Positions 1 through 64,000 of a stretch of 64,000 nt of DNA are shown here, piece by piece. A model generated the notes under the pieces. That model did no database searches. It was given only the letters and a program-made list of their open reading frames with translations, and was not told where the DNA came from. A program made the position numbers and the translations under genes. Location of the stretch: assembly GCF_036345155.1 (NCBI RefSeq), contig NZ_CP107772.1, positions 4,836,001 to 4,900,000 on the forward strand, in the 5' to 3' direction. The DNA is from Streptomyces sp. NBC_00582. GTDB taxonomy: Bacteria; Actinomycetota; Actinomycetes; Streptomycetales; Streptomycetaceae. The first letter of the stretch is position 1. Every line of letters starts with the position of its first letter.

Positions 1-277
1 TCGCGAGCCGGGTGGTGCCGTCGCCCCCGAGCCGGCGCAGCTCGGGGAGCAGGTCCTCGCGCAGGGCGCAGCAGGCGCAGTCGTCGACGAGGGGCGTCTC
101 GCCGGCGGAGAGGACTCCGCCGGCGTCGCGGACGGTCCGCATGACCGTGCCGGTGGTGGCCGTCGCCAGGTCGTGGTGGAGCGCGACGCTGCCGGGGACG
201 TCGGCGAGCAGGCGCGCCACCGTCGCCCGGCGGGCGTCGGCGTGCAGCCCGCCGACGATCACGACGGACAGGTTCAC
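1..277 (-). CDS. CobW/Nfu-type metallochaperone GTPase (N-terminal part, runs off the left edge)
   Basis: The partial protein begins [20 protein letters not shown] and contains a [14 protein letters not shown] stretch about 60 residues later. The C-x-C-C motif followed by an R-x-DL helix is the metal-binding hallmark of the CobW/COG0523 G3E GTPases, which move zinc or cobalt using GTP. The first strand and P-loop are atypical ([10 protein letters not shown] rather than GxxGxGKT), so the nucleotide site may be divergent. The GTG start at 277-275 overlaps the L31 stop as GTGA, so it is translationally coupled as the last gene of the zinc-starvation operon. This position fits a role in zinc allocation during deficiency. 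The C-terminal half lies outside the window. Confidence 0.75.
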
Positions 278-528
278 GCCCGGCCCCGCTTCCCGTACCG
301 GCGCTCGAAGCGCTCGACGCGACCGGCGGTGTCCAGGACGCGGGCGGTGCCGGTGTAGAAGGGGTGACTGACGTCGGAGATCTCGACGTCGACGACCGGG
401 TGGGTGCGGCCGTCCTCCCACTCGATCGTCCGCTCGCTCGTCATCGTCGAGCGGGTGAGGAAGGCGTACCGGGCGGCGCGGTCACGGAAGACGACCGGAC
501 CGTAGGCCGGGTGGATTCCCTCACGCAT
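274..528 (-). CDS. rpmE2: 50S ribosomal protein L31 type B (zinc-independent paralogue)
   Basis: The 84-residue protein starts [16 protein letters not shown] and contains [30 protein letters not shown], the L31 signature. It has no cysteine, so it is the C-minus form that lacks the zinc ribbon of housekeeping L31. Under zinc starvation such paralogues replace the zinc-containing protein on the 50S subunit and free the metal. It starts 2 bases after the L33 stop and its own stop overlaps the GTPase start, so L33-L31-GTPase form one leftward operon. Confidence 0.95.
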
Positions 529-530
529 GG

Positions 531-695
531 TCAGCGCTCCTCTCGGAAGTCGACGTGGCGGCCGGCGACGGGGTCGTACTTCCTGAGGGTCATACGGTCC
601 GGGTCGTTGCGGCGGTTCTTGCGGGTGACGTACGTGAAGCCGGTCCCCGCCGTGGAGCGGAGCCTGACGACCGGGCGGAGTTCGTTGCGTGCCAT
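531..695 (-). CDS. rpmG: 50S ribosomal protein L33 (zinc-independent paralogue)
   Basis: This is a 54-residue protein beginning [20 protein letters not shown] and ending [16 protein letters not shown], with the L33 core [22 protein letters not shown]. The two CxxC pairs of zinc-binding L33 are absent. It is the first gene of the leftward operon. The ATG at 695-693 lies only 10 bases from the Zur-like palindrome, so a repressor there would cover its promoter. Confidence 0.95.
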
Positions 696-704
696 GCCGC
701 TATG

Positions 705-727
705 CTAATGAAAATGACATCCATTAG
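705..727. promoter_or_regulatory. Zur box between divergent ribosomal-protein operons
   Basis: The site has perfect 6-bp outer arms, CTAATG and CATTAG, around the AT-rich core AAAATGACATC. The inner TGAAAATGACATCCA resembles the 7-1-7 TGAAAATGATTTTCA-type consensus bound by the zinc repressor Zur in actinomycetes. It lies in the 73-bp gap between L33 and L28, so one dimer site could silence both operons when zinc is plentiful. The binding protein is inferred from family knowledge and operon content. Confidence 0.85.
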
Positions 728-768
728 CGATAGCTGACGGAGACCGAACAGAGAGAGGTACGTCACCC

Positions 769-1005
769 ATGTCCGCGCACTGCATGCTGACCGGGGCCCG
801 GCCCGGATTCGGCAACCGCGTCTCGCACTCCCACCGGCGGACGTCCCGCCGTTTCGACCCGAACGTCCAGAGCAAGCGGTACTGGCTGCCCAGTGAGGGG
901 CGTCAGGTACGGCTGCGACTGAGCGCCCGGGGGATCAGGACCGTCGACGCGATCGGCGTCGAGGCGGCGGTGGCGCGGATCCGCGCCCGGGGGGTGCGGG
1001 TCTGA
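769..1005 (+). CDS. rpmB: 50S ribosomal protein L28 (zinc-independent paralogue)
   Basis: The 78-residue protein starts [25 protein letters not shown] and continues [19 protein letters not shown], the L28 signature. Only Cys5 remains of the zinc-binding cysteines. It is preceded by GAGAGAGG. The TGA overlaps the S14 ATG (TGATG), which couples the two genes. The Zur-like box lies about 40 bases upstream. Confidence 0.95.
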
Positions 1006-1310
1006 TGGCCAAGAAGAGCAAGATCGCGAAGAACGAGCGGCGGCGGGAGATCGTCGCGCGGTACGCCCGTCGGCGGGCCGAGCTGAAGGAGGTCCTGCGG
1101 CGGCCCTCCTCGACGGAGGCCGAGCGGCTCGCCACCCAGCGGGAACTGCGCCGCCAGCCGAGGGACGCGAGCGCGACGCGCGTACGCAACCGGGACCAGG
1201 TGGACGGCCGTCCGCGCGGCTACCTCCGGGCGTTCGGACTGTCCCGGGTGGGAGTGCGGGAGCAGGCGCACGCAGGGTATCTGCCGGGGGTGCGGAAGGC
1301 GTCCTGGTAG
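1005..1310 (+). CDS. rpsN: 30S ribosomal protein S14 (zinc-independent paralogue)
   Basis: This is a 101-residue S14 beginning [21 protein letters not shown] and ending with the conserved [24 protein letters not shown]. It is the long form without the CxxC zinc knuckle of the 61-residue zinc-type S14. It ends the rightward half of the zinc-responsive divergon; an S18 gene, often next in this cluster in other streptomycetes, is not present. Confidence 0.95.
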
Positions 1311-1457
1311 GTCGGGCGGCGGGCCGGGGGCGCTCCGGGAAGTCACAGGTGGGTGCCGGGAGGTCACAGGGCGGGCTCAGGGTTCCGGGCGGGTGGGCTG
1401 GTAGCTTGCTGCGGTCCTTCCCGTCCGGCCCGTCCGGCTACAGCTTGGGAGCTTGCA

Positions 1458-1991
1458 GTGACTTCGGCGATCTACTCGCGCGGCACGTCCCGTCGGCCGG
1501 TGCGGGCCGTGGCGGCCGCCGCGGCGCTGGCGGGCGCGCTCGCGCTGACCGGGTGCGGCGGCGGGTCCGACGACGACGGCTCCGCGGCGATCCCCTCCGC
1601 GAGCGCCGGTACGGCGACCGCGGGCACCGGGGGGTCGGGCAGCGGGTCGGGCGGGGCCACGGCCTCCGCGTCGAGCGAGCTGGAGGGCAACTGGCTGACC
1701 ACGGCGGACGGCGACGCCGTCGCGCTGATCATCACCGGGAAGCAGGCCGCCCTCTTCGCCACCGGCGGCACCGTGTGCAGCGGGACCGCGAGCGCGAGCG
1801 CCGGCATGAAGATGATCTACCTCAAGTGCCCGACCGGCTCGAAGGACCGTACGACCGGCATGGTCGACTCGATCGACGGCGACACCATGAAGGTGACCTG
1901 GTCGGGCGCGGCCGGCAAGGAGACGTACACCAAGGCGGAGAACGGCCGGCTGCCCTCGGGGCTGCCGACGGCCGCCCTCGGCTCCTCCTGA
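1458..1991 (+). CDS. secreted lipoprotein of unknown function
   Basis: The 177-residue protein has a basic N-terminus (SRGTSRRPVR), an alanine-rich hydrophobic core and lipobox LTGC with the lipidated Cys at residue 33. A Gly/Ser-rich linker follows (about residues 38-75). The remaining domain, ELEGNWLTTADGDAVALIIT to the end, carries two cysteines that could form a disulfide. I chose GTG 1458 because it places a normal-length signal peptide at the start; an upstream ATG at 1353 would put an improbable arginine-rich extension before it. The function is unknown. It is expected on the outer face of the membrane. Confidence 0.8.
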   Translation: MTSAIYSRGTSRRPVRAVAAAAALAGALALTGCGGGSDDDGSAAIPSASAGTATAGTGGSGSGSGGATASASSELEGNWLTTADGDAVALIITGKQAALFATGGTVCSGTASASAGMKMIYLKCPTGSKDRTTGMVDSIDGDTMKVTWSGAAGKETYTKAENGRLPSGLPTAALGSS

Positions 1992-2110
1992 CGCCCGGCC
2001 CGAGCACGCGGCACCCAGGGAGTGCGGGCCCGGGTGGGGGCGCGCGGCACGGTGCCACGCGCGTGCGTGATGATCCTTTCAGCACCGCCACAGACCCCAG
2101 GGGACCCCTC

Positions 2111-2647
2111 ATGCGCGCCGTTCCGATCACCGTCACCGCCCTCACCGCGGCCCTGCTGCTCACCGCCTGCTCCAGCGGCGACGACAGCGGCTCGGGCGAC
2201 ACCGGGAGCAAGGCCTTGGCCTCCGCCTCCGGTTCCGCCTGCACCTTCGACAGCCTGGGCCAGGAGGTCGGCCCGGTGGACGCCGCCCCCGCGGCCGGGG
2301 ACACCGGCAACGTGACCGTCACCCTCACCAACAAGGGCGCCGAGTGCACCCTGGACGGCCTGCCCGGCGTCCGCCTCACCTCCGGCGGCGACCCGGCGGA
2401 CGTGCCGCGGGACCCGGCGGCCCAGGCGGCGAAGCTGACCGTCCCCGAGCAGGGCACGGTCACCTTCACGATCACCTACGTCCGCGGCGAGAGCGGCGAC
2501 CGGAGCCTCGCCGTCAAGACGGTGGAGTACAGCCTCCCGGGGTCGGACAAGACGCGGAGCTTCCCCTGGTCGTACGGCGATGTCTCGCTGAAGAGCGCGG
2601 GCAAGCCGGACGCCTCCGTCGGCCCCTTCACGCAGACGGGCGACTGA
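2111..2647 (+). CDS. DUF4232-type lipoprotein
   Basis: The 178-residue protein starts MRAVPITVTALTAALLLTAC, with lipobox LTAC and lipidated Cys20. After a short Ser/Gly/Asp linker comes a single immunoglobulin-like DUF4232 domain. The recognisable elements are VTVTLTNKGAECTLDGLPGV, the GTVTFTITY strand and a conserved Cys pair near residues 45 and 80. These domains are common in exported actinobacterial lipoproteins, but their ligand is not known. It follows the previous lipoprotein by 119 bp and faces the next gene tail to tail. Confidence 0.8.
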   Translation: MRAVPITVTALTAALLLTACSSGDDSGSGDTGSKALASASGSACTFDSLGQEVGPVDAAPAAGDTGNVTVTLTNKGAECTLDGLPGVRLTSGGDPADVPRDPAAQAAKLTVPEQGTVTFTITYVRGESGDRSLAVKTVEYSLPGSDKTRSFPWSYGDVSLKSAGKPDASVGPFTQTGD

Positions 2648-2690
2648 CCCGGCTCGGGAGCGCGGCCCGGCCCCTCCGGGAGAGCGCCTG

Positions 2691-2713
2691 CCGGGCGGCG
2701 GGCGCCCGCCCGG
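2691..2713. terminator. GC-rich hairpin between convergent genes
   Basis: CCGGGCG and CGCCCGG form 7-bp arms around a 9-nt GC-rich loop in the 105-bp gap between the convergent DUF4232 and DUF2786 genes. There is no U-tract, so termination is inferred from position and structure only. Confidence 0.35.
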
Positions 2714-2752
2714 GGCCCCACCCGGGCTCTCGGGGAAGCCGGGGCCGGGCTC

Positions 2753-3865
2753 TCAGGGGAGCCGGGGCCGGGAGGCGACCTGGGCCCGGTCGGCGGCCTC
2801 GGCTCCCTCGGTCCAGCCCGCCTCGTCGGTGATCCCGCGCATTCGGGTGGTGACCGTGTCCGGGAACATCCGGTCCGTGGCCGCCGTGACCGCGACCTCC
2901 CGGGTGGCGAGGACCGGCAGCAGGTCCTCGCCCGCACGGCTCTCGGTGGCGGCCGCGACCTCGCCCAGCCGGGTGCCCATGCGGTGGGCGTAGGCGGCGA
3001 GGAAGGACTGCCGGAAGGTCTTGGTCCGCTTGCGGCCGCCGGCCCGCTGGGCGGCCTCCGCCTTCGCCATCGCCGACTGCGCCTGCACGAGCAGCGAGGT
3101 GTGGAGCAGCTCCACCGCCGCGAGATCGGCCTCGAAGCCGACGACCGTGGAGAAGCCGTAGGGCTCGTTCCAGACCGCCCGGCAGTGGTTGGCGTCCGCG
3201 ACCGCGTTCAGCAGCATGGCCTTGGCCTGCTCGTACGGCGGCTCGACCCCGATCCGGCAGGCGGCGGGGGCGTCCGGGTCCGTGGCCTGCGCGTCGAGCA
3301 GCGCCTCGTCGACGCTGTGCCGGGCCATCAGCTCCTGCGCCTTCGCGGTGAGCGCCTCCGCCTCCTGCGGATAGCCGGTGGCCTCCGCCTTGGCGAGCAG
3401 CGCCCGGATCCGCGTGAGCATCCGGGAGTCGGAGCGCCGGCCCGGACCCGGCCGGGGCTCCTGGAGGGGTTCGAGGGCGGGCAGGCGCAGCAGCAGGCGG
3501 TAGAGCTCCAGGACCGTGGTGGCGTGCGAGAAGCGGTCCGTGCGGGCCGGGGGCTCGGCGGGCAGTTCGGCGAGCTGCGCCGTCCAGCGGGGGCCGCGCG
3601 CCGTGTCGTCCGGCGCCTGCGCGCGGATCAGCGCGGCCAGCACGCGCACGTGGACGTCGTCCAGGTCCCGGCGCGCGATCCGTACGACGTCGGCGGGCTG
3701 CCAGCCGCGCCGCCAGGCCGCCGCCACGAACTCCCGGCCGCGCCGGTCGAGTTCGGCGTCCGCCGAGGGGTCGCCGGCGAGGACGGAGGCGCCCGTGTCG
3801 AGGGCGGTGTCCGCGGTGTCGTAGAGGGCGGCCTGGAAGGCGGTGTCCACGGTGCTGCTGCTCAC
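2753..3865 (-). CDS. DUF2786 domain protein
   Basis: The 370-residue protein contains SRMLTRIRALLAKAEATGYPQEAEALTAKAQELMARHSVDE in its middle, the DUF2786 helical signature. The C-terminal half (PYEQAKAMLLNAVADANHCRAVW, then KTFRQSFLAAYAHRMGTRL) matches the conserved region that usually follows it. The biochemical role of the family is unknown. I use GTG 3865 (SSSTVDTAFQ) because the 22 codons before it run back through the palindromic promoter region shared with the divergent gene. No membrane segment or signal peptide is visible. Confidence 0.8.
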   Translation of the reverse strand: MSSSTVDTAFQAALYDTADTALDTGASVLAGDPSADAELDRRGREFVAAAWRRGWQPADVVRIARRDLDDVHVRVLAALIRAQAPDDTARGPRWTAQLAELPAEPPARTDRFSHATTVLELYRLLLRLPALEPLQEPRPGPGRRSDSRMLTRIRALLAKAEATGYPQEAEALTAKAQELMARHSVDEALLDAQATDPDAPAACRIGVEPPYEQAKAMLLNAVADANHCRAVWNEPYGFSTVVGFEADLAAVELLHTSLLVQAQSAMAKAEAAQRAGGRKRTKTFRQSFLAAYAHRMGTRLGEVAAATESRAGEDLLPVLATREVAVTAATDRMFPDTVTTRMRGITDEAGWTEGAEAADRAQVASRPRLP

Positions 3866-3907
3866 GGGTCGATCGTGCCACGCGCGCGTGGAGAAAAAGC
3901 ACGCGAC

Positions 3908-3955
3908 TGACAACCCGAGGTTGACAGCCATGGAGTGTCAACTTACGGTTGACAC
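3908..3955. promoter_or_regulatory. two inverted-repeat operators abutting the start of the Clp-N/HTH gene
   Basis: The first repeat is TGACAACC-CGA-GGTTGACA at 3908-3926, with one mismatch in the 8-bp arms. The second is GTGTCAAC-TTACG-GTTGACAC at 3935-3955, a perfect 8-bp inverted repeat. The two share the half-site GTTGACA and are spaced about two helical turns apart. The second ends exactly one base before the ATG at 3956. They sit between divergent genes, and the rightward gene encodes a helix-turn-helix, so autoregulation is the simplest reading. Confidence 0.7.
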
Positions 3956-4696
3956 ATGACGACGAACCCCACCATCACGTCATCCGTACGGCTCGACGAG
4001 CTCATCGCGGCCATCAAGAAGGTTCACCCCGAACCCCTCGACCAGCTCCAGGACGCGGTGATCGCCGCCGATCACCTCGGCGAGGTGGCCGACCATCTGA
4101 TCGGGCACTTCGTCGACCAGGCCCGTCGCTCGGGCGCCTCCTGGACCGACATCGGCAGGAGCATGGGGGTCACCCGGCAGGCGGCCCAGAAGCGGTTCGT
4201 GCCGAAGGAGTCGGCCGACCTCGACCCCGCCCAGGGCTTCAGCCGCTACACCCCGCGCGCCCGCAACGTCGTGGTGGCCGCCCACAACGAGGCCGTCGCC
4301 GCCCGCAACGCCGAGGGCCGCCCCGCACACCTGGTGCTCGGTCTGCTGGCCGAGCCGGAGGGCCTGGCCGCCAAGGCGATCACCGCGCAGGGGGTCCTCC
4401 TGGACACCGTCCGCCAGGCCGCGACCGCCGCCCTGCCGCCCGCCGTGGAGGAGGTCCCGGAGCTGATCCCCTACGCCTCCGACGCCAAGAAGGTCCTGGA
4501 GCTCACCTTCCGCGAGGCGCTCCGCCTCGGCCACAACTACGTCGGCACCGAGCACATCCTGCTGGCGCTGCTGGAGTTCGAGAACGGCGAGGGGGTCCTC
4601 TCGGACCTCGGCATCGAGAAGCCCGCCACGGAGGGATGGGTCGCGCAGGCCCTGACGAAGCTCACCGTGGGGCTCGGGACGGCCGCCGGAACCTGA
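3956..4696 (+). CDS. Clp N-terminal-domain protein with a helix-turn-helix
   Basis: The 246-residue protein has an N-terminal helical part with the helix-turn-helix GASWTDIGRSMGVTRQAAQK (about residues 60-80). Two Clp-N repeats follow: FSRYTPRARNVVVAAHNEAVA..HLVLGLL and LELTFREALRLGHNYVGTEHILLALL. This is the substrate- or adaptor-binding domain of ClpA/ClpC without any AAA+ ATPase module. It is therefore a stand-alone regulator that may link DNA binding to the Clp protease. The ATG directly follows a perfect palindrome, so the mRNA is probably leaderless or the operator overlaps its 5' end. It ends 12 bp before the polymerase gene and is probably cotranscribed with it. Confidence 0.85.
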   Translation: MTTNPTITSSVRLDELIAAIKKVHPEPLDQLQDAVIAADHLGEVADHLIGHFVDQARRSGASWTDIGRSMGVTRQAAQKRFVPKESADLDPAQGFSRYTPRARNVVVAAHNEAVAARNAEGRPAHLVLGLLAEPEGLAAKAITAQGVLLDTVRQAATAALPPAVEEVPELIPYASDAKKVLELTFREALRLGHNYVGTEHILLALLEFENGEGVLSDLGIEKPATEGWVAQALTKLTVGLGTAAGT

Positions 4697-4708
4697 GTAT
4701 CAGCATCA

Positions 4709-6460
4709 ATGTCAGACCCTCCTGCGACACTCGCAACCATGGCCGACCGGTGGGCGCTCGCTCCGGCCGAGGACGGTGGCGTGGAGGTCGCCCCCCTCGG
4801 TCCGGACGGGCTGCCCGCCGGTCCGGTCCTGCGGGAGGCGGATCCCGCCCGGGCCGTGCGCGAGCGGCCCGGCGTCACCCGCTGGGTCTGGCGCTCCACG
4901 GCCGAGGTGTACCCGCGTCTGCTCGCCACGGGGGTGCGAGTGGATCGGTGCTACGACGTCGAGGACGCCGAGACCCTCCTCCTCGGCCACGAGGGGCGGT
5001 ACGGGGAACCCCGTTCGGCGGCCGCCGCCCTGGCACGGCTGCGCGGCGGCCCCGTACCGCCCGACCCGCCGCAGCGCTCCGCCGATCCCGCCGCGCACAC
5101 CCAGTCCTCCCTCTTCGAACCGCAGTCCGTGCGGACCGCCCCCATGCCGCTGGCCGAGCTGGCCGAGGTCTACGCCGAGCAGCTGAGGCGGCACACGCGC
5201 GCGGAGCACCCGGACCGGATGCGGCTGCTGACGGCGGCCGAGTCGGCGGGGATGCTGGTGGCCGCCGAGATGAACCGCGCGGGCCTGCCGTGGAGCGCGG
5301 AGGTGCACCGGGCGGTGCTGCGGGACCTGCTCGGCGAGCGGTACGCGGGCGGCGGCGAGCCCCGCCGGCTGGCCGAGCTGGCCGACGAGGTGTCCGCCGC
5401 GTTCGGCCGCCGGGTCCGGCCCGATCTGCCCGCCGACGTCCTCAAGGCGTTCGGCCAGGCGGGGATCCGGGTGAAGTCGACCCGCCGCTGGGAGCTGCAG
5501 TCCCTCGACCATCCCGCGGTGAAACCACTGATCGAGTACAAGAAGCTGTACCGCATCTGGGTCGCCCACGGCTGGTCCTGGCTGCAGGACTGGGTGCGCG
5601 AAGGCCGTTTCCGCCCCGAGTTCCTGGCGCACGGCACGGTCACCGGCCGCTGGGTGACCAACGGCGGGGGCGCCCTGCAGATCCCCAAGGTCATCCGGCG
5701 GGCCGTGGTCGCCGACCCCGGCTGGCGGCTGGTCGTCGCCGACGCCGACCAGATGGAGCCGCGCGTCCTCGCGGCGATCTCCCGCGACCCCGGTCTGATG
5801 GAGGTGGCCGGCCAGGAGAGCGACCTCTACCAGTCCGTCTCCGACCGTGCCTTCTCCGGCGACCGCGACCAGGCGAAACTCGCCGTGCTGAGCGCCGTCT
5901 ACGGCCAGACCTCCGGCGACGGCCTGAAGAACCTCGCCGCGCTCCGCCGCCGCTTCCCGCGCGCGGTGGCCTACGTCGACGAGGCCGCCAAGGCGGGCGA
6001 GGAGGGCCGGCTCGTCCGCACCTGGCTGGGCCGGACCTGCCCGCCCGCGGCCGGCGCGGGCGAGGCGACGGAGGAGGCGGGCATCCCCGTCGACCCCGCC
6101 ACCCCCGCCGAGGGCGAGGAGCAGGAGGACGGCGGCCGGCAGTGGGTCCCCGGCTACGCCTCGTCCAACGCACGCGCGCGTGGCCGCTTCGCCCGTAACT
6201 TCGTCGTCCAGGGCAGCGCCGCCGACTGGGCGCTGCTCCTGCTCGCCGCGCTGCGCCGCACCTGCGCGGACATGGCGGCCGAGCTGGTCTTCTTCCAGCA
6301 CGACGAGGTGATCGTGCACTGCCCCCAGGAGGAGGCGGAGGCGGTCGTCGCCGCGATCCGGGAGGCGGCCGCCCTGGCGGGACGGCTGACGTTCGGGGAG
6401 ACACCGGTGCGCTTCCCGTTCACGACGGCGGTGGTGGAGTGCTATGCCGACGCGAAGTGA
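4709..6460 (+). CDS. family-A DNA polymerase-like protein (bifunctional exonuclease/polymerase type)
   Basis: The 583-residue protein has an N-terminal degenerate 3'-5' exonuclease-like region (about residues 1-190) and a polymerase domain. Motif A is VVADADQMEPRVLAAIS (Asp345/Asp347). The O-helix region QAKLAVLSAVYGQTSGDG precedes motif C FFQHDEVIVHC (His531-Asp532-Glu533). It lacks the 5' nuclease domain and is much shorter than Pol I (about 900 residues). This matches the streptomycete bifunctional 3'-5' exonuclease/DNA polymerase annotation. Motif A has DADQMEPR where Pol I has DYSQIELR, so the metal-binding acid is kept but activity needs testing. An alternative ATG lies at 4739. Confidence 0.85.
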   Translation: MSDPPATLATMADRWALAPAEDGGVEVAPLGPDGLPAGPVLREADPARAVRERPGVTRWVWRSTAEVYPRLLATGVRVDRCYDVEDAETLLLGHEGRYGEPRSAAAALARLRGGPVPPDPPQRSADPAAHTQSSLFEPQSVRTAPMPLAELAEVYAEQLRRHTRAEHPDRMRLLTAAESAGMLVAAEMNRAGLPWSAEVHRAVLRDLLGERYAGGGEPRRLAELADEVSAAFGRRVRPDLPADVLKAFGQAGIRVKSTRRWELQSLDHPAVKPLIEYKKLYRIWVAHGWSWLQDWVREGRFRPEFLAHGTVTGRWVTNGGGALQIPKVIRRAVVADPGWRLVVADADQMEPRVLAAISRDPGLMEVAGQESDLYQSVSDRAFSGDRDQAKLAVLSAVYGQTSGDGLKNLAALRRRFPRAVAYVDEAAKAGEEGRLVRTWLGRTCPPAAGAGEATEEAGIPVDPATPAEGEEQEDGGRQWVPGYASSNARARGRFARNFVVQGSAADWALLLLAALRRTCADMAAELVFFQHDEVIVHCPQEEAEAVVAAIREAAALAGRLTFGETPVRFPFTTAVVECYADAK

Positions 6461-9400
6461 TCACGTGAACGGGCCGAGCAGTTCCCTGAGTTCCGCCACC
6501 ACCGCGTTCTCGTCCGTGCCGTCCAGCGCCTCCAGGGCCGACCGCCACTGCGCCCGCGCCTCGTCCCGGCGCCCCTGCTCGCTCATCAGCAGACCCTGCT
6601 GGTGGCGGGCGAGACCGGCGGTGTAGCGGTCGGCACGGGCGTCGGCGCGGCGCAGCAGTTCGGCGCACTCCCCCGCGGCGTCCGCGCTCCGGCCCAGCAG
6701 CCGCAACGCGCGGACCAGCCCCAGCCGGGTCTGCGACTCGCCGTGCCAGTCGCTGTGGTCGCCGAGGATGCGCAGGCTCTCCTCGAAGTGCGGCAGGGCG
6801 GCGGCCGGTTCACCGAGGGTCAGATGGGCGTAGCCGATGTTGCAGTGCGCCGAGTGCCGCACGATCACGGCGCCGATCTCGTCCCCGATGGCCAGCGAGA
6901 GGCGGTGCTGCTCGATGGCGGCGCGCGGGTCCGTGTGCTCGTACAGGTTGCCGAGGTGGCTGTGGGTGATGGCCTCGCCGTGCCGGTCGTCGAGCCGGCG
7001 CGAGTACCGCAGGCTCCGCCGCAGCGCGTCACCGGACTCCTCGAACCGGCCGAGGCTCTCCAGCAGCAGCCCCCGGTTGTTGAGGCAGCGGCGGATCCAG
7101 GACAGCCGGTCGAGCCGGAGCCAGATGGTCAGGGCACGGCCGTTGAGGGCGAGGGCGTCCTGGAGCCGGCCGGTCAGGAAGTGCAGACCGGCGAGGTCAC
7201 CGAGGGCGTACGCCTCCGCCGTCGCGTCCCCGAGCCGGCGCGCCGTGCGCAGCGCGACCTGCCCGAGCACCTCCATCTCGGCGACGCGACCCAGGCGCTG
7301 GAGGCAGGGGAAGAGGAGCCGGAGGAGCGTGGAGACAAGGGGTGCGTCGTCGCCTCCCGCGGAGGCCACCACCAGGGCGACGATGTTCTGCAGCTCCGTC
7401 TCGGCCCAGGCGAAGGCCTCCTCGGGCCCGGAGAAGGGCGGCACGTCCGCGAGGTGCGCCGCGTGGGCGGGCGGCTGGGCCGGCGTGGGGCGGCGCCGGT
7501 CGTCCTGGTCGAGCCCGGGATCGACGACGGCGGTGAGGGCGCGTTCGGCGAGGGCGGCGTACCAGTGAAGGACGGTGGCCGTGGGGGTGGCTGTGGTGTC
7601 GATGGTGGTGCCGGTGGAGGCGGTGGTGCCGGTGGAGGCCTCCGTGACGTCCTGTGCCGCGAGTTCGCGGGCGAAGTCACGGACGAGGTCGTGGGGGGCG
7701 TACCGGCCGTAGGCGGTCTCCTCCAGCAGGGCCACGTCGACGAGCCGGTCGAGGGCTGCCTCGGCGCGGCGCTCGTTGGTGCCCGTGAGCCGGGCCAGCA
7801 GGCGTGCGCCGTACGACGGCAGGTCGAGGGCGCCGATACGGCACAGGGCGAGGGCCGCGTCCCGGTCGGCCTCCCGCTCGGAGGCGGCGAGCGCGTCGTG
7901 GGCCACGGCGAGGGAGCGGCGCACGCTCAGGTCGTCGTATTCGAGGTGGTGCAACCGGCCCTGGGTGGCGGTCAGTTGTCCGGCGAGCGCGTCCGGGGTG
8001 AGGGCCCTGCGGGCGGCGAGACGGGCGGCGACGACACGGAGGGCGAGCGGGAGGCGGCCGGTGAGGCCGACGAGGGGATGGTGTGCGTCGAGGCGGTCGC
8101 CGTCGTGCGCGTCGTCGCGGCCGGAGAGCGCACGCAGCAGGGCGGCGCTGTCCTCGGCGGACAGGGGCGCGAGCGGGAAGCGGTGGGCGCCGTCGAGGAC
8201 GGTGAGCGGGGAACGGCTGGTGACGATCACCGCGCAGCCCGGCCCGGCCGGCAGCAGCGGGCGGATCTGGGCGGCGGAGGCGGCGTCGTCCAGGACGAGG
8301 AGGGTGCGGGTCGGCGCGAGGAGACTCCGCAGCAACGCGGCTGCCGCGTCCGGGTGTTCGGGGATGCGGCGAGGCTCGGTGCCGAGGTCGCGGAGAAGGG
8401 CGGCGAGGGCCTGAGGGGCGGGGAGGGGGGTCATGCCGGGGGTGGCGCCGTGCAGGTTGAGGTAGAGCTGACCATGGGGGAAACGTTCCCTCAGCGCATG
8501 CGCCACCTGAAGGGCGAGGGCACTCTTGCCGACGCCGGCCATACCGGTGATGACGGCGAGGGTGGGACGGCCGTCGGGTGACGCAGCCGTAAGGAGGTCG
8601 GTGAGGTGACGCAGGGTGGTGTCGCGGCCGGTGAAGTGGGCGGGAGGCGGAGGGAGTTGGGCGGGGTCGGGGGGTGGGGGTGAGGCGGTGACGGGGGCGG
8701 GCGTGGTGGGGGTGGTGGGGGTGCCGGGCCCGAGGTCGGCTCGCTGCTCGGTGGGGGCTTGCTCGTCGGTCGGCTCCGCCGGTTCCTCGTCCGGAATCCC
8801 CCGCAACACCTCCACATGGGCCTCGCGGACCGCCGGGCCCGGTTCGACGCCGAGTTCCTCGACGAGGCGGGTGCGCAGGTCGCGGTGGACGCCGAGGGCC
8901 TCGGCCTGCCGGCCGGTGCGGTGCAGGGCGAGCATCAGCTGGCGGTGGTAGGCCTCGCGCAGGGGGTGTTCGGCGGCGAGGGCCGTCAGCTCCGGCACGA
9001 TCCTCGTTCCGGTTCCGCCGAGGGCGAGTTCGGCGTCGTAGCGCCACTCCAGCAGGAGCAGCCGGGCCTCCCGCAGACGTCGTACGAAGGCATAGCCGCC
9101 GAGGTCGGCGGGCAGGCCGCCGAGCGGGGTGCCGCGCCACAGGGCGAGCGCGGCGGCGCATTCGGCGATGACGCGCTCCCAGTTGCGGGCGGCGTGCGCG
9201 CCGCGCGCGGTGGCGAGGTGCCGCTCGAAGACATGGACGTCGAGCTCGCCCTGTTCGACACGGAGTTGGTAGCCGGGCGGTACGGCCCGCAGCCGCTCCG
9301 GGTCGTCGAGGAGCCGGCGCAGTCGGGTGACGTGGTTGTGCAGGGAGGCCTGCGCGGAGGCCGGGGGCGCGCCGCCCCACAGGGCCTCCTTGAGCGACTC

Positions 9401-9715
9401 GACGGGGACGATCCGGTTCGCGTCGAGGAGCAGGGCGGCGAGGAGGGTGCGGAGTTTGGCGCTGCGGATGGGTGCGTACGGCAGGTCGGCGGAGGTCTTG
9501 TCCGGCAGGTCGGCGGAGGTCTTGTCCGGCAGGTCGGCGGAGGTCTTGTCCGGCAGGCCGGTGGAGGTCTTGTCCGGCAGGCCGGTGGAGGTCTTGTCCG
9601 GCAGGCCGGTGGCGTTTTCGTCGGGTGTGGCAGGGCAGTAGAGGACAGGCGGGCCCAGCAGTCCGAACCGCAGCCCGTCCTGCCGCATCACGTCCGCCAT
9701 CGCCTTTCCGTCCAT
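6461..9715 (-). CDS. AfsR/SARP-family regulator (SARP + NB-ARC + TPR)
   Basis: The large regulator begins LRFGLLGPPVLYCP, the first strand of the OmpR-like winged helix, and continues IRSAKLRTLLAALLLDANRI and SLHNHVTRLRRLLDD. A bacterial transcriptional activation domain follows (DVHVFERHLATARGA..HPLREAYHRQLMLALHRTGRQAEAL). Next is an NB-ARC ATPase with Walker A GMAGVGKSALAL and Walker B TLLVLDDA, then C-terminal TPRs (DRHGEAITHSHLGNLYEH and others). Family members bind direct repeats and activate antibiotic clusters after ATP-dependent switching. The start is uncertain: ATG 9715, ATG 9700 (preceded by GGAAAGG) or TTG 9772. A 24-bp repeat expands the winged-helix domain. No biosynthetic cluster lies beside it. 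Confidence 0.88.
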   Translation of the reverse strand: MDGKAMADVMRQDGLRFGLLGPPVLYCPATPDENATGLPDKTSTGLPDKTSTGLPDKTSADLPDKTSADLPDKTSADLPYAPIRSAKLRTLLAALLLDANRIVPVESLKEALWGGAPPASAQASLHNHVTRLRRLLDDPERLRAVPPGYQLRVEQGELDVHVFERHLATARGAHAARNWERVIAECAAALALWRGTPLGGLPADLGGYAFVRRLREARLLLLEWRYDAELALGGTGTRIVPELTALAAEHPLREAYHRQLMLALHRTGRQAEALGVHRDLRTRLVEELGVEPGPAVREAHVEVLRGIPDEEPAEPTDEQAPTEQRADLGPGTPTTPTTPAPVTASPPPPDPAQLPPPPAHFTGRDTTLRHLTDLLTAASPDGRPTLAVITGMAGVGKSALALQVAHALRERFPHGQLYLNLHGATPGMTPLPAPQALAALLRDLGTEPRRIPEHPDAAAALLRSLLAPTRTLLVLDDAASAAQIRPLLPAGPGCAVIVTSRSPLTVLDGAHRFPLAPLSAEDSAALLRALSGRDDAHDGDRLDAHHPLVGLTGRLPLALRVVAARLAARRALTPDALAGQLTATQGRLHHLEYDDLSVRRSLAVAHDALAASEREADRDAALALCRIGALDLPSYGARLLARLTGTNERRAEAALDRLVDVALLEETAYGRYAPHDLVRDFARELAAQDVTEASTGTTASTGTTIDTTATPTATVLHWYAALAERALTAVVDPGLDQDDRRRPTPAQPPAHAAHLADVPPFSGPEEAFAWAETELQNIVALVVASAGGDDAPLVSTLLRLLFPCLQRLGRVAEMEVLGQVALRTARRLGDATAEAYALGDLAGLHFLTGRLQDALALNGRALTIWLRLDRLSWIRRCLNNRGLLLESLGRFEESGDALRRSLRYSRRLDDRHGEAITHSHLGNLYEHTDPRAAIEQHRLSLAIGDEIGAVIVRHSAHCNIGYAHLTLGEPAAALPHFEESLRILGDHSDWHGESQTRLGLVRALRLLGRSADAAGECAELLRRADARADRYTAGLARHQQGLLMSEQGRRDEARAQWRSALEALDGTDENAVVAELRELLGPFT
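9481..9614. repeat. in-frame 24-bp tandem repeat inside the SARP winged-helix domain
   Basis: There are five full 24-bp units and one partial unit, starting at 9481, 9505, 9529, 9553, 9577 and 9601. Three are of one subtype (GTCGGCGG) and the rest of another (GCCGGTGG). They encode the eight-residue periods TGLPDKTS and ADLPDKTS. The array sits between the first beta strand and the first helix of the DNA-binding domain. Units being a multiple of three bases keeps the frame, so copy number can vary without breaking the protein. Confidence 0.95.
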
Positions 9716-9967
9716 GTGCAAAGACTCGCTGCAGACCGTCTGACCAGCGACGACATGGAGACCCGTTGGCAATATGTTAGCGATCCGTTGGTGCCACCTG
9801 ATGTGATCAAAACATCGGAGCCGGCCCGACGGTGCGCGCGTGTGAACGCGGTACTCGGGGGAGTGTCGCCGCCGCGGCCGGATCCGGGGGCGCGTCGGGC
9901 CCCGGTCGGTGGAGGTGAACGACCGGGGCCCGCGCCCTGTTTCTACGCGCGTTCAGGTGATGTGGGC

Positions 9968-10879
9968 TCAGATGACGGGCGGTCGGCCGAGGCGGGTGAG
10001 CCGCCAGACCGTGCGCCACCGCATCGGCCGCCGGGGCCCGGCCGACTTGCGCATGCCTTCCGCGAACCCGCCGAACCAGGCCTTGAGCCCGCCGATCGAG
10101 CGGGTGCGCAACAGGGTGACGGCGATCCAGACACCCAGGTGGACGGGGATGAGAGGGAGCGGAAGGTTCCGCCGGACGAGCCAGACGCGGTTGCGGGCGG
10201 TGACGCGGTGGTAGATGGCGTGCCGGGCGGGTGAGGTCTTGGGGTGCTGGAGCAGCAGTTCGGGCGCGTAGAGGATCTTCCAGCCGGCGTCGGTGGCGCG
10301 CCAGGCGAGGTCGGTCTCCTCGTGCGCGAAGAAGAACTCGGCGGGCCAGTCACCGGTCTCGGCGAGCATGGCCATGCTGAGCGCGTGGCCGCCGCCGAGG
10401 AAGCCGGTGACGTACCCGCCCTCCATGGGGTCGGAGGCGCCGACCCTCGGCACGTGCCGGCGCTGGGTCTCGCCGTTCTCGTCGGCGATGCGGAAGCCGA
10501 CGATGCCGAGGCGGGGGTCGGCGACGTAGTGATCGCGTACGCGGCGCAGCACATCGGCGTCGACGAGCAGCCCGTCGTCGTCGAGCTCCACGACGACGTC
10601 GATGTCGCCGTACTGGCGCAGCCGTTCGAGACCGACGTTGCGGCCGCCGGGGCAGCCGAGGTTCTCGTCGAGGTCGATGGTGGTGACCTCGCCGGGCAGG
10701 GCGAGGCGTTCGGCGAACTCGGGGAGCCGGCAGCCGTTGCCGACGATGACGATCCGCGCCGGGGCCAGGTCCTGTTTGGCGACGGACTCCAGCAGGGCAT
10801 CGACCTCGGCGGGCCGGTTGCCCATGGTCACCACGGCAACGGCGATCCTCGGCTCCACCACGTCGCTCAACCTCTTCAC
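9968..10879 (-). CDS. family 2 glycosyltransferase
   Basis: The 303-residue protein has the GT-A fold: AVAVVTMGNRPAEVDALLES at the start, the strand VVVELDDDGLLVDADVL holding the metal-binding acidic motif, and HEETDLAWR (about residue 190), the E/D-D-x-W catalytic region. It should transfer a sugar from a nucleotide-sugar to a lipid or glycan acceptor at the cytoplasmic face. A hydrophobic stretch near the C-terminus (LPLIPVHLGVWIAVTLL) may tether it to the membrane. It stands alone between the SARP and DUF3052 genes, so the acceptor cannot be guessed. Confidence 0.85.
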   Translation of the reverse strand: MKRLSDVVEPRIAVAVVTMGNRPAEVDALLESVAKQDLAPARIVIVGNGCRLPEFAERLALPGEVTTIDLDENLGCPGGRNVGLERLRQYGDIDVVVELDDDGLLVDADVLRRVRDHYVADPRLGIVGFRIADENGETQRRHVPRVGASDPMEGGYVTGFLGGGHALSMAMLAETGDWPAEFFFAHEETDLAWRATDAGWKILYAPELLLQHPKTSPARHAIYHRVTARNRVWLVRRNLPLPLIPVHLGVWIAVTLLRTRSIGGLKAWFGGFAEGMRKSAGPRRPMRWRTVWRLTRLGRPPVI

Positions 10880-10979
10880 TCCGTCCGGCCGACGACGGCA
10901 CTCCCCCGCGCTCCCGTAGCGCGACGCCCGTCATTCACCAAGATGTTGCCTCAGATACGGAGGTTGCCCGGACAGCGGT

Positions 10980-11423
10980 TCACTTCGCGTCCAATTTACG
11001 ACGGTTTTCCCGCCGTCGGACGAACTTCAGCCCCGACCAGTCCTCCCCCAGCGCCGCGACCTTCACATCGACGACACCGAGGGGGAGGAAGAGGTCGCGG
11101 AGGCCGTTCTCGGTGAGGTCACTGGTGTGGCCGGCGGCTTTCCTGGGCCAGGCGATCCAGAGCATGGCGTGGTCGGCGAGGTCGTGCACGAGGGTTTCGC
11201 CTTCCGCGGCGAGATCGGCGTACGAGTGGTAGAAGGCGACGGTGAGATCGGCGTCGCGGGGCCCGCCGGGGGCGACGTCGATGCCCTCGGGGAGGTCGGG
11301 GACGGTCCAGTCGGCGGGCGCGTGCAGGAACCTGAGCCGGTGGCCTGCCTTGACGCCGAGTTTCTTGGCGAGGGGGGTGCCGGAGTACCCGCTGCCACCT
11401 GCGGTCGTGGGGGTGTCGCTCAC
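10980..11423 (-). CDS. DUF3052 family protein
   Basis: This 147-residue protein shows the DUF3052 pattern: GYSGTPLAKKLGVKAGHRL near the start, a DLTVAFYHSYADL segment, then HAMLWIAWPRKAAGHTSDL and LPLGVVDVKVAALGEDWSGLKFV. Actinobacteria carry one or more copies. No enzymatic function has been established to my knowledge; it is predicted cytoplasmic with no membrane span. It is divergent from the following membrane-protein gene. Confidence 0.85.
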   Translation of the reverse strand: MSDTPTTAGGSGYSGTPLAKKLGVKAGHRLRFLHAPADWTVPDLPEGIDVAPGGPRDADLTVAFYHSYADLAAEGETLVHDLADHAMLWIAWPRKAAGHTSDLTENGLRDLFLPLGVVDVKVAALGEDWSGLKFVRRRENRRKLDAK

Positions 11424-11546
11424 GATCCCACCGTAGGCATTGAGTACGGCTACTCATGCCCACACCCGCCGGGCCGGGGACGATGAATGCAGTGATGCAG
11501 CGATGCAGGGATGCACAGGGCCGACGGACGGGCGGGAGGCGGGGGC

Positions 11547-12332
11547 GTGGGCAGATTCCTGGGGGCGGTGGTGGCCGTCGTGGTGGCGGCCGCGGCGCTG
11601 GTCTTCGCGTATGTGGCGGGAGCGCCGCCGGCGGTGGTGTTCGCGGTCGGTGCGGGCGTACTGAGTCTGCTGTGGCTGATGCTGCTGCTCACCGTGCCCT
11701 GGAATCTGTACTTCCGGGCGCATGCCGTGCTCGCCGAGATCGCGGTGAGCCGGGAGAAGGGGATGGAGATCTCCGAGGCCAGGGACGCCGAGGCCGCGCG
11801 GATCGCCCGCGCGATGCTCCGGGCGGCGGTCGCGGGTCACGTCGTGACGGCGGCGGTCGTGGTGGCGGTCACGTGGGCGACGGGTGAGTTCACGGGGTAC
11901 TGGTTCGCCGCGTTCTTCCTCCTGAGCACCTTCCTCCGCCCGGCCGGCGCCTACTTCGGCCAGCTCCGGCGGCGCCTCGGGACTCTCCTGAAGGATGTGA
12001 AGTACCCGCGGGACGACGTCGTGGAACTGCGCGCCCGACTGGACCGCGCGGAGGCCGGGACGCGGGTCCTGGAGGAGAAGGCGGAGGAACAGTACAAGGC
12101 GCTCGCGGAACTGCGGCGCACCGTGGACGCGCTGGCCCTGAGCACGCACGAGCGGGCCGAGGGGACGGACCGCCGGATGGCGGCGCTGGGGCGGGAGTTC
12201 GAGTCCACGGTGAACCGGTTGACCGACAATCAGGAGATCATCGCGGGGGTGAAGGCGTTCCTGCGGCTGCTGCGCTCCGACGATCTGAGCGGCGGGGCGA
12301 CGAGCGGGGGTGGGGCTCCGGTCTCCGGCTGA
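11547..12332 (+). CDS. membrane protein with C-terminal coiled coil
   Basis: The 261-residue protein has two N-terminal hydrophobic segments (FLGAVVAVVVAAAALVFAYV and VLSLLWLMLLLTVPWNLYF). A second pair lies near residues 100-140 (AAVAGHVVTAAVVVAVTWA, then FAAFFLLSTFL). The C-terminal half is a long polar, heptad-like helix (VVELRARLDRAEAGTRVLEE onward). I chose GTG 11547 because GGGAGG lies just upstream; an ATG at 11511 is possible. The function is unknown: a membrane-anchored scaffold is the most that can be said. It converges with the next gene with a 7-bp gap. Confidence 0.7.
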   Translation: MGRFLGAVVAVVVAAAALVFAYVAGAPPAVVFAVGAGVLSLLWLMLLLTVPWNLYFRAHAVLAEIAVSREKGMEISEARDAEAARIARAMLRAAVAGHVVTAAVVVAVTWATGEFTGYWFAAFFLLSTFLRPAGAYFGQLRRRLGTLLKDVKYPRDDVVELRARLDRAEAGTRVLEEKAEEQYKALAELRRTVDALALSTHERAEGTDRRMAALGREFESTVNRLTDNQEIIAGVKAFLRLLRSDDLSGGATSGGGAPVSG

Positions 12333-12339
12333 GCGCGCG

Positions 12340-12918
12340 TCAGCCGAGCGTGAGGCCGTAGATGCCGCTGGAGCCGCCCGTGTCGGTGGTGCACCCGAAG
12401 CTGGGACTCCCGGTCGGGCCAAGGCAGTTGGTGGTGTTGTCGCCGTCCTCGGGATCATTGCGGTGGATGTCGACGACCCAGTAGTCGGTCGCGGTCGGGC
12501 TGGTTCCGTAGGCGTTGTAGGTGCGGCCGTCACCGAGTGTGTAGGTGGTGTGGGGTGCCAAGGTGGCGGGGCCGCTGCCGTAGAAGGCGGTGATCGCGTA
12601 CAGCGTCATGTTGGTGTTGTTGGTGAGTGTGGTGTTCGGGTCTCCCACGGGGCGGCGGGTGATGGTGTGTCCGGTGCCGGTGGTGTGGCCCGATCCGATG
12701 AGGACGTCACCGCACGCCAGGTTGTTGTGGCTGTTGTTGTCTCCGACGACGGTGACGTTGCACCGGTCGTTGTCGGATCCGGAGTCACCGCCGGCGCGAC
12801 CGTCACCGTCACCGTCACCGGCGGCGTGTGCGCCGGTGGCGGCGGCGGTCAGGGCCAGGAGTGCTGTTGCGGCGGCGAGGGCGGAACGTGTCGACCACAT
12901 TCGGGAACTGCCTTTCAT
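12340..12918 (-). CDS. secreted protein of unknown function
   Basis: The 192-residue protein has a clear Sec signal peptide (SALAAATALLALTAAATGAHA, cleavage expected after AHA). A short Gly/Asp-rich linker follows, then a Thr/Asn-rich domain with four cysteines (DRCNVTV, NNLACGDV, NCLGPT, FGCTTD) that could pair as disulfides. Phrases such as NVTVVGDNNSHNN suggest a beta-rich surface or extracellular protein. An internal ATG at 12900 would give a shorter signal sequence. I recognise no family. Confidence 0.65.
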   Translation of the reverse strand: MKGSSRMWSTRSALAAATALLALTAAATGAHAAGDGDGDGRAGGDSGSDNDRCNVTVVGDNNSHNNLACGDVLIGSGHTTGTGHTITRRPVGDPNTTLTNNTNMTLYAITAFYGSGPATLAPHTTYTLGDGRTYNAYGTSPTATDYWVVDIHRNDPEDGDNTTNCLGPTGSPSFGCTTDTGGSSGIYGLTLG

Positions 12919-13001
12919 GTGCCGGGCGTGCGACTCCTTGCGATGGTGCTTTTATGCGATGTGGACGAATCGGACGCTCGCCGGTGGGTAACCCGGATGG
13001 C

Positions 13002-13700
13002 TCATGGGCAGGGTGGGGTGAGTTTGGCGGCCACGGCGTCGAGGACCCAGTCCAGGCCGGTCGCGAAGGATGCCTCGGCGTCCACGTGGGTGCCGTCGTA
13101 CACGGCCTTGGCCAGCGTCGGGAAGCGGCCCGTGGCCAGCATTCTCGTCACATGCGGGCCCCGGGCACGCTGCCAGTCCCGTTTGGACAGGCCCGTGGCG
13201 CGCTCCGCCCGCAGGTTCGCGATCTCGCGCCTGATCGCGCCGGTGAAGTAGGCGCTGACGGTCTCCACGGCGCGTAGGACGGTGTCGATGTCGGCGAGGC
13301 CGTCGAGGGAGGCGAGCGTGGCCTCGGTCACGGCGAGGCCGTTCGGCCCCAGCGTGGGGCGGCCACCGAGCAGATCGGCCAACCATGGGTGACGGAGGGC
13401 GGTCTGCCGGGTGCGGTGGGCGAGGACGCGCAGCGCCTCCCGCCAGTCACCCGGCTGCTCCTCGGGGAGGATCTCGGCCTGGACCTCGTCCACCATGAGG
13501 TCGAACAGCTCCTCCTTGGTGGAGATGTATCCGTACAGCCGCATCGGGCCGGCGCCCAGCCGGGCGCCGACCTTGCGCAACGACACCGCCTCCAGCCCGC
13601 CCTCGTCGGCCAGCGCGACGGCGGCGGCGACGATCCGCTCCCGGTCGAGCGGCACGGGGCGGGTCGGCGGCTCCGGCCGGTCCCACACAGTCATGGTCAC
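13002..13700 (-). CDS. TetR-family repressor
   Basis: The 232-residue protein has a TetR helix-turn-helix near residues 18-65: ERIVAAAVALADEGGLEAVSLRKVG, then RLGAGPMRLYGYISTKEELFDLM. The C-terminal ligand domain is of the type linked to drug-responsive oxidoreductases (TRQTALRHPWLADLLGGRP). It is divergent from a flavin monooxygenase, with the starts 68 bp apart and a 12-bp palindrome between them, so it probably represses that gene and itself until a small molecule binds. A second ATG at 13694 is possible. Confidence 0.85.
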   Translation of the reverse strand: MTMTVWDRPEPPTRPVPLDRERIVAAAVALADEGGLEAVSLRKVGARLGAGPMRLYGYISTKEELFDLMVDEVQAEILPEEQPGDWREALRVLAHRTRQTALRHPWLADLLGGRPTLGPNGLAVTEATLASLDGLADIDTVLRAVETVSAYFTGAIRREIANLRAERATGLSKRDWQRARGPHVTRMLATGRFPTLAKAVYDGTHVDAEASFATGLDWVLDAVAAKLTPPCP

Positions 13701-13716
13701 ACCGTACAGCCGTGCC

Positions 13717-13728
13717 GTACGGCCGTAC
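13717..13728. promoter_or_regulatory. palindromic operator candidate between TetR and monooxygenase
   Basis: GTACGGCCGTAC is a perfect 12-bp palindrome within the 68-bp divergent promoter region. Flanking bases extend it imperfectly (AGCCGTGC on the left, TGTTGCG on the right). Its position suits simultaneous control of both divergent genes. Confidence 0.5.
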
Positions 13729-13768
13729 TGTTGCGATGCGCCGTAGCGGAGAAATACAGTGTATCGGC

Positions 13769-14902
13769 ATGAGACATCGCATCGCGGTGGTCGGGGGCGG
13801 TCCGGCCGGCCTTGCCTTCGCCCGCGTCCTGCATCGCCACGGCCACCCGGTCACCGTCCTCGAACGCGATCCCGCCCCCGACGCCCGTCCGCCGGGCGGC
13901 ACGCTGGACCTGCACGAAGGCCTGGGCCAGCGCGCGCTCGACAAGGCGGGGCTGCTGACGGAGTTCCGGGCGCTGTCCCGTCCGGAGGGGCAGGCCATGC
14001 GCATCCTGGACACGGACGGAACCGTCCTGCGCGACTGGCGACCCGGTCCGGACGACCGGGCCAATCCCGAGATCGACCGGAGGCAACTCCGTGACCTGCT
14101 GCTCGGCCCGCTCGACGTCCAGTGGGGCCGGGGCGTGACGCGGGTGGTGCCGGCCGGGACCCGGGACGACGGCGGCGTACTGGTCCACTTCGCGGACGGG
14201 CGACGGGAGACCTTCGACCTCGTGGTCGGCGCGGACGGCGCCTGGTCCCGGGTCCGCCCGGCGGTCTCGTCGGCGACTCCGCGGTACACCGGCGTCACCT
14301 CGGTCGAGACCTCCCTGGACGACGTCGACACCCGCCACCCCGACCTCGCCCGCTTGATCGGCGACGGTTCCGTGGGGGTGTACGGCGTGAACCGCAGTCT
14401 CGTCGCCCAGCGCAACAGCGGCGGGCACGTCAAGGTGTACGCCAGGTTCCGCGCGCCACTGGACTGGCACACGGACCTGGACCTGGACCTGGCCGACGTC
14501 GAGGCGGTGCGGTCGAGCCTGCTCGGACTGTTCGACGGCTGGACCGCCCCCGTCCTCGACCTCCTCCGCCACGGCACCGCGTTCGTCCACCGCCCGCTGC
14601 ACGTCCTGCCGGTGTCCCACACCTGGGCCCACGTCCCGGGCGTGACACTCCTCGGCGACGCCGCCCATCTGATGCCGCCCCTGGGGGCGGGCGCGAACCT
14701 CGCGATGCTGGAAGGCGCCGAACTCGCCGAGGCCATCGCCACCGGCCCCGACGACCTGGACGAGACCGTCCGCGCGTTCGAGGAACAGATGTGGGCACGC
14801 GCCGGCATATGGGCGAAGATCACGACAGCCGGTCTGGAACGCCTGGTGAGCCCGGACCCGGCCGCAGCCCTCGCCCTCTTCGACGAGGTCCAGCCGTCCT
14901 GA
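13769..14902 (+). CDS. FAD-dependent monooxygenase (PHBH/TetX-like)
   Basis: The 377-residue protein opens with the dinucleotide-binding motif RIAVVGGGPAGLAFARVL. It has the second FAD motif VTLLGDAAHLMPPLGAGANL (about residues 290-310) and the DG motif VVGADGAWSRVR. This is the class A flavin hydroxylase fold. PPGGTLDLHEGLGQRAL is close to the substrate loop seen in TetX-type tetracycline-inactivating enzymes, so hydroxylation of a polycyclic aromatic or drug is plausible but not shown. The ATG at 13769 is used because it begins the first beta strand. The neighbouring TetR gene suggests induction by its substrate. Confidence 0.85.
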   Translation: MRHRIAVVGGGPAGLAFARVLHRHGHPVTVLERDPAPDARPPGGTLDLHEGLGQRALDKAGLLTEFRALSRPEGQAMRILDTDGTVLRDWRPGPDDRANPEIDRRQLRDLLLGPLDVQWGRGVTRVVPAGTRDDGGVLVHFADGRRETFDLVVGADGAWSRVRPAVSSATPRYTGVTSVETSLDDVDTRHPDLARLIGDGSVGVYGVNRSLVAQRNSGGHVKVYARFRAPLDWHTDLDLDLADVEAVRSSLLGLFDGWTAPVLDLLRHGTAFVHRPLHVLPVSHTWAHVPGVTLLGDAAHLMPPLGAGANLAMLEGAELAEAIATGPDDLDETVRAFEEQMWARAGIWAKITTAGLERLVSPDPAAALALFDEVQPS

Positions 14903-15056
14903 GCGCGGCACCCAGCGTCCGGCTCGTTCGGGCCGGACGGCACCGCGAGGCCGACGACTTGTCCCGTGCCGAGGCCGAGCACCAGGTACCGGTTGCCGCC
15001 GGTCCGGCGACCGGGGAAGTCCCCCATGGTGCGCCACCGGCGCGTGGCAGTGCCTC

Positions 15057-15944
15057 CTAGTCGGTGGTGGTGAAGAGGTCGTCGGCGGTGGTGGCATGGA
15101 CGGCGCGCTGAGACCAGGTGGTGAGCTGGTCTAGGTCGGTACAGGCTTCGACGCGGGCGCGTGCCTCGTCGGGGACGTCGATGCCGCGCCAGCGCAGGAT
15201 GTTCAGGACCATCTCCGCCCGCTCCTGGAGCCGCCCTTCCTCCCGCCCCTCTTCCCGGCCTTCCTCGGCCCACGGGTGGCGCCAGAAGTACTGCATCGCC
15301 GTCATCATGTCCCTCCACATCTGCCGGGCCTGGGGGTCTGCCAGGCACGAGTCGACGAACTGCGCGAGCACCACGGCGGTCTCGCGGTCCAGGGTCCGCA
15401 GGGCGGCTTCCAGCGATTCCAGTATCGCCGGGGCCTGCCGCCCACGGCCGTGTGTCATGGCCGAGAGCACCGCAAGGGATGGATCCTGTCGGGCCTCCCG
15501 CTCGGTCGCGATGAGCGGGACGTTCTCCGGCCCGAGCACGAACGGCAACACCGTCATCGACGGCCGGGTCGGCACCCCGACATGAATCGGCTCGGCAGCC
15601 CAGCGGGCGGTGGCACGGCTCTGGGTGACGACGATGAGGACAGGTTCACAGTGGTACTTCTCCCGCAGGTAGCCGAGGTAGTACGGCCAACTGCCGCGCT
15701 TCCTGTCGTCCGGCTTGCCCTGCGATTCCACGACGAGGAGATAGGCACCCTCGTCGGTGTCGGCCCGCATGAGCGTGTCCACGCGGCGCTCGATGGGCTC
15801 GATCTCGGTGAGGTCGACATTCATGCCGGCGAAGTCACGCGGTTCCGGGAACGGGACGTGCAGTACCTGCTGGAGCGCGCGGGTGAGAAGCGCGGGGTCC
15901 TTCTGGAAGATGCGGTGCAACGCCTCGTGCGACGAGCTGACCAT
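15057..15944 (-). CDS. PD-(D/E)XK-type putative nuclease (Rpn/YhgA-like family)
   Basis: The 295-residue protein has ALLTRALQQVLHVPFPEPRD, IERRVDTLMRADTDEGAYLLVVESQGKPDDRKRGSW and YYLGYLREKYHCEPVLIVV. The D...VESQGK arrangement fits a PD-(D/E)XK active site of the kind seen in Rpn-type recombination-promoting nucleases. The C-terminus has a highly charged repeat (EEGREEGREEGRLQERAEM) followed by a helical tail, also typical of this group. It starts at the base after the ATPase stop (TAA-ATG), so the two are translationally coupled. Whether it is a mobile-element helper or a defence nuclease is not clear. Confidence 0.6.
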   Translation of the reverse strand: MVSSSHEALHRIFQKDPALLTRALQQVLHVPFPEPRDFAGMNVDLTEIEPIERRVDTLMRADTDEGAYLLVVESQGKPDDRKRGSWPYYLGYLREKYHCEPVLIVVTQSRATARWAAEPIHVGVPTRPSMTVLPFVLGPENVPLIATEREARQDPSLAVLSAMTHGRGRQAPAILESLEAALRTLDRETAVVLAQFVDSCLADPQARQMWRDMMTAMQYFWRHPWAEEGREEGREEGRLQERAEMVLNILRWRGIDVPDEARARVEACTDLDQLTTWSQRAVHATTADDLFTTTD

Positions 15945-16334
15945 TTACGCAGCTCCCAGTTCGCACCACACCAGCTTGCCGCGCAGCCCGAGCCGGGAGA
16001 GTGGTTGCCACCCCCACAGATCGGAGCAGGACCGTACGAGGGCGAAGCCGCGCCCGCTCTCGGCGTCTGCGAGTTCGGTGAAGTCACTCGGGGGCTCGGG
16101 AGGTGCGGGGTCGGCGTCCCAGGCTCCGATCTGCAGGACGCCGGCGCGGTGACGGATGCGCAGGCAGGCGGGGCCCTTGGTGTGCAGTACGGCGTTGGAG
16201 ACCAGCTCGGAGGCGAGGAGTTCGGCGGTCTCGGTGAGGTGGGCGAGGTCGTGGAGGGTGAGGATCAGGCGGAGGGTGCGGCGGGAGACCGTGACCGATC
16301 CGGGGTCGGAGGGGATGTACAGAACAGACGTCAC
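15945..16334 (-). CDS. RsbW-like ATP-binding protein (HATPase_c_2)
   Basis: The 129-residue protein has the GHKL N-box ASELVSNAVLHTKG, a G1-like segment WDADPAPPEPP and the G2 box ESGRGFALVRSCSDLWGW. This is the single-domain anti-sigma or serine-kinase-like ATPase abundant in streptomycetes. It is directly coupled to the following PD-(D/E)XK-like gene and divergent from a DUF397 gene. DUF397 genes normally accompany an XRE regulator and such an ATPase; the XRE gene is missing here. Confidence 0.85.
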   Translation of the reverse strand: MTSVLYIPSDPGSVTVSRRTLRLILTLHDLAHLTETAELLASELVSNAVLHTKGPACLRIRHRAGVLQIGAWDADPAPPEPPSDFTELADAESGRGFALVRSCSDLWGWQPLSRLGLRGKLVWCELGAA

Positions 16335-16395
16335 TCGATCCGGAGCGTTCGCGTGGCTTCATCCACCGTCTGGCGAAGGAAGAGTGAGGCGCCCG

Positions 16396-16608
16396 ATGAG
16401 CATCCCTGGCACCTGGCAGAAGTCCTCCTTCTCCGGCAGCGGAGACGGCAACGCCTGCCTCGAACTCGCCTCCACCCCCACCACCCTCCATCTCCGCGAG
16501 AGCGACACCCCGACCACGGTCCTCACGACCACCCCCGCCGCCCTCGCCCTTCTCTTGGAAGGGATACGCGGGGGTTACCCGCCGGCCCACACCTCGGTGC
16601 TCGAGTGA
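16396..16608 (+). CDS. DUF397 protein
   Basis: The 70-residue protein begins MSIPGTWQKSSFSGSGDGNACLEL and continues VHLRES-type sequence (TTLHLRESDTPTTVLTTTP), ending with a short helix (ALALLLEGIRGG). This is the DUF397 signature. Members usually pair with a neighbouring XRE-type regulator in morphological or antibiotic control loci, as in the BldB/WhiJ-associated family. No XRE partner lies beside it, only the divergent ATPase. Confidence 0.9.
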   Translation: MSIPGTWQKSSFSGSGDGNACLELASTPTTLHLRESDTPTTVLTTTPAALALLLEGIRGGYPPAHTSVLE

Positions 16609-16661
16609 CAAGCCACCAGAAGGTGTTCTCACTCAAGCGCCGAACATGAGCATCGCTTCGG

Positions 16662-17291
16662 CTACTTCAGGGCGGCTCGCAGATGGGTGATCAGAGCGTC
16701 GGAAGGGACCTCGACCCAGATGGCCTCCTTCGTACCGGACTGCATGACGTCGTAACGCTCACTGACCACCTCCGCCACCAGGACCTGACGGCTGGCGCCG
16801 TCCAGCGGGTCCACGCGCAGACGGACGGCGCCGTGCGAGATCGTCGGGAAGAACGTCCGCAGCACCTCGTCCGCGTGGATGCGACGCAGAAGGTCCCACT
16901 GCCCCCTGTGGAAGTCGGAGGACAGCAGGCCGGACCACTGCGAGGCGGTGGGCTCGCCCCTTTCGAGTGCGTCGGTGAATTCATCGAGCTCCAGGAACTC
17001 GAATCTCTGCCGCAACTCGTCGAGCGGCATCCTCTCCCGCCAGGCGGCGACCGCCTCGACGAGCACTCCGAGATCGTCCGTCGAGCCGATCGCCCAGGAG
17101 AAGTCCGGAATACCGACGCCCACCCGGAGCGGGCCCTCCTCGCCCCCGCGACCGACCGACACGAAACCTCGCGTCGTGGCGACCACGACACCGTCCGGGG
17201 TCGGGGACACGGTTCCGATGTCGCATCCGCGAAGCGTCGCGGTTTCTCTCATGGCCGCGGCGAGATCTCCATCACCGAGACGTTCCCTCAT
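16662..17291 (-). CDS. DUF6193-like protein
   Basis: The 209-residue protein starts MRERLGDGDLAAAMRETATLRGC and contains DDLGVLVEAVAAWRERMPLDELRQRFEFLELDEF, a pattern I associate with the streptomycete DUF6193 family, often labelled a natural-product biosynthesis protein. I am only moderately sure of this. ATG 17291 has GGGAAGGGAG seven bases upstream and is better than upstream starts. It follows the SUKH-like gene by 19 bp in the same direction. No enzymatic motif is evident; a Trp-rich C-terminal half (SQWSGLLSSDFHRGQWDLL) may bind a partner. Confidence 0.55.
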   Translation of the reverse strand: MRERLGDGDLAAAMRETATLRGCDIGTVSPTPDGVVVATTRGFVSVGRGGEEGPLRVGVGIPDFSWAIGSTDDLGVLVEAVAAWRERMPLDELRQRFEFLELDEFTDALERGEPTASQWSGLLSSDFHRGQWDLLRRIHADEVLRTFFPTISHGAVRLRVDPLDGASRQVLVAEVVSERYDVMQSGTKEAIWVEVPSDALITHLRAALK

Positions 17292-17310
17292 GCCTTGACT
17301 CCCTTCCCGC

Positions 17311-17763
17311 CTACGCGTAGTCACCGCTCGCCACATCGAACAGGAGCGAGTGCCAGAAGCCGGGGTCTTCGCGCAGCGCGGAAGGGTCTGTCGCCGCGAT
17401 GGTCCGCTCCAGTGACTCCGCGATCCGGGTCCACTCGTCGGGATCAGCGTCTCTTGGGGCGCCGGAGGTCGCCCGCTCGAACTCCTCCAGGCACCGTACG
17501 AAGCTCTGCGGCGACTCGCTCACATGGAACTCGGTGAAGGCGTACGCCGCCACGTACAGCACCGCTCCCGTCGCGCAGTCGACGAAATATCCCCCGTCGC
17601 CCTCCCCGTCGTTGCCGATCCGTACGACGTCGCGGCCGCCGATCCGCTCGGGTTCGGAGCCCTCGGACTCGGCCGCGGTGAAGAGACCGGAGGCGGATGA
17701 CGGCAGGCCGCCGGTTACGAGGAACTCGCGGGCGGCGGCCTGCCGTACACGCTCAAAGGACAT
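17311..17763 (-). CDS. SUKH-4-like immunity-type protein
   Basis: The 150-residue protein has FLVTGGLPSSASGLF near the start and RDVVRIGNDGEGDGGYFVDCATGAVLYVA in the middle. It then has SPQSFVRCLEEFERA. This follows the SUKH order: an LP-x-F motif, a G-[ND]DG turn, a D-x-x-TG-x-V strand, and a terminal helix with SF. SUKH proteins are usually immunity factors against deaminase or nuclease toxins. No toxin gene is adjacent; the nearest genes are DUF6193-like and TetR. Its start overlaps the TetR stop by 11 bases, implying cotranslation. Confidence 0.65.
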   Translation of the reverse strand: MSFERVRQAAAREFLVTGGLPSSASGLFTAAESEGSEPERIGGRDVVRIGNDGEGDGGYFVDCATGAVLYVAAYAFTEFHVSESPQSFVRCLEEFERATSGAPRDADPDEWTRIAESLERTIAATDPSALREDPGFWHSLLFDVASGDYA

Positions 17764-18376
17764 GACGTCTCAGCTCCCTGGACGTCTCGGCAGAGTGGGT
17801 CGGCGAGGCGGCCTGGAACGCCTGGATCACCAGCGAGGCGTAGCGGCGGGAGGCTGCGAGTCGGGTGGTGGCCGATGACGTGTGGATGCCGCGGTGGGCC
17901 ATCAGCATGATGATCAGGTCGTCCAGGAGGAAGTCGGGGCGCAGGTGGCCGGTCGCCTTGGCGCGGTGGGCCAGTTCGGCGATCGCGTTCAGGGTGTACT
18001 CGCGGTCGGCGGCGAAGTCCATCGCCTCGGGGTAGGCCGACATGAAGGCGTCGGCGAAGCCGAGGCTGTGGGCGTGAAGTTCGCAGGTCCGCTCGACGAC
18101 GCGACGGAACCCGTGCCACGGGTCCGGATCGGCGAGGCCCTCGTCGACGATGGCGTGACAGGCCCGCCGCTGTTCGGCGAAGGCCTCGGTGACCAGCGTC
18201 TGCTTGGTCGGGAAGCGGCGATAGAGGGTGGCGGGACCCACCTCCGCACGCCGGGCGATCTCCCGCATCGGCACATTCAGCCCCTCGGTGGCGAACAGGT
18301 CGCGGGCCACCTCAAGGATGCGCTCGCGATTGTCCTGGGCGTCGGCTCGCAGGGGGTGAGGCAAACGGTCTGCCAT
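17753..18376 (-). CDS. TetR-family repressor of the adjacent oxidoreductase
   Basis: The 207-residue protein has the TetR helix-turn-helix ILEVARDLFATEGLNVPMRE, then RRAEVGPATLYRRFPTKQTL (about residues 20-65), and a C-terminal SBP-like TetR domain (SRRYASLVIQAFQAASP). The ATG at 18376 is 17 bp from a perfect palindrome in the 84-bp divergent promoter. It probably represses itself and the quinone-oxidoreductase gene. The stop overlaps the SUKH-like gene by 11 bases, so those genes may be under the same control. Confidence 0.85.
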   Translation of the reverse strand: MADRLPHPLRADAQDNRERILEVARDLFATEGLNVPMREIARRAEVGPATLYRRFPTKQTLVTEAFAEQRRACHAIVDEGLADPDPWHGFRRVVERTCELHAHSLGFADAFMSAYPEAMDFAADREYTLNAIAELAHRAKATGHLRPDFLLDDLIIMLMAHRGIHTSSATTRLAASRRYASLVIQAFQAASPTHSAETSRELRRHVL

Positions 18377-18393
18377 GTCTCTCACTTTGGCTA

Positions 18394-18413
18394 AACGGAC
18401 GGGGGCGTCCGTT
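18394..18413. promoter_or_regulatory. TetR operator palindrome
   Basis: AACGGACG-GGGG-CGTCCGTT is a perfect 8-bp inverted repeat. With a one-base bulge the arms extend as CTAAACGGAC and GTCCGTTAG, the usual shape of TetR operators that regulate divergent reductases. It lies midway between the two starts. Confidence 0.75.
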
Positions 18414-18460
18414 AGCGTCCGGAGGCCTGATCGATTCGATCCCAGAACCAGGAGACGACC

Positions 18461-19423
18461 TTGAAAGCAGTCGCGATCCAGACCTTCGGAGGCCCGGATG
18501 GTCTGGCGGTCATCGAGCTTCCGGCCCCCGTCCCCGCCCCCGGGCAGGTGGTGATCGCCAGCGAGGCGATCGGTGTCGGTGGTGTCGACGTGATGGTCCG
18601 TAGCGGTGCGCTCGCCGCCTACGGCTTCAAGGAAGGCCATGTCCCAGGCAGTGAGTTCGCGGGCACGGTGACGGCGGTCGGCGACGGTGTCGACGCGTCG
18701 TGGATCGGTCGGCGGGTGTGGGCGTTCACCGGGGTGGGCGGTGGTTATGTGGAGCAGGCGGTCGCCTCGGTCGAGGAGGTCCTCCCCCTCCCCGAGGGGC
18801 TCTCCGCCGCCGAGGCGGTGACGCTCGGAAGTTCCGGTGTGGTCGCCCATTTCGGCCTGGCGCATGCCCACTTCACACCTGGTGAGTCGGTCCTGGTGCG
18901 CGGCGCGGCCGGCAGCATCGGGATCATGGCGGTCCAGCTCGCGGCACGGGGTGGTGCGGGTGCGGTGGCGGTCACGACGTCGTCGCCCGAGCGCGGTGAG
19001 CGGCTGCGGGAGCTGGGGGCGACGCATGTACTGGACCGCTCCGGAGAGGGGGACGCCTCCGCTCCCGGCGGCTACGACGTCGTCATCGACATCGTCGCCG
19101 GGGCCGACATGCCCTCGTTCTTCGACAAGCTCAACCCCAACGGGCGCCTGGTGGCGGTCGGCGCGGTCGGGGGACAGCCACCCGCTGACTTCGGCATGCG
19201 GCTGATGGCGGCGTTCCAGAGGTCGATGTCGTTCGCCACCTTCAGCGCGGACACCGTGAGCCGGGCTGATCGACGTACGGTGCGGACCGAGCAGTTCGCT
19301 GCCGCATGCCGTGGCGAACTGCGTGCGGTGATGCACGGGTCGCTGCCACTGGAGAAGGCCGTACTCGCACACCGGAAGATGGACGCCGGAGAAGTGTTCG
19401 GCAGGATCGTACTGATGCCGTAG
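18461..19423 (+). CDS. NADP-dependent zinc-free quinone oxidoreductase (MDR superfamily)
   Basis: The 320-residue protein starts MKAVAIQTFGGPDGLAVIEL, typical of zeta-crystallin-like reductases. It has the catalytic-domain motif HVPGSEFAGTVTAVGDGVD and the Rossmann motif VLVRGAAGSIGIMAVQLAA (about residues 145-165). The Cys ligands for zinc are absent. It should reduce quinones or enones with NADPH in the cytoplasm. The start is TTG 18461, supported by AGGAGA eight bases upstream. The divergent TetR and its operator suggest induction by an electrophile. Confidence 0.88.
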   Translation: MKAVAIQTFGGPDGLAVIELPAPVPAPGQVVIASEAIGVGGVDVMVRSGALAAYGFKEGHVPGSEFAGTVTAVGDGVDASWIGRRVWAFTGVGGGYVEQAVASVEEVLPLPEGLSAAEAVTLGSSGVVAHFGLAHAHFTPGESVLVRGAAGSIGIMAVQLAARGGAGAVAVTTSSPERGERLRELGATHVLDRSGEGDASAPGGYDVVIDIVAGADMPSFFDKLNPNGRLVAVGAVGGQPPADFGMRLMAAFQRSMSFATFSADTVSRADRRTVRTEQFAAACRGELRAVMHGSLPLEKAVLAHRKMDAGEVFGRIVLMP

Positions 19424-19549
19424 TTCATGCGTGCGGAGCGAAGTCCACAACCCCACCGGAGCCACCACCGGTCCAGACGCCGGCGACGGTCCACCGCTCG
19501 ACGCAACGGCCGTCCGCTGACGTCGCCCTCAACTACTGCTGTCAGACAC

Positions 19550-19591
19550 CCCGGCGGCCCCACCGGAAACAGATCCGGTGGGGCCGCCGGG
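19550..19591. terminator. bidirectional terminator hairpin
   Basis: Two perfect 17-bp arms (19550-19566 and 19575-19591) surround the 8-nt loop AAACAGAT. The hairpin lies between the convergent oxidoreductase and putative immunity genes and would serve both. There is no long U-run on either side. The 195-bp gap holds nothing else recognisable. Confidence 0.85.
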
Positions 19592-19618
19592 CAGTGTGAT
19601 TCCGCGGCGGTTCAGGTA

Positions 19619-19999
19619 TTACACGGGACCAGCGGCGGGGTCATCTTCGGGGGAGATGTTGACTCCCAGGCATCCGACTACTTTGAGCGGGTGCGGGTCG
19701 AGGTAGAGCCGAAAGTAGTATCCGGCTCGTTCGCGATCGTCCACGTAGGCCGCAAGAAGTCCCCGCTCGCCCATTTCGTCAAGACTCGCAAGGCATTCCG
19801 CGGCTCCGACAGTCGGCTTGCCGCGCCGCTGCAAGGTCCTCAACCTCCCGCGACAGATGCCCATGAGCCTCGATGCTGGAATGGGATCGAGCGAGACTTC
19901 GAAATGCGCTCCGGCAAGTAGTGCATTCTTGGCCAGAATGCCGGCCTCGGAGTCGGACTCGAATGCGGCTAGCAGTTCACTCGCAGCTACCTCGTCCAC
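19619..19999 (-). CDS. probable immunity protein of the RHS toxin
   Basis: The 126-residue protein starts GTG (VDEVAASELLAAFESDSEAG) one base after the RHS stop. Its ribosome site GGGGGGTTGAGG lies inside the last RHS codons, so translation is coupled. It has no signal peptide and is acidic, as expected for a cytoplasmic protein neutralising a toxin. Recognisable stretches are HFEVSLDPIPASRLMGICR and ERAGYYFRLYLDPHPLKVVGCL. It matches no family I know. The immunity assignment rests on position, size and coupling. Its base composition is visibly less GC-rich than the flanking genome. Confidence 0.7.
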   Translation of the reverse strand: MDEVAASELLAAFESDSEAGILAKNALLAGAHFEVSLDPIPASRLMGICRGRLRTLQRRGKPTVGAAECLASLDEMGERGLLAAYVDDRERAGYYFRLYLDPHPLKVVGCLGVNISPEDDPAAGPV

Positions 20000-20000
20000 C

Positions 20001-23000
20001 TCAACCCCCCATCACGCTCTTCCAGGTTTGCCCAAGGTCGAAGCTGATTTCATGGGCTTGGATTTCCCCAAGGATGAGGTGCTCGTCTTCGAAGAATCCC
20101 TTATCGAACGGAGTGTCGTGGATTTGAATATTCCTCGATGGCCCAATGGGGGGTTCCAGGTCCGCTATCCGGATGCGCAACATCACACCTTTACCAACAT
20201 ATTTCTTCCCCAGATTCGTGGCGAAGAACTCGGCAACTTCGGGGTCGTCCGACCAAGAGGTGAAGGCGGAATTCGTGTTGTCACCCACATGAGCGGCGAT
20301 ACTCGAGTTGCCCCCGAGGGGAACCGCACGGCCTTCGGCAGCGGTGGCATAGCTGGTGTGTCCCTCGGCGACACCGCGGTACAGATACCCATCGTCGTTC
20401 AGTTCACAACCCGTGTTGTGAACCAGGACCGGGACGGCGCCTGCCACCACATAGTACGTGTGCAGCATGCTGACGGTGAGGTTGTGGACCGTGGCGTCCA
20501 GCGCCGTCCAGCGCTCGACGGCCGTGATCTGGACCAGCGTGCCGGCGCTGGTGCGCAGCCATTCGCCCGACTTGAGGTCGGTCGCGTCGATCCACTCACC
20601 GAGCTCGGGCACCCAGAAGGGGTGGCCGTCGGTCGCGGTGACCTGCGCGGTCTTCGAGCCCTTCTTGCCGTCGGTGTCGACGGTGACCTTGACCAGGTGC
20701 TTGATGCCCTTGCCCTTGATCTCGGCAGTGACCGTCTCCGCCGTGGTCTCGCCCGTGTCCGGGTCGGTCGCCAGGACCTTGTCTCCGGCCTTGACGTCCT
20801 TGATCGCCTTGGTGGAGCCGTCGGCCATCAGGACCTTGGTGTCCGGCGTGAAGCTGTTGACCGGGCAACTGCCGCCCTCACCCCCGCCGGAACCGCCGCC
20901 CGAGTCCTCCTTGCCGGACCCTTCGCGGGAGCCGCCGGACTTGTTCTCGGCCTTGCCGCCGCCCTTTGAGCCCTTGGACTGGGCCTGGGCGCGGGCCTTG
21001 GCCTGGACCGGGTTGCCCTTGGCGCCCTTGGAGCCGGTATGGGCCTTCTTCTTGACCGCCTCCGCGGCACGCTTGGCTGCTTCTCTCGCCTTGCGTTTCG
21101 CTTCGGCCGCAGCCGCTTCCGCCGCCTTCTTCGCCTTGATCAGCGCTGCCTTGGCCGCCTTGGCCGCCTTCATGCCGATCTCGGCCGCGCGCTTGGCCGC
21201 CTTGAACGCCTTGACCGCGCTCATGGTGCCCTTGAAGGCGCGCCACATCTTCTTGCCCTTGGAGAAGACACTGGTCCACGGGATGGCGTCCATCAACAGG
21301 CTGCCGCAGGCCCACAGGTCGCCCTGGGTGAAGCAGCCGACGACGTCGTTCCAGCCGATGAACTCCTTGAACACGGCCCAGCCGGTCGCCAGGATCACGT
21401 CACCGATGGAGCGGTTCAGCGTCTTCTGGTACTCGGCGATCTTCGCGTCGAGCGCCGCGATCGAGGCGTCGAAGCTGGAGGCCGAGGAGGTCAGGCCACT
21501 CGGGTCGGAGTGGGTGACCGGGTTGTTGTTGGCGTAGGAGTAGCCGTTCGCCTGGAGCGGATCGCTGTCGTCCAGGACCGGGTCGGCGGAGATGAAGCGG
21601 CCGGTTCCCGGGTCGTACTCGCGGGCGCCCATGTGGACGAGGCCCGTTTCGACGTCGTCGTCACCCGTGTGGAAGGCGGTCTTGGTGCGCATGGGCATGC
21701 TGATCGCCCGGTCCTCGCCCCAGGGGTCCTTCTTCTGGGCGCGGACCTGCATGCCGCCGTCGAGACGGACCTCCGCCAGCGGGGTGCCGTTGAGGTCGGT
21801 CGCCTGGGCGTAGACATGCTCGCTGACACCGGCGGTGTTGTTGACGCCCTCGCGGAAGCGGGTCACCGACGGGCCGCCGACGCCGGCGTACGTGCGCTCG
21901 ACGTACCGGACCTTCCCGGCCGTGGTCAGGGAGACCTTGGTGTCGGGCAGGTTCAGCACCGCGCCGGCGCTGGTGCGCTCCAACAGGCGGTTGCCCATCG
22001 CGTCGTAGACGTACGTCGTCTTCGACGCGGGCTTCCACAGCTGACCCGCCACGGTCGAGTTGCACGCGGCCAGGGTGAGGTCGGTGCTGACCGTGGACGC
22101 CGGTGCCGCCAGGCACAGGCCGGTCGCGACGTGCTTGATCTGACCCGTGCTCAGGGTCTGCCAGCGCTGCGCCGCGACCGCGTTGTCGCAGGCCTGGATC
22201 AGCGCTGCCGCGCCGGCCGCCGCGCCGTTGGGCTGGACGCAGCGCCCGCCCACCATGAGCTGGCCGATCGTGCCGTCCTCGACCGTGCCGTCGTTGTTGG
22301 TGTCGGAGGCCTTGAGGCGGAACTGCTGGGACTTGTTGCCGTTGCAGACGTAGATCTGGATCGCGGTGCCGACCGTCGTGGTGCCGCCCGAGAGGTCCAT
22401 GCACAGGTCACCGACGCCGATCCAGGCACCGGAACCGTCCGTGCCGAACCCGGTGACCGACTCGACCTTGCCGTCCCAGGTCCACGTCATGGTCTGGGCC
22501 GTGTCACCGCCGGTGGAGCGGGTCTCCATCTCGCCCGCCGCGTCGTAGGTCTGCGTCGAGCGGGTCTTGACCGCCGCGCCGGCCGCCGTCGTCGAGGACG
22601 TGGTGTACGAGGTCAGCGTGTGCGGCTGGTCGTTCTTGGCGGTGTCGCTGGTGCCGTACTTGTAGTCGGTGACGACGTCGCCCGTGGTGACACGCGTGCC
22701 GGAGGTGAAGGTCGGGTCGGCCTTGTACGCCGTCTTCCTGGTGCGGTTGCCGAGGACGTCGTAGTCGTAGGACTGCCAGTAACCGTCGTTGTTGGAGGAG
22801 ACGTTGACCGTGTTGTCGGAGTAGACCGGCTCGGCCGTCGTCTTGCCGGAGGCGACGCAGGCGCCGCCGCCCGGGGTCGTCCAGGCCTCCTTCAGCTGGC
22901 CGAGGGTGTCGTACTTGAAGCACTGCTGGTCGGTCGTCGTGCCCATCCGGTCCGCGACCGACAGGACGTTGCCCGACGCGTCGTAGGAGTACGAGCGCTT

Positions 23001-26000
23001 GCTGACCTCACTGCCCGGCACGACCGCCGTGTCCGTGGCGGACTCCCGGATGAGCCTGCTGGTCAGCAGCTCACCGGTGGACTCGTTGAAGGTGTTCTCC
23101 TGCCACAGGCGGTGGCCCTGCTCACCGATGGTGGAGCGCAGCACCTGCCCGTAGGGCGAGTAGGACGCCTCGGAGGTGTACCAGTCCTTGCCGGAGACCG
23201 AGGTCGGCAGGCCCGCCTTGTTGTAGCGGGTGACGACGTCCTCGGCGTCCAGGCCGCCGGCCGCCGGGGTCGTGTACGTCTCCAGCTGGCCGTCGGCGTT
23301 GTACTTGTACGTGTACTTGTACTGGGTGGCGAAACCGTCGGCCGTCAGCCCCGCGGTGGAGCCCGGCGGCAGCGCCGTGGTCATGTCGGTCGGCTGGTAG
23401 TCGGCCGTGTAGCCGCCGATGGTGGTGGTGTACGCCTTGCCGTCGGTGTAGCGGGTGGCCGAGGAGAGCTGGCCCTTGCCGCCGGTCGCGCCGTCGTAGG
23501 CGTAGGTCTGCGCGAGGGTGGAGGTCGTGGCGCCCTTCGGGGTGACCTTGACCTGCTCGACGCGGTTCAGACGCTCGTACGTGTACGCCACCGTCTGGCC
23601 GCGTGCGTCCGTCGCCTTGTCGACGCGCCCGTAGGCGTCGTAGTCGGTGTGCGTGGCGCCCGTGTCCGGGTCGGTGGTGTCGGTGACCCGGCCCAGCGCG
23701 TCGTACTTCCACGTCCGCGTGTTGCCGACGTCGTCGGTGGACGTCACCATGTCGCCGCGCAGGTCGTAGTCGTACGTCGTGGTGATCGCGCCGGCCTCGG
23801 TCAGCGAGGTGTCGCTGAAGGTGTCCTGGCGGGTGGTGCGGCCCAGCGCGTCCGTCCACACCCGCGAGGCGGGCGTGCCCTTGGGCTGGCGCACGACCGT
23901 GTAGTCCAGGGCGTACTCGTAGCGGGTGCGGCGGTCGGTGGTGGTCACCGTCTTGCCCGCGTTGGTGAACGACTCACCCGTCTGCGGGTAGGAGCTGTGC
24001 ACCGGCGTGACCGTCAGGACCCGGCCCAGACCGTCGTACGTGTACGAGGTCGCGTTCGGGACGAGGGACTCGGAGGCGGGGACGACCAGGTCGGTGCCCG
24101 GGTCGCCCTCCATGTAGTACGCGTTGCGGGTGTAGCGGACCTGACCGGCACTGTTGTGGAGCGTGTCGGTGATCAGGCGGCCGCCGTCGACCGCGGGGGT
24201 CTGCGTCTGGCGCTCACGGCCGAGGCCGTCGTAGATCGTGGTGGAGGACTGGTACGTTCCGTCGCCCGCGGCGGTGCTCGGGTTGTCGGAGAGGGACTGC
24301 GTCACCACCGACACCGGCTGCTTGGGGTCGATGTTGTACGTGTACTTGACCGTCGGGTCGTCGGTGACGGACTGGGTGGCGTCCCAGGCGGCGACCGCAC
24401 GGCCCAGCGGGTCGTACTCGTACGTCTCACTGCGGCCGTTGGCGTCGGTCGACTTGATCGTGGTGCCGCGGCCGGGCTCCAGGGTCGTGGTGTCGGTGAA
24501 GCCGGCCACGACCGCGCCGCTGACGACCTTGTTGCCGGTGACCGTCTCGATCGAGTAGACCTGCCCGCTCGACGGCGTGTACGTCGTCGTGTTGTAGACG
24601 CCGGTCGGGTCGGTGACCTTCGTGACGCGGCCGGTGGAGTCGTATTCGGTGCGCGACTCGGGGTTCGTCGTCTCCCAGCCGGTGCCCGCGCCGGTCGGCG
24701 CCTCCGTCCGGGTCACCAGGCCCTTGGTGGGCGTGGCGGTGGACGAGGTCGCGCCGTCGTAGAACATGCGCGAGGCGCTGACCAGCGTGGAGCCCGTCGA
24801 GCTCGACAGGTCGGTGGAGCAGGTGCTCGTGCCGGTGGTCGTGACGGTCTGGGCGACCAGGCCGATCAGGTAGTTCGTGCCCGAGGTGTTGTGCACGTAC
24901 GAGGTCGCGGTGCACGACTCGTCGCCGGAGACGGCCGTGTCGCCGTAGTCCTTGACCTTGGTCGGCAGACCGTACGTGGCGTCGTACTCGGTCTCGGAGG
25001 TGACCGTGTGCAGCGTCAGCCCGTCCGCGGCCTTGCCCGAGGCCTTGGAGATCGTCGAGGTCTTGCCGAGCGTGACGCGCTCGGAGACCACGTCGGGGCC
25101 GTCGGTGCGGTTGCGGGTGGCCAGGCGGACCGGGGCGTCCGGGATGTTGATGGTGCGCGCGATCCAGCCGGTGGTGGTGTCGGCGGACGTGTCCGGGTAG
25201 GTCAGCGACTCCGCGACCATGCCCGCGTACGCCTTGCGGTCGGTCGCCAGCGTCGCACCGGTGATGTCGGTCGTCACGACGGAACGCTTGACGTCGTCCG
25301 AGGCCTTCTCCGGGGTGTCGTCGGCCAGGACGTCGTCGTTCATGCCGCGGAAGTAGCGGGTGACCGACTTGGAGGCGACGCTGCCGCCGACGGAGTCCGT
25401 GGTGCCGGTGGTCGTGGTGACGACCGGGAAGCCGCGGAAGTCGTCCCAGGTGCGCTTCTTCGGGCGGGAGAACTCCGACTGGCTCTTCGCCCACAGGGCG
25501 CCGTCCACGGCGTCGCTGTCGGTCTCGTACGTGTACGTCGTCACGATGTCCTGCGCGTCGGCGAGACGCGGGAACTCGGTGATCTTGTCGACGACGTACT
25601 TGTGGAACCAGGAGATCCGCTTGTCCTCGAGCTCACCGTCGGCGTGCCAGTACGCCGGGTAGCAGAGGGAGTGGTTCTTGTCGATCGTGGGGCGGTCGGC
25701 GCCGGTGAGGCACTTGCCCTCGGGCGCCTTGTAGTCGACGTGGGTACGGCCGCCGTACTCGGAGACGACGTCCTGGATGCGCAGTCGTGCGAACAGCGGG
25801 TTGGTGTCGGAGGAGCCGTTCCTGACGCGGTTGGGCAGGGGGTTCTCGTTGTGGCCGAAGGAGACCGGGTTCAGGCGGTCGGTGGAGCCGTCCACGGCGT
25901 AGCCGGTGCGGCTGATGGACTCCAGCCAGAGCGCGGTGTACTCACCGGTGAGGTTCCAGGGGAAGGACTGCTTCAGGCCCCAGGAGTCGACCTTCGACAG

Positions 26001-28220
26001 CGAGGTCGTGGTGGCGGAGTCGCCGTCCAGACCGCAGGCGTTGCGCTGGCCGGTCTCGTTGCCGTCGGCGTCCGAGGTGTACTCGGTCAGCTTCACGCCC
26101 TGCTCGCGCTGGGTGCAGGAGTCGACGGAGGCCAGTCGCTTGCGGGACCAGAAGGTCGGGGCGTACGTGGTGCACTTCTTGCCGGCCGCGCAGGCGAGGT
26201 CGGCGGGGGTGTCGAACCAGGGACGGGTCCGGTCGGACTGCTTGGAGTCGAAGTTGGCGTTCGAGCACGCCACGTTCAGGGCGGGGTCGTCGAAGCAGCG
26301 CTCGCGGGCGTTGAACTTCATCCGGCCGAGCGGCTCCTCGGAGAAGAGCGTGGTGGCGCGCTGGCCGTAGTCGATGTGGGAGAGGTAGCCGGCGCGGTCG
26401 TAGGAGACCGCCTTGGCCTCCTTCATGTTGCGCGCGTAGGCGTTCTTCTCCTTCTCCCACCACAGCGACATCGCGTTGCCGGTGGTGTCCACGACGTAGT
26501 CGAGCTGGAAGCGCCAGCCCTGGTCGCAGAAGGAGTCCTCGAACTTCGCGGCGTAGCAGGGGTCCTCGGAGTGGTTGCCGGCGACCGGCACGTTGAGCAC
26601 GGAGTTGGTCTCCGGCTTGCCCGAGGTCCAGCCCGGAAGGCGGTTGAGGCCGAAGTAGTACTGGGTGCCGTCGTCGGTGGTGACGCGCCAGAACTCGCCG
26701 TTGTTGTCACCGTTGCCGGAGCCGTCGATGCCGGTGAGGGCCTTGTAGTCGGCCGCCGTCAGCAGCTCGACGCGCATGTTCTCGCCGCGTGCGCCCTTCC
26801 ACTGCTTGGTGGTGTCGTCGCGCACCAGCTCGGTGGTGGTGCCGTTCAGGGAGAGGACCGCGTTGTTCGAACCCCAGCACTGGTCGCCGGTGAAGTGCTT
26901 GTCGTTGTTGGCGTTCGCGGTGTCGGCGGCGCAGCCCACGAACGTGCGGGTGATGGCGCCGGGGTTGTAGTCCCAGCCCTCACCCACCCAGGAGACCTGG
27001 TTGTTCGTGGAGGACGTACGGCCGTCGGAGGTCTGCGAGCTGTAGCTGAGGGTGACGTTCGGCGCCGGACCGGCAGGGACCTGCGGGGCGGCCATCGTGT
27101 ACGAGTAGCTGAACGCGCCGGAGGAACCGCCCGCCGTCCAGGAACCGGCCGAGACGATCGGGCTGGCGGAGAAGTCACCGCCCGCGCCGGCGCCGTAGGA
27201 GCTGCCCACGAGCAGACCGCCGCCGGAGGAGTCGGCGATCTGCTGGACGGCGTCGGCCGCGTCCTCGTGCCACACGGCGGAGTCGACGCTGCCGGCGTCC
27301 GTGCTCACCGCGCTGTTCGCGGTGGTGGTGCTGCCGGCGGCCGAGGCGAGGTCGGCGGTGTCCAGGGTGACGTTGACGAAGGTCTCGGGGACGTCGGCGG
27401 TGGTGTCGGTGGAGCCCGTGACCTCGTCGGAGGCGCCGTCCTCGCCGGTGTCGGCCTCGGAACCCGAGGAGTCACCGGCGTCCAGCGGCACCTCGACGGT
27501 GTCACCGGTGCGCTCGACCTCGGTGGTCACCGGGGTGCCGGTGGAGCACTCCTCCAGGTCCGGTGTCGTCGCGTAGCAGGACGGCATCAGCGTGAAGGAG
27601 AGCCGGTCCAGCCACTGGGCGCTGTAGGTCTCGGCGAGCTTGGTGGCGTCGATCGAGAGCACCGCGTCACCGGTCGCGGTGTCGGGCGCGTCGACCGCGA
27701 GCAGGAAACCCTGGGCGCCGTTCGCGACGGCGTCGGCCTCGGGTGCGGCGGCGACGCTCCACTGGCCTTCGAGGGCGTCGGCCTGCGCGGGCGTGGCACC
27801 GTCGGGGGCGCCGACTCCGATGGACATCGTGCCGTCGGTGGACTTCGCGACCTCGGTGGTGGCGCCCGCGGTCATGGTGTCGACGGCCTTGGTGCCGGAG
27901 GCCGCGGGCACCTCGGCGACCGCGGCCGGCGCGTACGCCTGCGCGGGGTCGGTCGCGGCGGAGCCGGAGAGCTCCTCGAGGTTGTCGGTCAGCGTCTCGT
28001 CGACCGGGACGGCGTCCGTCTCCTGGAGGTCCTCGAGCTCGACCGTCGTCCGGGGGTCGCTGGGGCCGAACGCCACAGCGCTGGGCAGCAGGGTGACGTT
28101 GAGGGCGAGAACCAGTCCGGCGACGACACCGAGCCGCGTTCTGCGACGGACCAGACGCTCACGCGGCGATCTCGCCAGCGAACCCCTGCCGCACCAGGAC
28201 AGCACCGTATGCACGGCCAA
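20001..28220 (-). CDS. secreted RHS polymorphic toxin with ricin-lectin, Hint and ADP-ribosyltransferase domains
   Basis: The 2739-residue exoprotein starts at TTG 28220 (GGGGGAAGGG just upstream) with a signal peptide (RRTRLGVVAGLVLALNVTLLP). A 350-residue secreted N-terminal region is followed by YD/RHS repeats (YEYDPLGRAVAAWD, YKYNADGQLETYTT and others). A ricin-type beta-trefoil (about 1930-2063; GKCL-like GDLCMDL, GRCVQPN, GLCLAAP) interrupts the repeats. The RHS core motif MGAREYDPGTGRFISADP precedes an Ala/Lys-rich linker. A Hint domain (about 2452-2604) starts at Cys of CPVNSFTPDTKV, has TDGH, and ends with HN. The C-terminal 135 residues have LYRG, FTSWS and EDEHLILG, the R-S-E pattern of ADP-ribosyltransferase toxins. 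Self-cleavage at HN would release the toxin. Upstream TTG 28271 is less likely. Confidence 0.9.
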   Translation of the reverse strand: MAVHTVLSWCGRGSLARSPRERLVRRRTRLGVVAGLVLALNVTLLPSAVAFGPSDPRTTVELEDLQETDAVPVDETLTDNLEELSGSAATDPAQAYAPAAVAEVPAASGTKAVDTMTAGATTEVAKSTDGTMSIGVGAPDGATPAQADALEGQWSVAAAPEADAVANGAQGFLLAVDAPDTATGDAVLSIDATKLAETYSAQWLDRLSFTLMPSCYATTPDLEECSTGTPVTTEVERTGDTVEVPLDAGDSSGSEADTGEDGASDEVTGSTDTTADVPETFVNVTLDTADLASAAGSTTTANSAVSTDAGSVDSAVWHEDAADAVQQIADSSGGGLLVGSSYGAGAGGDFSASPIVSAGSWTAGGSSGAFSYSYTMAAPQVPAGPAPNVTLSYSSQTSDGRTSSTNNQVSWVGEGWDYNPGAITRTFVGCAADTANANNDKHFTGDQCWGSNNAVLSLNGTTTELVRDDTTKQWKGARGENMRVELLTAADYKALTGIDGSGNGDNNGEFWRVTTDDGTQYYFGLNRLPGWTSGKPETNSVLNVPVAGNHSEDPCYAAKFEDSFCDQGWRFQLDYVVDTTGNAMSLWWEKEKNAYARNMKEAKAVSYDRAGYLSHIDYGQRATTLFSEEPLGRMKFNARERCFDDPALNVACSNANFDSKQSDRTRPWFDTPADLACAAGKKCTTYAPTFWSRKRLASVDSCTQREQGVKLTEYTSDADGNETGQRNACGLDGDSATTTSLSKVDSWGLKQSFPWNLTGEYTALWLESISRTGYAVDGSTDRLNPVSFGHNENPLPNRVRNGSSDTNPLFARLRIQDVVSEYGGRTHVDYKAPEGKCLTGADRPTIDKNHSLCYPAYWHADGELEDKRISWFHKYVVDKITEFPRLADAQDIVTTYTYETDSDAVDGALWAKSQSEFSRPKKRTWDDFRGFPVVTTTTGTTDSVGGSVASKSVTRYFRGMNDDVLADDTPEKASDDVKRSVVTTDITGATLATDRKAYAGMVAESLTYPDTSADTTTGWIARTINIPDAPVRLATRNRTDGPDVVSERVTLGKTSTISKASGKAADGLTLHTVTSETEYDATYGLPTKVKDYGDTAVSGDESCTATSYVHNTSGTNYLIGLVAQTVTTTGTSTCSTDLSSSTGSTLVSASRMFYDGATSSTATPTKGLVTRTEAPTGAGTGWETTNPESRTEYDSTGRVTKVTDPTGVYNTTTYTPSSGQVYSIETVTGNKVVSGAVVAGFTDTTTLEPGRGTTIKSTDANGRSETYEYDPLGRAVAAWDATQSVTDDPTVKYTYNIDPKQPVSVVTQSLSDNPSTAAGDGTYQSSTTIYDGLGRERQTQTPAVDGGRLITDTLHNSAGQVRYTRNAYYMEGDPGTDLVVPASESLVPNATSYTYDGLGRVLTVTPVHSSYPQTGESFTNAGKTVTTTDRRTRYEYALDYTVVRQPKGTPASRVWTDALGRTTRQDTFSDTSLTEAGAITTTYDYDLRGDMVTSTDDVGNTRTWKYDALGRVTDTTDPDTGATHTDYDAYGRVDKATDARGQTVAYTYERLNRVEQVKVTPKGATTSTLAQTYAYDGATGGKGQLSSATRYTDGKAYTTTIGGYTADYQPTDMTTALPPGSTAGLTADGFATQYKYTYKYNADGQLETYTTPAAGGLDAEDVVTRYNKAGLPTSVSGKDWYTSEASYSPYGQVLRSTIGEQGHRLWQENTFNESTGELLTSRLIRESATDTAVVPGSEVSKRSYSYDASGNVLSVADRMGTTTDQQCFKYDTLGQLKEAWTTPGGGACVASGKTTAEPVYSDNTVNVSSNNDGYWQSYDYDVLGNRTRKTAYKADPTFTSGTRVTTGDVVTDYKYGTSDTAKNDQPHTLTSYTTSSTTAAGAAVKTRSTQTYDAAGEMETRSTGGDTAQTMTWTWDGKVESVTGFGTDGSGAWIGVGDLCMDLSGGTTTVGTAIQIYVCNGNKSQQFRLKASDTNNDGTVEDGTIGQLMVGGRCVQPNGAAAGAAALIQACDNAVAAQRWQTLSTGQIKHVATGLCLAAPASTVSTDLTLAACNSTVAGQLWKPASKTTYVYDAMGNRLLERTSAGAVLNLPDTKVSLTTAGKVRYVERTYAGVGGPSVTRFREGVNNTAGVSEHVYAQATDLNGTPLAEVRLDGGMQVRAQKKDPWGEDRAISMPMRTKTAFHTGDDDVETGLVHMGAREYDPGTGRFISADPVLDDSDPLQANGYSYANNNPVTHSDPSGLTSSASSFDASIAALDAKIAEYQKTLNRSIGDVILATGWAVFKEFIGWNDVVGCFTQGDLWACGSLLMDAIPWTSVFSKGKKMWRAFKGTMSAVKAFKAAKRAAEIGMKAAKAAKAALIKAKKAAEAAAAEAKRKAREAAKRAAEAVKKKAHTGSKGAKGNPVQAKARAQAQSKGSKGGGKAENKSGGSREGSGKEDSGGGSGGGEGGSCPVNSFTPDTKVLMADGSTKAIKDVKAGDKVLATDPDTGETTAETVTAEIKGKGIKHLVKVTVDTDGKKGSKTAQVTATDGHPFWVPELGEWIDATDLKSGEWLRTSAGTLVQITAVERWTALDATVHNLTVSMLHTYYVVAGAVPVLVHNTGCELNDDGYLYRGVAEGHTSYATAAEGRAVPLGGNSSIAAHVGDNTNSAFTSWSDDPEVAEFFATNLGKKYVGKGVMLRIRIADLEPPIGPSRNIQIHDTPFDKGFFEDEHLILGEIQAHEISFDLGQTWKSVMGG

Positions 28221-28607
28221 GTTGACCCTTCCCCCGTCACACACCATCAGAAGCGCACACAGCGATGCCAATTGGTGAGCATTGACTTACAGACCGAGCA
28301 CGAAAATAAAGACATCGTGAAGATCCGCGTCAAGGTTCCCTGAATCTGTGTTAGCTATGTCACTGATCAAACCCGTGCAAAGAACGGCAAAGAATCGCTC
28401 CAGAGCTCTTTGCGCGGCCGTTGCAAACGCCGCGCCGAGCAAAGGGTGTTGATCTGGCCGGGAGGAGATGTTCATACTCCAACCGCCCAATCCGGCGCGT
28501 CGCGCGCTCGCTACGGCTTGTCACCAGGCCTTAAGGGCACACCGGAAGAGCCATGCCGCGGCGGCGCCCGCCGTACCGCGGTCCAGCCTGTTGTGGAGAA
28601 GGGCCCC
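28221..28607. promoter_or_regulatory. divergent promoter region of the RHS and DNRLRE genes
   Basis: This 387-bp gap is less GC-rich than its surroundings, especially at 28265-28400. It holds a possible leftward or rightward promoter around TTGACT (28283-28288), the repeated phrase CAAAGAA/GCAAAGAA near 28376-28396, and GGAGGAGATGTTCAT near 28460. I could not settle the start sites. No gene is supported within it. Confidence 0.4.
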
Positions 28608-31600
28608 TTGAGCGACCTCGACCCCGCCATGGAATCAAGTCCCCCTGGCAGACGGCGCGTTCGCCGTGCCGTCGCCACGGCCGTGGCGCTGGCCGTGCTG
28701 GCCGGCGGCGGCGCGCTGCTCGCGCTGCGGGACGACGGCGACACCGTCACCGACGCCAAGTCCAAGCGGGCCGCGCAGCCGGTCGACGAGGACGCGGCGC
28801 AGTCACGGGCGCGCAAGAGCGGCAAGAGGGTCGAAGTCGCCGCCCTGACCGACGAGTTCTCGACCACCTACGCGAACCCAAACGGAACCTTTACCTACAC
28901 GGTCTCCGTCGCACCCCTGCGCGCAAAGAACGCCAAGGGCGAGTGGGCGCCGATCGACACCGGTCTTCGCAAGGGCGACAAGGGCTGGCACACCGTCAAC
29001 AGCCCTTATCCGGTGACGTTCTCGGCCGGGGGAAGCGGGGGCGCCCGCAAGGCCTCGGCGCGTACCTCCGGTACGACCGCGCAGTCGGCGGTGTTCCGCA
29101 CCGGAAGCGGAAGCCGCGGCGCCGAGCAGGTCGACGACTCGGCCGAGACCTCGTGGACGCCTCTGCTGACGATGACCGCCGAGAGCCACGAGATCGCGTT
29201 CGACTGGCCGGGCGAGCTGCCCGAGCCGGTGGTCGAGGACAACCGCGCGCTGTACGAGGGCGTCCTGCCCGGCGTGGACCTGATGCTGTCCGCCCGGGAC
29301 ACCGGGTTCACCCACGTCCTGGTCGTCCACACGCCGGAGGCCGCCGAGAAGCTGGCCGCCGACCCGCCGCGCTACCGGGTCACCTCCTCCAGCCTCACCT
29401 TCACCCTCGACCCCGGCACCCACGTGCTGATGGCCAAGGACAGCGCGGGTCAGGAGATCGCCGTCTCGCCCACGCCGTTCCTGTGGGACTCCGCCGGGAC
29501 GCACGGCACGGAGGCCGAGGCGGGCGACGCCGACGCCGAGGCCGCGACCGGCACCAACGAGGACCCCGAGGTCGTCGAGGAGGCGCCGGCGCGCGAGAAC
29601 CCGGACGACGTTCCGGCCGACGAGGTCCCGAACGAGAACCCGGACGACACGAAGAGCGACGCCGACCCCGTCGCCTACGACGGCGTCCGCGCGGCCGCCT
29701 CCGACACCCTCGCCCTGCCCGCGGTGAACGGCCCCGGCGAGGGCGCCCACGCCACCACCGCCGCGGCCGCGTTCGGCGACGACGTGCTGACGATCACCCC
29801 GCCGAGCAGCTATCTCCAGGACACCGAGGACCTGACGTACCCGCTGTTCCTCGACCCCTCCACCACCGGTATCCGCGCCAACTGGACCACGGTCTACAAG
29901 CGGTACCCGAGCTCCAGCTTCTACGACGGCGCGAACTACAACGAGGACACCAAGGAAGCCCGCGTCGGCTTCGAGCGGGAGACCTGGGGCACGGCCCGCT
30001 CGTTCTTCCGGATGAAGCTGAAGAACTCCATCAAGGGCGCGGACGTCTCCAGCGCCACCCTGAAGGTCCTGGAGACCCACTCCTGGTCGTGCAGCAAGCG
30101 CACGGTGCAGCTGTGGGGCACCGGTGACTTCACCTCCAAGACCACCTGGAACCGCCAGCCGTCCTGGAAGCGGAAGATCACCTCGAAGTCCTTCGCCTAC
30201 GGCTGGAAGTCCAACAGCTCCTGCCCGGACGCGTACGTCAACTTCACGGTGACCTCGCTGGCGCAGGACGCCGCCGACGACGGTGTGACCAGCTTCAACC
30301 TGGGCCTGGTGGCCTCGACCTCGTCCTCCGCGCCGACGGGTTCCTCCAGCAGCCTGGAGACGGACACCTACTCCTGGAAGAAGTTCAAGGCCGAGGGCGA
30401 CGGCTCCCCCTCGCTGTCCATCACGTACAACCGGAAGCCGAACACGCCGACCTCCGTCACCATGAGCCCCGGCTCCTGCGACACCTCCGCCTCGCCGTAC
30501 ATCAAGGTCGGCAAGGCGGACACCATCACCATCAGCGGCAAGGCGACCGACCCGGACAGCGACCTCGCCAAGCTGGAGTTCCAGCTGTGGCAGACGGGCA
30601 AGGCCGACACCACGACGAAGACCTTCACCAAGGCCGTGGACGACGGTGAGGTGGGCGGGATCTCCATCCGGTCCTACCTGACCACCGGGGTCACCTACTC
30701 GTGGCGGGTGCGCGCCTGGGACGCCAAGGTCAGCAGCGGCTGGGCGCCCACCGGCGGCGACGGCGTGTGCCGGTTCACCTACGACACCGATCTGCCCGAC
30801 TCCCCCGCCCCGGTCGTCTCGACCGACTTCCCGGGTGACGACGACGGCGACAGCGAGCCCGACGTGTGGTCCGCCAAGCCCTTCGGCAACAGCGGCAGCT
30901 TCACCTTCGCGGTCGGCTCGACCTCCGAGACCGACATCGTGAAGTTCGTCTGGTCCATCAACTCCACCAGCTACGCGGGCTACGCCTGCTCGGGCGGCGT
31001 ACAGGGCACCTCGGGCGGTCTGACCAAGTCCTGCACCACGGCAGTCAAGACCGCCACCATCACCGGCATCAAGCCACCGGCCGCCGGACCCAACACGCTG
31101 TACGTGAAGTCGGTGGACTCGGCGGGCAACATCTCGCCCAACGCCCGCAAGTACTTCTTCTACGTCCAGCCGCGCTCGAGCGCCGACGGCCCCGGCGACC
31201 TGAACGGGGACGGCGACGCCGACTTCGCCCATGTCACCGCCGCCGGAAACCTCTGGATCGACTCGGTGTCGCTGGACGGCACCTGGGTGTCCAGCGCCTT
31301 CGGCACCCACAACAAGGGCACCCTGATCAAGGACGGCGGCACCGCCCCGCACATCTGGGACGGCACCGGCACCTACTCCCTGGTCACCCACAACGGCGAC
31401 TTCGCGCCCGGCGACGGCGTCACCGACTGGGTGGTGCGCACCCCCGAGGGCCGGCTGTTCCTCTACCCCGGCGACGGCTACGGCGCGATCGACGTCAGCA
31501 AGCGCGTCGAGATCCGCCTGCCGTCCAACGCCCCCGCCCCCTCCACCTTCTCGGAGATCAAGTCGGCCGGCGACATCACCGGCGACGGCCAGCCCGAGCT

Positions 31601-32081
31601 GTTCGTGGCGGGCGGAACGGGCGGCGCCGAGCTGTGGGTGTTCACCGGCTACAGCGGCGGCACCTTCAGCGAGGCCGTCAAGATGACGTCCTCCGCGTGG
31701 GGCGCCACGGAGCGGGACTTCGTCGCGATCGGTGACTACAACGGCGACGGCGCGGCCGACATGACGTACCGCACCGCGGCCGGAAACATCGTCCTGCGCA
31801 AGGGCATCCTCGACGGCGACGGGGTGGGCACGGTCCTCGCCAGCCTGGGCACGTCCGCGGCGAGCCTGGACGGCGACGACACCTACGCCGCCACCAGCTA
31901 CACGTACGCGGCGTACCCGCTGATCTACGGCACCCCGGACGTCACCGGCGACGGCCTGCCCGACATCTGGACGACCAACGCGGCCGGTGCCCTGCTCCTC
32001 TACGAGGGCGGCGCCACCGCCATCGGCACGTCGAGCACGCTGCGGTCGAGCGGCTGGGACACGGTCAAGCAACTGGGCTGA
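28608..32081 (+). CDS. secreted DNRLRE / FG-GAP repeat protein
   Basis: The 1157-residue exoprotein starts at TTG 28608, five bases after GGAGAAGG, and has a signal peptide (RRVRRAVATAVALAVLAGGG). The domains are a beta-rich N-terminal region (70-350), an Asp/Glu-rich linker (about 345-400), a DNRLRE domain (about 410-610; FFRMKLKNSIKGADVSSATL and TTWNRQP), a fibronectin-like region (about 610-850) and C-terminal FG-GAP/VCBS repeats with calcium-type DxNGDGxxD loops (DLNGDGDADFAHV, DYNGDGAADMTYR). In WapA-type toxins a DNRLRE domain is fused to RHS; here it is a separate divergent gene. It may anchor or escort the RHS toxin at the wall. Confidence 0.88.
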   Translation: MSDLDPAMESSPPGRRRVRRAVATAVALAVLAGGGALLALRDDGDTVTDAKSKRAAQPVDEDAAQSRARKSGKRVEVAALTDEFSTTYANPNGTFTYTVSVAPLRAKNAKGEWAPIDTGLRKGDKGWHTVNSPYPVTFSAGGSGGARKASARTSGTTAQSAVFRTGSGSRGAEQVDDSAETSWTPLLTMTAESHEIAFDWPGELPEPVVEDNRALYEGVLPGVDLMLSARDTGFTHVLVVHTPEAAEKLAADPPRYRVTSSSLTFTLDPGTHVLMAKDSAGQEIAVSPTPFLWDSAGTHGTEAEAGDADAEAATGTNEDPEVVEEAPARENPDDVPADEVPNENPDDTKSDADPVAYDGVRAAASDTLALPAVNGPGEGAHATTAAAAFGDDVLTITPPSSYLQDTEDLTYPLFLDPSTTGIRANWTTVYKRYPSSSFYDGANYNEDTKEARVGFERETWGTARSFFRMKLKNSIKGADVSSATLKVLETHSWSCSKRTVQLWGTGDFTSKTTWNRQPSWKRKITSKSFAYGWKSNSSCPDAYVNFTVTSLAQDAADDGVTSFNLGLVASTSSSAPTGSSSSLETDTYSWKKFKAEGDGSPSLSITYNRKPNTPTSVTMSPGSCDTSASPYIKVGKADTITISGKATDPDSDLAKLEFQLWQTGKADTTTKTFTKAVDDGEVGGISIRSYLTTGVTYSWRVRAWDAKVSSGWAPTGGDGVCRFTYDTDLPDSPAPVVSTDFPGDDDGDSEPDVWSAKPFGNSGSFTFAVGSTSETDIVKFVWSINSTSYAGYACSGGVQGTSGGLTKSCTTAVKTATITGIKPPAAGPNTLYVKSVDSAGNISPNARKYFFYVQPRSSADGPGDLNGDGDADFAHVTAAGNLWIDSVSLDGTWVSSAFGTHNKGTLIKDGGTAPHIWDGTGTYSLVTHNGDFAPGDGVTDWVVRTPEGRLFLYPGDGYGAIDVSKRVEIRLPSNAPAPSTFSEIKSAGDITGDGQPELFVAGGTGGAELWVFTGYSGGTFSEAVKMTSSAWGATERDFVAIGDYNGDGAADMTYRTAAGNIVLRKGILDGDGVGTVLASLGTSAASLDGDDTYAATSYTYAAYPLIYGTPDVTGDGLPDIWTTNAAGALLLYEGGATAIGTSSTLRSSGWDTVKQLG

Positions 32082-32110
32082 CCGGACCGGGAAACAACGG
32101 ACAAACAGGT

Positions 32111-32151
32111 GGAGCGCGGCTCCCGTTCACGACGAACGGGAGCCGCGCTCC
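32111..32151. terminator. strong hairpin terminator
   Basis: Perfect 18-bp arms (32111-32128 and 32134-32151) enclose the 5-nt loop ACGAC, 30 bp after the DNRLRE/FG-GAP stop. It insulates the glycoside hydrolase gene that follows. Confidence 0.9.
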
Positions 32152-32254
32152 CGCGTGTCCGGGACAACGCCCAGGTCGGGTGGTGTGCCGTAGCCAACAG
32201 CACAGATGAGTCACGGCCTCCGCGGTGGCCGGAAACATCACATAGGCTGCGCTG

Positions 32255-33541
32255 GTGTCTGCTCTGTCCCCCAACCCCCCGTCGCCCTCCCGGCGGCGCC
32301 GTGGTTCCTCGTCGTCGTCCATGGGCCGGCGTCTGCTGGGCACGATCGTCTCGGTCGTCGTCCTCGGCGGAGCCGTCGCGGCGGTGGTGTCCACCTCGGG
32401 GCTCGACCTGTCCTCGCGTGCCCCGGAGAGCGCCGGGGCGTCCGGGGCCGTCGCGGGGAAAGCGGGGGACACGAAGGACGCCTCCCCGGCCGCCGCGCGC
32501 GAGCTCGGGTTCGGGCTGTCCTTCGGCGACACCCTGACCTGGTCCACGGACGCCGAGCTCGGCCGCGCCCTCGACGACGCCGCGGACCTCGGGGTGCACT
32601 GGGTGCGGGTGGACCTGTCCTGGCGGAACATCCAGCCGGACTCCCCCTCCCAGTACCTGTGGGAGCGGTTCGACCGGGTCGTGGACGCCGCGGACAAACG
32701 CGGTCTGGAGGTGCTGCCGACGATCGGCTACACCCCGCGCTGGGCCGCCGCCGCGGACTGCGGGAGCACCAGCCAGACCTGCCCGCCCGCCGACGACGAC
32801 CAGTTCGCCGCCTTCGCGGGCGCCGCCGCCGAGCGGTACTCCGCCCGGGGCGTGCACACCTGGGAGATCTGGAACGAGCCGAACATCAGGCCGTTCTGGC
32901 ACACCGGCCCGGACGCCGAGCGCTACGCCGGCCTGCTGAAGGCGGCCTCGCGGTCCGTGCGGTCCGCCGACTCCAAGGCGTATCTCCTCCTCGGCGGGCT
33001 CGCGGCGGTGAAGACCGACCCGGCCAAGCAGTACGTGTCCCATCAGACGTATCTCGGGGAGCTGGGCCGGCTGGGCGCGCTGGACCAGGTGGACGCCATC
33101 TCCTACCACCCGTACACCTATCCGCTGCTGCCCGGCGCGAAGACGGCGACCGGCACCCGCTTCGAGGAGATCGCCTCGACCAGCGACAGCCTGGTGTCGG
33201 TCCTGCGCCGCTACGGCAAGCCGGACATGCCGGTGTGGGTGACCGAGACCGGGGCGCCGACCTGGTCGCAGGGCACCGCAGCGGACAGCCCGGACGCTCA
33301 GGGCACCCGGCATGTGACGGCGCGGCTGCAGGCCGAGATCGCCACCGACACCGTGCCCGCGGCCGCCGCGATCCCCTCCGTGGCGAAGGTGTTCTGGTTC
33401 GCCTACCGCGACGGCGAGGCGGAGACCGCGGACAGCCGCACCTCCCAGCACTTCGGCCTGCTGTACTCCGACGGACGGCACAAGCCGGCCTTCGCCGCGC
33501 TGCGGAAGGCGATCAGCGACTACCGGGAGCGGCGGGACTGA
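32255..33541 (+). CDS. membrane-anchored clan-A glycoside hydrolase (GH39/GH5-like)
   Basis: The 428-residue protein has a basic N-terminus, one transmembrane segment (LLGTIVSVVVLGGAVAAVV, about residues 27-45) and a TIM-barrel hydrolase domain. The acid/base is Glu208 in TWEIWNEPNI and the nucleophile is Glu331 in VWVTETGAPT, the spacing and motifs of clan GH-A. VRVDLSWRNIQPDSP is the usual early strand. It is predicted to face outward. Its end overlaps the end of the convergent exopolysaccharide operon by 29 bp. This suggests it trims or releases that polymer, which is inference. The start is GTG; no in-frame ATG better fits the anchor. Confidence 0.8.
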   Translation: MSALSPNPPSPSRRRRGSSSSSMGRRLLGTIVSVVVLGGAVAAVVSTSGLDLSSRAPESAGASGAVAGKAGDTKDASPAAARELGFGLSFGDTLTWSTDAELGRALDDAADLGVHWVRVDLSWRNIQPDSPSQYLWERFDRVVDAADKRGLEVLPTIGYTPRWAAAADCGSTSQTCPPADDDQFAAFAGAAAERYSARGVHTWEIWNEPNIRPFWHTGPDAERYAGLLKAASRSVRSADSKAYLLLGGLAAVKTDPAKQYVSHQTYLGELGRLGALDQVDAISYHPYTYPLLPGAKTATGTRFEEIASTSDSLVSVLRRYGKPDMPVWVTETGAPTWSQGTAADSPDAQGTRHVTARLQAEIATDTVPAAAAIPSVAKVFWFAYRDGEAETADSRTSQHFGLLYSDGRHKPAFAALRKAISDYRERRD

Positions 33542-34748
33542 GCGGGAGGTCGGCGTCGCCCGCCGCGCCCAGCTCCCGGAACAGGGCCACATAACGGGCG
33601 GTGAGCGCCGGCCAGGCGTAGCGCTGTTCGGCCGCCCGCCGCCCGGCCGCCCCCATCCGGTCCGCCAGCACCCCGTCGGACAGCAGCCCGGCGCAGGCCG
33701 TGGCCAGCGCGACGGGGTCGCCGGGCGGGACCAGCAGTCCGTTCTCCCCGTCGTCCACGACGTACGGGATCCCGCCGACCGCGGAGCCCACGACCGGGGT
33801 GCCGCAGGCCATCGCCTCGACGAGCGCCATCCCGAAGGACTCCGCCTCGGTGAGCGAGGGCAGGGCGAGGACGGCCGCGGTGCGCACGGCGTCGGTCAGG
33901 GCGGCACCGCTGAGCGCGCCGGGGGTCTCCAGGCGGTCCTCGACGCCGAGTTCGGCCGCGAGGGCGCGCAGCCCGGGCACGGCGTCGCCGTCGCCGACCA
34001 GCCGCAGCCGGGCCGTGGGGTGCTCCGCCGCGAGCAGGGCGAAGGCCCGGACCAGGACGTCGGTGCCCTTCCAGGCCGACGAGCGGTCCATCCGGCCGAC
34101 GTAGACCACCGTCGGCCGCCGCCGGGAGGGGGGCTCGCCCGGCGTGAACCGGTCGGTGTCGACGCCGGGGCTGATGTGGAGGGCGTCCGGGCGGGCCGCC
34201 GCCAGCGACACCGGGGACACCGCCACCAGACGCCGTACCCGGTCGAACACCCGGGGCAGCACCCGTGTCTCGTACAGCCGGATCAGCCGGTCCGCCGCTC
34301 CGCTGCCGGGCTCCCCCTTGTGCATCGAGCCGGCGTGGTACGTGAGCACCGCCGGCCGGTCCCCCGCGACGGCGACCGCCAGATCACCGAGCCCGGGCAC
34401 CGGGGCGTGCGCGTGCACCACGTCGGCGCCGGTGCGCCGCAGCCAGCGGCGCAGCTGCAAGGGCCACAGGGGGCTGAGGGGCGTGTTCGACAGCCGCAGC
34501 CAGACCCCGAGCCGTACGACCGTCACCCCGTCCTCGGTGGTGACCGTGGTGCGCCGCCCCCCGTCGAGGCGGGTGGTGAGCACGACGGCACGCAGATCGG
34601 GGGTGGCGGCGACCGCCGCGGCGACGCGGGCGCTGTACTGCTCCACGCCGCCGATGTTCGGCGGGTAGTAGGGGGTGACGACGGCGACCGTACGACGGTT
34701 CTCCCCACGAGCGTTCTCGGAACGGGGGTTCCAGGACGGCCGTGTCAC
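33513..34748 (-). CDS. family 4 glycosyltransferase (last gene of the exopolysaccharide operon)
   Basis: The 411-residue protein has the GT-B fold: VAVVTPYYPPNIGGVEQYSA at the start (about residues 20-40), the VVHAHAPVPGLGDL strand, VVYVGRMDRSSAWKGTDVLV in the second domain, and the E-x7-E donor motif EAESFGMALVEAMACGTP. GT4 enzymes are retaining transferases acting on lipid-linked intermediates. The GTG start at 34748 overlaps the preceding stop (GTGTGA). It is one of three GT4 genes in the operon. Confidence 0.88.
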   Translation of the reverse strand: MTRPSWNPRSENARGENRRTVAVVTPYYPPNIGGVEQYSARVAAAVAATPDLRAVVLTTRLDGGRRTTVTTEDGVTVVRLGVWLRLSNTPLSPLWPLQLRRWLRRTGADVVHAHAPVPGLGDLAVAVAGDRPAVLTYHAGSMHKGEPGSGAADRLIRLYETRVLPRVFDRVRRLVAVSPVSLAAARPDALHISPGVDTDRFTPGEPPSRRRPTVVYVGRMDRSSAWKGTDVLVRAFALLAAEHPTARLRLVGDGDAVPGLRALAAELGVEDRLETPGALSGAALTDAVRTAAVLALPSLTEAESFGMALVEAMACGTPVVGSAVGGIPYVVDDGENGLLVPPGDPVALATACAGLLSDGVLADRMGAAGRRAAEQRYAWPALTARYVALFRELGAAGDADLPLSPAAPGSR

Positions 34749-35989
34749 ACGGCCTCCCGCAGCCGGGCGGGCAGGGAGCGGGCGCGGGCGACGTAGCCGG
34801 GCAGGTTGCCGTCGAGGAGCGCACGGTACGCGGCGGGGTCCTTCAGCAGCGGCTCGACCAGGGCCCACAGCCGTTCGTGGGTGACGTCGGCGATGGGCAG
34901 CACCCAGGCGGAGAGGTCCAGGTCGGCCATGATGCCGCGGGTCTTGTGCTCGTACTCGATGGCCACGCACGGCACGTCGCTGGTGAGGGAGAAGATCACC
35001 GAGTGGAAGCGGGTGCCGATCAGCAGCGAGCACTCGTCGTAGAGGCCCTTGAGGTCGCGGTAGTCGACCACCTCGTCGACCATCAGCGGGCCGCTCGTGC
35101 AGTGGGCGGCGATACGGCGCTCGCAGACACGGTCGTCGTCGCCGAGGTAGTCGGTGCTGACCTGCGGGATGAGGACCACGCGGGCGCCGGTGCCCTGGAC
35201 GGCGTCGATGGTGCGGGCCAGTTCGCGCTCGTAGCGGTCCTGGGCGGCCGGGGCCAGCCAGCGGCGGGCGGTGACGCCGACGAGCCGCTCGCCGGGACCC
35301 ACGCCGAGCCTCTCCCGCCAGGCGACGCGGTTCCCGGGCGCGAAGGCGAAGCCGGCGTCGACCGCCCGCTCGATGTGCGTCTCGGGGATCCCGCAGGCCT
35401 TCAGTTCTCCGACGCTGACGTCCTCCCGCGCGAGCACGGCGGCCGAGCGGCGCATGACCCGGCCGACCAGCCACCGCTGGGGGGCCGCCGGGAACGGGCC
35501 GAAGGACTGCGGCGCCCACACCACGGGCACCCGGGACCTCTGCGCGATCAGCGCGGGCAGCAGGACGAAGAACACGTTCTGGTAGCCGTCGAGCCCAGGC
35601 CGGGCCAGCACATAACCGCCGCCCATCGACACCACCAGGTCCGCCCGGGACACGGCCTCCGCCTCGCGCCGCGCCTCGGCGGGCAGGGCGCGCAGCAGGG
35701 CCCGGCACAGCGGGCGCGGCAGCGTCACCGCGACGGCTCCCGCGAGGCCCACCAGCGCCTTGCGCAGCAGCCGGCGGGGCAGCGAGACGGTGCCGTCGGC
35801 GACGTACCGGCGCAGCGACCCGAGGTTGCGCACGCCCTCGAACTCCGGGTGCACGGCCGCGTCCTCCATGCCCGCGATCGCCACGTCCGCCTCGGGGAAC
35901 GCCTCCCGCACCTGCCGCAGGCAGACGGAGAGCAGGGCGGCGTCGCCCGCGTTCTCCCGGACGTAGGCGTTGATCACCACGATCTTCAC
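34745..35989 (-). CDS. polysaccharide pyruvyl transferase family protein
   Basis: The 414-residue protein begins VKIVVINAYVRENAGDAALL, then ADLVVSMGGGYVLA (about residue 135) and LLIGTRFHSVIFSLTSDVPCVAIEYEHKTRG near 345. These are the CsaB/WcaK-family motifs. Such enzymes add ketal pyruvate from phosphoenolpyruvate to sugar residues, giving the polymer negative charge. The GTG start overlaps the flippase stop by 4 bases; the upstream in-frame extension from 36166 lies inside the flippase gene and is not real. Confidence 0.88.
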   Translation of the reverse strand: MKIVVINAYVRENAGDAALLSVCLRQVREAFPEADVAIAGMEDAAVHPEFEGVRNLGSLRRYVADGTVSLPRRLLRKALVGLAGAVAVTLPRPLCRALLRALPAEARREAEAVSRADLVVSMGGGYVLARPGLDGYQNVFFVLLPALIAQRSRVPVVWAPQSFGPFPAAPQRWLVGRVMRRSAAVLAREDVSVGELKACGIPETHIERAVDAGFAFAPGNRVAWRERLGVGPGERLVGVTARRWLAPAAQDRYERELARTIDAVQGTGARVVLIPQVSTDYLGDDDRVCERRIAAHCTSGPLMVDEVVDYRDLKGLYDECSLLIGTRFHSVIFSLTSDVPCVAIEYEHKTRGIMADLDLSAWVLPIADVTHERLWALVEPLLKDPAAYRALLDGNLPGYVARARSLPARLREAV

Positions 35990-37302
35990 AGGGGGGACCT
36001 CTCGGTAGGGACATCGGTACGGACGGGGGAGGCGGAAGAGGCGGGGGAGACGGAAGGTGCGGCCGGTGTCCTGCCCCGCAGCAGGCAGGCCGTGGCGAAG
36101 AGGCCCGCCGTCAGGTTGCCGATCGCCCACGCGTAGCCGACCCAGACGAGTCCGCGGTCGGCCCACAGCGAGGAGAGCCCGATGGACAGTGCCGCCATCA
36201 CGGTGTTGGCGGTGATCAGCTGTGCCATGCGCTGGCTGAGCTTCAGGGCGAAGCAGGCCCAGGTGTTGAGGGACACCGGCAGGGCGGCGATCGCGAGGAC
36301 GATCAGCAGGGAGCGCGCGTGGTCGGCGTACTCGGCGCCGAACATCCGCAGCAGCAGCCCGCCGCCGAGCGCCACCACGGTGGCGGCGGGCACCTGCACC
36401 GCCGCGATGATCCGGCCCGAACGCAGCATCAGTTCACGGAACCGGGACTCCTGGTGGGAGACCTCCGCGAAGACGGCCTCGCCGACGGCGGTGGAGACGG
36501 CGTTCAGCATGGCCGCGATCTGGAAGGCCACGAAGTAGTAGCCCACCTGGGCCGCCCCGAGGTGGTGCAGCACGATCAGCGGAGTCGCCAGCACCGGCGC
36601 GAGGTTGATCAGGTTCGAGGCGTGACTGGCCACGGAGAAGCGGAACTTCTCGCGCAGCCGGGTGCCCCGGGTGCGCAGATCGATCCGCAGGCCCAGCCGG
36701 CGCCGCAGCACGAGCAGTGCGACGACGACGGTCACCGCGTAACCGACCCCGGCGGAGGCCACGATGCCGAAGACGCCCAGCCCGGTGAGGGCGGCGGGTA
36801 CGGCCACCTTGGAGACGCCCTGGGTCAGGCCGTCGATCAGCACGTTGTACTCGGGGATGCGGGCGGCGGTGAACACCGAGCGCACCAGCATGCTCATCGC
36901 CGCGAACCCGCAGAAGACGGTGAAGGCGATCGCCGACGGCCAGTCGTCACGCACGAACGCGAGTTTCGCGCCGTACCAGGGCAGTCCGGCCAGATAGACG
37001 GCGGCGGCCGCGCAGCCCACCCCGGCCACCAGCACGAGGGCCTGGCTGATCTGCGCGTTGCGCGCCGCGCGCCCGGCCGGGAACCGCACCAGGGTGTTGT
37101 TCAGGCCGAGCAGGCTCAGCGTGGCGAGCAGCGAGGTCGCCGAGATCAGGGAGGTGGCGAGGCCGACCTGGGCGGCGGAGTAGAACCGGGCGACGACCAC
37201 CCAGAACACGAAGCTGAGGCCCGCGGTGACGACCGTCGAGGCGAGCAGGAAGAAGGAGCTGCGGTAGATCCGGTCTCCGGACCGGGCGTGCCGGGCGGTC
37301 AC
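35986..37302 (-). CDS. Wzx-type polysaccharide flippase
   Basis: The 438-residue protein is highly hydrophobic with about 12-14 predicted helices and no large soluble domain. It begins GDRIYRSSFFLLASTVVTAGLSFVFWVVVARF and continues LATSLISATSLLATLSLLGL. This is the MOP-superfamily polysaccharide transporter pattern. It should move lipid-linked repeat units across the membrane. It is coupled to both neighbours by GTGA overlaps. It is the only exporter in the operon, which argues for a flippase/polymerase-type pathway rather than an ABC transporter. Confidence 0.88.
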   Translation of the reverse strand: MTARHARSGDRIYRSSFFLLASTVVTAGLSFVFWVVVARFYSAAQVGLATSLISATSLLATLSLLGLNNTLVRFPAGRAARNAQISQALVLVAGVGCAAAAVYLAGLPWYGAKLAFVRDDWPSAIAFTVFCGFAAMSMLVRSVFTAARIPEYNVLIDGLTQGVSKVAVPAALTGLGVFGIVASAGVGYAVTVVVALLVLRRRLGLRIDLRTRGTRLREKFRFSVASHASNLINLAPVLATPLIVLHHLGAAQVGYYFVAFQIAAMLNAVSTAVGEAVFAEVSHQESRFRELMLRSGRIIAAVQVPAATVVALGGGLLLRMFGAEYADHARSLLIVLAIAALPVSLNTWACFALKLSQRMAQLITANTVMAALSIGLSSLWADRGLVWVGYAWAIGNLTAGLFATACLLRGRTPAAPSVSPASSASPVRTDVPTERSPL

Positions 37303-38444
37303 CGTCCCCCACCGTCCCCGCGGTAGTGGGCGAGCAGGGTCCGCACATGGCTCTCCCAGGTGAAGGCCCGCTGCGCGTACGTCCGGCTGTACTCCCCCAT
37401 GCGGGCCCGCCGCAGCGGATCGGCCGCCAGGGCGCGCAGTTCCGCGGCGAGCGCGGGCACGTCACGGGCCACCAGGGACACCCCGTCGCGGTCCAGTCCG
37501 TACGGCGCGTAGCCGGGGTCGTCGGTGGTCACCACCGGAAGCCCGGAGGCCATCGCCTCCTGCACGGTGAGCGGGAAGCCCTCCGCGGTCGACGGCAGCG
37601 CGAACACGTCACAGGCCCGGTAGGCCTCCGCGACGGCCTCGGGCGGCAGGGCGCCGAGGTGGTGGACGCCGGGCCGGCCGGTGAGGGCGGCCGCGTCGCC
37701 GCCCCCGGAGAACACCAGGTCGTAGCCGGCGTCCGGGGTGTGGGCGGCCAGCAGCAGGTCGTACCCCTTCTTGGGCACCAGACGGCCCACGAACAGCACG
37801 AGGACCCGGTCGGCCGGCAGTCCCAACCGGTCCCGGGCGGCGGCCCGTTCGCCCGTCGCCGCCGGACGGAACAGCTCGGTGTCGACCCCGTTGGCGAGGT
37901 GGTGCGAGCGCTCGGCGCGGGCGCCGTGGGCCCGGACGAAGGCGGCCACCGAGGCGTTGAGCGTGAACACCGACCGCGCGCCGCGCAGCAGGAACCGGCC
38001 GGCGGTCCCGTACACCGCCCGCTGCACGGCCCGGACCAGGCCCGAGGGATGGTCGACGACCGCCACGTGCTGGGTGTGGACCCGGCGGGTGCGGGTGAGC
38101 CGCGCGGCCAGGCCCGCCGCCCAGGAGCTGAGGTAGAGGCAGTCGTGGACGTGCACGACGTCCGCCCGCCGGCTCAGGCGCAGTGCGGCGGCCGCGAGCG
38201 CGGGCGAGAACACGGGGAACGGCACTCCGGCCCGCTCCTCGGCGCCGTTCCAGGCCCGGATCCGCACCACCCGTACGCCGCCCTCGACCGTGGTCGCCGA
38301 ACGCGGGCCGCTGGTCAGCACGGTGACGTCGGCGCCCCGCGCGGCCAGCCCCTCGGCCTCCTGCCGGACGACGTTCTCGATGCCGCCGACGTGCGGCGGG
38401 TAGTAGTGGCTGACGAGGAGGACCCTCGGCGGGCGCGCGCTCAT
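37299..38444 (-). CDS. family 4 glycosyltransferase
   Basis: The 381-residue protein begins PRVLLVSHYYPPHVGGIENVV and has DVVHVHDCLYLSSWAAGLAA, VLVLFVGRLVPKKGYDLLLAA and STAEGFPLTVQEAMASGLPVV (E-x7-E). These motifs define a retaining GT4 transferase. ATG 38444 overlaps the stop of the upstream membrane protein (ATGA). The sugar donor cannot be inferred from the sequence. Confidence 0.88.
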   Translation of the reverse strand: MSARPPRVLLVSHYYPPHVGGIENVVRQEAEGLAARGADVTVLTSGPRSATTVEGGVRVVRIRAWNGAEERAGVPFPVFSPALAAAALRLSRRADVVHVHDCLYLSSWAAGLAARLTRTRRVHTQHVAVVDHPSGLVRAVQRAVYGTAGRFLLRGARSVFTLNASVAAFVRAHGARAERSHHLANGVDTELFRPAATGERAAARDRLGLPADRVLVLFVGRLVPKKGYDLLLAAHTPDAGYDLVFSGGGDAAALTGRPGVHHLGALPPEAVAEAYRACDVFALPSTAEGFPLTVQEAMASGLPVVTTDDPGYAPYGLDRDGVSLVARDVPALAAELRALAADPLRRARMGEYSRTYAQRAFTWESHVRTLLAHYRGDGGGR

Positions 38445-40930
38445 CGGTAGATCACGGCTCCCCCGTTGCTGTAGATGAGGTCGCGGGAGTCGAGGACCTT
38501 CATCGGATACCTGTAGGTGATGAGGTCACCGCCGTAGAACACGGTGACCAGCCCGGTGCGGGTCGGCGTGGTGCCGAGCAGGACATAGGAGTCGGTGCGC
38601 AGGGCCGCCGGGTGGATGTCGGCGAGCGTGGGGTGGGTGAGCAGTGCCTGGAGCCGGCTGTACGAGAACCGGTCGGTCTGCACCAGCCCCCGCCCCTCCT
38701 CGGTGAGTCGCGCGTCGAGCCACAGCGCGGCCCGCCGCTCCTCGGCGTGGGGGTAGTAGATGGCGTAGTACTGGCCGGAGTCGGAGAGCTGCACCTGCGC
38801 CGGATAGCCGCCCAGCGCCTTCGGCACCACCCCGGACAGGTCGAGCAGCAGCCCGGCCAGCAGGAGGGCGGCCAGGGGCACCGTGCGGCGGCCCGCCCAG
38901 CGCAGCAGCCACAGGGTGGCGGTGGCGAGGAAGGGCGCGAAGAAGAACAGGCCCTGCTGGAAGGCGCGCAGCAGGCTGTAGTCCACCGAGAGCTGGGGGA
39001 TCAGGGTGAACAGCGCGACCATGCACCAGGCGCCGGCGGCGATCGTCACCTGGTCGCGCACCGGCCGGAACGCCGAGCGTCGCGCCCACATCGCGACGGC
39101 GAACCCGGCCATCACCATGGCCTGGAAGAACAGCGCGGCTCCCTGCCGCAGCCCGCCGTTGAGGGTCCGTACGTCGATGCCCACCGCGTCCAGGGCCCGT
39201 CCGACGACGGTCGGCTTCATGTCGGGGGTCTCCACCACGGGCGTGCTGAGGCTCTTGACCTCGGACAGCGGCAGATAGTCGCCGTCGGTGCGCTCGCCCG
39301 CGGTCTGTTTCAGCAGTCCGTCCTCGTACTCCTGCATGCGCTGCGCGGCGGGCACCTTCGCGCCGCCGAAGATGCTGTACGCCGTGTCGGAGGAGCCGGA
39401 TTCGGACTCGCCGCCGACGAGTGCCGAGGCGACGGCGTGCAAAGTGCGTTCTGCCTGGCCGCCGGTGTGCGTCACGGGTCCCGCCCACAGCAGGGCGAGG
39501 AGCGCGGGCACCGCCACGGTCCACCAGGTGAGGAAGGACAGCATCCGGTCCTCGCGGCGTCTGCGGCGGACCCGCTCGCGGCCCCGGCGGGAGAACAGCC
39601 GCCAGACCTTGTCGCCGAGGAAGGAGATCGCGAGGGTGCCGACGACGACGTAGGTGGTGGAGTAGTGCGAGAGCACGATGCCGCCGAGGAGCACCACGAA
39701 CACGGCACGGCGGGCCCGGCGCGGGCCGCGCGAGTCGGTGAGGACCACCATGGCGCAGCCCAGCAGCAGGAACGCGATCTCCTGGCGGCCGAGGTACGGC
39801 ATGTCGGTGAGGAAGGTCGGGAAGACGAGGAAGTACACCGCCGAGATCAGCGCGACGACGCGCGGCGCCACATTGCGCACCGCGCGGTGCACGAGGACCG
39901 GGGTGCACGCGAACAGCAGCGGCAGGACGACCTTGAAGATCGTGGTGTCGGCCAGCGCGGTGAGCTGGAAGACGCTCACGGGCAGCAGGGTGATGCCGAG
40001 GCACGCGTTGTACGGGTCGGTGTAGGTGCCGATGTCCCAGTACTCGCCGCCCAGGGTGAGCCGGAAGTACAGGAACTCCTTCTGGATGTCGTGGCCGGTG
40101 ATGTACTGGCCGCGCAGCGAGGTGAGCAGCAGCAGCGCCGCCGACGCGCAGTACAGGCCGAGTTCCAGGACGGGGACGGGGTAGCGGCCCCGGCGCAGCA
40201 GGATCAGGACGAGCAGGGCCGCGACGGCGATCACCGCCGCCACGCTGACCGCGCCGCCCAGCCCGTTGTTGAGCCGGATGGCGCCGGCGACGGACAGCAC
40301 GAGCGCGAGCGCGCCGAGCGCGGCGACCGGCCGCAGACCCCGGGCACCGGCCAGGCCGGACCAGGGCCGGCGGGGGGCCGTCGCCGGGCGCGGGTCCACC
40401 GGGGCGAACGCGTTCAGGACGAGCAGGGCCACGGCGGTGGCGAGCGCCAGGACGGGCCGGGTCAGCGGCCGGTCGAGGCCCAGCGGGGGCAGCGCGGTGT
40501 TGACGGTGAGCGCGACGACGATGTCCGTCATGACGGTGAAGCCGACGGACAGCATCAGCTCGGCGGTACCGGACGTCACGACCCGCCGTGCCACCGGCCG
40601 CCACAGCAGGACGGGCGCCCCGAACAGCAGCCACAGCCCGGCGAGGGTGCGCGGCGGCCCCGGCACGTCCGGCACGAGCTGGAGCACCGTGGCCAGGACC
40701 ACGCCGAGCAGGACGAGCGGCCGACGGCCGGGGAGCGCGCGGCGCGGTGATCCGGCCGCCTCGGCCTCGCCGGCTTCCTCCGCGCCGGGCGGCTCCTCGG
40801 GTGACGTGCGGGGGACGGGTCGTACGACGCTCAGCCGCAGGGTGTCCCCGGCGCTCGCCTTGGACGGGCCCCCGGCCGTGTTCTCGGCCGTGTTCTCGGC
40901 CGTGTTCTCGGCCGTGTCCTTCGTCGTCAC
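38441..40930 (-). CDS. large multi-pass membrane protein, candidate polymerase or GT-C transferase
   Basis: The 829-residue protein has an 80-residue cytoplasmic N-terminus followed by many hydrophobic helices in three blocks (about residues 85-300, 305-470 and 560-660). SLRGQYITGHDIQKEFLYF, near residue 265, is typical of DUF2206-like membrane proteins. The C-terminal part is soluble and probably outside (SDSGQYYAIYYPHAEERRAALWL). Position between two GT4 genes suggests the Wzy-like polymerase or a GT-C enzyme using a polyprenyl donor; neither is proven. GTG 40930 overlaps the upstream stop. The N-terminus contains TAEN repeats. Confidence 0.7.
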   Translation of the reverse strand: MTTKDTAENTAENTAENTAGGPSKASAGDTLRLSVVRPVPRTSPEEPPGAEEAGEAEAAGSPRRALPGRRPLVLLGVVLATVLQLVPDVPGPPRTLAGLWLLFGAPVLLWRPVARRVVTSGTAELMLSVGFTVMTDIVVALTVNTALPPLGLDRPLTRPVLALATAVALLVLNAFAPVDPRPATAPRRPWSGLAGARGLRPVAALGALALVLSVAGAIRLNNGLGGAVSVAAVIAVAALLVLILLRRGRYPVPVLELGLYCASAALLLLTSLRGQYITGHDIQKEFLYFRLTLGGEYWDIGTYTDPYNACLGITLLPVSVFQLTALADTTIFKVVLPLLFACTPVLVHRAVRNVAPRVVALISAVYFLVFPTFLTDMPYLGRQEIAFLLLGCAMVVLTDSRGPRRARRAVFVVLLGGIVLSHYSTTYVVVGTLAISFLGDKVWRLFSRRGRERVRRRRREDRMLSFLTWWTVAVPALLALLWAGPVTHTGGQAERTLHAVASALVGGESESGSSDTAYSIFGGAKVPAAQRMQEYEDGLLKQTAGERTDGDYLPLSEVKSLSTPVVETPDMKPTVVGRALDAVGIDVRTLNGGLRQGAALFFQAMVMAGFAVAMWARRSAFRPVRDQVTIAAGAWCMVALFTLIPQLSVDYSLLRAFQQGLFFFAPFLATATLWLLRWAGRRTVPLAALLLAGLLLDLSGVVPKALGGYPAQVQLSDSGQYYAIYYPHAEERRAALWLDARLTEEGRGLVQTDRFSYSRLQALLTHPTLADIHPAALRTDSYVLLGTTPTRTGLVTVFYGGDLITYRYPMKVLDSRDLIYSNGGAVIYR
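40873..40920. repeat. 12-bp in-frame tandem repeat
   Basis: Four consecutive units of CGGCCGTGTTCT (the last one CGGCCGTGTCCT) encode TAEN-type repeats in the disordered N-terminus of the large membrane protein. They keep the reading frame and are a possible site of copy-number variation. Confidence 0.9.
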
Positions 40931-42018
40931 AGTCCGGCCCTGCGGTAGACGTCGTCCATCAGACGGGCCACGGTCGCCCACGAGTAGTCCTTGGCGTGCT
41001 CGGCGCTCGCCCGGGCCAGCGCGGCCCGGTACGCCGGGTCGGCGGCGAGAGTGTCGAGGGCGTCGGCGAGCGCGCCGGGCTCCGGAGCGGCCAGCAGCCC
41101 GGTGCCCCGGACGAGTTCACGCGTGCCCGGTACGTCGGTGGCGACGACCGGCAGCCCGGCCGCCATCGCCTCCAGGACGACCAGGGGCATGCCCTCCTTG
41201 TCGGAGGGGAGGACGAACGCGTCGGCGTCGGCGTACGCCTTCACCAGGTCCTCGCCCAGCAGACCGCCGGAGAACTCCACGTTGTCGAGGCCCAGCCCGG
41301 CGGCCTGCGCCATGAGCCGGTCGCGCAGTTCGCCGTCGCCGACGATCCGCAGCCGTACGTCCTGCCGTACGAGGGCCATGGCGTCGAGCAGCCGGGCCAC
41401 GTTCTTCTGCACGCCGAGCCGGCCCACGTACAGCAGCCGCAGCGGCCCGGCAGCCGGCTCGCGCGGCGGCATGTAGTACGAGGCGGCGACCCCGTTGGGC
41501 ACGACGTGCAGCCGCTCGGCGGGCACCCGGTAGGTGTCGGCGAGGAAGTCCGCCTGTTCCGGCGTCAGCGCGACGACCCCCGCGGCGGCGCGCAGCACCC
41601 GTCCGAAGACATGCCGCTTGTAGTACGGCAGCAGGGCGCCCAGCGGTCCGGAGGCGTCCACGTCGAGATGGAAGTGGAGCAGGTAGCGCAGCCCCCTGAG
41701 CCGGGCGGCGACCGCGACGACCTCGGGGATCAGGGCGTGCGCGCAGTGCAGGTGCAGGACGGCGTCGCGGGGCACGCGGGCGAGCTGCGCGGCGAGCCCG
41801 GGGGCGACGGCGGTGTGCGCCACCTCCACCGCGCGGTGCCGGTGGACGGCGACCCCGTCCTCGACGGCGACCCGCGGGGCACCGCCCGAGCCCAGGGCCG
41901 TGGTCAGGACCCGTACGTCGTGCCGGGTGGCCTGCTCGCGCGCGAGATGGGACACGACGCGTTCGAGCCCGCCCAGGTGAGGGGGGTAGTAAGGGGTGAT
42001 CTGGACGATGGTGCGCAT
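40927..42018 (-). CDS. family 4 glycosyltransferase
   Basis: The 363-residue protein opens MRTIVQITPYYPPHLGGLERVV and has AVLHLHCAHALIPEVVAVAA, LRLLYVGRLGVQKNVARLLDA and PSDKEGMPLVVLEAMAAGLPV. The E-x7-E donor site and both Rossmann lobes are complete. It starts 34 bp after the small membrane protein gene, the only real gap in the operon, then couples by GTGA to the next gene. Confidence 0.88.
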   Translation of the reverse strand: MRTIVQITPYYPPHLGGLERVVSHLAREQATRHDVRVLTTALGSGGAPRVAVEDGVAVHRHRAVEVAHTAVAPGLAAQLARVPRDAVLHLHCAHALIPEVVAVAARLRGLRYLLHFHLDVDASGPLGALLPYYKRHVFGRVLRAAAGVVALTPEQADFLADTYRVPAERLHVVPNGVAASYYMPPREPAAGPLRLLYVGRLGVQKNVARLLDAMALVRQDVRLRIVGDGELRDRLMAQAAGLGLDNVEFSGGLLGEDLVKAYADADAFVLPSDKEGMPLVVLEAMAAGLPVVATDVPGTRELVRGTGLLAAPEPGALADALDTLAADPAYRAALARASAEHAKDYSWATVARLMDDVYRRAGL

Positions 42019-42052
42019 GAGACTCCGAGGAAACGGAAGGGGAGACGGACGG

Positions 42053-42577
42053 TCAGCGCAGATGCAGGCGGAGCCGCTGGGGATGTCCTCTGAGGGTCAC
42101 CTCGACCGCGTCGGCCGCTCTCTTCTTCGCTCCCTTGAGCCGCAGCCGGACGTCCACCTCCATCAGGGCGCCCGGTTTGGTCGTGACCGTGCCCGTGCCG
42201 GATGCCAGCGATCGGCCGTCGTCGTCCTCGGCCTTCACCTCGACCACCCGACGGCCCCCGCTCTCCCCGTGTTCCACCAGGTCGAGCGGTACGACGAGTT
42301 CGGTGCCGTCGAACCAGGGGTCGTCCGAGAAGTACAGCTCAATGTAGGACTGCTCCCGCTCGGTGAAGGAGTCCCGCAGCACCCCGCGCACCCCGGGCAC
42401 CGCCCAGGCCGCGGCGCACAGCCCGAGCACGGCCAGTACGCCGACGACCCGCAGGGCCGTCCGGCGGACGGATGCGGGTGCGGGTCCGGGTGCGGGTGCG
42501 GGTGCCGATGAGGGTGGCTCGGCCTGCCGCCGTCCCCGGCGGGGGGACGGCGGCGATCCGTGCGAAGTGGTCGTCAC
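42053..42577 (-). CDS. single-pass membrane protein of the polysaccharide operon
   Basis: The 174-residue protein has a Pro/Ala/Arg-rich cytoplasmic start and one transmembrane helix (LRVVGVLAVLGLCAAAWAVPG, about residues 42-62). Its 110-residue outer domain is made of beta strands (SYIELYFSDDPWFDGTELVVPLDLVEHG, then ALMEVDVRLRLKGAKK). The first part of the outer domain resembles domains found in actinobacterial cell-wall glycan loci, but I cannot name the family. The GTG start overlaps the GT2 stop. A role in assembling the export complex is a guess from context. Confidence 0.65.
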   Translation of the reverse strand: MTTTSHGSPPSPRRGRRQAEPPSSAPAPAPGPAPASVRRTALRVVGVLAVLGLCAAAWAVPGVRGVLRDSFTEREQSYIELYFSDDPWFDGTELVVPLDLVEHGESGGRRVVEVKAEDDDGRSLASGTGTVTTKPGALMEVDVRLRLKGAKKRAADAVEVTLRGHPQRLRLHLR

Positions 42578-43494
42578 GCCATTTCCAGGGACGCCTCGTC
42601 GGCGTCCCGGTCGGAGGAGTGCAGAGACGTTTCCGCGCTGCGCGGCGCCGGCAGGGAGGGCAGCGTCCGCTGCCCCGCCGAACCGGCGGCGTGGTACTGC
42701 TCCACCGCCGCGCCGGCCAGTTCGGCGGCCTGGGCCGCACGCTCGGCCGCCGCGGTGGCACGTGCCACCACCGCAACGGGAACCATCCGCTGGGGAACCG
42801 CGCGCAGCCGGTTGTCCCGCAGCTTGTGCGAGAAGAGCTGGCGGAGGTTGGCCACCCCGTCGGGCAGGGCGTTCAGCTTCACCTCACCGCCGCGCACCCG
42901 GTACTCGATGGGCACCTCCAGGCAGCGGAAACCGGCGCGGGTCGCCGCGTTCTTGATCTCCTGGGAGAAGGCCATGCCCGGGGAGCGGACGTCGATCGCC
43001 TTCCACACATGCCGCTGGAAGATCCACATACCGGACTGCGAGTCGCGCAGGCCGTTGCGGAAGAGGGCCCGGCTGAGCGCGCTGAGCGCGTGGTTGGCGA
43101 CCGTGTGGGACGGCTTCATGGCGTGCCGGTTCTCGAGGCCGAGCCGGTTCGTGGTCATGAACTCCACGCGGCGCGCCTCCAGGATGTGCAGCAGGTGCGG
43201 CAGCGCGTCGAAGGGGTACGTGCAGTCGGCGTCCCCGGTGGCGATGACCTCGCCGGTCGCCGCGTCGAAACCCGCCTGGTAGGCGTTTCCGTACCCGCGG
43301 TCGGGCTGGGACACCACGACGGCGCCGAGCGAGCGGGCGACGTCGGCGGTGTCGTCGGTCGACGCGTTGTCGACCACGATCACTTCGAGGCTCCAGCCCG
43401 CGGCGGCGAGTTCCTCTCGCGGGACGGAGGCCATGACCGTGGGCAGGTTCTCGGCCTCGTTCAGGGCAGGGATGACTATGGACAAAGACTTCAT
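42574..43494 (-). CDS. family 2 glycosyltransferase, first gene of the exopolysaccharide operon
   Basis: The 306-residue protein starts MKSLSIVIPALNEAENLPTV and has VIVVDNASTDDTADVARSLG, the metal-binding GEVIATGDADCTYPFDALP, and the catalytic region RDSQSGMWIFQRHVW. This is the dolichol-phosphate-mannose/undecaprenyl-phosphate-sugar synthase type of GT2, without C-terminal membrane helices. It may make the first lipid-linked sugar. ATG 43494 has GGGGGGAG upstream; the 39 codons before it are not conserved-looking. The C-terminal 70 residues are Ala-rich and low complexity. Confidence 0.85.
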   Translation of the reverse strand: MKSLSIVIPALNEAENLPTVMASVPREELAAAGWSLEVIVVDNASTDDTADVARSLGAVVVSQPDRGYGNAYQAGFDAATGEVIATGDADCTYPFDALPHLLHILEARRVEFMTTNRLGLENRHAMKPSHTVANHALSALSRALFRNGLRDSQSGMWIFQRHVWKAIDVRSPGMAFSQEIKNAATRAGFRCLEVPIEYRVRGGEVKLNALPDGVANLRQLFSHKLRDNRLRAVPQRMVPVAVVARATAAAERAAQAAELAGAAVEQYHAAGSAGQRTLPSLPAPRSAETSLHSSDRDADEASLEMA

Positions 43495-43936
43495 GGAGCT
43501 CCCCCCAGGAGCAGACCCAGTGCTCACGGACGCCGCTGCCGCGGGGGACCTCGTCGTCCGATCCTCACAGCACCGCGACCCGTGCCCGTCGCAGGGTCGC
43601 ATGACACCCAAGGCGGCAGGCGGATTCGGCCGAAAACGACCCCACCACAGCTGATGCGCCTTTCAACTATTGACGGACTTTACCCTAGCTCCACACATAT
43701 TCTTTACGAGTACCCGTAACTCGATCTTTACGCAGACCACACAAGCAAACGGGACAAAGGCACCCCAAGAAGATCATCTCGCCCTCCGAGCCCGCCCGCT
43801 TCACCCCGCCCCTGCCGCGAAATCCAGTCACCTCGGGCGCTGGTTCGTTTTGCAACTGAGACCGAGAGGTCGGGGAGCAGAACCCGACCGGAGCCGTGAC
43901 CGGGGCCGTGTCAGCCCCGTCCCGTACTGTGCCGGC
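43495..43936. promoter_or_regulatory. AT-rich upstream region of the exopolysaccharide operon
   Basis: This 442-bp divergent interval is markedly AT-rich for the genome between about 43655 and 43760 (ACTATTGACGGACTTTACCC, then CACATATTCTTTACGAGTAC). It should contain the promoter for the whole eight-gene operon and perhaps one for the HNH gene. I see no palindrome strong enough to name. The open frame 43670-43936 is not supported as coding. Confidence 0.45.
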
Positions 43937-45142
43937 ATGGCCCTGACGGACATCACCCGCCACGAGGTCGAGAAGGCGATCGCCGAGTGCGACCGGCTCG
44001 GCCGCGATGCCTTTCTCCGGCGCCACGGGTTCCGGCGTGCCCGCCGCTACCTGCTGTCGTACGAGGGCAGGTCCTACGACTCGAAGGCGATCGTCGGCGC
44101 CGCCCACGGCTTCCTGCCCGGTCAGCGGCCGCTGGCGGCGAGCGACTTCTCCGGCGGCGCGGCGCATGCCGCCGGACTGCTGAGGAGCCTCGGTTTCGAC
44201 CTGGCGGACGAGGACGGAGTGGCCGCGCCCAGCCCCGACGACCTCGTCCACCGCGTCACTCATCTGAAGGTGAACCGTTCCTCCGGGCACCCCGCCCTGT
44301 ACCAGCCCATCGCCCTGCTGTGGGCCATGGGCCGAGCCCTGCGCGGCGAGCCCCGACTGCTTCCCTGGACCGAGACCGAGGAGGCCCTCAAGACCCTCCT
44401 GGAACGACACGGCATGAGAGGCGAGCGGCCCCGCCCCGACTATCCGGTCGCCTCGCTCCACCGCGTCGGGGTCTGGACCCTGCGGGACCACACGCAGCCC
44501 GTGCCCACCGCGCACGGTGACACCGAGGTGCGCCGCTGGTTCGCCGCCAACCGACCGCTCGGGGGCCTGGCCGAGCCCCTGCACGACGTGCTCCGAGACT
44601 CCGGGGTGACCCGCCTCGCCGTGATCGACGCCCTGGTCGACACGTACTTCGACGGCCTCGACAGCACCCCGCTGCTCGCCGACGTCGGTCTGGCCGACAT
44701 CGAGTCGACCGGCCTCCCCGAAACACCCGGGAGCGAGCCGGAGCCGTGGCTCATCACGGCGGCCGAGTACGAGCGGGGCTGCCGGCTGATCGAGCAGCGG
44801 GAGGCCGAAACGCGCGGGGGACGCGTCCCCCGCACCACGCTCGCTCCCCGGCGCTCACGCGCCGCCCGCCATCTCGTCCTGCGCCGCAGCAACGGGCGCT
44901 GCGAGAACCCGCAGTGCGCGGGCCAGCCCGCCGATGTGACCGACCGGAACCACCCGATACTCGAGGTCGACCATGTGAGGGACCTCGCCGGCGGCGGCCG
45001 TGATCACCCCGGCCAGATGGTGGCGCTCTGCCCGAACTGCCATGCCGTGAAGACCCGGGGAAGCACCCGCGAGGCCCTGCGCGAGATCCTGCTCCGCGTC
45101 GCGGCGGAGCGGCACGACGCGATGCGGGACAGGAGCCGCTGA
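43937..45142 (+). CDS. ScoMcrA-like, probably DNA-phosphorothioate-dependent HNH restriction enzyme
   Basis: The 401-residue protein has three parts. An N-terminal head (residues 1-90) has VEKAIAECDRLGRDAFLRRH, then GRSYDSKAIVGAAHGFLPGQ, as in the ScoMcrA head. A sulfur-binding-domain-like part (about 95-190) has ALYQPIALLWAMGRALRG, then RPDYPVASLHRVGVWTL. A C-terminal HNH nuclease has Cys322/Cys327 (CENPQC), LEVDHVRDLAGGG and CPNCHAVK (about 366-370). Enzymes of this type cleave foreign DNA carrying phosphorothioate linkages. No dnd modification genes lie in the window, as expected for a modification-dependent (type IV) enzyme. The SRA domain of SCO4631 is absent. Confidence 0.8.
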   Translation: MALTDITRHEVEKAIAECDRLGRDAFLRRHGFRRARRYLLSYEGRSYDSKAIVGAAHGFLPGQRPLAASDFSGGAAHAAGLLRSLGFDLADEDGVAAPSPDDLVHRVTHLKVNRSSGHPALYQPIALLWAMGRALRGEPRLLPWTETEEALKTLLERHGMRGERPRPDYPVASLHRVGVWTLRDHTQPVPTAHGDTEVRRWFAANRPLGGLAEPLHDVLRDSGVTRLAVIDALVDTYFDGLDSTPLLADVGLADIESTGLPETPGSEPEPWLITAAEYERGCRLIEQREAETRGGRVPRTTLAPRRSRAARHLVLRRSNGRCENPQCAGQPADVTDRNHPILEVDHVRDLAGGGRDHPGQMVALCPNCHAVKTRGSTREALREILLRVAAERHDAMRDRSR

Positions 45143-45154
45143 CCGGGGAAACCG

Positions 45155-46570
45155 TCAGGCCCGCAGGTGGCGCAGCGCTCGGGCCGCCGCGTGGGCGCCG
45201 CACATTCCGTGGGCGCCGGGGCCCGGCGGCGTGGCCGCCGAGCACAGGTAGTGGCCGGGCAGTCCGGTGTCGTAGGGCTGGAGGGTGAGGCGCGGGCCGG
45301 CGATCAGCTGAGGGATGTCCTTGGCGCCGGTCATGATGTTGCCGCCGACGTAGTTCGGGTTGTGCGCGGCGAATCCGGACGGGGTGCGGACGGCGGTGCC
45401 GATGATCCGGTCCCGGAATCCCGGGGCGAACCGCTCGATCTGGGCGGTGATCGCCTCGGTGGCGTCGCCCGAGTAGCCGTGCGGGACGTGGGCGTACGTC
45501 CACACCGGGTGCACGTCGCCGACCGAGCGTGCGGGGTCGGCCAGATACTGCTGTCCGACCAGGACGAAGGGCCGCTCGGGCATCCGCCCGGCGTGGATCT
45601 CCCGCTCGCCGGCGGCGATCTCGGCGAACGTCCCGCCGACGTGGACGGTGCCGGCCCGCCGCGCCGCCCCGGCGGTCCAGGGGACTCCGCCCTCGACGGC
45701 GAAATCGACCTTGAACGCCCCGGGGCCGTAGCGGAAGCGGCGGTAGGCCCGCGCGACGCGCGGAGGCAGCCGGTCGCCCAGGATGTCCGCCAGCGCCGTG
45801 GGCGTCACGTCCCAGACGGTCACGTCGGTGGGCTCCAGGTCCGAGGCCGACCGCACCCGCACACCGGTCTCGATCTTCCCTCCCAGGTCGAGCAGCAGGG
45901 CCCCCAGGGCGTCGGCGATGCGCCGCGATCCCCCTTCCGCGACCGCCCAGCCGTGCCGGTGCCCGGCGGTGACGATCCCGAGCCCGATGCTCGCACTGAG
46001 CGGACGGTCAAGGGGGTGGAAGGCGTGCGCGGCGATCCCGCCCCACAGGGCCCGGGCCTCCTCGGACGCGAAGGCCTTCGCCAGCAGCGACGCCGGGGCC
46101 AGCGCGGGGACGCCGAAGCGGGCCAGGCGTACGGGGTGGCGCGGGATGCGCAGCAGCGGGCCGAGGATGTCGTCGCTCAGGGTGTCGTACGACGCCGTCG
46201 GGCCCTCGAAGAGGCGACGCCAGCGTCGGCCGTCGGCACCGAGGCCGGTGGCGGTCTCGGTGACGGAGCGGTGCAGCACCCCCGCCGTGCCGCCGTCGAG
46301 CGGGTGGACGCAGTCGATCTCCGGCAGCGTCCACTTCAGCCCGTGGCGTTCCAGGCCGAGGCCCCGCAGGAACGGCGACCCGACCGCCATCGGGTGGATG
46401 GCGGAGCAGTGGTCGTGCAGCAGTCCGGGAAGGATCGCCTCACCGGAGCGCGTGCCGCCGCCGATCTCGTCCGCGGCCTCCAGCACCGTGACCTGTACGC
46501 CGGCCCGGGCCAGGGCGACGGCGGCGGCGAGGCCGTTGGGGCCGGCACCGACGACGGCCGCTGTGCTCAT
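45155..46570 (-). CDS. phytoene-desaturase-like FAD/NAD(P) oxidoreductase
   Basis: The 471-residue protein starts STAAVVGAGPNGLAAAVALA, the dinucleotide-binding motif, then VTVLEAADEIGGGTRS. The C-terminus has LPGHYLCSAATPPGPGAHGMCGAHAA, the FAD-covering motif of the phytoene dehydrogenase/COG1233 family. No carotenoid genes are nearby. ATG 46570 overlaps the DUF3556 stop (ATGA), so it is the third gene of an operon with an acyl-CoA ligase. It probably acts on a lipid or isoprenoid made by that operon. Confidence 0.85.
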   Translation of the reverse strand: MSTAAVVGAGPNGLAAAVALARAGVQVTVLEAADEIGGGTRSGEAILPGLLHDHCSAIHPMAVGSPFLRGLGLERHGLKWTLPEIDCVHPLDGGTAGVLHRSVTETATGLGADGRRWRRLFEGPTASYDTLSDDILGPLLRIPRHPVRLARFGVPALAPASLLAKAFASEEARALWGGIAAHAFHPLDRPLSASIGLGIVTAGHRHGWAVAEGGSRRIADALGALLLDLGGKIETGVRVRSASDLEPTDVTVWDVTPTALADILGDRLPPRVARAYRRFRYGPGAFKVDFAVEGGVPWTAGAARRAGTVHVGGTFAEIAAGEREIHAGRMPERPFVLVGQQYLADPARSVGDVHPVWTYAHVPHGYSGDATEAITAQIERFAPGFRDRIIGTAVRTPSGFAAHNPNYVGGNIMTGAKDIPQLIAGPRLTLQPYDTGLPGHYLCSAATPPGPGAHGMCGAHAAARALRHLRA

Positions 46571-48387
46571 GGTGTCCTGCTCTCCGCCCTCTCCGCCCTC
46601 TCGGGCGTCCCGGGCTCCTCGCGCTGGTCGTGTTCCATGGTCCAGGTGACGTCCAGCGGGATGGGCCCGTTGGGCAGCCACGGCTGCTCCTCGACCGCGT
46701 CGGCGACCTTCCACGTACCCCGCTCGATCACCCCGAGCGCGGCGTCGATCACCTGGTAGTGCTGAACGGCGCGGTGGATGGGCTGCGACTCCACCCAGAC
46801 GACGATCCACTCGCCCGGGGCGAACCCGACCCGGCTCTGCACGGCGTCGATCAGGTCGATGTGGTGCAGGTGGCCGTCGCCGAAGTTGAAGCCGATCAGC
46901 GAGTTGCAGCCGAACTCCGCCTCCCGCACGGTGCGTCGGTCCAGGTCGGGGACGTTCTTCAGCAGCACCGAGAACAGGCCGCGGCCCTGGCTGTGCATCG
47001 ACCGCCAGGCGATCGTCTGCTGCATGGTGATCTCGGCGACCGCCGGCGGGTAGCCCATCGCCTGGAGCTGGTCGACCTGGTTCTTCGTCGGACGGTGGGG
47101 CAGCGAGTTCAGCTTCTCCTCCGCGCCCGGCGCGAAGACCCACAGCGCGGAGGCCCAGTTGCCCGCGTACTGCCGCATCGAGGGCAGGAAGGACACCAGG
47201 TCGGGGCGCAGGTTTCCGAGCACGGGGAAGAACACCAGACCTGCGGCGATCACGACGGCCAGCCATGGGGAGGACATGGCGCCGACGCCGTACCCGTCCC
47301 AGGCCGGGAAGCCGAGGAAGAGGAAGACCGCGAGGTAGGCGAACAGCAGGTTCCACTCCAGGGGCACGGCCAGCGGGAACGTCGAGGTGATGAAGACGTG
47401 GAAGACGACCATCAGCACCACGCCGGCGAGCGTGAGCCGGCGGTCCGTGGAGAACAGCAGCACCAACGGAGCGACGATCTCGACGGTGGAGCCGCCCACG
47501 TGCGCCATGAGGCTCGCGACCCTCGACGGACGGATGTCACGCGGGAAGTCCCGGTAGTGCAGCCGTTTGACCCACCTGGACGGAACGCACGGGCTGTTGG
47601 AGACCATCGGCGCGACGACATGGGTGAAGTGCAGCCCGAACTTCGACACCCCGGCGCCGATCCAGACCACGCAGATCAGCAGCTTCGCCGCGACGATCAT
47701 GTCGGTGAACGGCAGGACGGCGAAGAACACCAGCGCGGGCAGGTACTGCTCGCCGCGCGCGGCCAGGAAGACCGTCTTGTCCCGCAGGCCGTTCAGCACG
47801 TACAGGGCGATCGGCGCGATGAGCAGGGCCGGGCGCACCAGCCCGGAGGTGTTGTCGGGCAGCGCCTCGGCGAGTGACCCGGTCGGCTCTCCGGGCAGGG
47901 CGATCGCCGACAGCAGGGACGCCAGGAAGGCAAGGTAGAGCAGTACGTCGCCCCCCGTACGGCGGTCCCCGGACGTGAACGGCACCCGCTTCCACGGCCG
48001 CAGCCGGATGGTGCCCGGACGCGCCCAGAACAGGATCCCGCCGGTCATCGGCTTGAACTTGCCGGCGATCGGGCCCCACGACCCGGCCACCCCGAGCGCT
48101 TCGAGGAAGACCGTCCACAGGACCAGCTTCTGGTAGACGACCGGCTGGTCCCACCAGCGGGTGACCTCCCAGAACGGGCCGACCCCCGAGGCCCAGGTCG
48201 TCAGGGCGGTCCCCGCGAGGACGTAGAGGAAGAGGACCTTGACCACGTACGTCACGGGAATCACCTTCGGCGAGCCGAAGCCGTATTCCACCCAGTGCAG
48301 CGCGAGTGTTCTCAGGCGTTCCTGAAGAGGCTTCTCCAGGAATGTCTCTTGATCGACGGGCGGGAAGTCACCGGTCTTGAACCCCAT
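46567..48387 (-). CDS. DUF3556 membrane protein
   Basis: The 606-residue protein starts MGFKTGDFPPVDQETFLEKP and has around ten transmembrane helices between residues 50 and 420. The soluble C-terminal part (HRPTKNQVDQLQAMGYPPAV, then IGFNFGDGHLHHIDLIDAVQ and FAPGEWIVVWVESQPIHRAV) is the DUF3556 signature I know from mycobacteria. GAAAGG upstream supports ATG 48387 over 48423. It lies between the acyl-CoA ligase and the oxidoreductase. A role in modifying or moving a membrane lipid fits the setting but is not demonstrated. Confidence 0.82.
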   Translation of the reverse strand: MGFKTGDFPPVDQETFLEKPLQERLRTLALHWVEYGFGSPKVIPVTYVVKVLFLYVLAGTALTTWASGVGPFWEVTRWWDQPVVYQKLVLWTVFLEALGVAGSWGPIAGKFKPMTGGILFWARPGTIRLRPWKRVPFTSGDRRTGGDVLLYLAFLASLLSAIALPGEPTGSLAEALPDNTSGLVRPALLIAPIALYVLNGLRDKTVFLAARGEQYLPALVFFAVLPFTDMIVAAKLLICVVWIGAGVSKFGLHFTHVVAPMVSNSPCVPSRWVKRLHYRDFPRDIRPSRVASLMAHVGGSTVEIVAPLVLLFSTDRRLTLAGVVLMVVFHVFITSTFPLAVPLEWNLLFAYLAVFLFLGFPAWDGYGVGAMSSPWLAVVIAAGLVFFPVLGNLRPDLVSFLPSMRQYAGNWASALWVFAPGAEEKLNSLPHRPTKNQVDQLQAMGYPPAVAEITMQQTIAWRSMHSQGRGLFSVLLKNVPDLDRRTVREAEFGCNSLIGFNFGDGHLHHIDLIDAVQSRVGFAPGEWIVVWVESQPIHRAVQHYQVIDAALGVIERGTWKVADAVEEQPWLPNGPIPLDVTWTMEHDQREEPGTPERAERAESRTP

Positions 48388-48470
48388 TGCACGGCCTTTC
48401 TTCACAACGGTTTTCGAGCGCACCGAACCGCACCCGAAAATGATGGGGGAGAAATTTCCGGAGAAATTCC

Positions 48471-49913
48471 TTATGCGCGAAGGCGCCGTTTGTCGATCTT
48501 TCCCACCGGATTCCTCGGCAGGGCATCGGTGAGGGACACCGTCACCGGCACCTTGACGCGGGCCAGCGAGCCGCGGCAGTGCTCGATGAGCTCGTCGGCG
48601 GTGACCTCCGCACCCGGCAGAGGTACGACGTGCGCGACCGGGACCTCGCCGAGGACCGGATCGGCCGCACCGACCACCGCCGCCTCCAGTACCGCCGGGT
48701 GGGAGTGCAGGACGTTCTCGATCTCCTTGGGGTAGATGTTCTCCCCGCCTCGGATGATCAGGTCCTTGATCCGGTCGACCAGGACGAGGTAGCCGTCGGC
48801 GTCGAAGCGCCCGACGTCACCGGTGTGCAGCCAGCCGTCGACGACGGTCCTGGCCGTCTCGTCCGGCAGCCCGAGGTAGCCGCGCATGACGTTCGGGCCG
48901 CGGACCACCACTTCACCGGCCGATCCGTCGTCGAGCAGGTTGCCCTCGCCGTCCATCACGGCGACGGTCTGGCCGGGCAGCGGGAGCCCCACCGTGCCGG
49001 GCTTGCGCGGCCCGCCGGGCGGGTTGAGCGTCGAGGCACAGGTGCCCTCGGACAGGCCGTAGCCCTCGACGACCGGCACGCCGAACCGGTCCTCGAACCG
49101 GGCGATCAGCTCGGCGGGCATCGGCGCGGCCCCGCAGATCACCCGGCGCAGCGACGAGGTGTCCGGCCGCACCTCCGCGGGCAGCGCCACCAGCATCGCG
49201 TAGATCGCCGGCACCGCCGAGAAGTAGGTCGGCCGGACCCTTTCGACCGAGGCGAAGAAGGTCGACGCGCTGAACCGGCCCGCGACCGTGGCGCGCCCTC
49301 CCGCCAGCAGCGGCGACAGCACGCTCACCACGATGCCGTTGACGTGGAACAGGGGCAGGACCAGCAGACTGTGGTCGCTCTCGTCCAGGCCGAGGCCGTC
49401 GATGATCATCCGGCACATGGCGGCGACGTTGGCGTGGTCGAGCATCACGCCCTTCGGACGTCCCGTGGTGCCGCTCGTGTAGATGATCAGAGCGAGGGAG
49501 TCGGGGGCGGGGGCGGAGGCGGCGGGGGTGTCCCGCCCGGCGCCCGACGGCTCCGCCAGGGCGGCCAGGTCCAGTGTCCCGAGGGCGTGCGCACCCTCGG
49601 CGATCACCACCGTCGCCCCGGAGTCCTCGATCTGATGGCGGGCCTCCGCGTCGGTGAGCCCGGGATTCACCGGGGTGACGGCGGCCCCCAGCCGCCACGC
49701 CGCGAACATGATGACGACGAGTTCCAGGCGATTCGGCAGAATCACCGCGACCACATTCCCCGCGCCTATTCCATGGCCACGCAGAGCAGCCGCCGCGTTC
49801 CTGACGCGCACCAGGAAATCCTGGTTGTCGAGCTGCCCGTGATCGTCCTCGATACAGGGCCCCTCGGGATTCCGGGCGGCCCGGGCATCCGGCAATTCAG
49901 AGATGTGCAGCAC
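48471..49913 (-). CDS. acyl-CoA synthetase (class I adenylate-forming enzyme)
   Basis: The 480-residue protein has all ANL motifs: SLALIIYTSGTTGRPKGVML (A3, about residue 145), EGYGLSEGTC (A5), WLHTGDVGRFDADGYLVLVD (A7), RIKDLIIRGGENIYPKEIE (A8) and LPRNPVGKIDKRRL with the catalytic Lys near the C-terminus. It adenylates a carboxylate and transfers it to CoA. It is the first gene of the operon with DUF3556 and the oxidoreductase and divergent from a PucR regulator. Substrate is unknown, though a fatty acid is likely from the neighbours. Confidence 0.9.
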   Translation of the reverse strand: MLHISELPDARAARNPEGPCIEDDHGQLDNQDFLVRVRNAAAALRGHGIGAGNVVAVILPNRLELVVIMFAAWRLGAAVTPVNPGLTDAEARHQIEDSGATVVIAEGAHALGTLDLAALAEPSGAGRDTPAASAPAPDSLALIIYTSGTTGRPKGVMLDHANVAAMCRMIIDGLGLDESDHSLLVLPLFHVNGIVVSVLSPLLAGGRATVAGRFSASTFFASVERVRPTYFSAVPAIYAMLVALPAEVRPDTSSLRRVICGAAPMPAELIARFEDRFGVPVVEGYGLSEGTCASTLNPPGGPRKPGTVGLPLPGQTVAVMDGEGNLLDDGSAGEVVVRGPNVMRGYLGLPDETARTVVDGWLHTGDVGRFDADGYLVLVDRIKDLIIRGGENIYPKEIENVLHSHPAVLEAAVVGAADPVLGEVPVAHVVPLPGAEVTADELIEHCRGSLARVKVPVTVSLTDALPRNPVGKIDKRRLRA

Positions 49914-50019
49914 GTTTCCTCACCATCGAGTCGCGCCGTGAACGAAGGCAGTGAGGAAAAGGTAGGGAGGGCCCGTCCGGGCAGACCATGGGCCCGCGTC
50001 CCAGCGCGCGGCCGAGGCT

Positions 50020-50036
50020 TTGTGCCGCCGGCACAA
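50020..50036. promoter_or_regulatory. palindrome in the ligase/PucR divergent promoter
   Basis: TTGTGCCG-C-CGGCACAA is a perfect 8-bp inverted repeat around one base, 35 bp before the PucR ATG at 50072 and 106 bp from the ligase start. It is a good candidate for the binding site of the adjacent regulator. Confidence 0.6.
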
Positions 50037-50071
50037 CCTTCCCGAAGGGAATCGTTGGGTACCGTCCCGGT

Positions 50072-51316
50072 ATGAGCGCCCATGTCGACGAGGTCGTGCG
50101 GGAGGCCGCCAAGGGCATCCAGGCGGAGCTGGAGCACCTGACCGCGGAGATGACGGCGATGTTCGTCGACGTCATCCCCGAGTTCCGTCACGACGACGCC
50201 GTACGACGGCTCATGGTCGCCAGCACCTCCTCGAACCTGGCGGCCATCGTCGACATGCTGGCGCTGAACATCTCCCTCGACGACATCACCGTGCCGCCGG
50301 CCGCGGCCGAGTACGCCCGCCGGTTCGCCCAGCACGACCTGTCCCTGGAGGCGCTGCTGCGGGCCTACCGCCTCGGCGAGCACATGTTCGTGCAGTGGGC
50401 CATGACCACCCTGCGGGACCTCGACCTGCCCACGGACGAGGCACTCGCCGCCATGAGCCGCATCGCGCTCCTGACGAACAGCTACATAGACCAGGTCATC
50501 GAGCGCCTCATCGACATCTACGGGAACGAACGCCGACGCTGGGACGCCCGCACCGACGCGGCCCGGGCCGCCCAGGTCCGGGCCGTGCTGGACACCGAGG
50601 GACTCGACCTCGCCTCGGCCGAGAAGATGCTGTCGACGTCGCTGCGCGGCTGGCACCTCGCCGCCATCGTCTGGGCCGGCCCGGGACCCGCCGACCAGGT
50701 CACGGCCCGGCTCCGCGCGGGCGCGGCACTGCTCGCGGCGGCGACCGGAAAGGCGCTGCTGACGATCTCCGCCGACGAGCAGACCTCCTGGGTGTGGATC
50801 TCCTCCACCGGGAGACCGGACCCCGACGTCGACCTGCTCGAACGCGGACTGCGCGACCACCCCGCGCTCCGCATCGCCCTCGGTGAACCGTCGTCCGGCC
50901 TGGACGGCTTCCGGCAGACGTTCCGTGACGCGCAGCGCGCCCGCGACGTCGCCGCCACCGGGGCCGACCCCGACCGCGCGCTGATCCTCCACTCCCGGGT
51001 CGCACTGGCCGGCCTCCTCGTCGACCACCTCACCGACGTCAGAGCCTGGGCCGGACGCGTCCTCGGCGACCTCATGCGCGACGACGAGGCCACGGTCCGC
51101 CTGCGCGAGACCGTGCAGGTCTTCCTCAACGCACGGGGCAGCTTCACCGACGCCGCCGCCCGCCTGCACGTCCACAAGAACACGGTGCACTACCGCGTCC
51201 GCAAGGCCGAGGAACTCCTCGGCCACCCCCTCACCGAGAACCGCCTGGACATCGAGGTGGCCCTGCTGACCTGCGCCCAGCTCGGCCTCAAACACCCGGA
51301 CACCTCCACGAGCTGA
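50072..51316 (+). CDS. PucR/CdaR-type transcriptional regulator
   Basis: The 414-residue protein has an N-terminal RsbRD-like sensor region (HVDEVVREAAKGIQAELEHL, then SLEALLRAYRLGEHMFVQWA) and a GGDEF-like middle (about 195-290; degenerate). The C-terminal PucR helix-turn-helix is TDAAARLHVHKNTVHYRVRK (about residues 365-390), then LLGHPLTENRLDIEVALL. ATG 50072 is preferred; GTG/ATG codons further upstream overlap the palindrome. It is divergent from the acyl-CoA ligase operon and probably controls it in response to a metabolite. Confidence 0.85.
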   Translation: MSAHVDEVVREAAKGIQAELEHLTAEMTAMFVDVIPEFRHDDAVRRLMVASTSSNLAAIVDMLALNISLDDITVPPAAAEYARRFAQHDLSLEALLRAYRLGEHMFVQWAMTTLRDLDLPTDEALAAMSRIALLTNSYIDQVIERLIDIYGNERRRWDARTDAARAAQVRAVLDTEGLDLASAEKMLSTSLRGWHLAAIVWAGPGPADQVTARLRAGAALLAAATGKALLTISADEQTSWVWISSTGRPDPDVDLLERGLRDHPALRIALGEPSSGLDGFRQTFRDAQRARDVAATGADPDRALILHSRVALAGLLVDHLTDVRAWAGRVLGDLMRDDEATVRLRETVQVFLNARGSFTDAAARLHVHKNTVHYRVRKAEELLGHPLTENRLDIEVALLTCAQLGLKHPDTSTS

Positions 51317-51512
51317 CCGCCGCTCAGCACCCCGACACGGAAAACCGATCGAAGAACCGCACACCATGGCCGCGCACCGACTCGCCCGACGGTTCAGCGT
51401 GCCGAGCTGCACGCGCTGAACATCCCCCTGCGGCAACTGACGGCCGCCACCGGTCCTCGGGACGCGATGCACAGCAGGGCCTGGCGGACTCACCTGAGGA
51501 AGGAAATAACAA
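51317..51512. other. 196-bp gap left of the island
   Basis: This gap lies between the PucR gene and the tRNA-type terminator. I see no gene or repeat in it. Confidence 0.5.
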
Positions 51513-51545
51513 AAGACCAGGTCACGGGCTACATAGCCTGGTCTT
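51513..51545 (-). terminator. tRNA-type terminator left of the island
   Basis: AAGACCAGG and CCTGGTCTT pair as 9-bp arms with a 15-nt loop. Read leftward, the hairpin is followed by TTTTGTTATTT, a proper U-rich tract. It lies immediately downstream of the tRNA-Thr fragment, so it is the original terminator of that tRNA. Confidence 0.85.
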
Positions 51546-51550
51546 CAGTG

Positions 51551-51593
51551 GAGCCGCCTTCGGGATTCGAACCCGAGACCTACGCATCACGAG
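51551..51593 (-). tRNA. 3' half of tRNA-Thr(CGT): left attachment-site remnant
   Basis: On the minus strand this reads CTCGTGATGCGTAGGTCTCG, then GGTTCGAATCCCGAAGGCGG and CTC. It contains the anticodon loop from C32, the 3' side of the anticodon stem, the T-arm TCGGGTTCGAATCCCGA and acceptor strand AGGCGGC. The loop reads CTCGTGA, so the anticodon would be CGT. The 5' half is missing, so it is not functional. It is the displaced 3' end left when an element inserted into the tRNA, and one end of a 43-bp repeat pair. Confidence 0.85.
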
Positions 51594-51617
51594 GCCGTGA
51601 GGGATCGTCCTGCCGGA

Positions 51618-51740
51618 TACCGTGTGATGCCGCCGAGTGATGTCGTACCTGATCAGAGCACTTGCGGCAGGTTACCCTCTGCAACTTCATGCTGCCCCGT
51701 CCAAAGGCGTCCGGCCACCGAGCGGCCACCGGATCGGGTA
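51618..51740. repeat. imperfect 100-bp repeat, copy 1
   Basis: It shares a TGATGCCGCC...CCTGATCA block and the 20-bp TCCAAAGGCGTCCGGCCACC (51700-51719 here) with a second copy at 52165-52280. The two copies flank the transposase remnant. They are not terminal inverted repeats, being in the same orientation. Nothing else is recognisable between 51594 and 51855. Confidence 0.6.
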
Positions 51741-51854
51741 CTCCCGAAGCAGCGGGTCTCGAATCGTCAAGTTGTCCGACTCGGACAAAGCCCCCCATCC
51801 ACTGGACATCAAGGCCACCGCCACTGACCACTCCAGCCGTAGTTCCTGATCTTG

Positions 51855-52091
51855 ATGTGAGGGATGCGATTCGTTTCCGGTAGTGACTGGTGCGTGATCG
51901 TGTCTGGTGGGCGGTCGCGCCAGTCGGACCAGGCAAGTGAGTGGGCCGTGTCGCGGGCGGGCCAGACGACGAACGCGATGAACAGGCGGCAGATCTCGTC
52001 GCAGGACGAACGGGATCACGTCGTCCGGCGTGGGCCGGTGTGCGTGTTCGTCGGCGCGGACGACGGCGAGGAAGGCGTGGGCCGGCATCAC
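51855..52091 (-). pseudogene. decayed C-terminus of an insertion-sequence transposase
   Basis: Three different frames together give the end of a DDE transposase: AHAFLAVVRADEHAHRPTPD, then VIPF; after a frameshift CDEICRLFIAFVVWPARDTA, HSLAWSDWRDR; after another, HQTRSRTSHYRKR. The VIPF-C-EI..LF and WSxWRRRHQ..ARxSHYR order is what I know from the ends of IS701/IS4-type transposases in streptomycetes. The N-terminal catalytic part is absent. Confidence 0.65.
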
Positions 52092-52164
52092 GAGGGTGAC
52101 CCGGCGGGCCCAGCGGGACAGCGGCGGACCTGGTGCTCATCCAGCCCGCCCGGCCCTGGTGAGG

Positions 52165-52280
52165 ACTGATGCCGCCAGATGCCGTTGTGCCTGATCAAAC
52201 CACATGCGTCGTACCGGACGCCGGTACCTCGGACCGCAACATCCAAAGGCGTCCGGCCACCCCATGGCCACCCGGAAGGC
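52165..52280. repeat. imperfect 100-bp repeat, copy 2
   Basis: This is the second copy of the repeat at 51618-51740; the shared 20-bp core lies at 52242-52261. The region from 52092 to 52473 otherwise shows no supported gene; the frame running into the Uma2 gene from 52204 is unlikely to be coding. Confidence 0.6.
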
Positions 52281-52473
52281 GCCCGCCGCCCCTGGAAGTC
52301 ACCCAACGCCAGCTGTTGGGTCCGAACACCTACGGGCCCAGCTCACGCCCCGCGTTACGGCGTCCGCTCGTGCGGACCGGTTCCCCCCTGTGGTGCGCTC
52401 ACGCCACGGAAGTCCACCCGAGGGACGGCTCTGTCCGCCGTATCATGACGGCACACGGGAAGGAGCACCGTCC

Positions 52474-53025
52474 ATGAGTGTCGACGCGATCACGCACACC
52501 GAGTTCCCCGCGGGATACGTGGTGTTCTTCGGCGCCGACGGAAAGATCATCATGACCCCGCAGAGCGAAGAGCACTCCAGCACGATCAGGTCGATGCAGA
52601 TCGACTCTCTCGCCCTCGGCCGTCACGCGAAGGTCACCTCCGACGTCTACATCGACTTCCCCGCCGACGAGAACTCCGCCCCCGACCTGGCCATCCTGCG
52701 CGAGGACGCGCGCAAGGAGGGCAAGCGCTACAGCTTCGAGGACGTCCTGTTGATCTCGGAGGTCGTCTCCACGTCCTCGGCACGCAAGGATTACGACGAC
52801 TGCACCGCGAAGTACGGCCGGTACGGCATCCCCGTCTACCTCGTCGTGGATCCCTACGCCCGGGAAGTCGTCCTGCACACCGAGCCCACCTCCAGCGGCT
52901 ACAGCACCGCCCACACCCGCGCATACGGCACAGGCAAGCTCCCCATCCCCCTGGCCGACGGCCGCACCTTCACCCTTGACCTCGACGAACTCCCCCTGCC
53001 GGACCCGGAGCCCGACACTCACTGA
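52474..53025 (+). CDS. Uma2-family (DUF820) putative restriction endonuclease
   Basis: The 183-residue protein contains KVTSDVYIDFPADENSAPDL, then AILREDARKEGKRYSFEDVL, LISEVVSTSSARKDYDDCTA and KYGRYGIPVYLVVDPYAREV. It carries the PD-(D/E)XK core typical of Uma2 proteins: the acidic residue in SAPDLAIL and the E-V-VS strand. Family members are presumed nucleases, often linked to mobile DNA; the biological role is unsettled. ATG 52474 has AAGGAG eight bases upstream. The usual N-terminal helical segment is somewhat short. Confidence 0.8.
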   Translation: MSVDAITHTEFPAGYVVFFGADGKIIMTPQSEEHSSTIRSMQIDSLALGRHAKVTSDVYIDFPADENSAPDLAILREDARKEGKRYSFEDVLLISEVVSTSSARKDYDDCTAKYGRYGIPVYLVVDPYAREVVLHTEPTSSGYSTAHTRAYGTGKLPIPLADGRTFTLDLDELPLPDPEPDTH

Positions 53026-53317
53026 GTCTGAGAAAACGCGCCCCGAAGCAGGAAGGCCCGGCAGCCGGTCGGCGAGGGCACGATCACCGAAACCGCGACT
53101 GAAGAGCTCCACGCATTGGGGCGCCCGGGGTTTGATGATCACTCCCGGGGTTTCCCTGTCCTTCCGGCCCCGTTCTGGCCCCAGGAAGGCCCGGCGGCGG
53201 GCTGGGCCGGGCCCCGTCGGGCGGGATTCCAGTTCTGGACCCGGCGACAAAAGGGCGTCCAGCGCACCGACCTTGCGACGCGAAGACGCTCTTCTCACAT
53301 CCCCCGCACCTCATCCT
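53026..53317. other. gap before the broken element gene
   Basis: About 290 bp with no supported gene. It holds two CCCGGGGTTT-type phrases near 53128 and 53146 separated by 18 bp, but no clear hairpin or promoter. Confidence 0.4.
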
Positions 53318-53763
53318 GTGCGGGGCAAGCTCGGCACCATCACCGACGTGGTCCGCTCCGTCGTCGCCCCCGCCGCCCTCATTGCCGACCAAGCCGAGAT
53401 CGCGATCGTCGAGGTCCCGAACCCGGCCGGCCTGGACGTAGTCGACGAGATCCCCCGGTCGAGCAGATCGAGGCCGCCGCCCGCGAGTACGAGCGCGCCG
53501 CCGAGCAGGCCCGCCGCACTGACCGCGGCGAGCGCGCCGCGAAGAAGGTCCTTGACAAGCTGCCCGCCGGCGCCTACGGCACATGGCGCGTCTTGCGCAC
53601 CCCGTCCTCGCGGTAGGCCCCGGACCTCGCCGAGATCACCCGCATCTTCAAGGCCCACGGCCTCGGCCCCGTCTCGATGAAGGCCTGCGCCCCGAGCCTC
53701 AAGGTCGAGCTCGCCGAGGCCGCACCGGTCGGCGTCGATAGCGCGGTCCTCGTCGCGGTCTAG
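53318..53763 (+). pseudogene. frameshifted mobile-element gene of unknown function
   Basis: A GTG frame gives VRGKLGTITDVVRSVVAPAA, then LIADQAEIAIVEVPNPAGLD and VVDEIP. The protein-like sequence continues in another frame as EQIEAAAREYERAAEQARRT, then KKVLDKLPAGAYGTWRVLRT. It is interrupted by TAG at 53614-53616, after which APDLAEITRIFKAHGLGPVS, then MKACAPSLKVELAEAAP follows to a TAG at 53761. The continuity across a frameshift near 53457 and an internal stop marks a decayed gene. It resembles conserved proteins of streptomycete integrative elements; I cannot name it. Confidence 0.65.
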
Positions 53764-53972
53764 CAGTCACCCAAGATCCCCAAAAAGGCGCATTCTACGC
53801 GCTTCATAGCAGGGCGGTAATCGGTCTCGGGGGCAGCGTCCCCCGAACGGAGAAGGACGCCTGTTCCGCCTTCGCCAGGGCGACTACCACCGAAAGCAGA
53901 ACGCCCTCGGCCGGTGGTTACGTCAACGGTCCCGAGGTCTAAACCCAACTCCTGCATTGAAGGAGCAAGACC
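53764..53972. promoter_or_regulatory. upstream region of the five-gene operon
   Basis: A 209-bp leader with a few inverted phrases (GGCAGCGTCCCCC; CGGTCCCGAGG) and GAAGGAGCAAGACC ending at the first ATG, giving a strong ribosome site. I could not place a promoter. Confidence 0.4.
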
Positions 53973-54326
53973 ATGGCGAAAACAGCAACAAGCGTTACTC
54001 CCGTCGGCGTCACCAAGCACCTAGCTTCTCTGCCTCCACAGCCCGAAGCACTCAATTTCGACGCAGAAATGCAGGCCCGTGTCGAGCAGGACTCCGCCCG
54101 CATCATGGCTGCCGTCAACGACCCCACCACCGTGTTCGAGGTGCTCACCGCTGCGCATGGCATCCAGGTCGTGGAGTTGGAGGGTCCATTCGACGGCCTG
54201 TACGGGCACTACCTGCAGCACAAGGACGGCACCCGTCTCCTCGTTGTCCCCGCCGGACAGGCTCCCTCCACCCGCCTGTGGGCCGCACGCGCCCTCCTCG
54301 CCCACCAGGGCGTGATGCCGGCATGA
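53973..54326 (+). CDS. element-encoded protein of unknown function, first of a five-gene operon
   Basis: The 117-residue protein starts MAKTATSVTPVGVTKHLASL and has an acidic helical middle (ALNFDAEMQARVEQDSARIM) and TTVFEVLTAAHGIQVVELEG, then YGHYLQHKDGTRLLVVPAGQ. It has no membrane segment or catalytic motif that I recognise. GAAGGAG lies nine bases upstream. The stop overlaps the next ATG (ATGA). Codon use is slightly less GC-biased at its start than in the core genes. Confidence 0.7.
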   Translation: MAKTATSVTPVGVTKHLASLPPQPEALNFDAEMQARVEQDSARIMAAVNDPTTVFEVLTAAHGIQVVELEGPFDGLYGHYLQHKDGTRLLVVPAGQAPSTRLWAARALLAHQGVMPA

Positions 54327-54535
54327 CCTTCTCCGACTTCGACAAGGCCACCGCCGCCACCCCCACCGCGTTCCTCGACCGGCTCGCCGCCGTCCTCCCC
54401 AGGGCGGTCGACGAGGCGATGCGGAAGGCCCTCCCGGACGTGTACACCCCGGAGAAGGCCAAGGAACTCGCGGACGACATCTTCCTCCGCCTCCGCCAGC
54501 TGTACACCGACAAGGCCACGGAGGTGACGCTGTGA
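54323..54535 (+). CDS. small helical protein of unknown function
   Basis: The 70-residue protein MTFSDFDKATAATPTAFLDR, then LAAVLPRAVDEAMRKALPDV and YTPEKAKELADDIFLRLRQL is almost entirely amphipathic helix. It ends TEVTL, encoded by the same 18-bp cassette that ends the next gene. It overlaps both neighbours by 4 bases. No family is recognised. Confidence 0.65.
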   Translation: MTFSDFDKATAATPTAFLDRLAAVLPRAVDEAMRKALPDVYTPEKAKELADDIFLRLRQLYTDKATEVTL

Positions 54536-54840
54536 CCGTCTCCGCCACGAAGCCGTCCGCCGACCTCCTGATGGACACCCCCCTGCCCGTACTCATCAGC
54601 AAGTTGGGCGTCACCCTCACCGACTCCCCGATCGCCGACCGGGCATTCTTCGGCGCCGTCATCGTCCAGCGCAAGACGGGTGAACTGCGGCTCACCATGC
54701 CGACCGGGCGCAGCGAACTGGAGCACGACACCGTCGCCCGGTACCTGCTCGCCCAGGCGCTCGGGGTACCGGTGCCTGGCATGCCAGCGCCGTTCGTCAC
54801 GACCCGTATCCCCGCCAAGCAGACCGAGGTGACGCTGTGA
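54532..54840 (+). CDS. element-encoded protein of unknown function
   Basis: The 102-residue protein starts VTVSATKPSADLLMDTPLPV and continues ISKLGVTLTDSPIADRAFFG, then AVIVQRKTGELRLTMPTGRS. Alternating strands around a GEL turn suggest a small beta-rich fold. GTG start overlaps the previous TGA. The ending QTEVTL repeats the previous gene's C-terminus because both share GAGGTGACGCTGTGACCG. Confidence 0.65.
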   Translation: MTVSATKPSADLLMDTPLPVLISKLGVTLTDSPIADRAFFGAVIVQRKTGELRLTMPTGRSELEHDTVARYLLAQALGVPVPGMPAPFVTTRIPAKQTEVTL

Positions 54841-55427
54841 CCGCCACGATCCCCCTCGACCTCGCCCTCACGGTCCGACGCGGAACCACCTCCCCCGGCA
54901 AGGCCGCCGACATCCGCGACCTCAGCCCCGCCGACGGCACCGCCACCCTCGTCTACGACAGGCACCTCGCCAACCCCGGCACCGCCGTCTGGCTCGCCCG
55001 CATCTCGCTGCGCCGGCACGGGTACGCCGTCCGCGAGGTGATCCTCGACGGCATGGGCCCGGGCATCACCGCCCTGTTCCGGGAAGCATCCCGGCTCCGC
55101 CTGGACGTCCACCTGGGCAGCGGCAAAGGCACTCCCAGGGTCGTCACCTACGACGACAGCCCGGCCGCGTACCAGGTCCCGGCTGGCTGGGACCTGGCGG
55201 ACGCCACCGACCGGCTGCCCGCCGCGCATGCGGCGGCCCGCCCCCACGTTGTCCGCGCACTGCGCGCCATCGACGTAGAGAAGGAGAACAACGGCGGGCG
55301 TATCGACAAGGCCCTCGACGTGGCAGCCGGGATGATCCTAGAGACCGGGAACCCCGACCAGGTGTGGGACACGCTCACCCGTGTCCTCTGCGAGACCGGG
55401 TCCGAGCGGGCGGAGGTGTCGGCATGA
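54837..55427 (+). CDS. element-encoded protein of unknown function
   Basis: The 196-residue protein has an alpha/beta look: DLALTVRRGTTSPGKAADIR, then GTATLVYDRHLANPGTAVWL, ARISLRRHGYAVREVILDGM and ALRAIDVEKENNGGRIDKAL. The largest of the five operon genes. No nucleotide-binding or nuclease motif is visible. GTG start with GAGGTG upstream; the stop overlaps the last gene's ATG. Confidence 0.65.
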   Translation: MTATIPLDLALTVRRGTTSPGKAADIRDLSPADGTATLVYDRHLANPGTAVWLARISLRRHGYAVREVILDGMGPGITALFREASRLRLDVHLGSGKGTPRVVTYDDSPAAYQVPAGWDLADATDRLPAAHAAARPHVVRALRAIDVEKENNGGRIDKALDVAAGMILETGNPDQVWDTLTRVLCETGSERAEVSA

Positions 55428-55642
55428 CGACCGCCGTCAACGCCGACGCCGCCCGCATCATCGGGCAACTCCATGAAGGGCACGCCGCGATGAACGCGGC
55501 TGGGCTCGGCAGCCCCGCACTGGACGACTTCAACAACCTGCTCACCGAAATGATCGCCGAGGCTCCCGACCCGAAGTTCCGTCTCCACGAGATCGTCGAG
55601 CTCCTCGCCCGAGAACGCGGCATGACTGCCAAGTCTGCCTGA
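55424..55642 (+). CDS. small helical protein, last of the five-gene operon
   Basis: The 72-residue protein starts MTTAVNADAARIIGQLHEGH and continues AAMNAAGLGSPALDDFNNLL, then EAPDPKFRLHEIVELLARER. It is all-helical and acidic. GGAGGTG lies six bases before the ATG, and the start overlaps the previous stop (ATGA). It matches no family I know. Confidence 0.65.
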   Translation: MTTAVNADAARIIGQLHEGHAAMNAAGLGSPALDDFNNLLTEMIAEAPDPKFRLHEIVELLARERGMTAKSA

Positions 55643-55733
55643 GCGGCACCCCGTAGATGGCCCCGGGCTCAGCGACTCCACCGCTGGCCCAGGGCCTGGG
55701 ACTCGACCATTCACCAACAAGGAGGCAGACCTT

Positions 55734-55838
55734 GTGCAGGCCAGTACCCACCTCTTGGAGCACGGCGAGGCCGAGGGATGGTGGCACTGGGAGGAAGAGT
55801 GCGTCACCAGCGCCTGGCGAGCCACGGCCACTACCTGA
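55734..55838 (+). CDS. possible 34-residue protein
   Basis: GTG 55734 is preceded by AAGGAGG with an eight-base spacer, one of the best ribosome sites in the island. It opens VQASTHLLEHGEAEGWWHWE, then EECVTSAWRATATT, rich in Trp and acidic residues. It follows the five-gene operon by 91 bp. A competing frame from TTG 55732 is longer but arginine/proline rich. It is too short for firm support. Confidence 0.35.
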   Translation: MQASTHLLEHGEAEGWWHWEEECVTSAWRATATT

Positions 55839-56111
55839 CTGCCGTGTCGGCGCTGATCGTCTCCCTCTGATGCCACTCGCTCAGCCGCGGTTGCTGTCCG
55901 CCCATTCGTCGCTGTTCCACATGACGGACATGGCTCCGACGGGTTCGAACCGGATGCCCGGGTTGTCGCTCTGCCCTCACCAGGCTCCACGCCCTGCCGA
56001 GTGCGCCTTCTCCGAACTCGGGCGCTGGCAGGTGCTCGGCTAGCTGCGAGTCAGCCCGAACCGCATTACCGCCGCGCTCACGCCCTCCTCGTGATCACAT
56101 AAAAGCGATCT
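55839..56111. other. gap at the 3' end of the truncated helicase
   Basis: About 270 bp with no supported gene. It probably holds the junction where the helicase gene lost its 3' end. GACGGGTTCGAACCGGATGCCC near 55938 looks T-arm-like but has no tRNA around it. Confidence 0.4.
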
Positions 56112-59108
56112 TCACTTGAAAGACGGTTTGTCGGAAACGCTCAGTACAAGCGCCGCGGTGACGATTTGCGGTGGCTTCGTCGACATCAGCTGCTGCTGGT
56201 CGAGCAGTGCGAGACGCCTCCGAAGCCGTACATCGAGCTCGACAGCCTTGCGGTGGAGGCTCTCGGAGGATTCCTTGGGCTTCTCGCCCCTCCGTTCCTT
56301 CTCGGAGGCCGCCGCACCATCGAGGAGCAGCCGCTCGCTCTCCGAGGTCAGGCGCTTGGTCACCAGTTCCCGGGTCTTGATCAGCTCTGCCAGGCGACGG
56401 GGCTGGACCTCGGCCAGGTATTCGGGAAGCTGGTTGGCGATGATCCAGCTGGTTGCCTTGTCTTCGGCGTCTGCGAGCCAGGGAAGTCCGCATGCGATGT
56501 CGGTCGCCGCGCCGTTGGGCGCCGCGGCGCAGTCGAGGTAGGGCGCGGGGCCGGCGGGGTGCACGGTGCCGTGGCTGTCGACGTAGGCGTAGGCGAAACG
56601 TCGGGCCACCGACTCACCCGTGGCGTCCGCGACCTCTTCGACGACCCCGACCAGGAGATGCGGTTCTTCGAGGGTGGCCGATACGAGGACGGTGCCCTGG
56701 TTCAGGGCACCCCCGAAGTTCCGGATGGTTTCGTCCATGACGGCGTCGTGCAGCGGGTGGCCGGGGGCGAGCAGGTCGGCGCCGGCACGGTCGTCAGGCT
56801 GGACGCGGTTGAGGTCGAAGGTGACGCGGTCGTACTTGGTGGCAATCGGTCCCTTGCCTGCCGAGCGGATGTGCTGGGGCACGTTGGCTATCTCGTAGTG
56901 ACCCTGTTCGTGCTTGACGATCCGGCCGCCGAGCCGGGTGAAGGCGTCCTTGAAGGTCGATTCGATGTAGTGCGGCTGAAGACGTCGAGAGCGGGCTTCG
57001 TCCATCGTGGCGCGCAGAGCACGAAGATCGGCGTCCGAGAGGTGCTCCGAAGTGAGCGCACGCTCGTCCAGAAGGCTCTTGAGGCCGTCTCCGACGGTAG
57101 TGTCGATAACTTCGTGCATCCTTTCCTGCACATGTGGCTGCTCACCGTACTGGATGGCATCGAGCAGCAAGTCTCGCAGCGGGGTCTCGGCGAACGCCTC
57201 TCCCAGAACATCGAAGACCTTCCCTCCGTACGTCTCGCGCATCTGGTCGAGCTTCTCCAGCAGGCGCGTAAATACCTCGCCCTCACGGGTGTTGGAGGCG
57301 ACGAGGTTCCAGAGCCGGCAGACCTCCTCCTGCCCGATGCGGTGGATGCGACCGAAGCGCTGCTCGATGCGGTTGGGGTTCCAGGGCAGGTCGTAGTTGA
57401 CCATCAAGTGTGCAGCCTGCAGGTTGAGTCCCTCGCCGGCGGCGTCGGTGGCCAGCAGGATCTGAACCTCGCGGTTCTTGGTGAACTCCTCGGTGATCTG
57501 CCGCCGTTCGTCCCGGCGTACGCCGCCGTGTATAGCCTTGACGGCATCGGGCTTGCTCAGGAGCGACCCGATCTTGCCCTGCAGATAGTGCAAAGTGTCG
57601 CGGTGCTCAGTGAAGATGATGAGTTTCCGAGGCCGGCCGTTGGCGTCTGTCACCTGCGCGTAGTCCCGGAGGAGGGCGGACAGCTCGGTCCACTTGCGGT
57701 CCGTACCTGCCTCTCGGACCCGCTGCGCCGTCTTCACCAACGCCCTCAGCTCGATGAGCTCGACGTTGAGCTCCTCGACCGTCTGCGCTGCCGTCGCGGC
57801 ATCGAGCAGTTCCTCCTCGGTCTCCTCGATCTCTTCGGCATTGAAGTCGCCGTTGTCGAAGTCGGCGAGGTCGATGGTGGGCATGCTCTCGCGCCAGGTG
57901 CCGTTGAGGATCTCCTGCTTCTTGCGCTCCAGGCGCTCGGTACGCCGCACGAGGCTCTTGTAGATCGCCTCGGGGCTGGAGGCCAGGCGTCGCTGCAGAA
58001 CGGTAAGCGCAAAACCGACAGTGTTCTTGCGTTTACCGCCGACGCGGTCGGCGTGGTTCATCCCCTCGCGCACATAGTGGGTGACGTCCTCGTAAAGGTC
58101 GTACTCGAGTGCCGTGAGCTCGTATGGGACGGTCTCCGCGATGCGCTCGGGGAAGAGCTTCCTGCCCTCGAAGGTGAGCAGGTCTTCCTTGATCATGCGC
58201 CGCATGATCCCGCTGACGTCGGCGCTCCTCTTCTGCCTGCCCTCGAACCGGTCACGGTCCAGCAGGGTGAGGAAGAGCTGGAAGTCCTCCTCCTTTCCCG
58301 AGTGCGGGGTCGCTGTCATCAGGAGCAGGTGGCGAGTGATCTCGCCGAGCATCTCGCCGAGCTGGAACCGTTTGGTCTTCTCCACCTTGCCGCCGAAGTA
58401 GTGGGCACCCATGCGGTGCGCCTCGTCAACGACGATCAGGTCCCACTCCGTCTCCTGAAGATGCGCCTTCAAGTGCTCGTTACGAGAGAGCTGGTCCATG
58501 CGAGCGATCAGAAGCGGGGTGGTCTCGAAGACGTTGAGATGGAGCTGGGAGTCGATGAGCTGGTTGGTGAGCAGGTCGAAGCGGAGGCCGAACTTGAAGA
58601 AGAGCTCGTCCTGCCACTGATCGACCAGGCCTCCCGGAGCCACGATGAGGCACCGCTTGACGTCATCGCGCAGCAGGAGCTCCTTGATGTAGAGCCCAGC
58701 CATGATTGTCTTTCCTGCGCCCGGATCGTCGGCGAGCAGGAAGCGCAGCGGTGTACGGGGCATGAGCTCGCCGTACACGGCGCGGATCTGGTGAGGGAGC
58801 GGCTGAACGTCACTGGTCGCCACGGCGACCATCGGGTCGAAGAGGCCGGCCAGTGAGATCCGCTGAGCCTCGGCGACCAGCTTGAAGTCACTTGCGTTCG
58901 CGTCGAAGGCGCGGCTGCCGCTGCGGGCGACGCTCAGCTTGTCCTCGTCTTTTCGGAAGACGACCCGCTGGTCGAGGCCACCCGCGGCGGTCTTGTAGGT
59001 CAGCTCGAGTGCGTTCGCACCGTGCCACTGAGCGGCGATGACCGTGACGACCTCCGTCGGCATGAGTCCGTCGATCCGCAGCCCCGGCTTGAGCTCCTCG
59101 AGTAGCAC
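56112..59108 (-). CDS. SNF2/DEAD-type ATPase, DrmD-like, lacking the usual C-terminal extension
   Basis: The 998-residue protein starts MLLEELKPGLRIDGLMPTEV. It has HQIRAVYGEL (106-115), Walker A ADDPGAGKT (126-134), DEAH at 228-231, motif III LLLMTATPHSGKEEDFQLF (about 258-276), and a C-terminal helicase lobe with LLATDAAGEGLNLQAAHLMV and QRFGRIHRIGQ. The order matches the large SNF2-type ATPases of DISARM-like and related anti-phage loci (DrmD). Those proteins usually continue after PPVVVGGALVVP-like sequence into DUF3883 or other modules; here it stops at LMSTKPPQIVTAALVLSVSD, then KPSFK. It is divergent from a second SNF2 gene across 125 bp. Confidence 0.8.
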   Translation of the reverse strand: MLLEELKPGLRIDGLMPTEVVTVIAAQWHGANALELTYKTAAGGLDQRVVFRKDEDKLSVARSGSRAFDANASDFKLVAEAQRISLAGLFDPMVAVATSDVQPLPHQIRAVYGELMPRTPLRFLLADDPGAGKTIMAGLYIKELLLRDDVKRCLIVAPGGLVDQWQDELFFKFGLRFDLLTNQLIDSQLHLNVFETTPLLIARMDQLSRNEHLKAHLQETEWDLIVVDEAHRMGAHYFGGKVEKTKRFQLGEMLGEITRHLLLMTATPHSGKEEDFQLFLTLLDRDRFEGRQKRSADVSGIMRRMIKEDLLTFEGRKLFPERIAETVPYELTALEYDLYEDVTHYVREGMNHADRVGGKRKNTVGFALTVLQRRLASSPEAIYKSLVRRTERLERKKQEILNGTWRESMPTIDLADFDNGDFNAEEIEETEEELLDAATAAQTVEELNVELIELRALVKTAQRVREAGTDRKWTELSALLRDYAQVTDANGRPRKLIIFTEHRDTLHYLQGKIGSLLSKPDAVKAIHGGVRRDERRQITEEFTKNREVQILLATDAAGEGLNLQAAHLMVNYDLPWNPNRIEQRFGRIHRIGQEEVCRLWNLVASNTREGEVFTRLLEKLDQMRETYGGKVFDVLGEAFAETPLRDLLLDAIQYGEQPHVQERMHEVIDTTVGDGLKSLLDERALTSEHLSDADLRALRATMDEARSRRLQPHYIESTFKDAFTRLGGRIVKHEQGHYEIANVPQHIRSAGKGPIATKYDRVTFDLNRVQPDDRAGADLLAPGHPLHDAVMDETIRNFGGALNQGTVLVSATLEEPHLLVGVVEEVADATGESVARRFAYAYVDSHGTVHPAGPAPYLDCAAAPNGAATDIACGLPWLADAEDKATSWIIANQLPEYLAEVQPRRLAELIKTRELVTKRLTSESERLLLDGAAASEKERRGEKPKESSESLHRKAVELDVRLRRRLALLDQQQLMSTKPPQIVTAALVLSVSDKPSFK

Positions 59109-59233
59109 GTAGACAACCTCCTGCTTGGCGGCCTGCGAACGCTACTCGGACGTTCCGGCGATTTCCTGATCCCGTCGACTTCGTCAACCGGGGTCGCTAA
59201 TCTTCCCAGAGGCCATGCGAGTCGGCGGGGGCA
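59109..59233. promoter_or_regulatory. divergent promoter of the two SNF2 genes
   Basis: This 125-bp interval should drive both genes. It contains GGCGGGGGCA before the rightward ATG and AGGTTGTCTA before the leftward one. No perfect palindrome longer than 6 bp is obvious. Confidence 0.5.
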
Positions 59234-61858
59234 ATGGAGCGAGAAGCACGTCAGCACCTGCGTGGTGTGGTGGAGGAGATCAGCGGGTGGCGCAAGCTCG
59301 CGGTGGGGATCGTCGAGCAACGTGAGACCGTCGAGGCAGCGGCGGAAGACGCCGCCAGGCAGTTCCGCGGCCGCGTGGCCTCACTCGGGACCGGAACGAC
59401 CACCACCGCATGGCGCGTACTTCAGGTCTCGCCGTCCGATGTCGACCTGGTGACCTCCCTGGCCTGCCGTCAGGCTCTTCCGGCGCTCACAACGAATGCC
59501 CAGCAGGGCATCCAGCAGTTGACCAACGACGTCGGCCGGGCGTTGACGGCCGTCCGGGCGCTGTTCGGGGCCCGCCGAATATTGTCGGGCAAAAGCCGCA
59601 AGGATGAAGCAGAGCAGGCTGCGACATACCTGATATCCCTCCGCGAGCGGGCTACAAGCACCCCACTCGTAACCGAGTTGGTAAGCCTTGGAGCATGGGA
59701 CAGGAAGGCTGTCCCCGCAATCAGGCTCTCGGCCATCCTCGATGACACGGTCGGCTTCGCCCAGCTCCTCGGCGGCCGAGCCGAACTCGTCGGGCGGCAT
59801 GAACTGGATGTCGCCAAGACCGCTATCAGCGCGATCGATCAGGCCCTGCAGCGCGAGGACCAGTTCAGAACGGCAGTCACTGCCGCCGGCAATGCCGTCC
59901 GACAGGCCGAGGCTCGCAAGCTGGTCGCCGAAATGCCCGTCGAGCGGCTCAAGGACGCAACCAGCGGCCAACTGCGCATCACGGCTCTGACCGATGCCGG
60001 GATCAGGAACGTGCAGCAGGTTCTCGACCAGAAATCACGGATTCGATCGCTCCCCGGAGTCGGTGAGACGACGGGCAAGCGGATGGTCGGCGCCGCACGG
60101 ACCATCTGGCAGACCACGCTGGACGAGATGCCGGTCCGAATCGACATCAGGAACCGATCCCGCGACACCACGAAGCTCCTCACGGCGATGCGGGCTTGGG
60201 ACGCGGCACGCTCGATCCGCAGCGCGACAGCCGACCTCACTGCCGCCGACGCGGTTCGGCCGCTCCTCCAAAGCCTTGATTCCGAGACCTCCCACGTGGT
60301 TCTCGTCCCCCAGGCTCGAACCGTCGCCGAGTTGCGTACCGCACTGGCGGCCGTCGAGCGCCGCGGGGCGAAGCTCAACGGCGGGGACGACGCCGCAGGC
60401 GGTGATCCTTGGGAGGATTTCAGCGCGCGCCCGGCCGACTACTACGCGATGCTCGCGGAGCTGGGATTCCTGGCTGACGACGCCGAAAAGAGTCACGGCA
60501 ATCTACCGACCGAAATCGTCGAGGCGGTCAGGGAACTCAAGCTCGACACCAGCCACCTGAAGGCGTCCCTTCGTGGATACCAGTCGTTCGGTGCCCGCTT
60601 CGCAATCGTGCAACGGAAGGTCATCATCGGCGATGAGATGGGTCTGGGAAAGACGGTCGAGTCACTCGCCGTACTCGCCCACTTGCGCGCCAAAGGCTCC
60701 TCCCAGTTCCTGGTCGTGTGCCCAGCCGCTGTCGTGACCAACTGGGTGCGCGAAGTCCAGGCCAAGTCCGATCTGCGCGCGTATCGCCTGCACGGGCCCG
60801 GTCGCGACGACGCGCTGAAGTCCTGGATCCGCAACGGTGGAGTCGCGGTCACCACCTACGACATCCTCGGTTGGCTGGAAGGCCGGATCCCCGAACGCGC
60901 CGAACTTGCGTGCCTGGTGTTCGACGAAGCGCACTACATCAAGAATCCGGACGCCCAGCGAACCCGGCGATCCACGGCCCTGATCAAGAGCTCGGAGCGA
61001 GCGATCCTACTGACCGGCACCCCGCTGGAGAACCGGATCGAGGAATTCCGCAATCTCGTCGGCTACCTCCGGCCAGACCTGTCGATCAGTGCCTCGGAAA
61101 TCGCTCCTCGCCAGTTCCGGAAGCAGGTGGCACCGGCCTACCTGCGGCGCAATCAGGAAGACGTCCTCACCGAGCTCCCGGAGCGGTTCGAAGTCGACGA
61201 GTGGATGCCGATGTCCAGCGCCGACGAGCAGCACTACCGAGCGGCTGTCATCGAAGGCAACTTCATGGCCATGCGCCAGGCCGCGCTACGCGCCGGCGCG
61301 AAGTCCGAGAAGATGCAGCGCCTCATCGACATCGTCCAGGAGGCAGAGGACAACGAGCGCAAGGTGCTGGTCTTCTCGTACTTCCGTGACGTCCTCGATG
61401 CAGTGGCGTCGGTCCTTCCGGGGAAGGTGTTCGGGCCCCTTACCGGCTCTGTTCCCGCCGCGAAGCGACAGAGCATGGTTGATGAATTCTCCCAAGCCCG
61501 CCACGGGGCAGTCCTCGTCGCACAGATCGTGGCAGGCGGCGTCGGTCTAAACATTCAGTCAGCATCGGTCGTCGTTATCTGCGAGCCCCAGCTCAAGCCG
61601 ACGACCGAATGGCAAGCCATCGGCCGCTCCCACAGGATGGGGCAGCTGGAGTCGGTACAAGTGCACCGCCTGCTCTCTGAGGAAGGCGTCGACCAGCGCA
61701 TCATTGAGATCCTGGCACGCAAGAACCAACTCTTCGCGGAGTTTGCCCGCGTCTCCGAAACCGCCGACAGCGCCCCGGAAGCGTTCGACATCACGGATGC
61801 TGAGCTGGCACGGGAGATCGTGGCGGCCGAGCGCGAGCGCCTACTCGCGGGCGGCTGA
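59234..61858 (+). CDS. SNF2-family ATPase with N-terminal helix-hairpin-helix region
   Basis: The 874-residue protein has a 400-residue helical N-terminus without a known domain except helix-hairpin-helix sequence IRSLPGVGETTGKRMVGAAR (270-289). The SNF2 core follows: Walker A GDEMGLGKT (466-474), DEAH at 564-567 (VFDEAHYIKNP), LLTGTPLENRIEEFRNLVGY, and the C-terminal lobe with LVFSYFRDVLDAV, VAQIVAGGVGLNIQSAS and IGRSHRMGQLESVQVHRL. All helicase motifs look intact. The HhH suggests contact with non-sequence-specific or structured DNA. The function is unknown. ATG 59234 is chosen; the leader holds GGCGGGGG. Confidence 0.85.
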   Translation: MEREARQHLRGVVEEISGWRKLAVGIVEQRETVEAAAEDAARQFRGRVASLGTGTTTTAWRVLQVSPSDVDLVTSLACRQALPALTTNAQQGIQQLTNDVGRALTAVRALFGARRILSGKSRKDEAEQAATYLISLRERATSTPLVTELVSLGAWDRKAVPAIRLSAILDDTVGFAQLLGGRAELVGRHELDVAKTAISAIDQALQREDQFRTAVTAAGNAVRQAEARKLVAEMPVERLKDATSGQLRITALTDAGIRNVQQVLDQKSRIRSLPGVGETTGKRMVGAARTIWQTTLDEMPVRIDIRNRSRDTTKLLTAMRAWDAARSIRSATADLTAADAVRPLLQSLDSETSHVVLVPQARTVAELRTALAAVERRGAKLNGGDDAAGGDPWEDFSARPADYYAMLAELGFLADDAEKSHGNLPTEIVEAVRELKLDTSHLKASLRGYQSFGARFAIVQRKVIIGDEMGLGKTVESLAVLAHLRAKGSSQFLVVCPAAVVTNWVREVQAKSDLRAYRLHGPGRDDALKSWIRNGGVAVTTYDILGWLEGRIPERAELACLVFDEAHYIKNPDAQRTRRSTALIKSSERAILLTGTPLENRIEEFRNLVGYLRPDLSISASEIAPRQFRKQVAPAYLRRNQEDVLTELPERFEVDEWMPMSSADEQHYRAAVIEGNFMAMRQAALRAGAKSEKMQRLIDIVQEAEDNERKVLVFSYFRDVLDAVASVLPGKVFGPLTGSVPAAKRQSMVDEFSQARHGAVLVAQIVAGGVGLNIQSASVVVICEPQLKPTTEWQAIGRSHRMGQLESVQVHRLLSEEGVDQRIIEILARKNQLFAEFARVSETADSAPEAFDITDAELAREIVAAERERLLAGG

Positions 61859-61900
61859 AGCACGCGAGGCACGGATTCTGATCAAGAATGATCAGATGTA

Positions 61901-62134
61901 GTCACGCTATACGAGTCGCGGCCCGGGGCGACGATCGTGTCGATCGCCACGGACCCGAACGCGGAGACGGTCCGGACGTGGATTCGGACAGCCAGCAAGG
62001 CCACGCCGAGGGCGGTGACCCCGGCTCCTGCTGCGGCGAAGCCGACGCTGGAGGCGGAGATTGAGGCCCTGCGCCGCAAGATCCGCGAGCTCGAGGAGGA
62101 GCTCGACACCCTGCACCCGACGGCCAGGTATTTG
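61901..62134 (+). pseudogene. remnant of an IS3-type transposase orfA
   Basis: The frame gives VTLYESRPGATIVSIATDPN, then AETVRTWIRTASKA and LEAEIEALRRKIRELEEELD. This is the helix-turn-helix plus leucine-zipper of IS3-family OrfA (V-LYRSTPGAT.ASVA..L...TLRTWVR, then E..RLRK..RELE.ER). The start of the gene is missing (a TAG at 61899-61901 lies just before), and the frame runs on into unrelated sequence to 62374. No orfB or inverted repeats are visible. The region 62135-62415 has no supported gene. Confidence 0.65.
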
Positions 62135-62415
62135 GAACGCGCGATTGTCGGGCTGGCACAACAGCCGTTCCCGCGAGTGCCTCCAGTCGCGCGGCCGAGC
62201 AGGAGCCGATCTGCACAGTGGCTGCACGCTCGGCCACCAAGTGGCCACCACATCATTCCGAACAGGCCGAGGCGGATCGACAGTGAGCAACAAAAGGCCA
62301 GTTCACAGCCTTACAAGGCAGAATCCATACCGCCCGTCAACCCGGACCTACGCATTACGATGCATAGACCATGAATATCCGATTAGCCCGAATTCCAAGG
62401 TCAACGAAACAAAGA

Positions 62416-62445
62416 AACCCCAGGTCAGAGGCCCGACCTGGGGTT
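62416..62445 (-). terminator. tRNA-type terminator at the right att repeat
   Basis: AACCCCAGGTC (62416-62426) and GACCTGGGGTT (62435-62445) form perfect 11-bp arms with an 8-nt loop. Read leftward it is followed by TCTTTGTTTCG. The sequence differs from the left-hand terminator, so this tRNA 3' end came with a different element rather than from simple duplication. Confidence 0.85.
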
Positions 62446-62452
62446 CACCACA

Positions 62453-62495
62453 GAGCCGCCTTCGGGATTCGAACCCGAGACCTACGCATTACGAG
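62453..62495 (-). tRNA. 3' half of tRNA-Thr(CGT): right attachment-site remnant
   Basis: On the minus strand it reads CTCGTAATGCGTAGGTCTCG, then GGTTCGAATCCCGAAGGCGG and CTC, with the wild-type loop CTCGTAA (anticodon CGT). Beyond it the sequence is GTTGTCCGATC, not the expected D-arm and acceptor half, so the tRNA is incomplete. A shorter 16-bp copy of its middle (GACCTACGCATTACGA) lies upstream at 62345-62360. It differs at one base from the left copy. Confidence 0.85.
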
Positions 62496-62733
62496 TTGTC
62501 CGATCTTGGTCCGGGGGTGTCCATGGGCATCCAAGAAACGGCTGTAATGCCTGCTCAGCAGAGTTTTCGGACGTCAGTGGACCGCGGCGGACGGGACCGG
62601 AATCACTGCTAATTGAGACCGTAATTGAGACCCACCACCCCTACCGCGCCCCCGGTTGTGAAGCTAACCATGAGCCCGACGGATCAGGCCCATGAACCTC
62701 GATGCACCCCCTAGAGCCCCTCTGCCATCTCAG
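62496..62733. other. gap between the att repeat and the HEPN-like gene
   Basis: The 238-bp interval has no supported gene. It contains ATTGAGACCGTAATTGAGACC, a short tandem repeat at about 62612-62632. Confidence 0.4.
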
Positions 62734-64000
62734 TCATCCTTGGCCATGAATCAGAGCCTCTGTAGCCAGAACCCGAGCTAGAGCGACATCGGGCTGAAGA
62801 TTGTTAGCCTCCACACTTCGAGGCAGAAGAACTGGAATCGACGCATACTTTGGATCATCTTTCGCGTGCACGATTCTATTCCTCAGCGCGTAAATCCGTT
62901 TCGCAACCTGAACCGAAAGCGGCTCACTTTTAGGATGCAAAGAGATTTCAGGAATTCCGGCAATCGGTCCTTTGTTTGCAAAATGCTTCACATCTACATC
63001 ATCGAAAAACTCTTTCAACTTCTCCTCTCGAACGAAGTCCCGCACAAGAACCTTGAGCTGCTCTTCTTCACTAGCCTGCTTAAGGCGCTCAATCGAATTG
63101 AGCAAGGTCAGGACAGATGAATCCTCCCCCTCATCAAAGTACGGATCCTTCAACGCTATCCGTAGAGCCTTAACTGCGTCTCGCTTGTGCGCCATGGGGA
63201 GGAAGTACTCTAGGACCTGGTAGTACGACAGAAAAATGAAAGGGGGGTTATCAGATGCCTCGGCCGCAAAGGAGAAGAGTGCCGCAACTTCCCTCGGGGT
63301 CTTGAGCCGCGGGAATCGAATCTTTGGCGAGTTCGATCCAGGAGACGCCTCAAACGAAACGCGCAACCGCTCGCGGGGCTCCAGAACGAAGTGGATTCCG
63401 TTCCTGATGTCAAGCTCAAAGATCGACCGAGCTGCAATATCGGTAGCCTGGCGTGACACGGATTCGCCATCCAGTGAAGGTTCGACGAAAACCTTCAGCG
63501 TGTACATCCTCAAGGAGTTCTCTGGATACGCCGTCACAAAAGGCCAAGGGTCAGTCAGAAACGTTGCGGTTGCGGTAGCTCGCGAAAGCTCCACGCACGC
63601 CCTTTCCTTGGGTGAATGCACATGAAATCCGATCCTGCTCGATTCTGCCTCACGACCGTTGGGGCGAGTCGGCTCCGAAGGAATGAATGCGTGACTACAC
63701 TCTGCGTCATCCGAAACCCATTTAAGTCTCTCGATATACCTCCGGAGAGGCATCGACCTGCTAGGTCGAACCGTGAACTCCGCATATCCTCTACCCGGCA
63801 AGAGAAATCCAGCGTATTCGGAATGCTCGACCGCGCCATTAACTAGATCGTCCGCGACAATCGACAGACTAGCAACAGGAACGAAACGGAATCTTTCCCC
63901 TCTCTTACCTGGTTTGGAATCAACGAACATGGCCATGCCGTCTTTGACGCTCGAAAGCTTACGACTGTCACCTTCAATTACTTGCACGGCATTCTTCTGG
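62734..64000 (-). CDS. unknown protein with HEPN-like C-terminal motif (5' end beyond the window)
   Basis: The frame is open to the right edge, so the start is outside. The visible 422 residues include PFIFLSYYQVLEYFLPMAHK, then a helical C-terminal part ending VQVAKRIYALRNRIVHAKDD. The R-N-x3-H (RNRIVH) motif after a helix is the R-x4-6-H active-site signature of HEPN ribonucleases, which are common in abortive-infection systems. GC content and codon use are visibly lower than in the genome core (many AAA, ATA, TTC/TTT codons). It lies outside the left island, probably in a second element at the same tRNA. The function is otherwise unrecognised. Confidence 0.6.
   Translation of the reverse strand, partial: QKNAVQVIEGDSRKLSSVKDGMAMFVDSKPGKRGERFRFVPVASLSIVADDLVNGAVEHSEYAGFLLPGRGYAEFTVRPSRSMPLRRYIERLKWVSDDAECSHAFIPSEPTRPNGREAESSRIGFHVHSPKERACVELSRATATATFLTDPWPFVTAYPENSLRMYTLKVFVEPSLDGESVSRQATDIAARSIFELDIRNGIHFVLEPRERLRVSFEASPGSNSPKIRFPRLKTPREVAALFSFAAEASDNPPFIFLSYYQVLEYFLPMAHKRDAVKALRIALKDPYFDEGEDSSVLTLLNSIERLKQASEEEQLKVLVRDFVREEKLKEFFDDVDVKHFANKGPIAGIPEISLHPKSEPLSVQVAKRIYALRNRIVHAKDDPKYASIPVLLPRSVEANNLQPDVALARVLATEALIHGQG

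Follow-up and report, generated by a model that had tools for sequence, protein, structure and literature searches.

Two SNF2-family motor genes lie back to back on an island in the 64-kb stretch of DNA analysed here (the window). The first, P1, encodes an HmaA-type SNF2/RapA-like helicase of 998 residues, begins with GTG and lies on the minus strand (56112..59108; set by its PADLOC HmaA match and an alignment with 18 relatives). The second, P2, encodes another SNF2-family motor of 874 residues, begins with ATG and lies on the plus strand (59234..61858). The two open reading frames are intact and divergent, both proteins carry SNF2-type and Helicase_C domains above the Pfam cut-offs, and all five motifs checked, including Walker A and DEAH, are present in each. 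A sequence-only reading of this DNA had described two SNF2 ATPases of these lengths, and that description holds.

The 125-bp spacer between the genes (59109..59233) keeps a length of 121-129 bp in 22 divergent loci, the window counted. Alignment of these spacers revealed two -10-like boxes that are conserved as a consensus, with letters that vary: TAATCT (59198..59203, plus strand), the probable -10 box of P2, and TAGCGT (59139..59144, minus strand), the probable -10 box of P1. The spacer had been called a shared 125-bp promoter; its length stands, and a promoter role is what the boxes suggest.

The pair sits on a 10.9-kb segment with a 43-nt 3' fragment of tRNA-Thr at its left end (51551..51593, plus strand) and another at its right end (62453..62495, plus strand), in keeping with the island bounded by tRNA-Thr repeats that had been reported. 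The largest count of this repeat in 100 shuffles was 0, and ARAGORN detected no whole tRNA in the 64-kb window. Two more copies of the tRNA-Thr 3' end follow in the genome, a third at 4917112 and a fourth that is an intact tRNA-Thr(CGT) gene at about 5014876. The four copies (C1:4887557 to 5014912) delimit segments of about 10.9, 18.7 and 97.8 kb; spread across about 127 kb, they mark the island as a stack of segments. Only the third and fourth copies have tyrosine-recombinase-like genes nearby (genome 4916537 and 5008072), and none of the 18 such matches falls between the first two.

The 28 related loci described below, searched up to 10 kb on each side, contain no homologue of any ORF of the window (44-64 kb, at least 70 aa) other than P1 and P2. 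The five-gene operon once suggested as a partner of the pair is therefore not part of the unit. Among the scanned ORFs and right-hand neighbours (about 48-74 kb in window coordinates) there is no methylase, DUF1998 or PLD partner, as the earlier reading had said of DISARM-type partners; nor did the scanned neighbours of the window pair yield BREX genes or a PADLOC match to Dpd genes. The left part of the pair's segment also holds a gene for a Uma2-family putative endonuclease (52204-53025, plus strand) that is not conserved with the pair. To the right, on the next island segment, a 529-aa gene (62734-63987, minus strand, to about 64323; L010:8734-10323) gives a weak DzbB match (43 bits) and a sub-threshold MauJ match, and GC falls there to 53%.

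Identity of the two motors

P1 matches the PADLOC HmaA model PDLC00659 with 1227 bits over residues 2-989, and the match ends at HMM position 1023 of 1176. The best PADLOC DrmD model reaches 419 bits and the BrxH models 356 bits and less. In NCBIfam, the DrmD equivalogs score 379 and 177 bits against cut-offs of 610 and 950, and the DpdE equivalog 185 bits against 500. With the HmaA model so far ahead, "DrmD-like", the label first given to one of the ATPases, is the weaker name for P1, and we set it aside. Judged by its sequence, P1 is an HmaA without the nuclease; HmaA is the helicase of Hma, a Type-1 BREX-related (BR) system. Hma comprises HmaABC (Payne 2021, PMC8565338) and is described in PMC12839542 as a Type-1, DUF499-centred BREX-related system; its HmaB is an m5C methyltransferase in PMC8565338 and an adenine methylase in PMC12839542, as in the PADLOC model name. 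P1 corresponds to HmaA over its first ~1000 residues. Its top match among solved structures (PDB) is RapA, and by sequence it has the SNF2 core of RapA and BrxHII; unlike them, it is partnered with a second motor.

P2 begins with a mostly helical region (residues 1-220), continues with a RAD51-like helix-hairpin-helix (HhH, about 232-296) and ends in an SNF2 core (about 440-840). The earlier reading had placed an HhH in an N-terminus of some 400 residues, and a structure model of that region (pLDDT 88.9) agrees, with residues 233-294 matching the HhH lobes of Dmc1/RAD51. The N-terminus is the fastest-evolving part of the protein (dN/dS 0.43 vs 0.14 for the motor), and the motor is an ordinary SNF2 core that resembles chromatin remodellers. 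PADLOC assigns P2 to its "DpdE" model PDLC02852 with 886 bits over the whole length and gives 485 bits for a "DrmD" model. This label is insufficient to name P2 DpdE, since the NCBIfam DpdE model reaches only 84 bits against a cut-off of 500. The NCBIfam DrmD equivalogs yield 63 and 85 bits (cut-offs 610 and 950), and the top NCBIfam match, "pilus_reg_Snf2", is far below threshold (174 bits vs 1100). DrmD of DISARM and DpdE of Dpd are thus similar to our proteins as SNF2 ATPases of defence loci whose PADLOC models fit P1 and P2, and differ in that both proteins score below the NCBIfam equivalog cut-offs.

These affinities raise the possibility that the pair was co-opted for work other than defence, such as gene regulation, repair or the recycling of polymerase in the manner of RapA. 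RapA as the closest solved structure to P1, the remodeller-like motor and RAD51-like HhH of P2, and the distant pilus_reg_Snf2 match would all fit such a role. We consider it rather improbable, because the patchy occurrence of the pair, its island setting, its descent from a defence system and the fast-evolving N-terminus of P2 suit conflict genes better than housekeeping ones.

The pair as a unit and its Hma relatives

Scanning genome contigs with P2 gave 46 loci, 28 of them close relatives (L048-L075). P1 adjoins P2 in all 26 close-relative loci with enough sequence, a count that leaves out two P2 fragments at contig ends (L059, which is the other half of L074's genome, and L073) and includes L048, where P1 matches over its first 369 residues only, and L074, where P2 runs off the contig. 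The other 18 loci comprise eight from Catellatospora (41-48%, no P1) and ten distant SNF2 proteins; L084-L093, at 23-30% identity, were excluded from every comparison. Among 293 genomes of the window's order, six encode a full-length P2 (at least 84%), and the same six have P1 (at least 86%) beside it; four duplicate loci of the scan, one is the window's and one is new (G252). Seven plasmid records contain a P2 relative, and both of those with full-length P2 have an adjacent P1. P1 therefore stands beside P2 at 30 of 30 places (26 loci, the window, G252 and two plasmids), which divide into 10 Streptomycetaceae, 18 other actinobacterial loci and the two plasmids.

The partners occur in four gene orders: mostly divergent (the 22 spacer-aligned loci, and likewise L072 and L075), tandem with P1 before P2 (L058), tandem with P2 before P1 (L070) and tail-to-tail (L065). 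Because it is kept across all four, the partnership is independent of the shared spacer. P1 does occur without P2, in an Hma locus of G449 (80% identity) and on Gordonia and Rhodococcus plasmids.

Streptomycete relatives sit at other chromosomal sites than the window pair. The longest DNA homology with any of them (G252; blastn, pieces >250 bp, E<=1e-20) covers both genes and about 140 bp more (55973..61875). A UPF0047 gene lies directly beside the pair in L053, L060 and G252 and about 3-9 kb away in L048, L050 and L059; we found no third gene that accompanies P1 and P2 throughout the streptomycete loci. With homology nearly confined to P1 and P2 at differing sites, both genes travel, or are retained, together. 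The P1-P2 pair is a genuine unit. The co-occurrence check proposed for the two ATPases thus came out in favour of the pair, which is adjacent at every place counted, with no drm genes among the scanned neighbours.

Outside the streptomycetes, the pair keeps company with the rest of Hma. HmaB, the DUF1156 methylase, is next to it at 14 of the 18 loci outside that group (four scanned proteins score 970-1075 PADLOC bits; the remaining loci were assigned by tblastn, with L056 and L068 truncated where their contigs stop). HmaB comes after P1 everywhere except in L065, where it is on P1's other side. HmaC, the HEPN-DUF499 ATPase, is found in 12 of the 18; the one scanned, from L062, combines HEPN_Swt1 at its N-terminus with a DUF499 region. 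Two of the four loci lacking HmaB end at contig ends (L054, which has an HmaC elsewhere in its genome, and L071). The other two are L058 of Lentzea and L075, a Microthrixaceae MAG; neither HmaB nor HmaC was found in the Lentzea genome or in the L075 sequence. According to their deposited annotation, both plasmids carry the full set of P1, P2, HmaB and HmaC.

P2 lies outside the hmaA-B-C run in the 14 HmaB-bearing loci and on both plasmids. It thereby differs from the HECs (Hma-embedded candidates), such as the GmrSD-like HEC-05, which are likewise described as extra genes of Hma loci (PMC11411939, PMC12111858): P2 is not between Hma genes, adjoins hmaA, and outlasts HmaB and HmaC. A GmrSD_N (DUF262) type protein does stand between HmaB and HmaC in L061, L066, L067 and L070, and the one scanned (L061) matches HEC-05 weakly. 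P2 thus appears to be a fourth component tied to the Hma system in actinobacteria, an additional SNF2 partner beyond the three genes described for it. At title and abstract level, we found no published account of the P1-P2 pair or of an Hma-linked second SNF2 motor; supplementary tables could list P2.

The earlier reading had proposed a minimal two-motor defence module. A conserved pair without HmaB, HmaC or nuclease does exist in streptomycetes, where only P1 and P2 are conserved with the window, as an independent two-motor defence system unrelated to Hma would have it. Such independence is nevertheless very improbable and is contradicted by phylogeny: P1 belongs to the HmaA family, and the same pair occurs within full Hma loci elsewhere. 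With HmaB beside it in most of the other actinobacterial loci, the pair is not an unrelated new system.

In six mycobacterial loci (L061, L062, L063, L064, L066 and L069), P2 has a C-terminal extension of ~270-310 residues; the one scanned (L061) gave no Pfam match.

Reduction in the streptomycete lineage

All 18 non-streptomycete P1 proteins are 1136-1143 aa long and bear a C-terminal domain. The one scanned (L052) is Pfam NOV_C, and the domain carries the motif EVK, which is LVK in L075. We read it, from sequence and from the description in PMC12839542, as the probable PD-(D/E)XK nuclease. According to that source, 79% of Type-1 BR helicases have a C-terminal nuclease of this type. In L075, PADLOC also calls a type IV restriction enzyme near the pair (L075:498-3902, plus strand, 365 bits), in the same MAG whose P1 nuclease motif is altered.

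The nine complete streptomycete P1 proteins (window, L049, L050, L051, L053, L055, L060, L074 and G252) all end at 996-999 aa, at the same junction and without the domain, and tblastn found no nuclease remnant in their loci. HmaB and HmaC are also absent from nine of the ten streptomycete genomes, the window's included (E<=1e-20; several are drafts). The tenth, G012, has one HmaB and one HmaC beside a different HmaA-like protein (38% identity). The window pair thus differs from described Hma in having neither HmaB, HmaC nor the C-terminal nuclease domain.

In a P1 tree rooted on four ordinary HmaA proteins, the eight streptomycete rows form one clade (SH-aLRT 100) within the nuclease-bearing group, so loss of the domain is derived. 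The P2 tree again places the streptomycetes in one clade. Within that clade the two trees disagree in detail, for instance over L050 and L060, which hints at recombination. Support in these trees is SH-aLRT only, a quick method, and long-branch warnings apply to L058, L065 and L075 (P1) and to L065, L070 and L075 (P2). P2 alignments and trees omit L068 and L071 (broken or discontinuous frames) and the fragments L059, L073 and L074; P1 alignments omit L048. Of the locus comparisons, G252 (L152) entered only the nuclease-remnant tblastn, the comparison of neighbouring genes, the DNA homology search and the frame and motif check. Losing the methylase does not require losing the nuclease, since Lentzea P1 retains its nuclease motif in a genome without HmaB and HmaC.

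One explanation for the streptomycete pair is a decaying relic, with motors not yet erased after nuclease, methylase and ATPase were lost. Maximum-likelihood omega is 0.090 for streptomycete P1 and 0.135 for P2 (nine sequences each), against 0.021 for P1 (seven) and 0.052 for P2 (five) in full-system relatives, which amounts to roughly fourfold weaker selection on P1. The dN/dS comparison mixes divergence levels, and the maximum-likelihood run for the P1 relatives also covered the nuclease columns. Pairwise counting of dN/dS gave 0.216 and 0.229 for streptomycete P1 and P2 (28 pairs each) and 0.055 and 0.147 for relatives (10 pairs each). With omegas well below 1 and above those of their relatives, the streptomycete motors are under weaker but clearly purifying selection. 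This relaxation, the presence of the pair in only six genomes of the order, a G-to-V change in motif V of L074 P1 and the L048 P1, whose match breaks off at residue 369 close to the end of its contig, would all suit a relic. We nonetheless regard decay as rather unlikely: nine P1 and nine P2 frames are open, the five motifs are intact in eight of nine P1 and nine of nine P2 proteins, omega is well below 1, the same pair persists at differing sites including the tRNA-Thr island, and the promoter-like boxes are conserved.

A second possibility is cutting in trans, in which P1 and P2 recruit a host or separately encoded nuclease and remain a restriction-type defence. PMC12839542 describes other nucleases nearby or inside Type-1 BR loci that have no fused nuclease, which makes this conceivable. 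It seems unlikely here, as no third gene is conserved with the streptomycete pairs and, with HmaB absent, the host genome would have no protection by HmaB.

Possible action of the pair

The reading we favour, tentatively and at slightly short of an even chance, sees in the pair the motor core kept from an actinobacterial Hma system with a gained second motor, acting without cutting. The Hma system in actinobacteria would have gained P2. Comparison shows that the streptomycetes have lost the nuclease domain along with HmaB and HmaC and have kept P1 and P2 together, intact and under purifying selection, at differing chromosomal sites. With its HhH and the variable helical region at its N-terminus, P2 may engage particular DNA, or a protein on invading DNA, and P1 may act together with it as a RapA-like translocase. 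Moving along invading DNA, both motors could then obstruct or dislodge complexes of replication or transcription. If invading DNA is not cut, as proposed, a self-protecting methylase would be dispensable.

A more specific proposal, which we find conceivable and somewhat doubtful, is a motor-only immune module: Hma, a restriction-modification-like system, would have shed nuclease, methylase and scanning ATPase, and the two remaining SNF2 motors would still halt invading DNA purely by translocation, the variable P2 N-terminus serving as sensor. Anti-phage activity of the pair is something we infer. The nuclease domain is the primary effector of Type-1 BR systems according to PMC12839542, citing Liu 2024, so the nuclease-less form may not defend; Hma is also counted among systems using DNA nickases in PMC11890865, whose citation range includes Liu 2024. 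Weaker selection on P1, the Lentzea locus, L074 and L048 also speak against the retained-core reading, as does the scant sign of a defence island, with no PADLOC match for any of eight genes scanned beside four streptomycete pairs.

The comparison connects P2, an SNF2 protein so far unassigned, with the widespread Hma system in actinobacteria and reveals a natural series in which one system occurs complete, partly reduced and fully reduced. With such a series it can be asked which components of an RM-like defence are needed for sensing and which for killing. It also raises the questions of whether selection can still maintain a restriction system that has given up both its nuclease and its methylase, and whether motors alone can protect a cell.

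Two further observations concern P2. Its match to PDLC02852 means that a "DpdE" model fits an Hma-associated motor, a possible source of false Dpd calls. A shorter P2 paralogue (HhH plus SNF2, 43-54% identity), with P1 absent from all eight regions examined (L144-L151), is widespread, occurring in 121 of the 293 genomes of the window's order.
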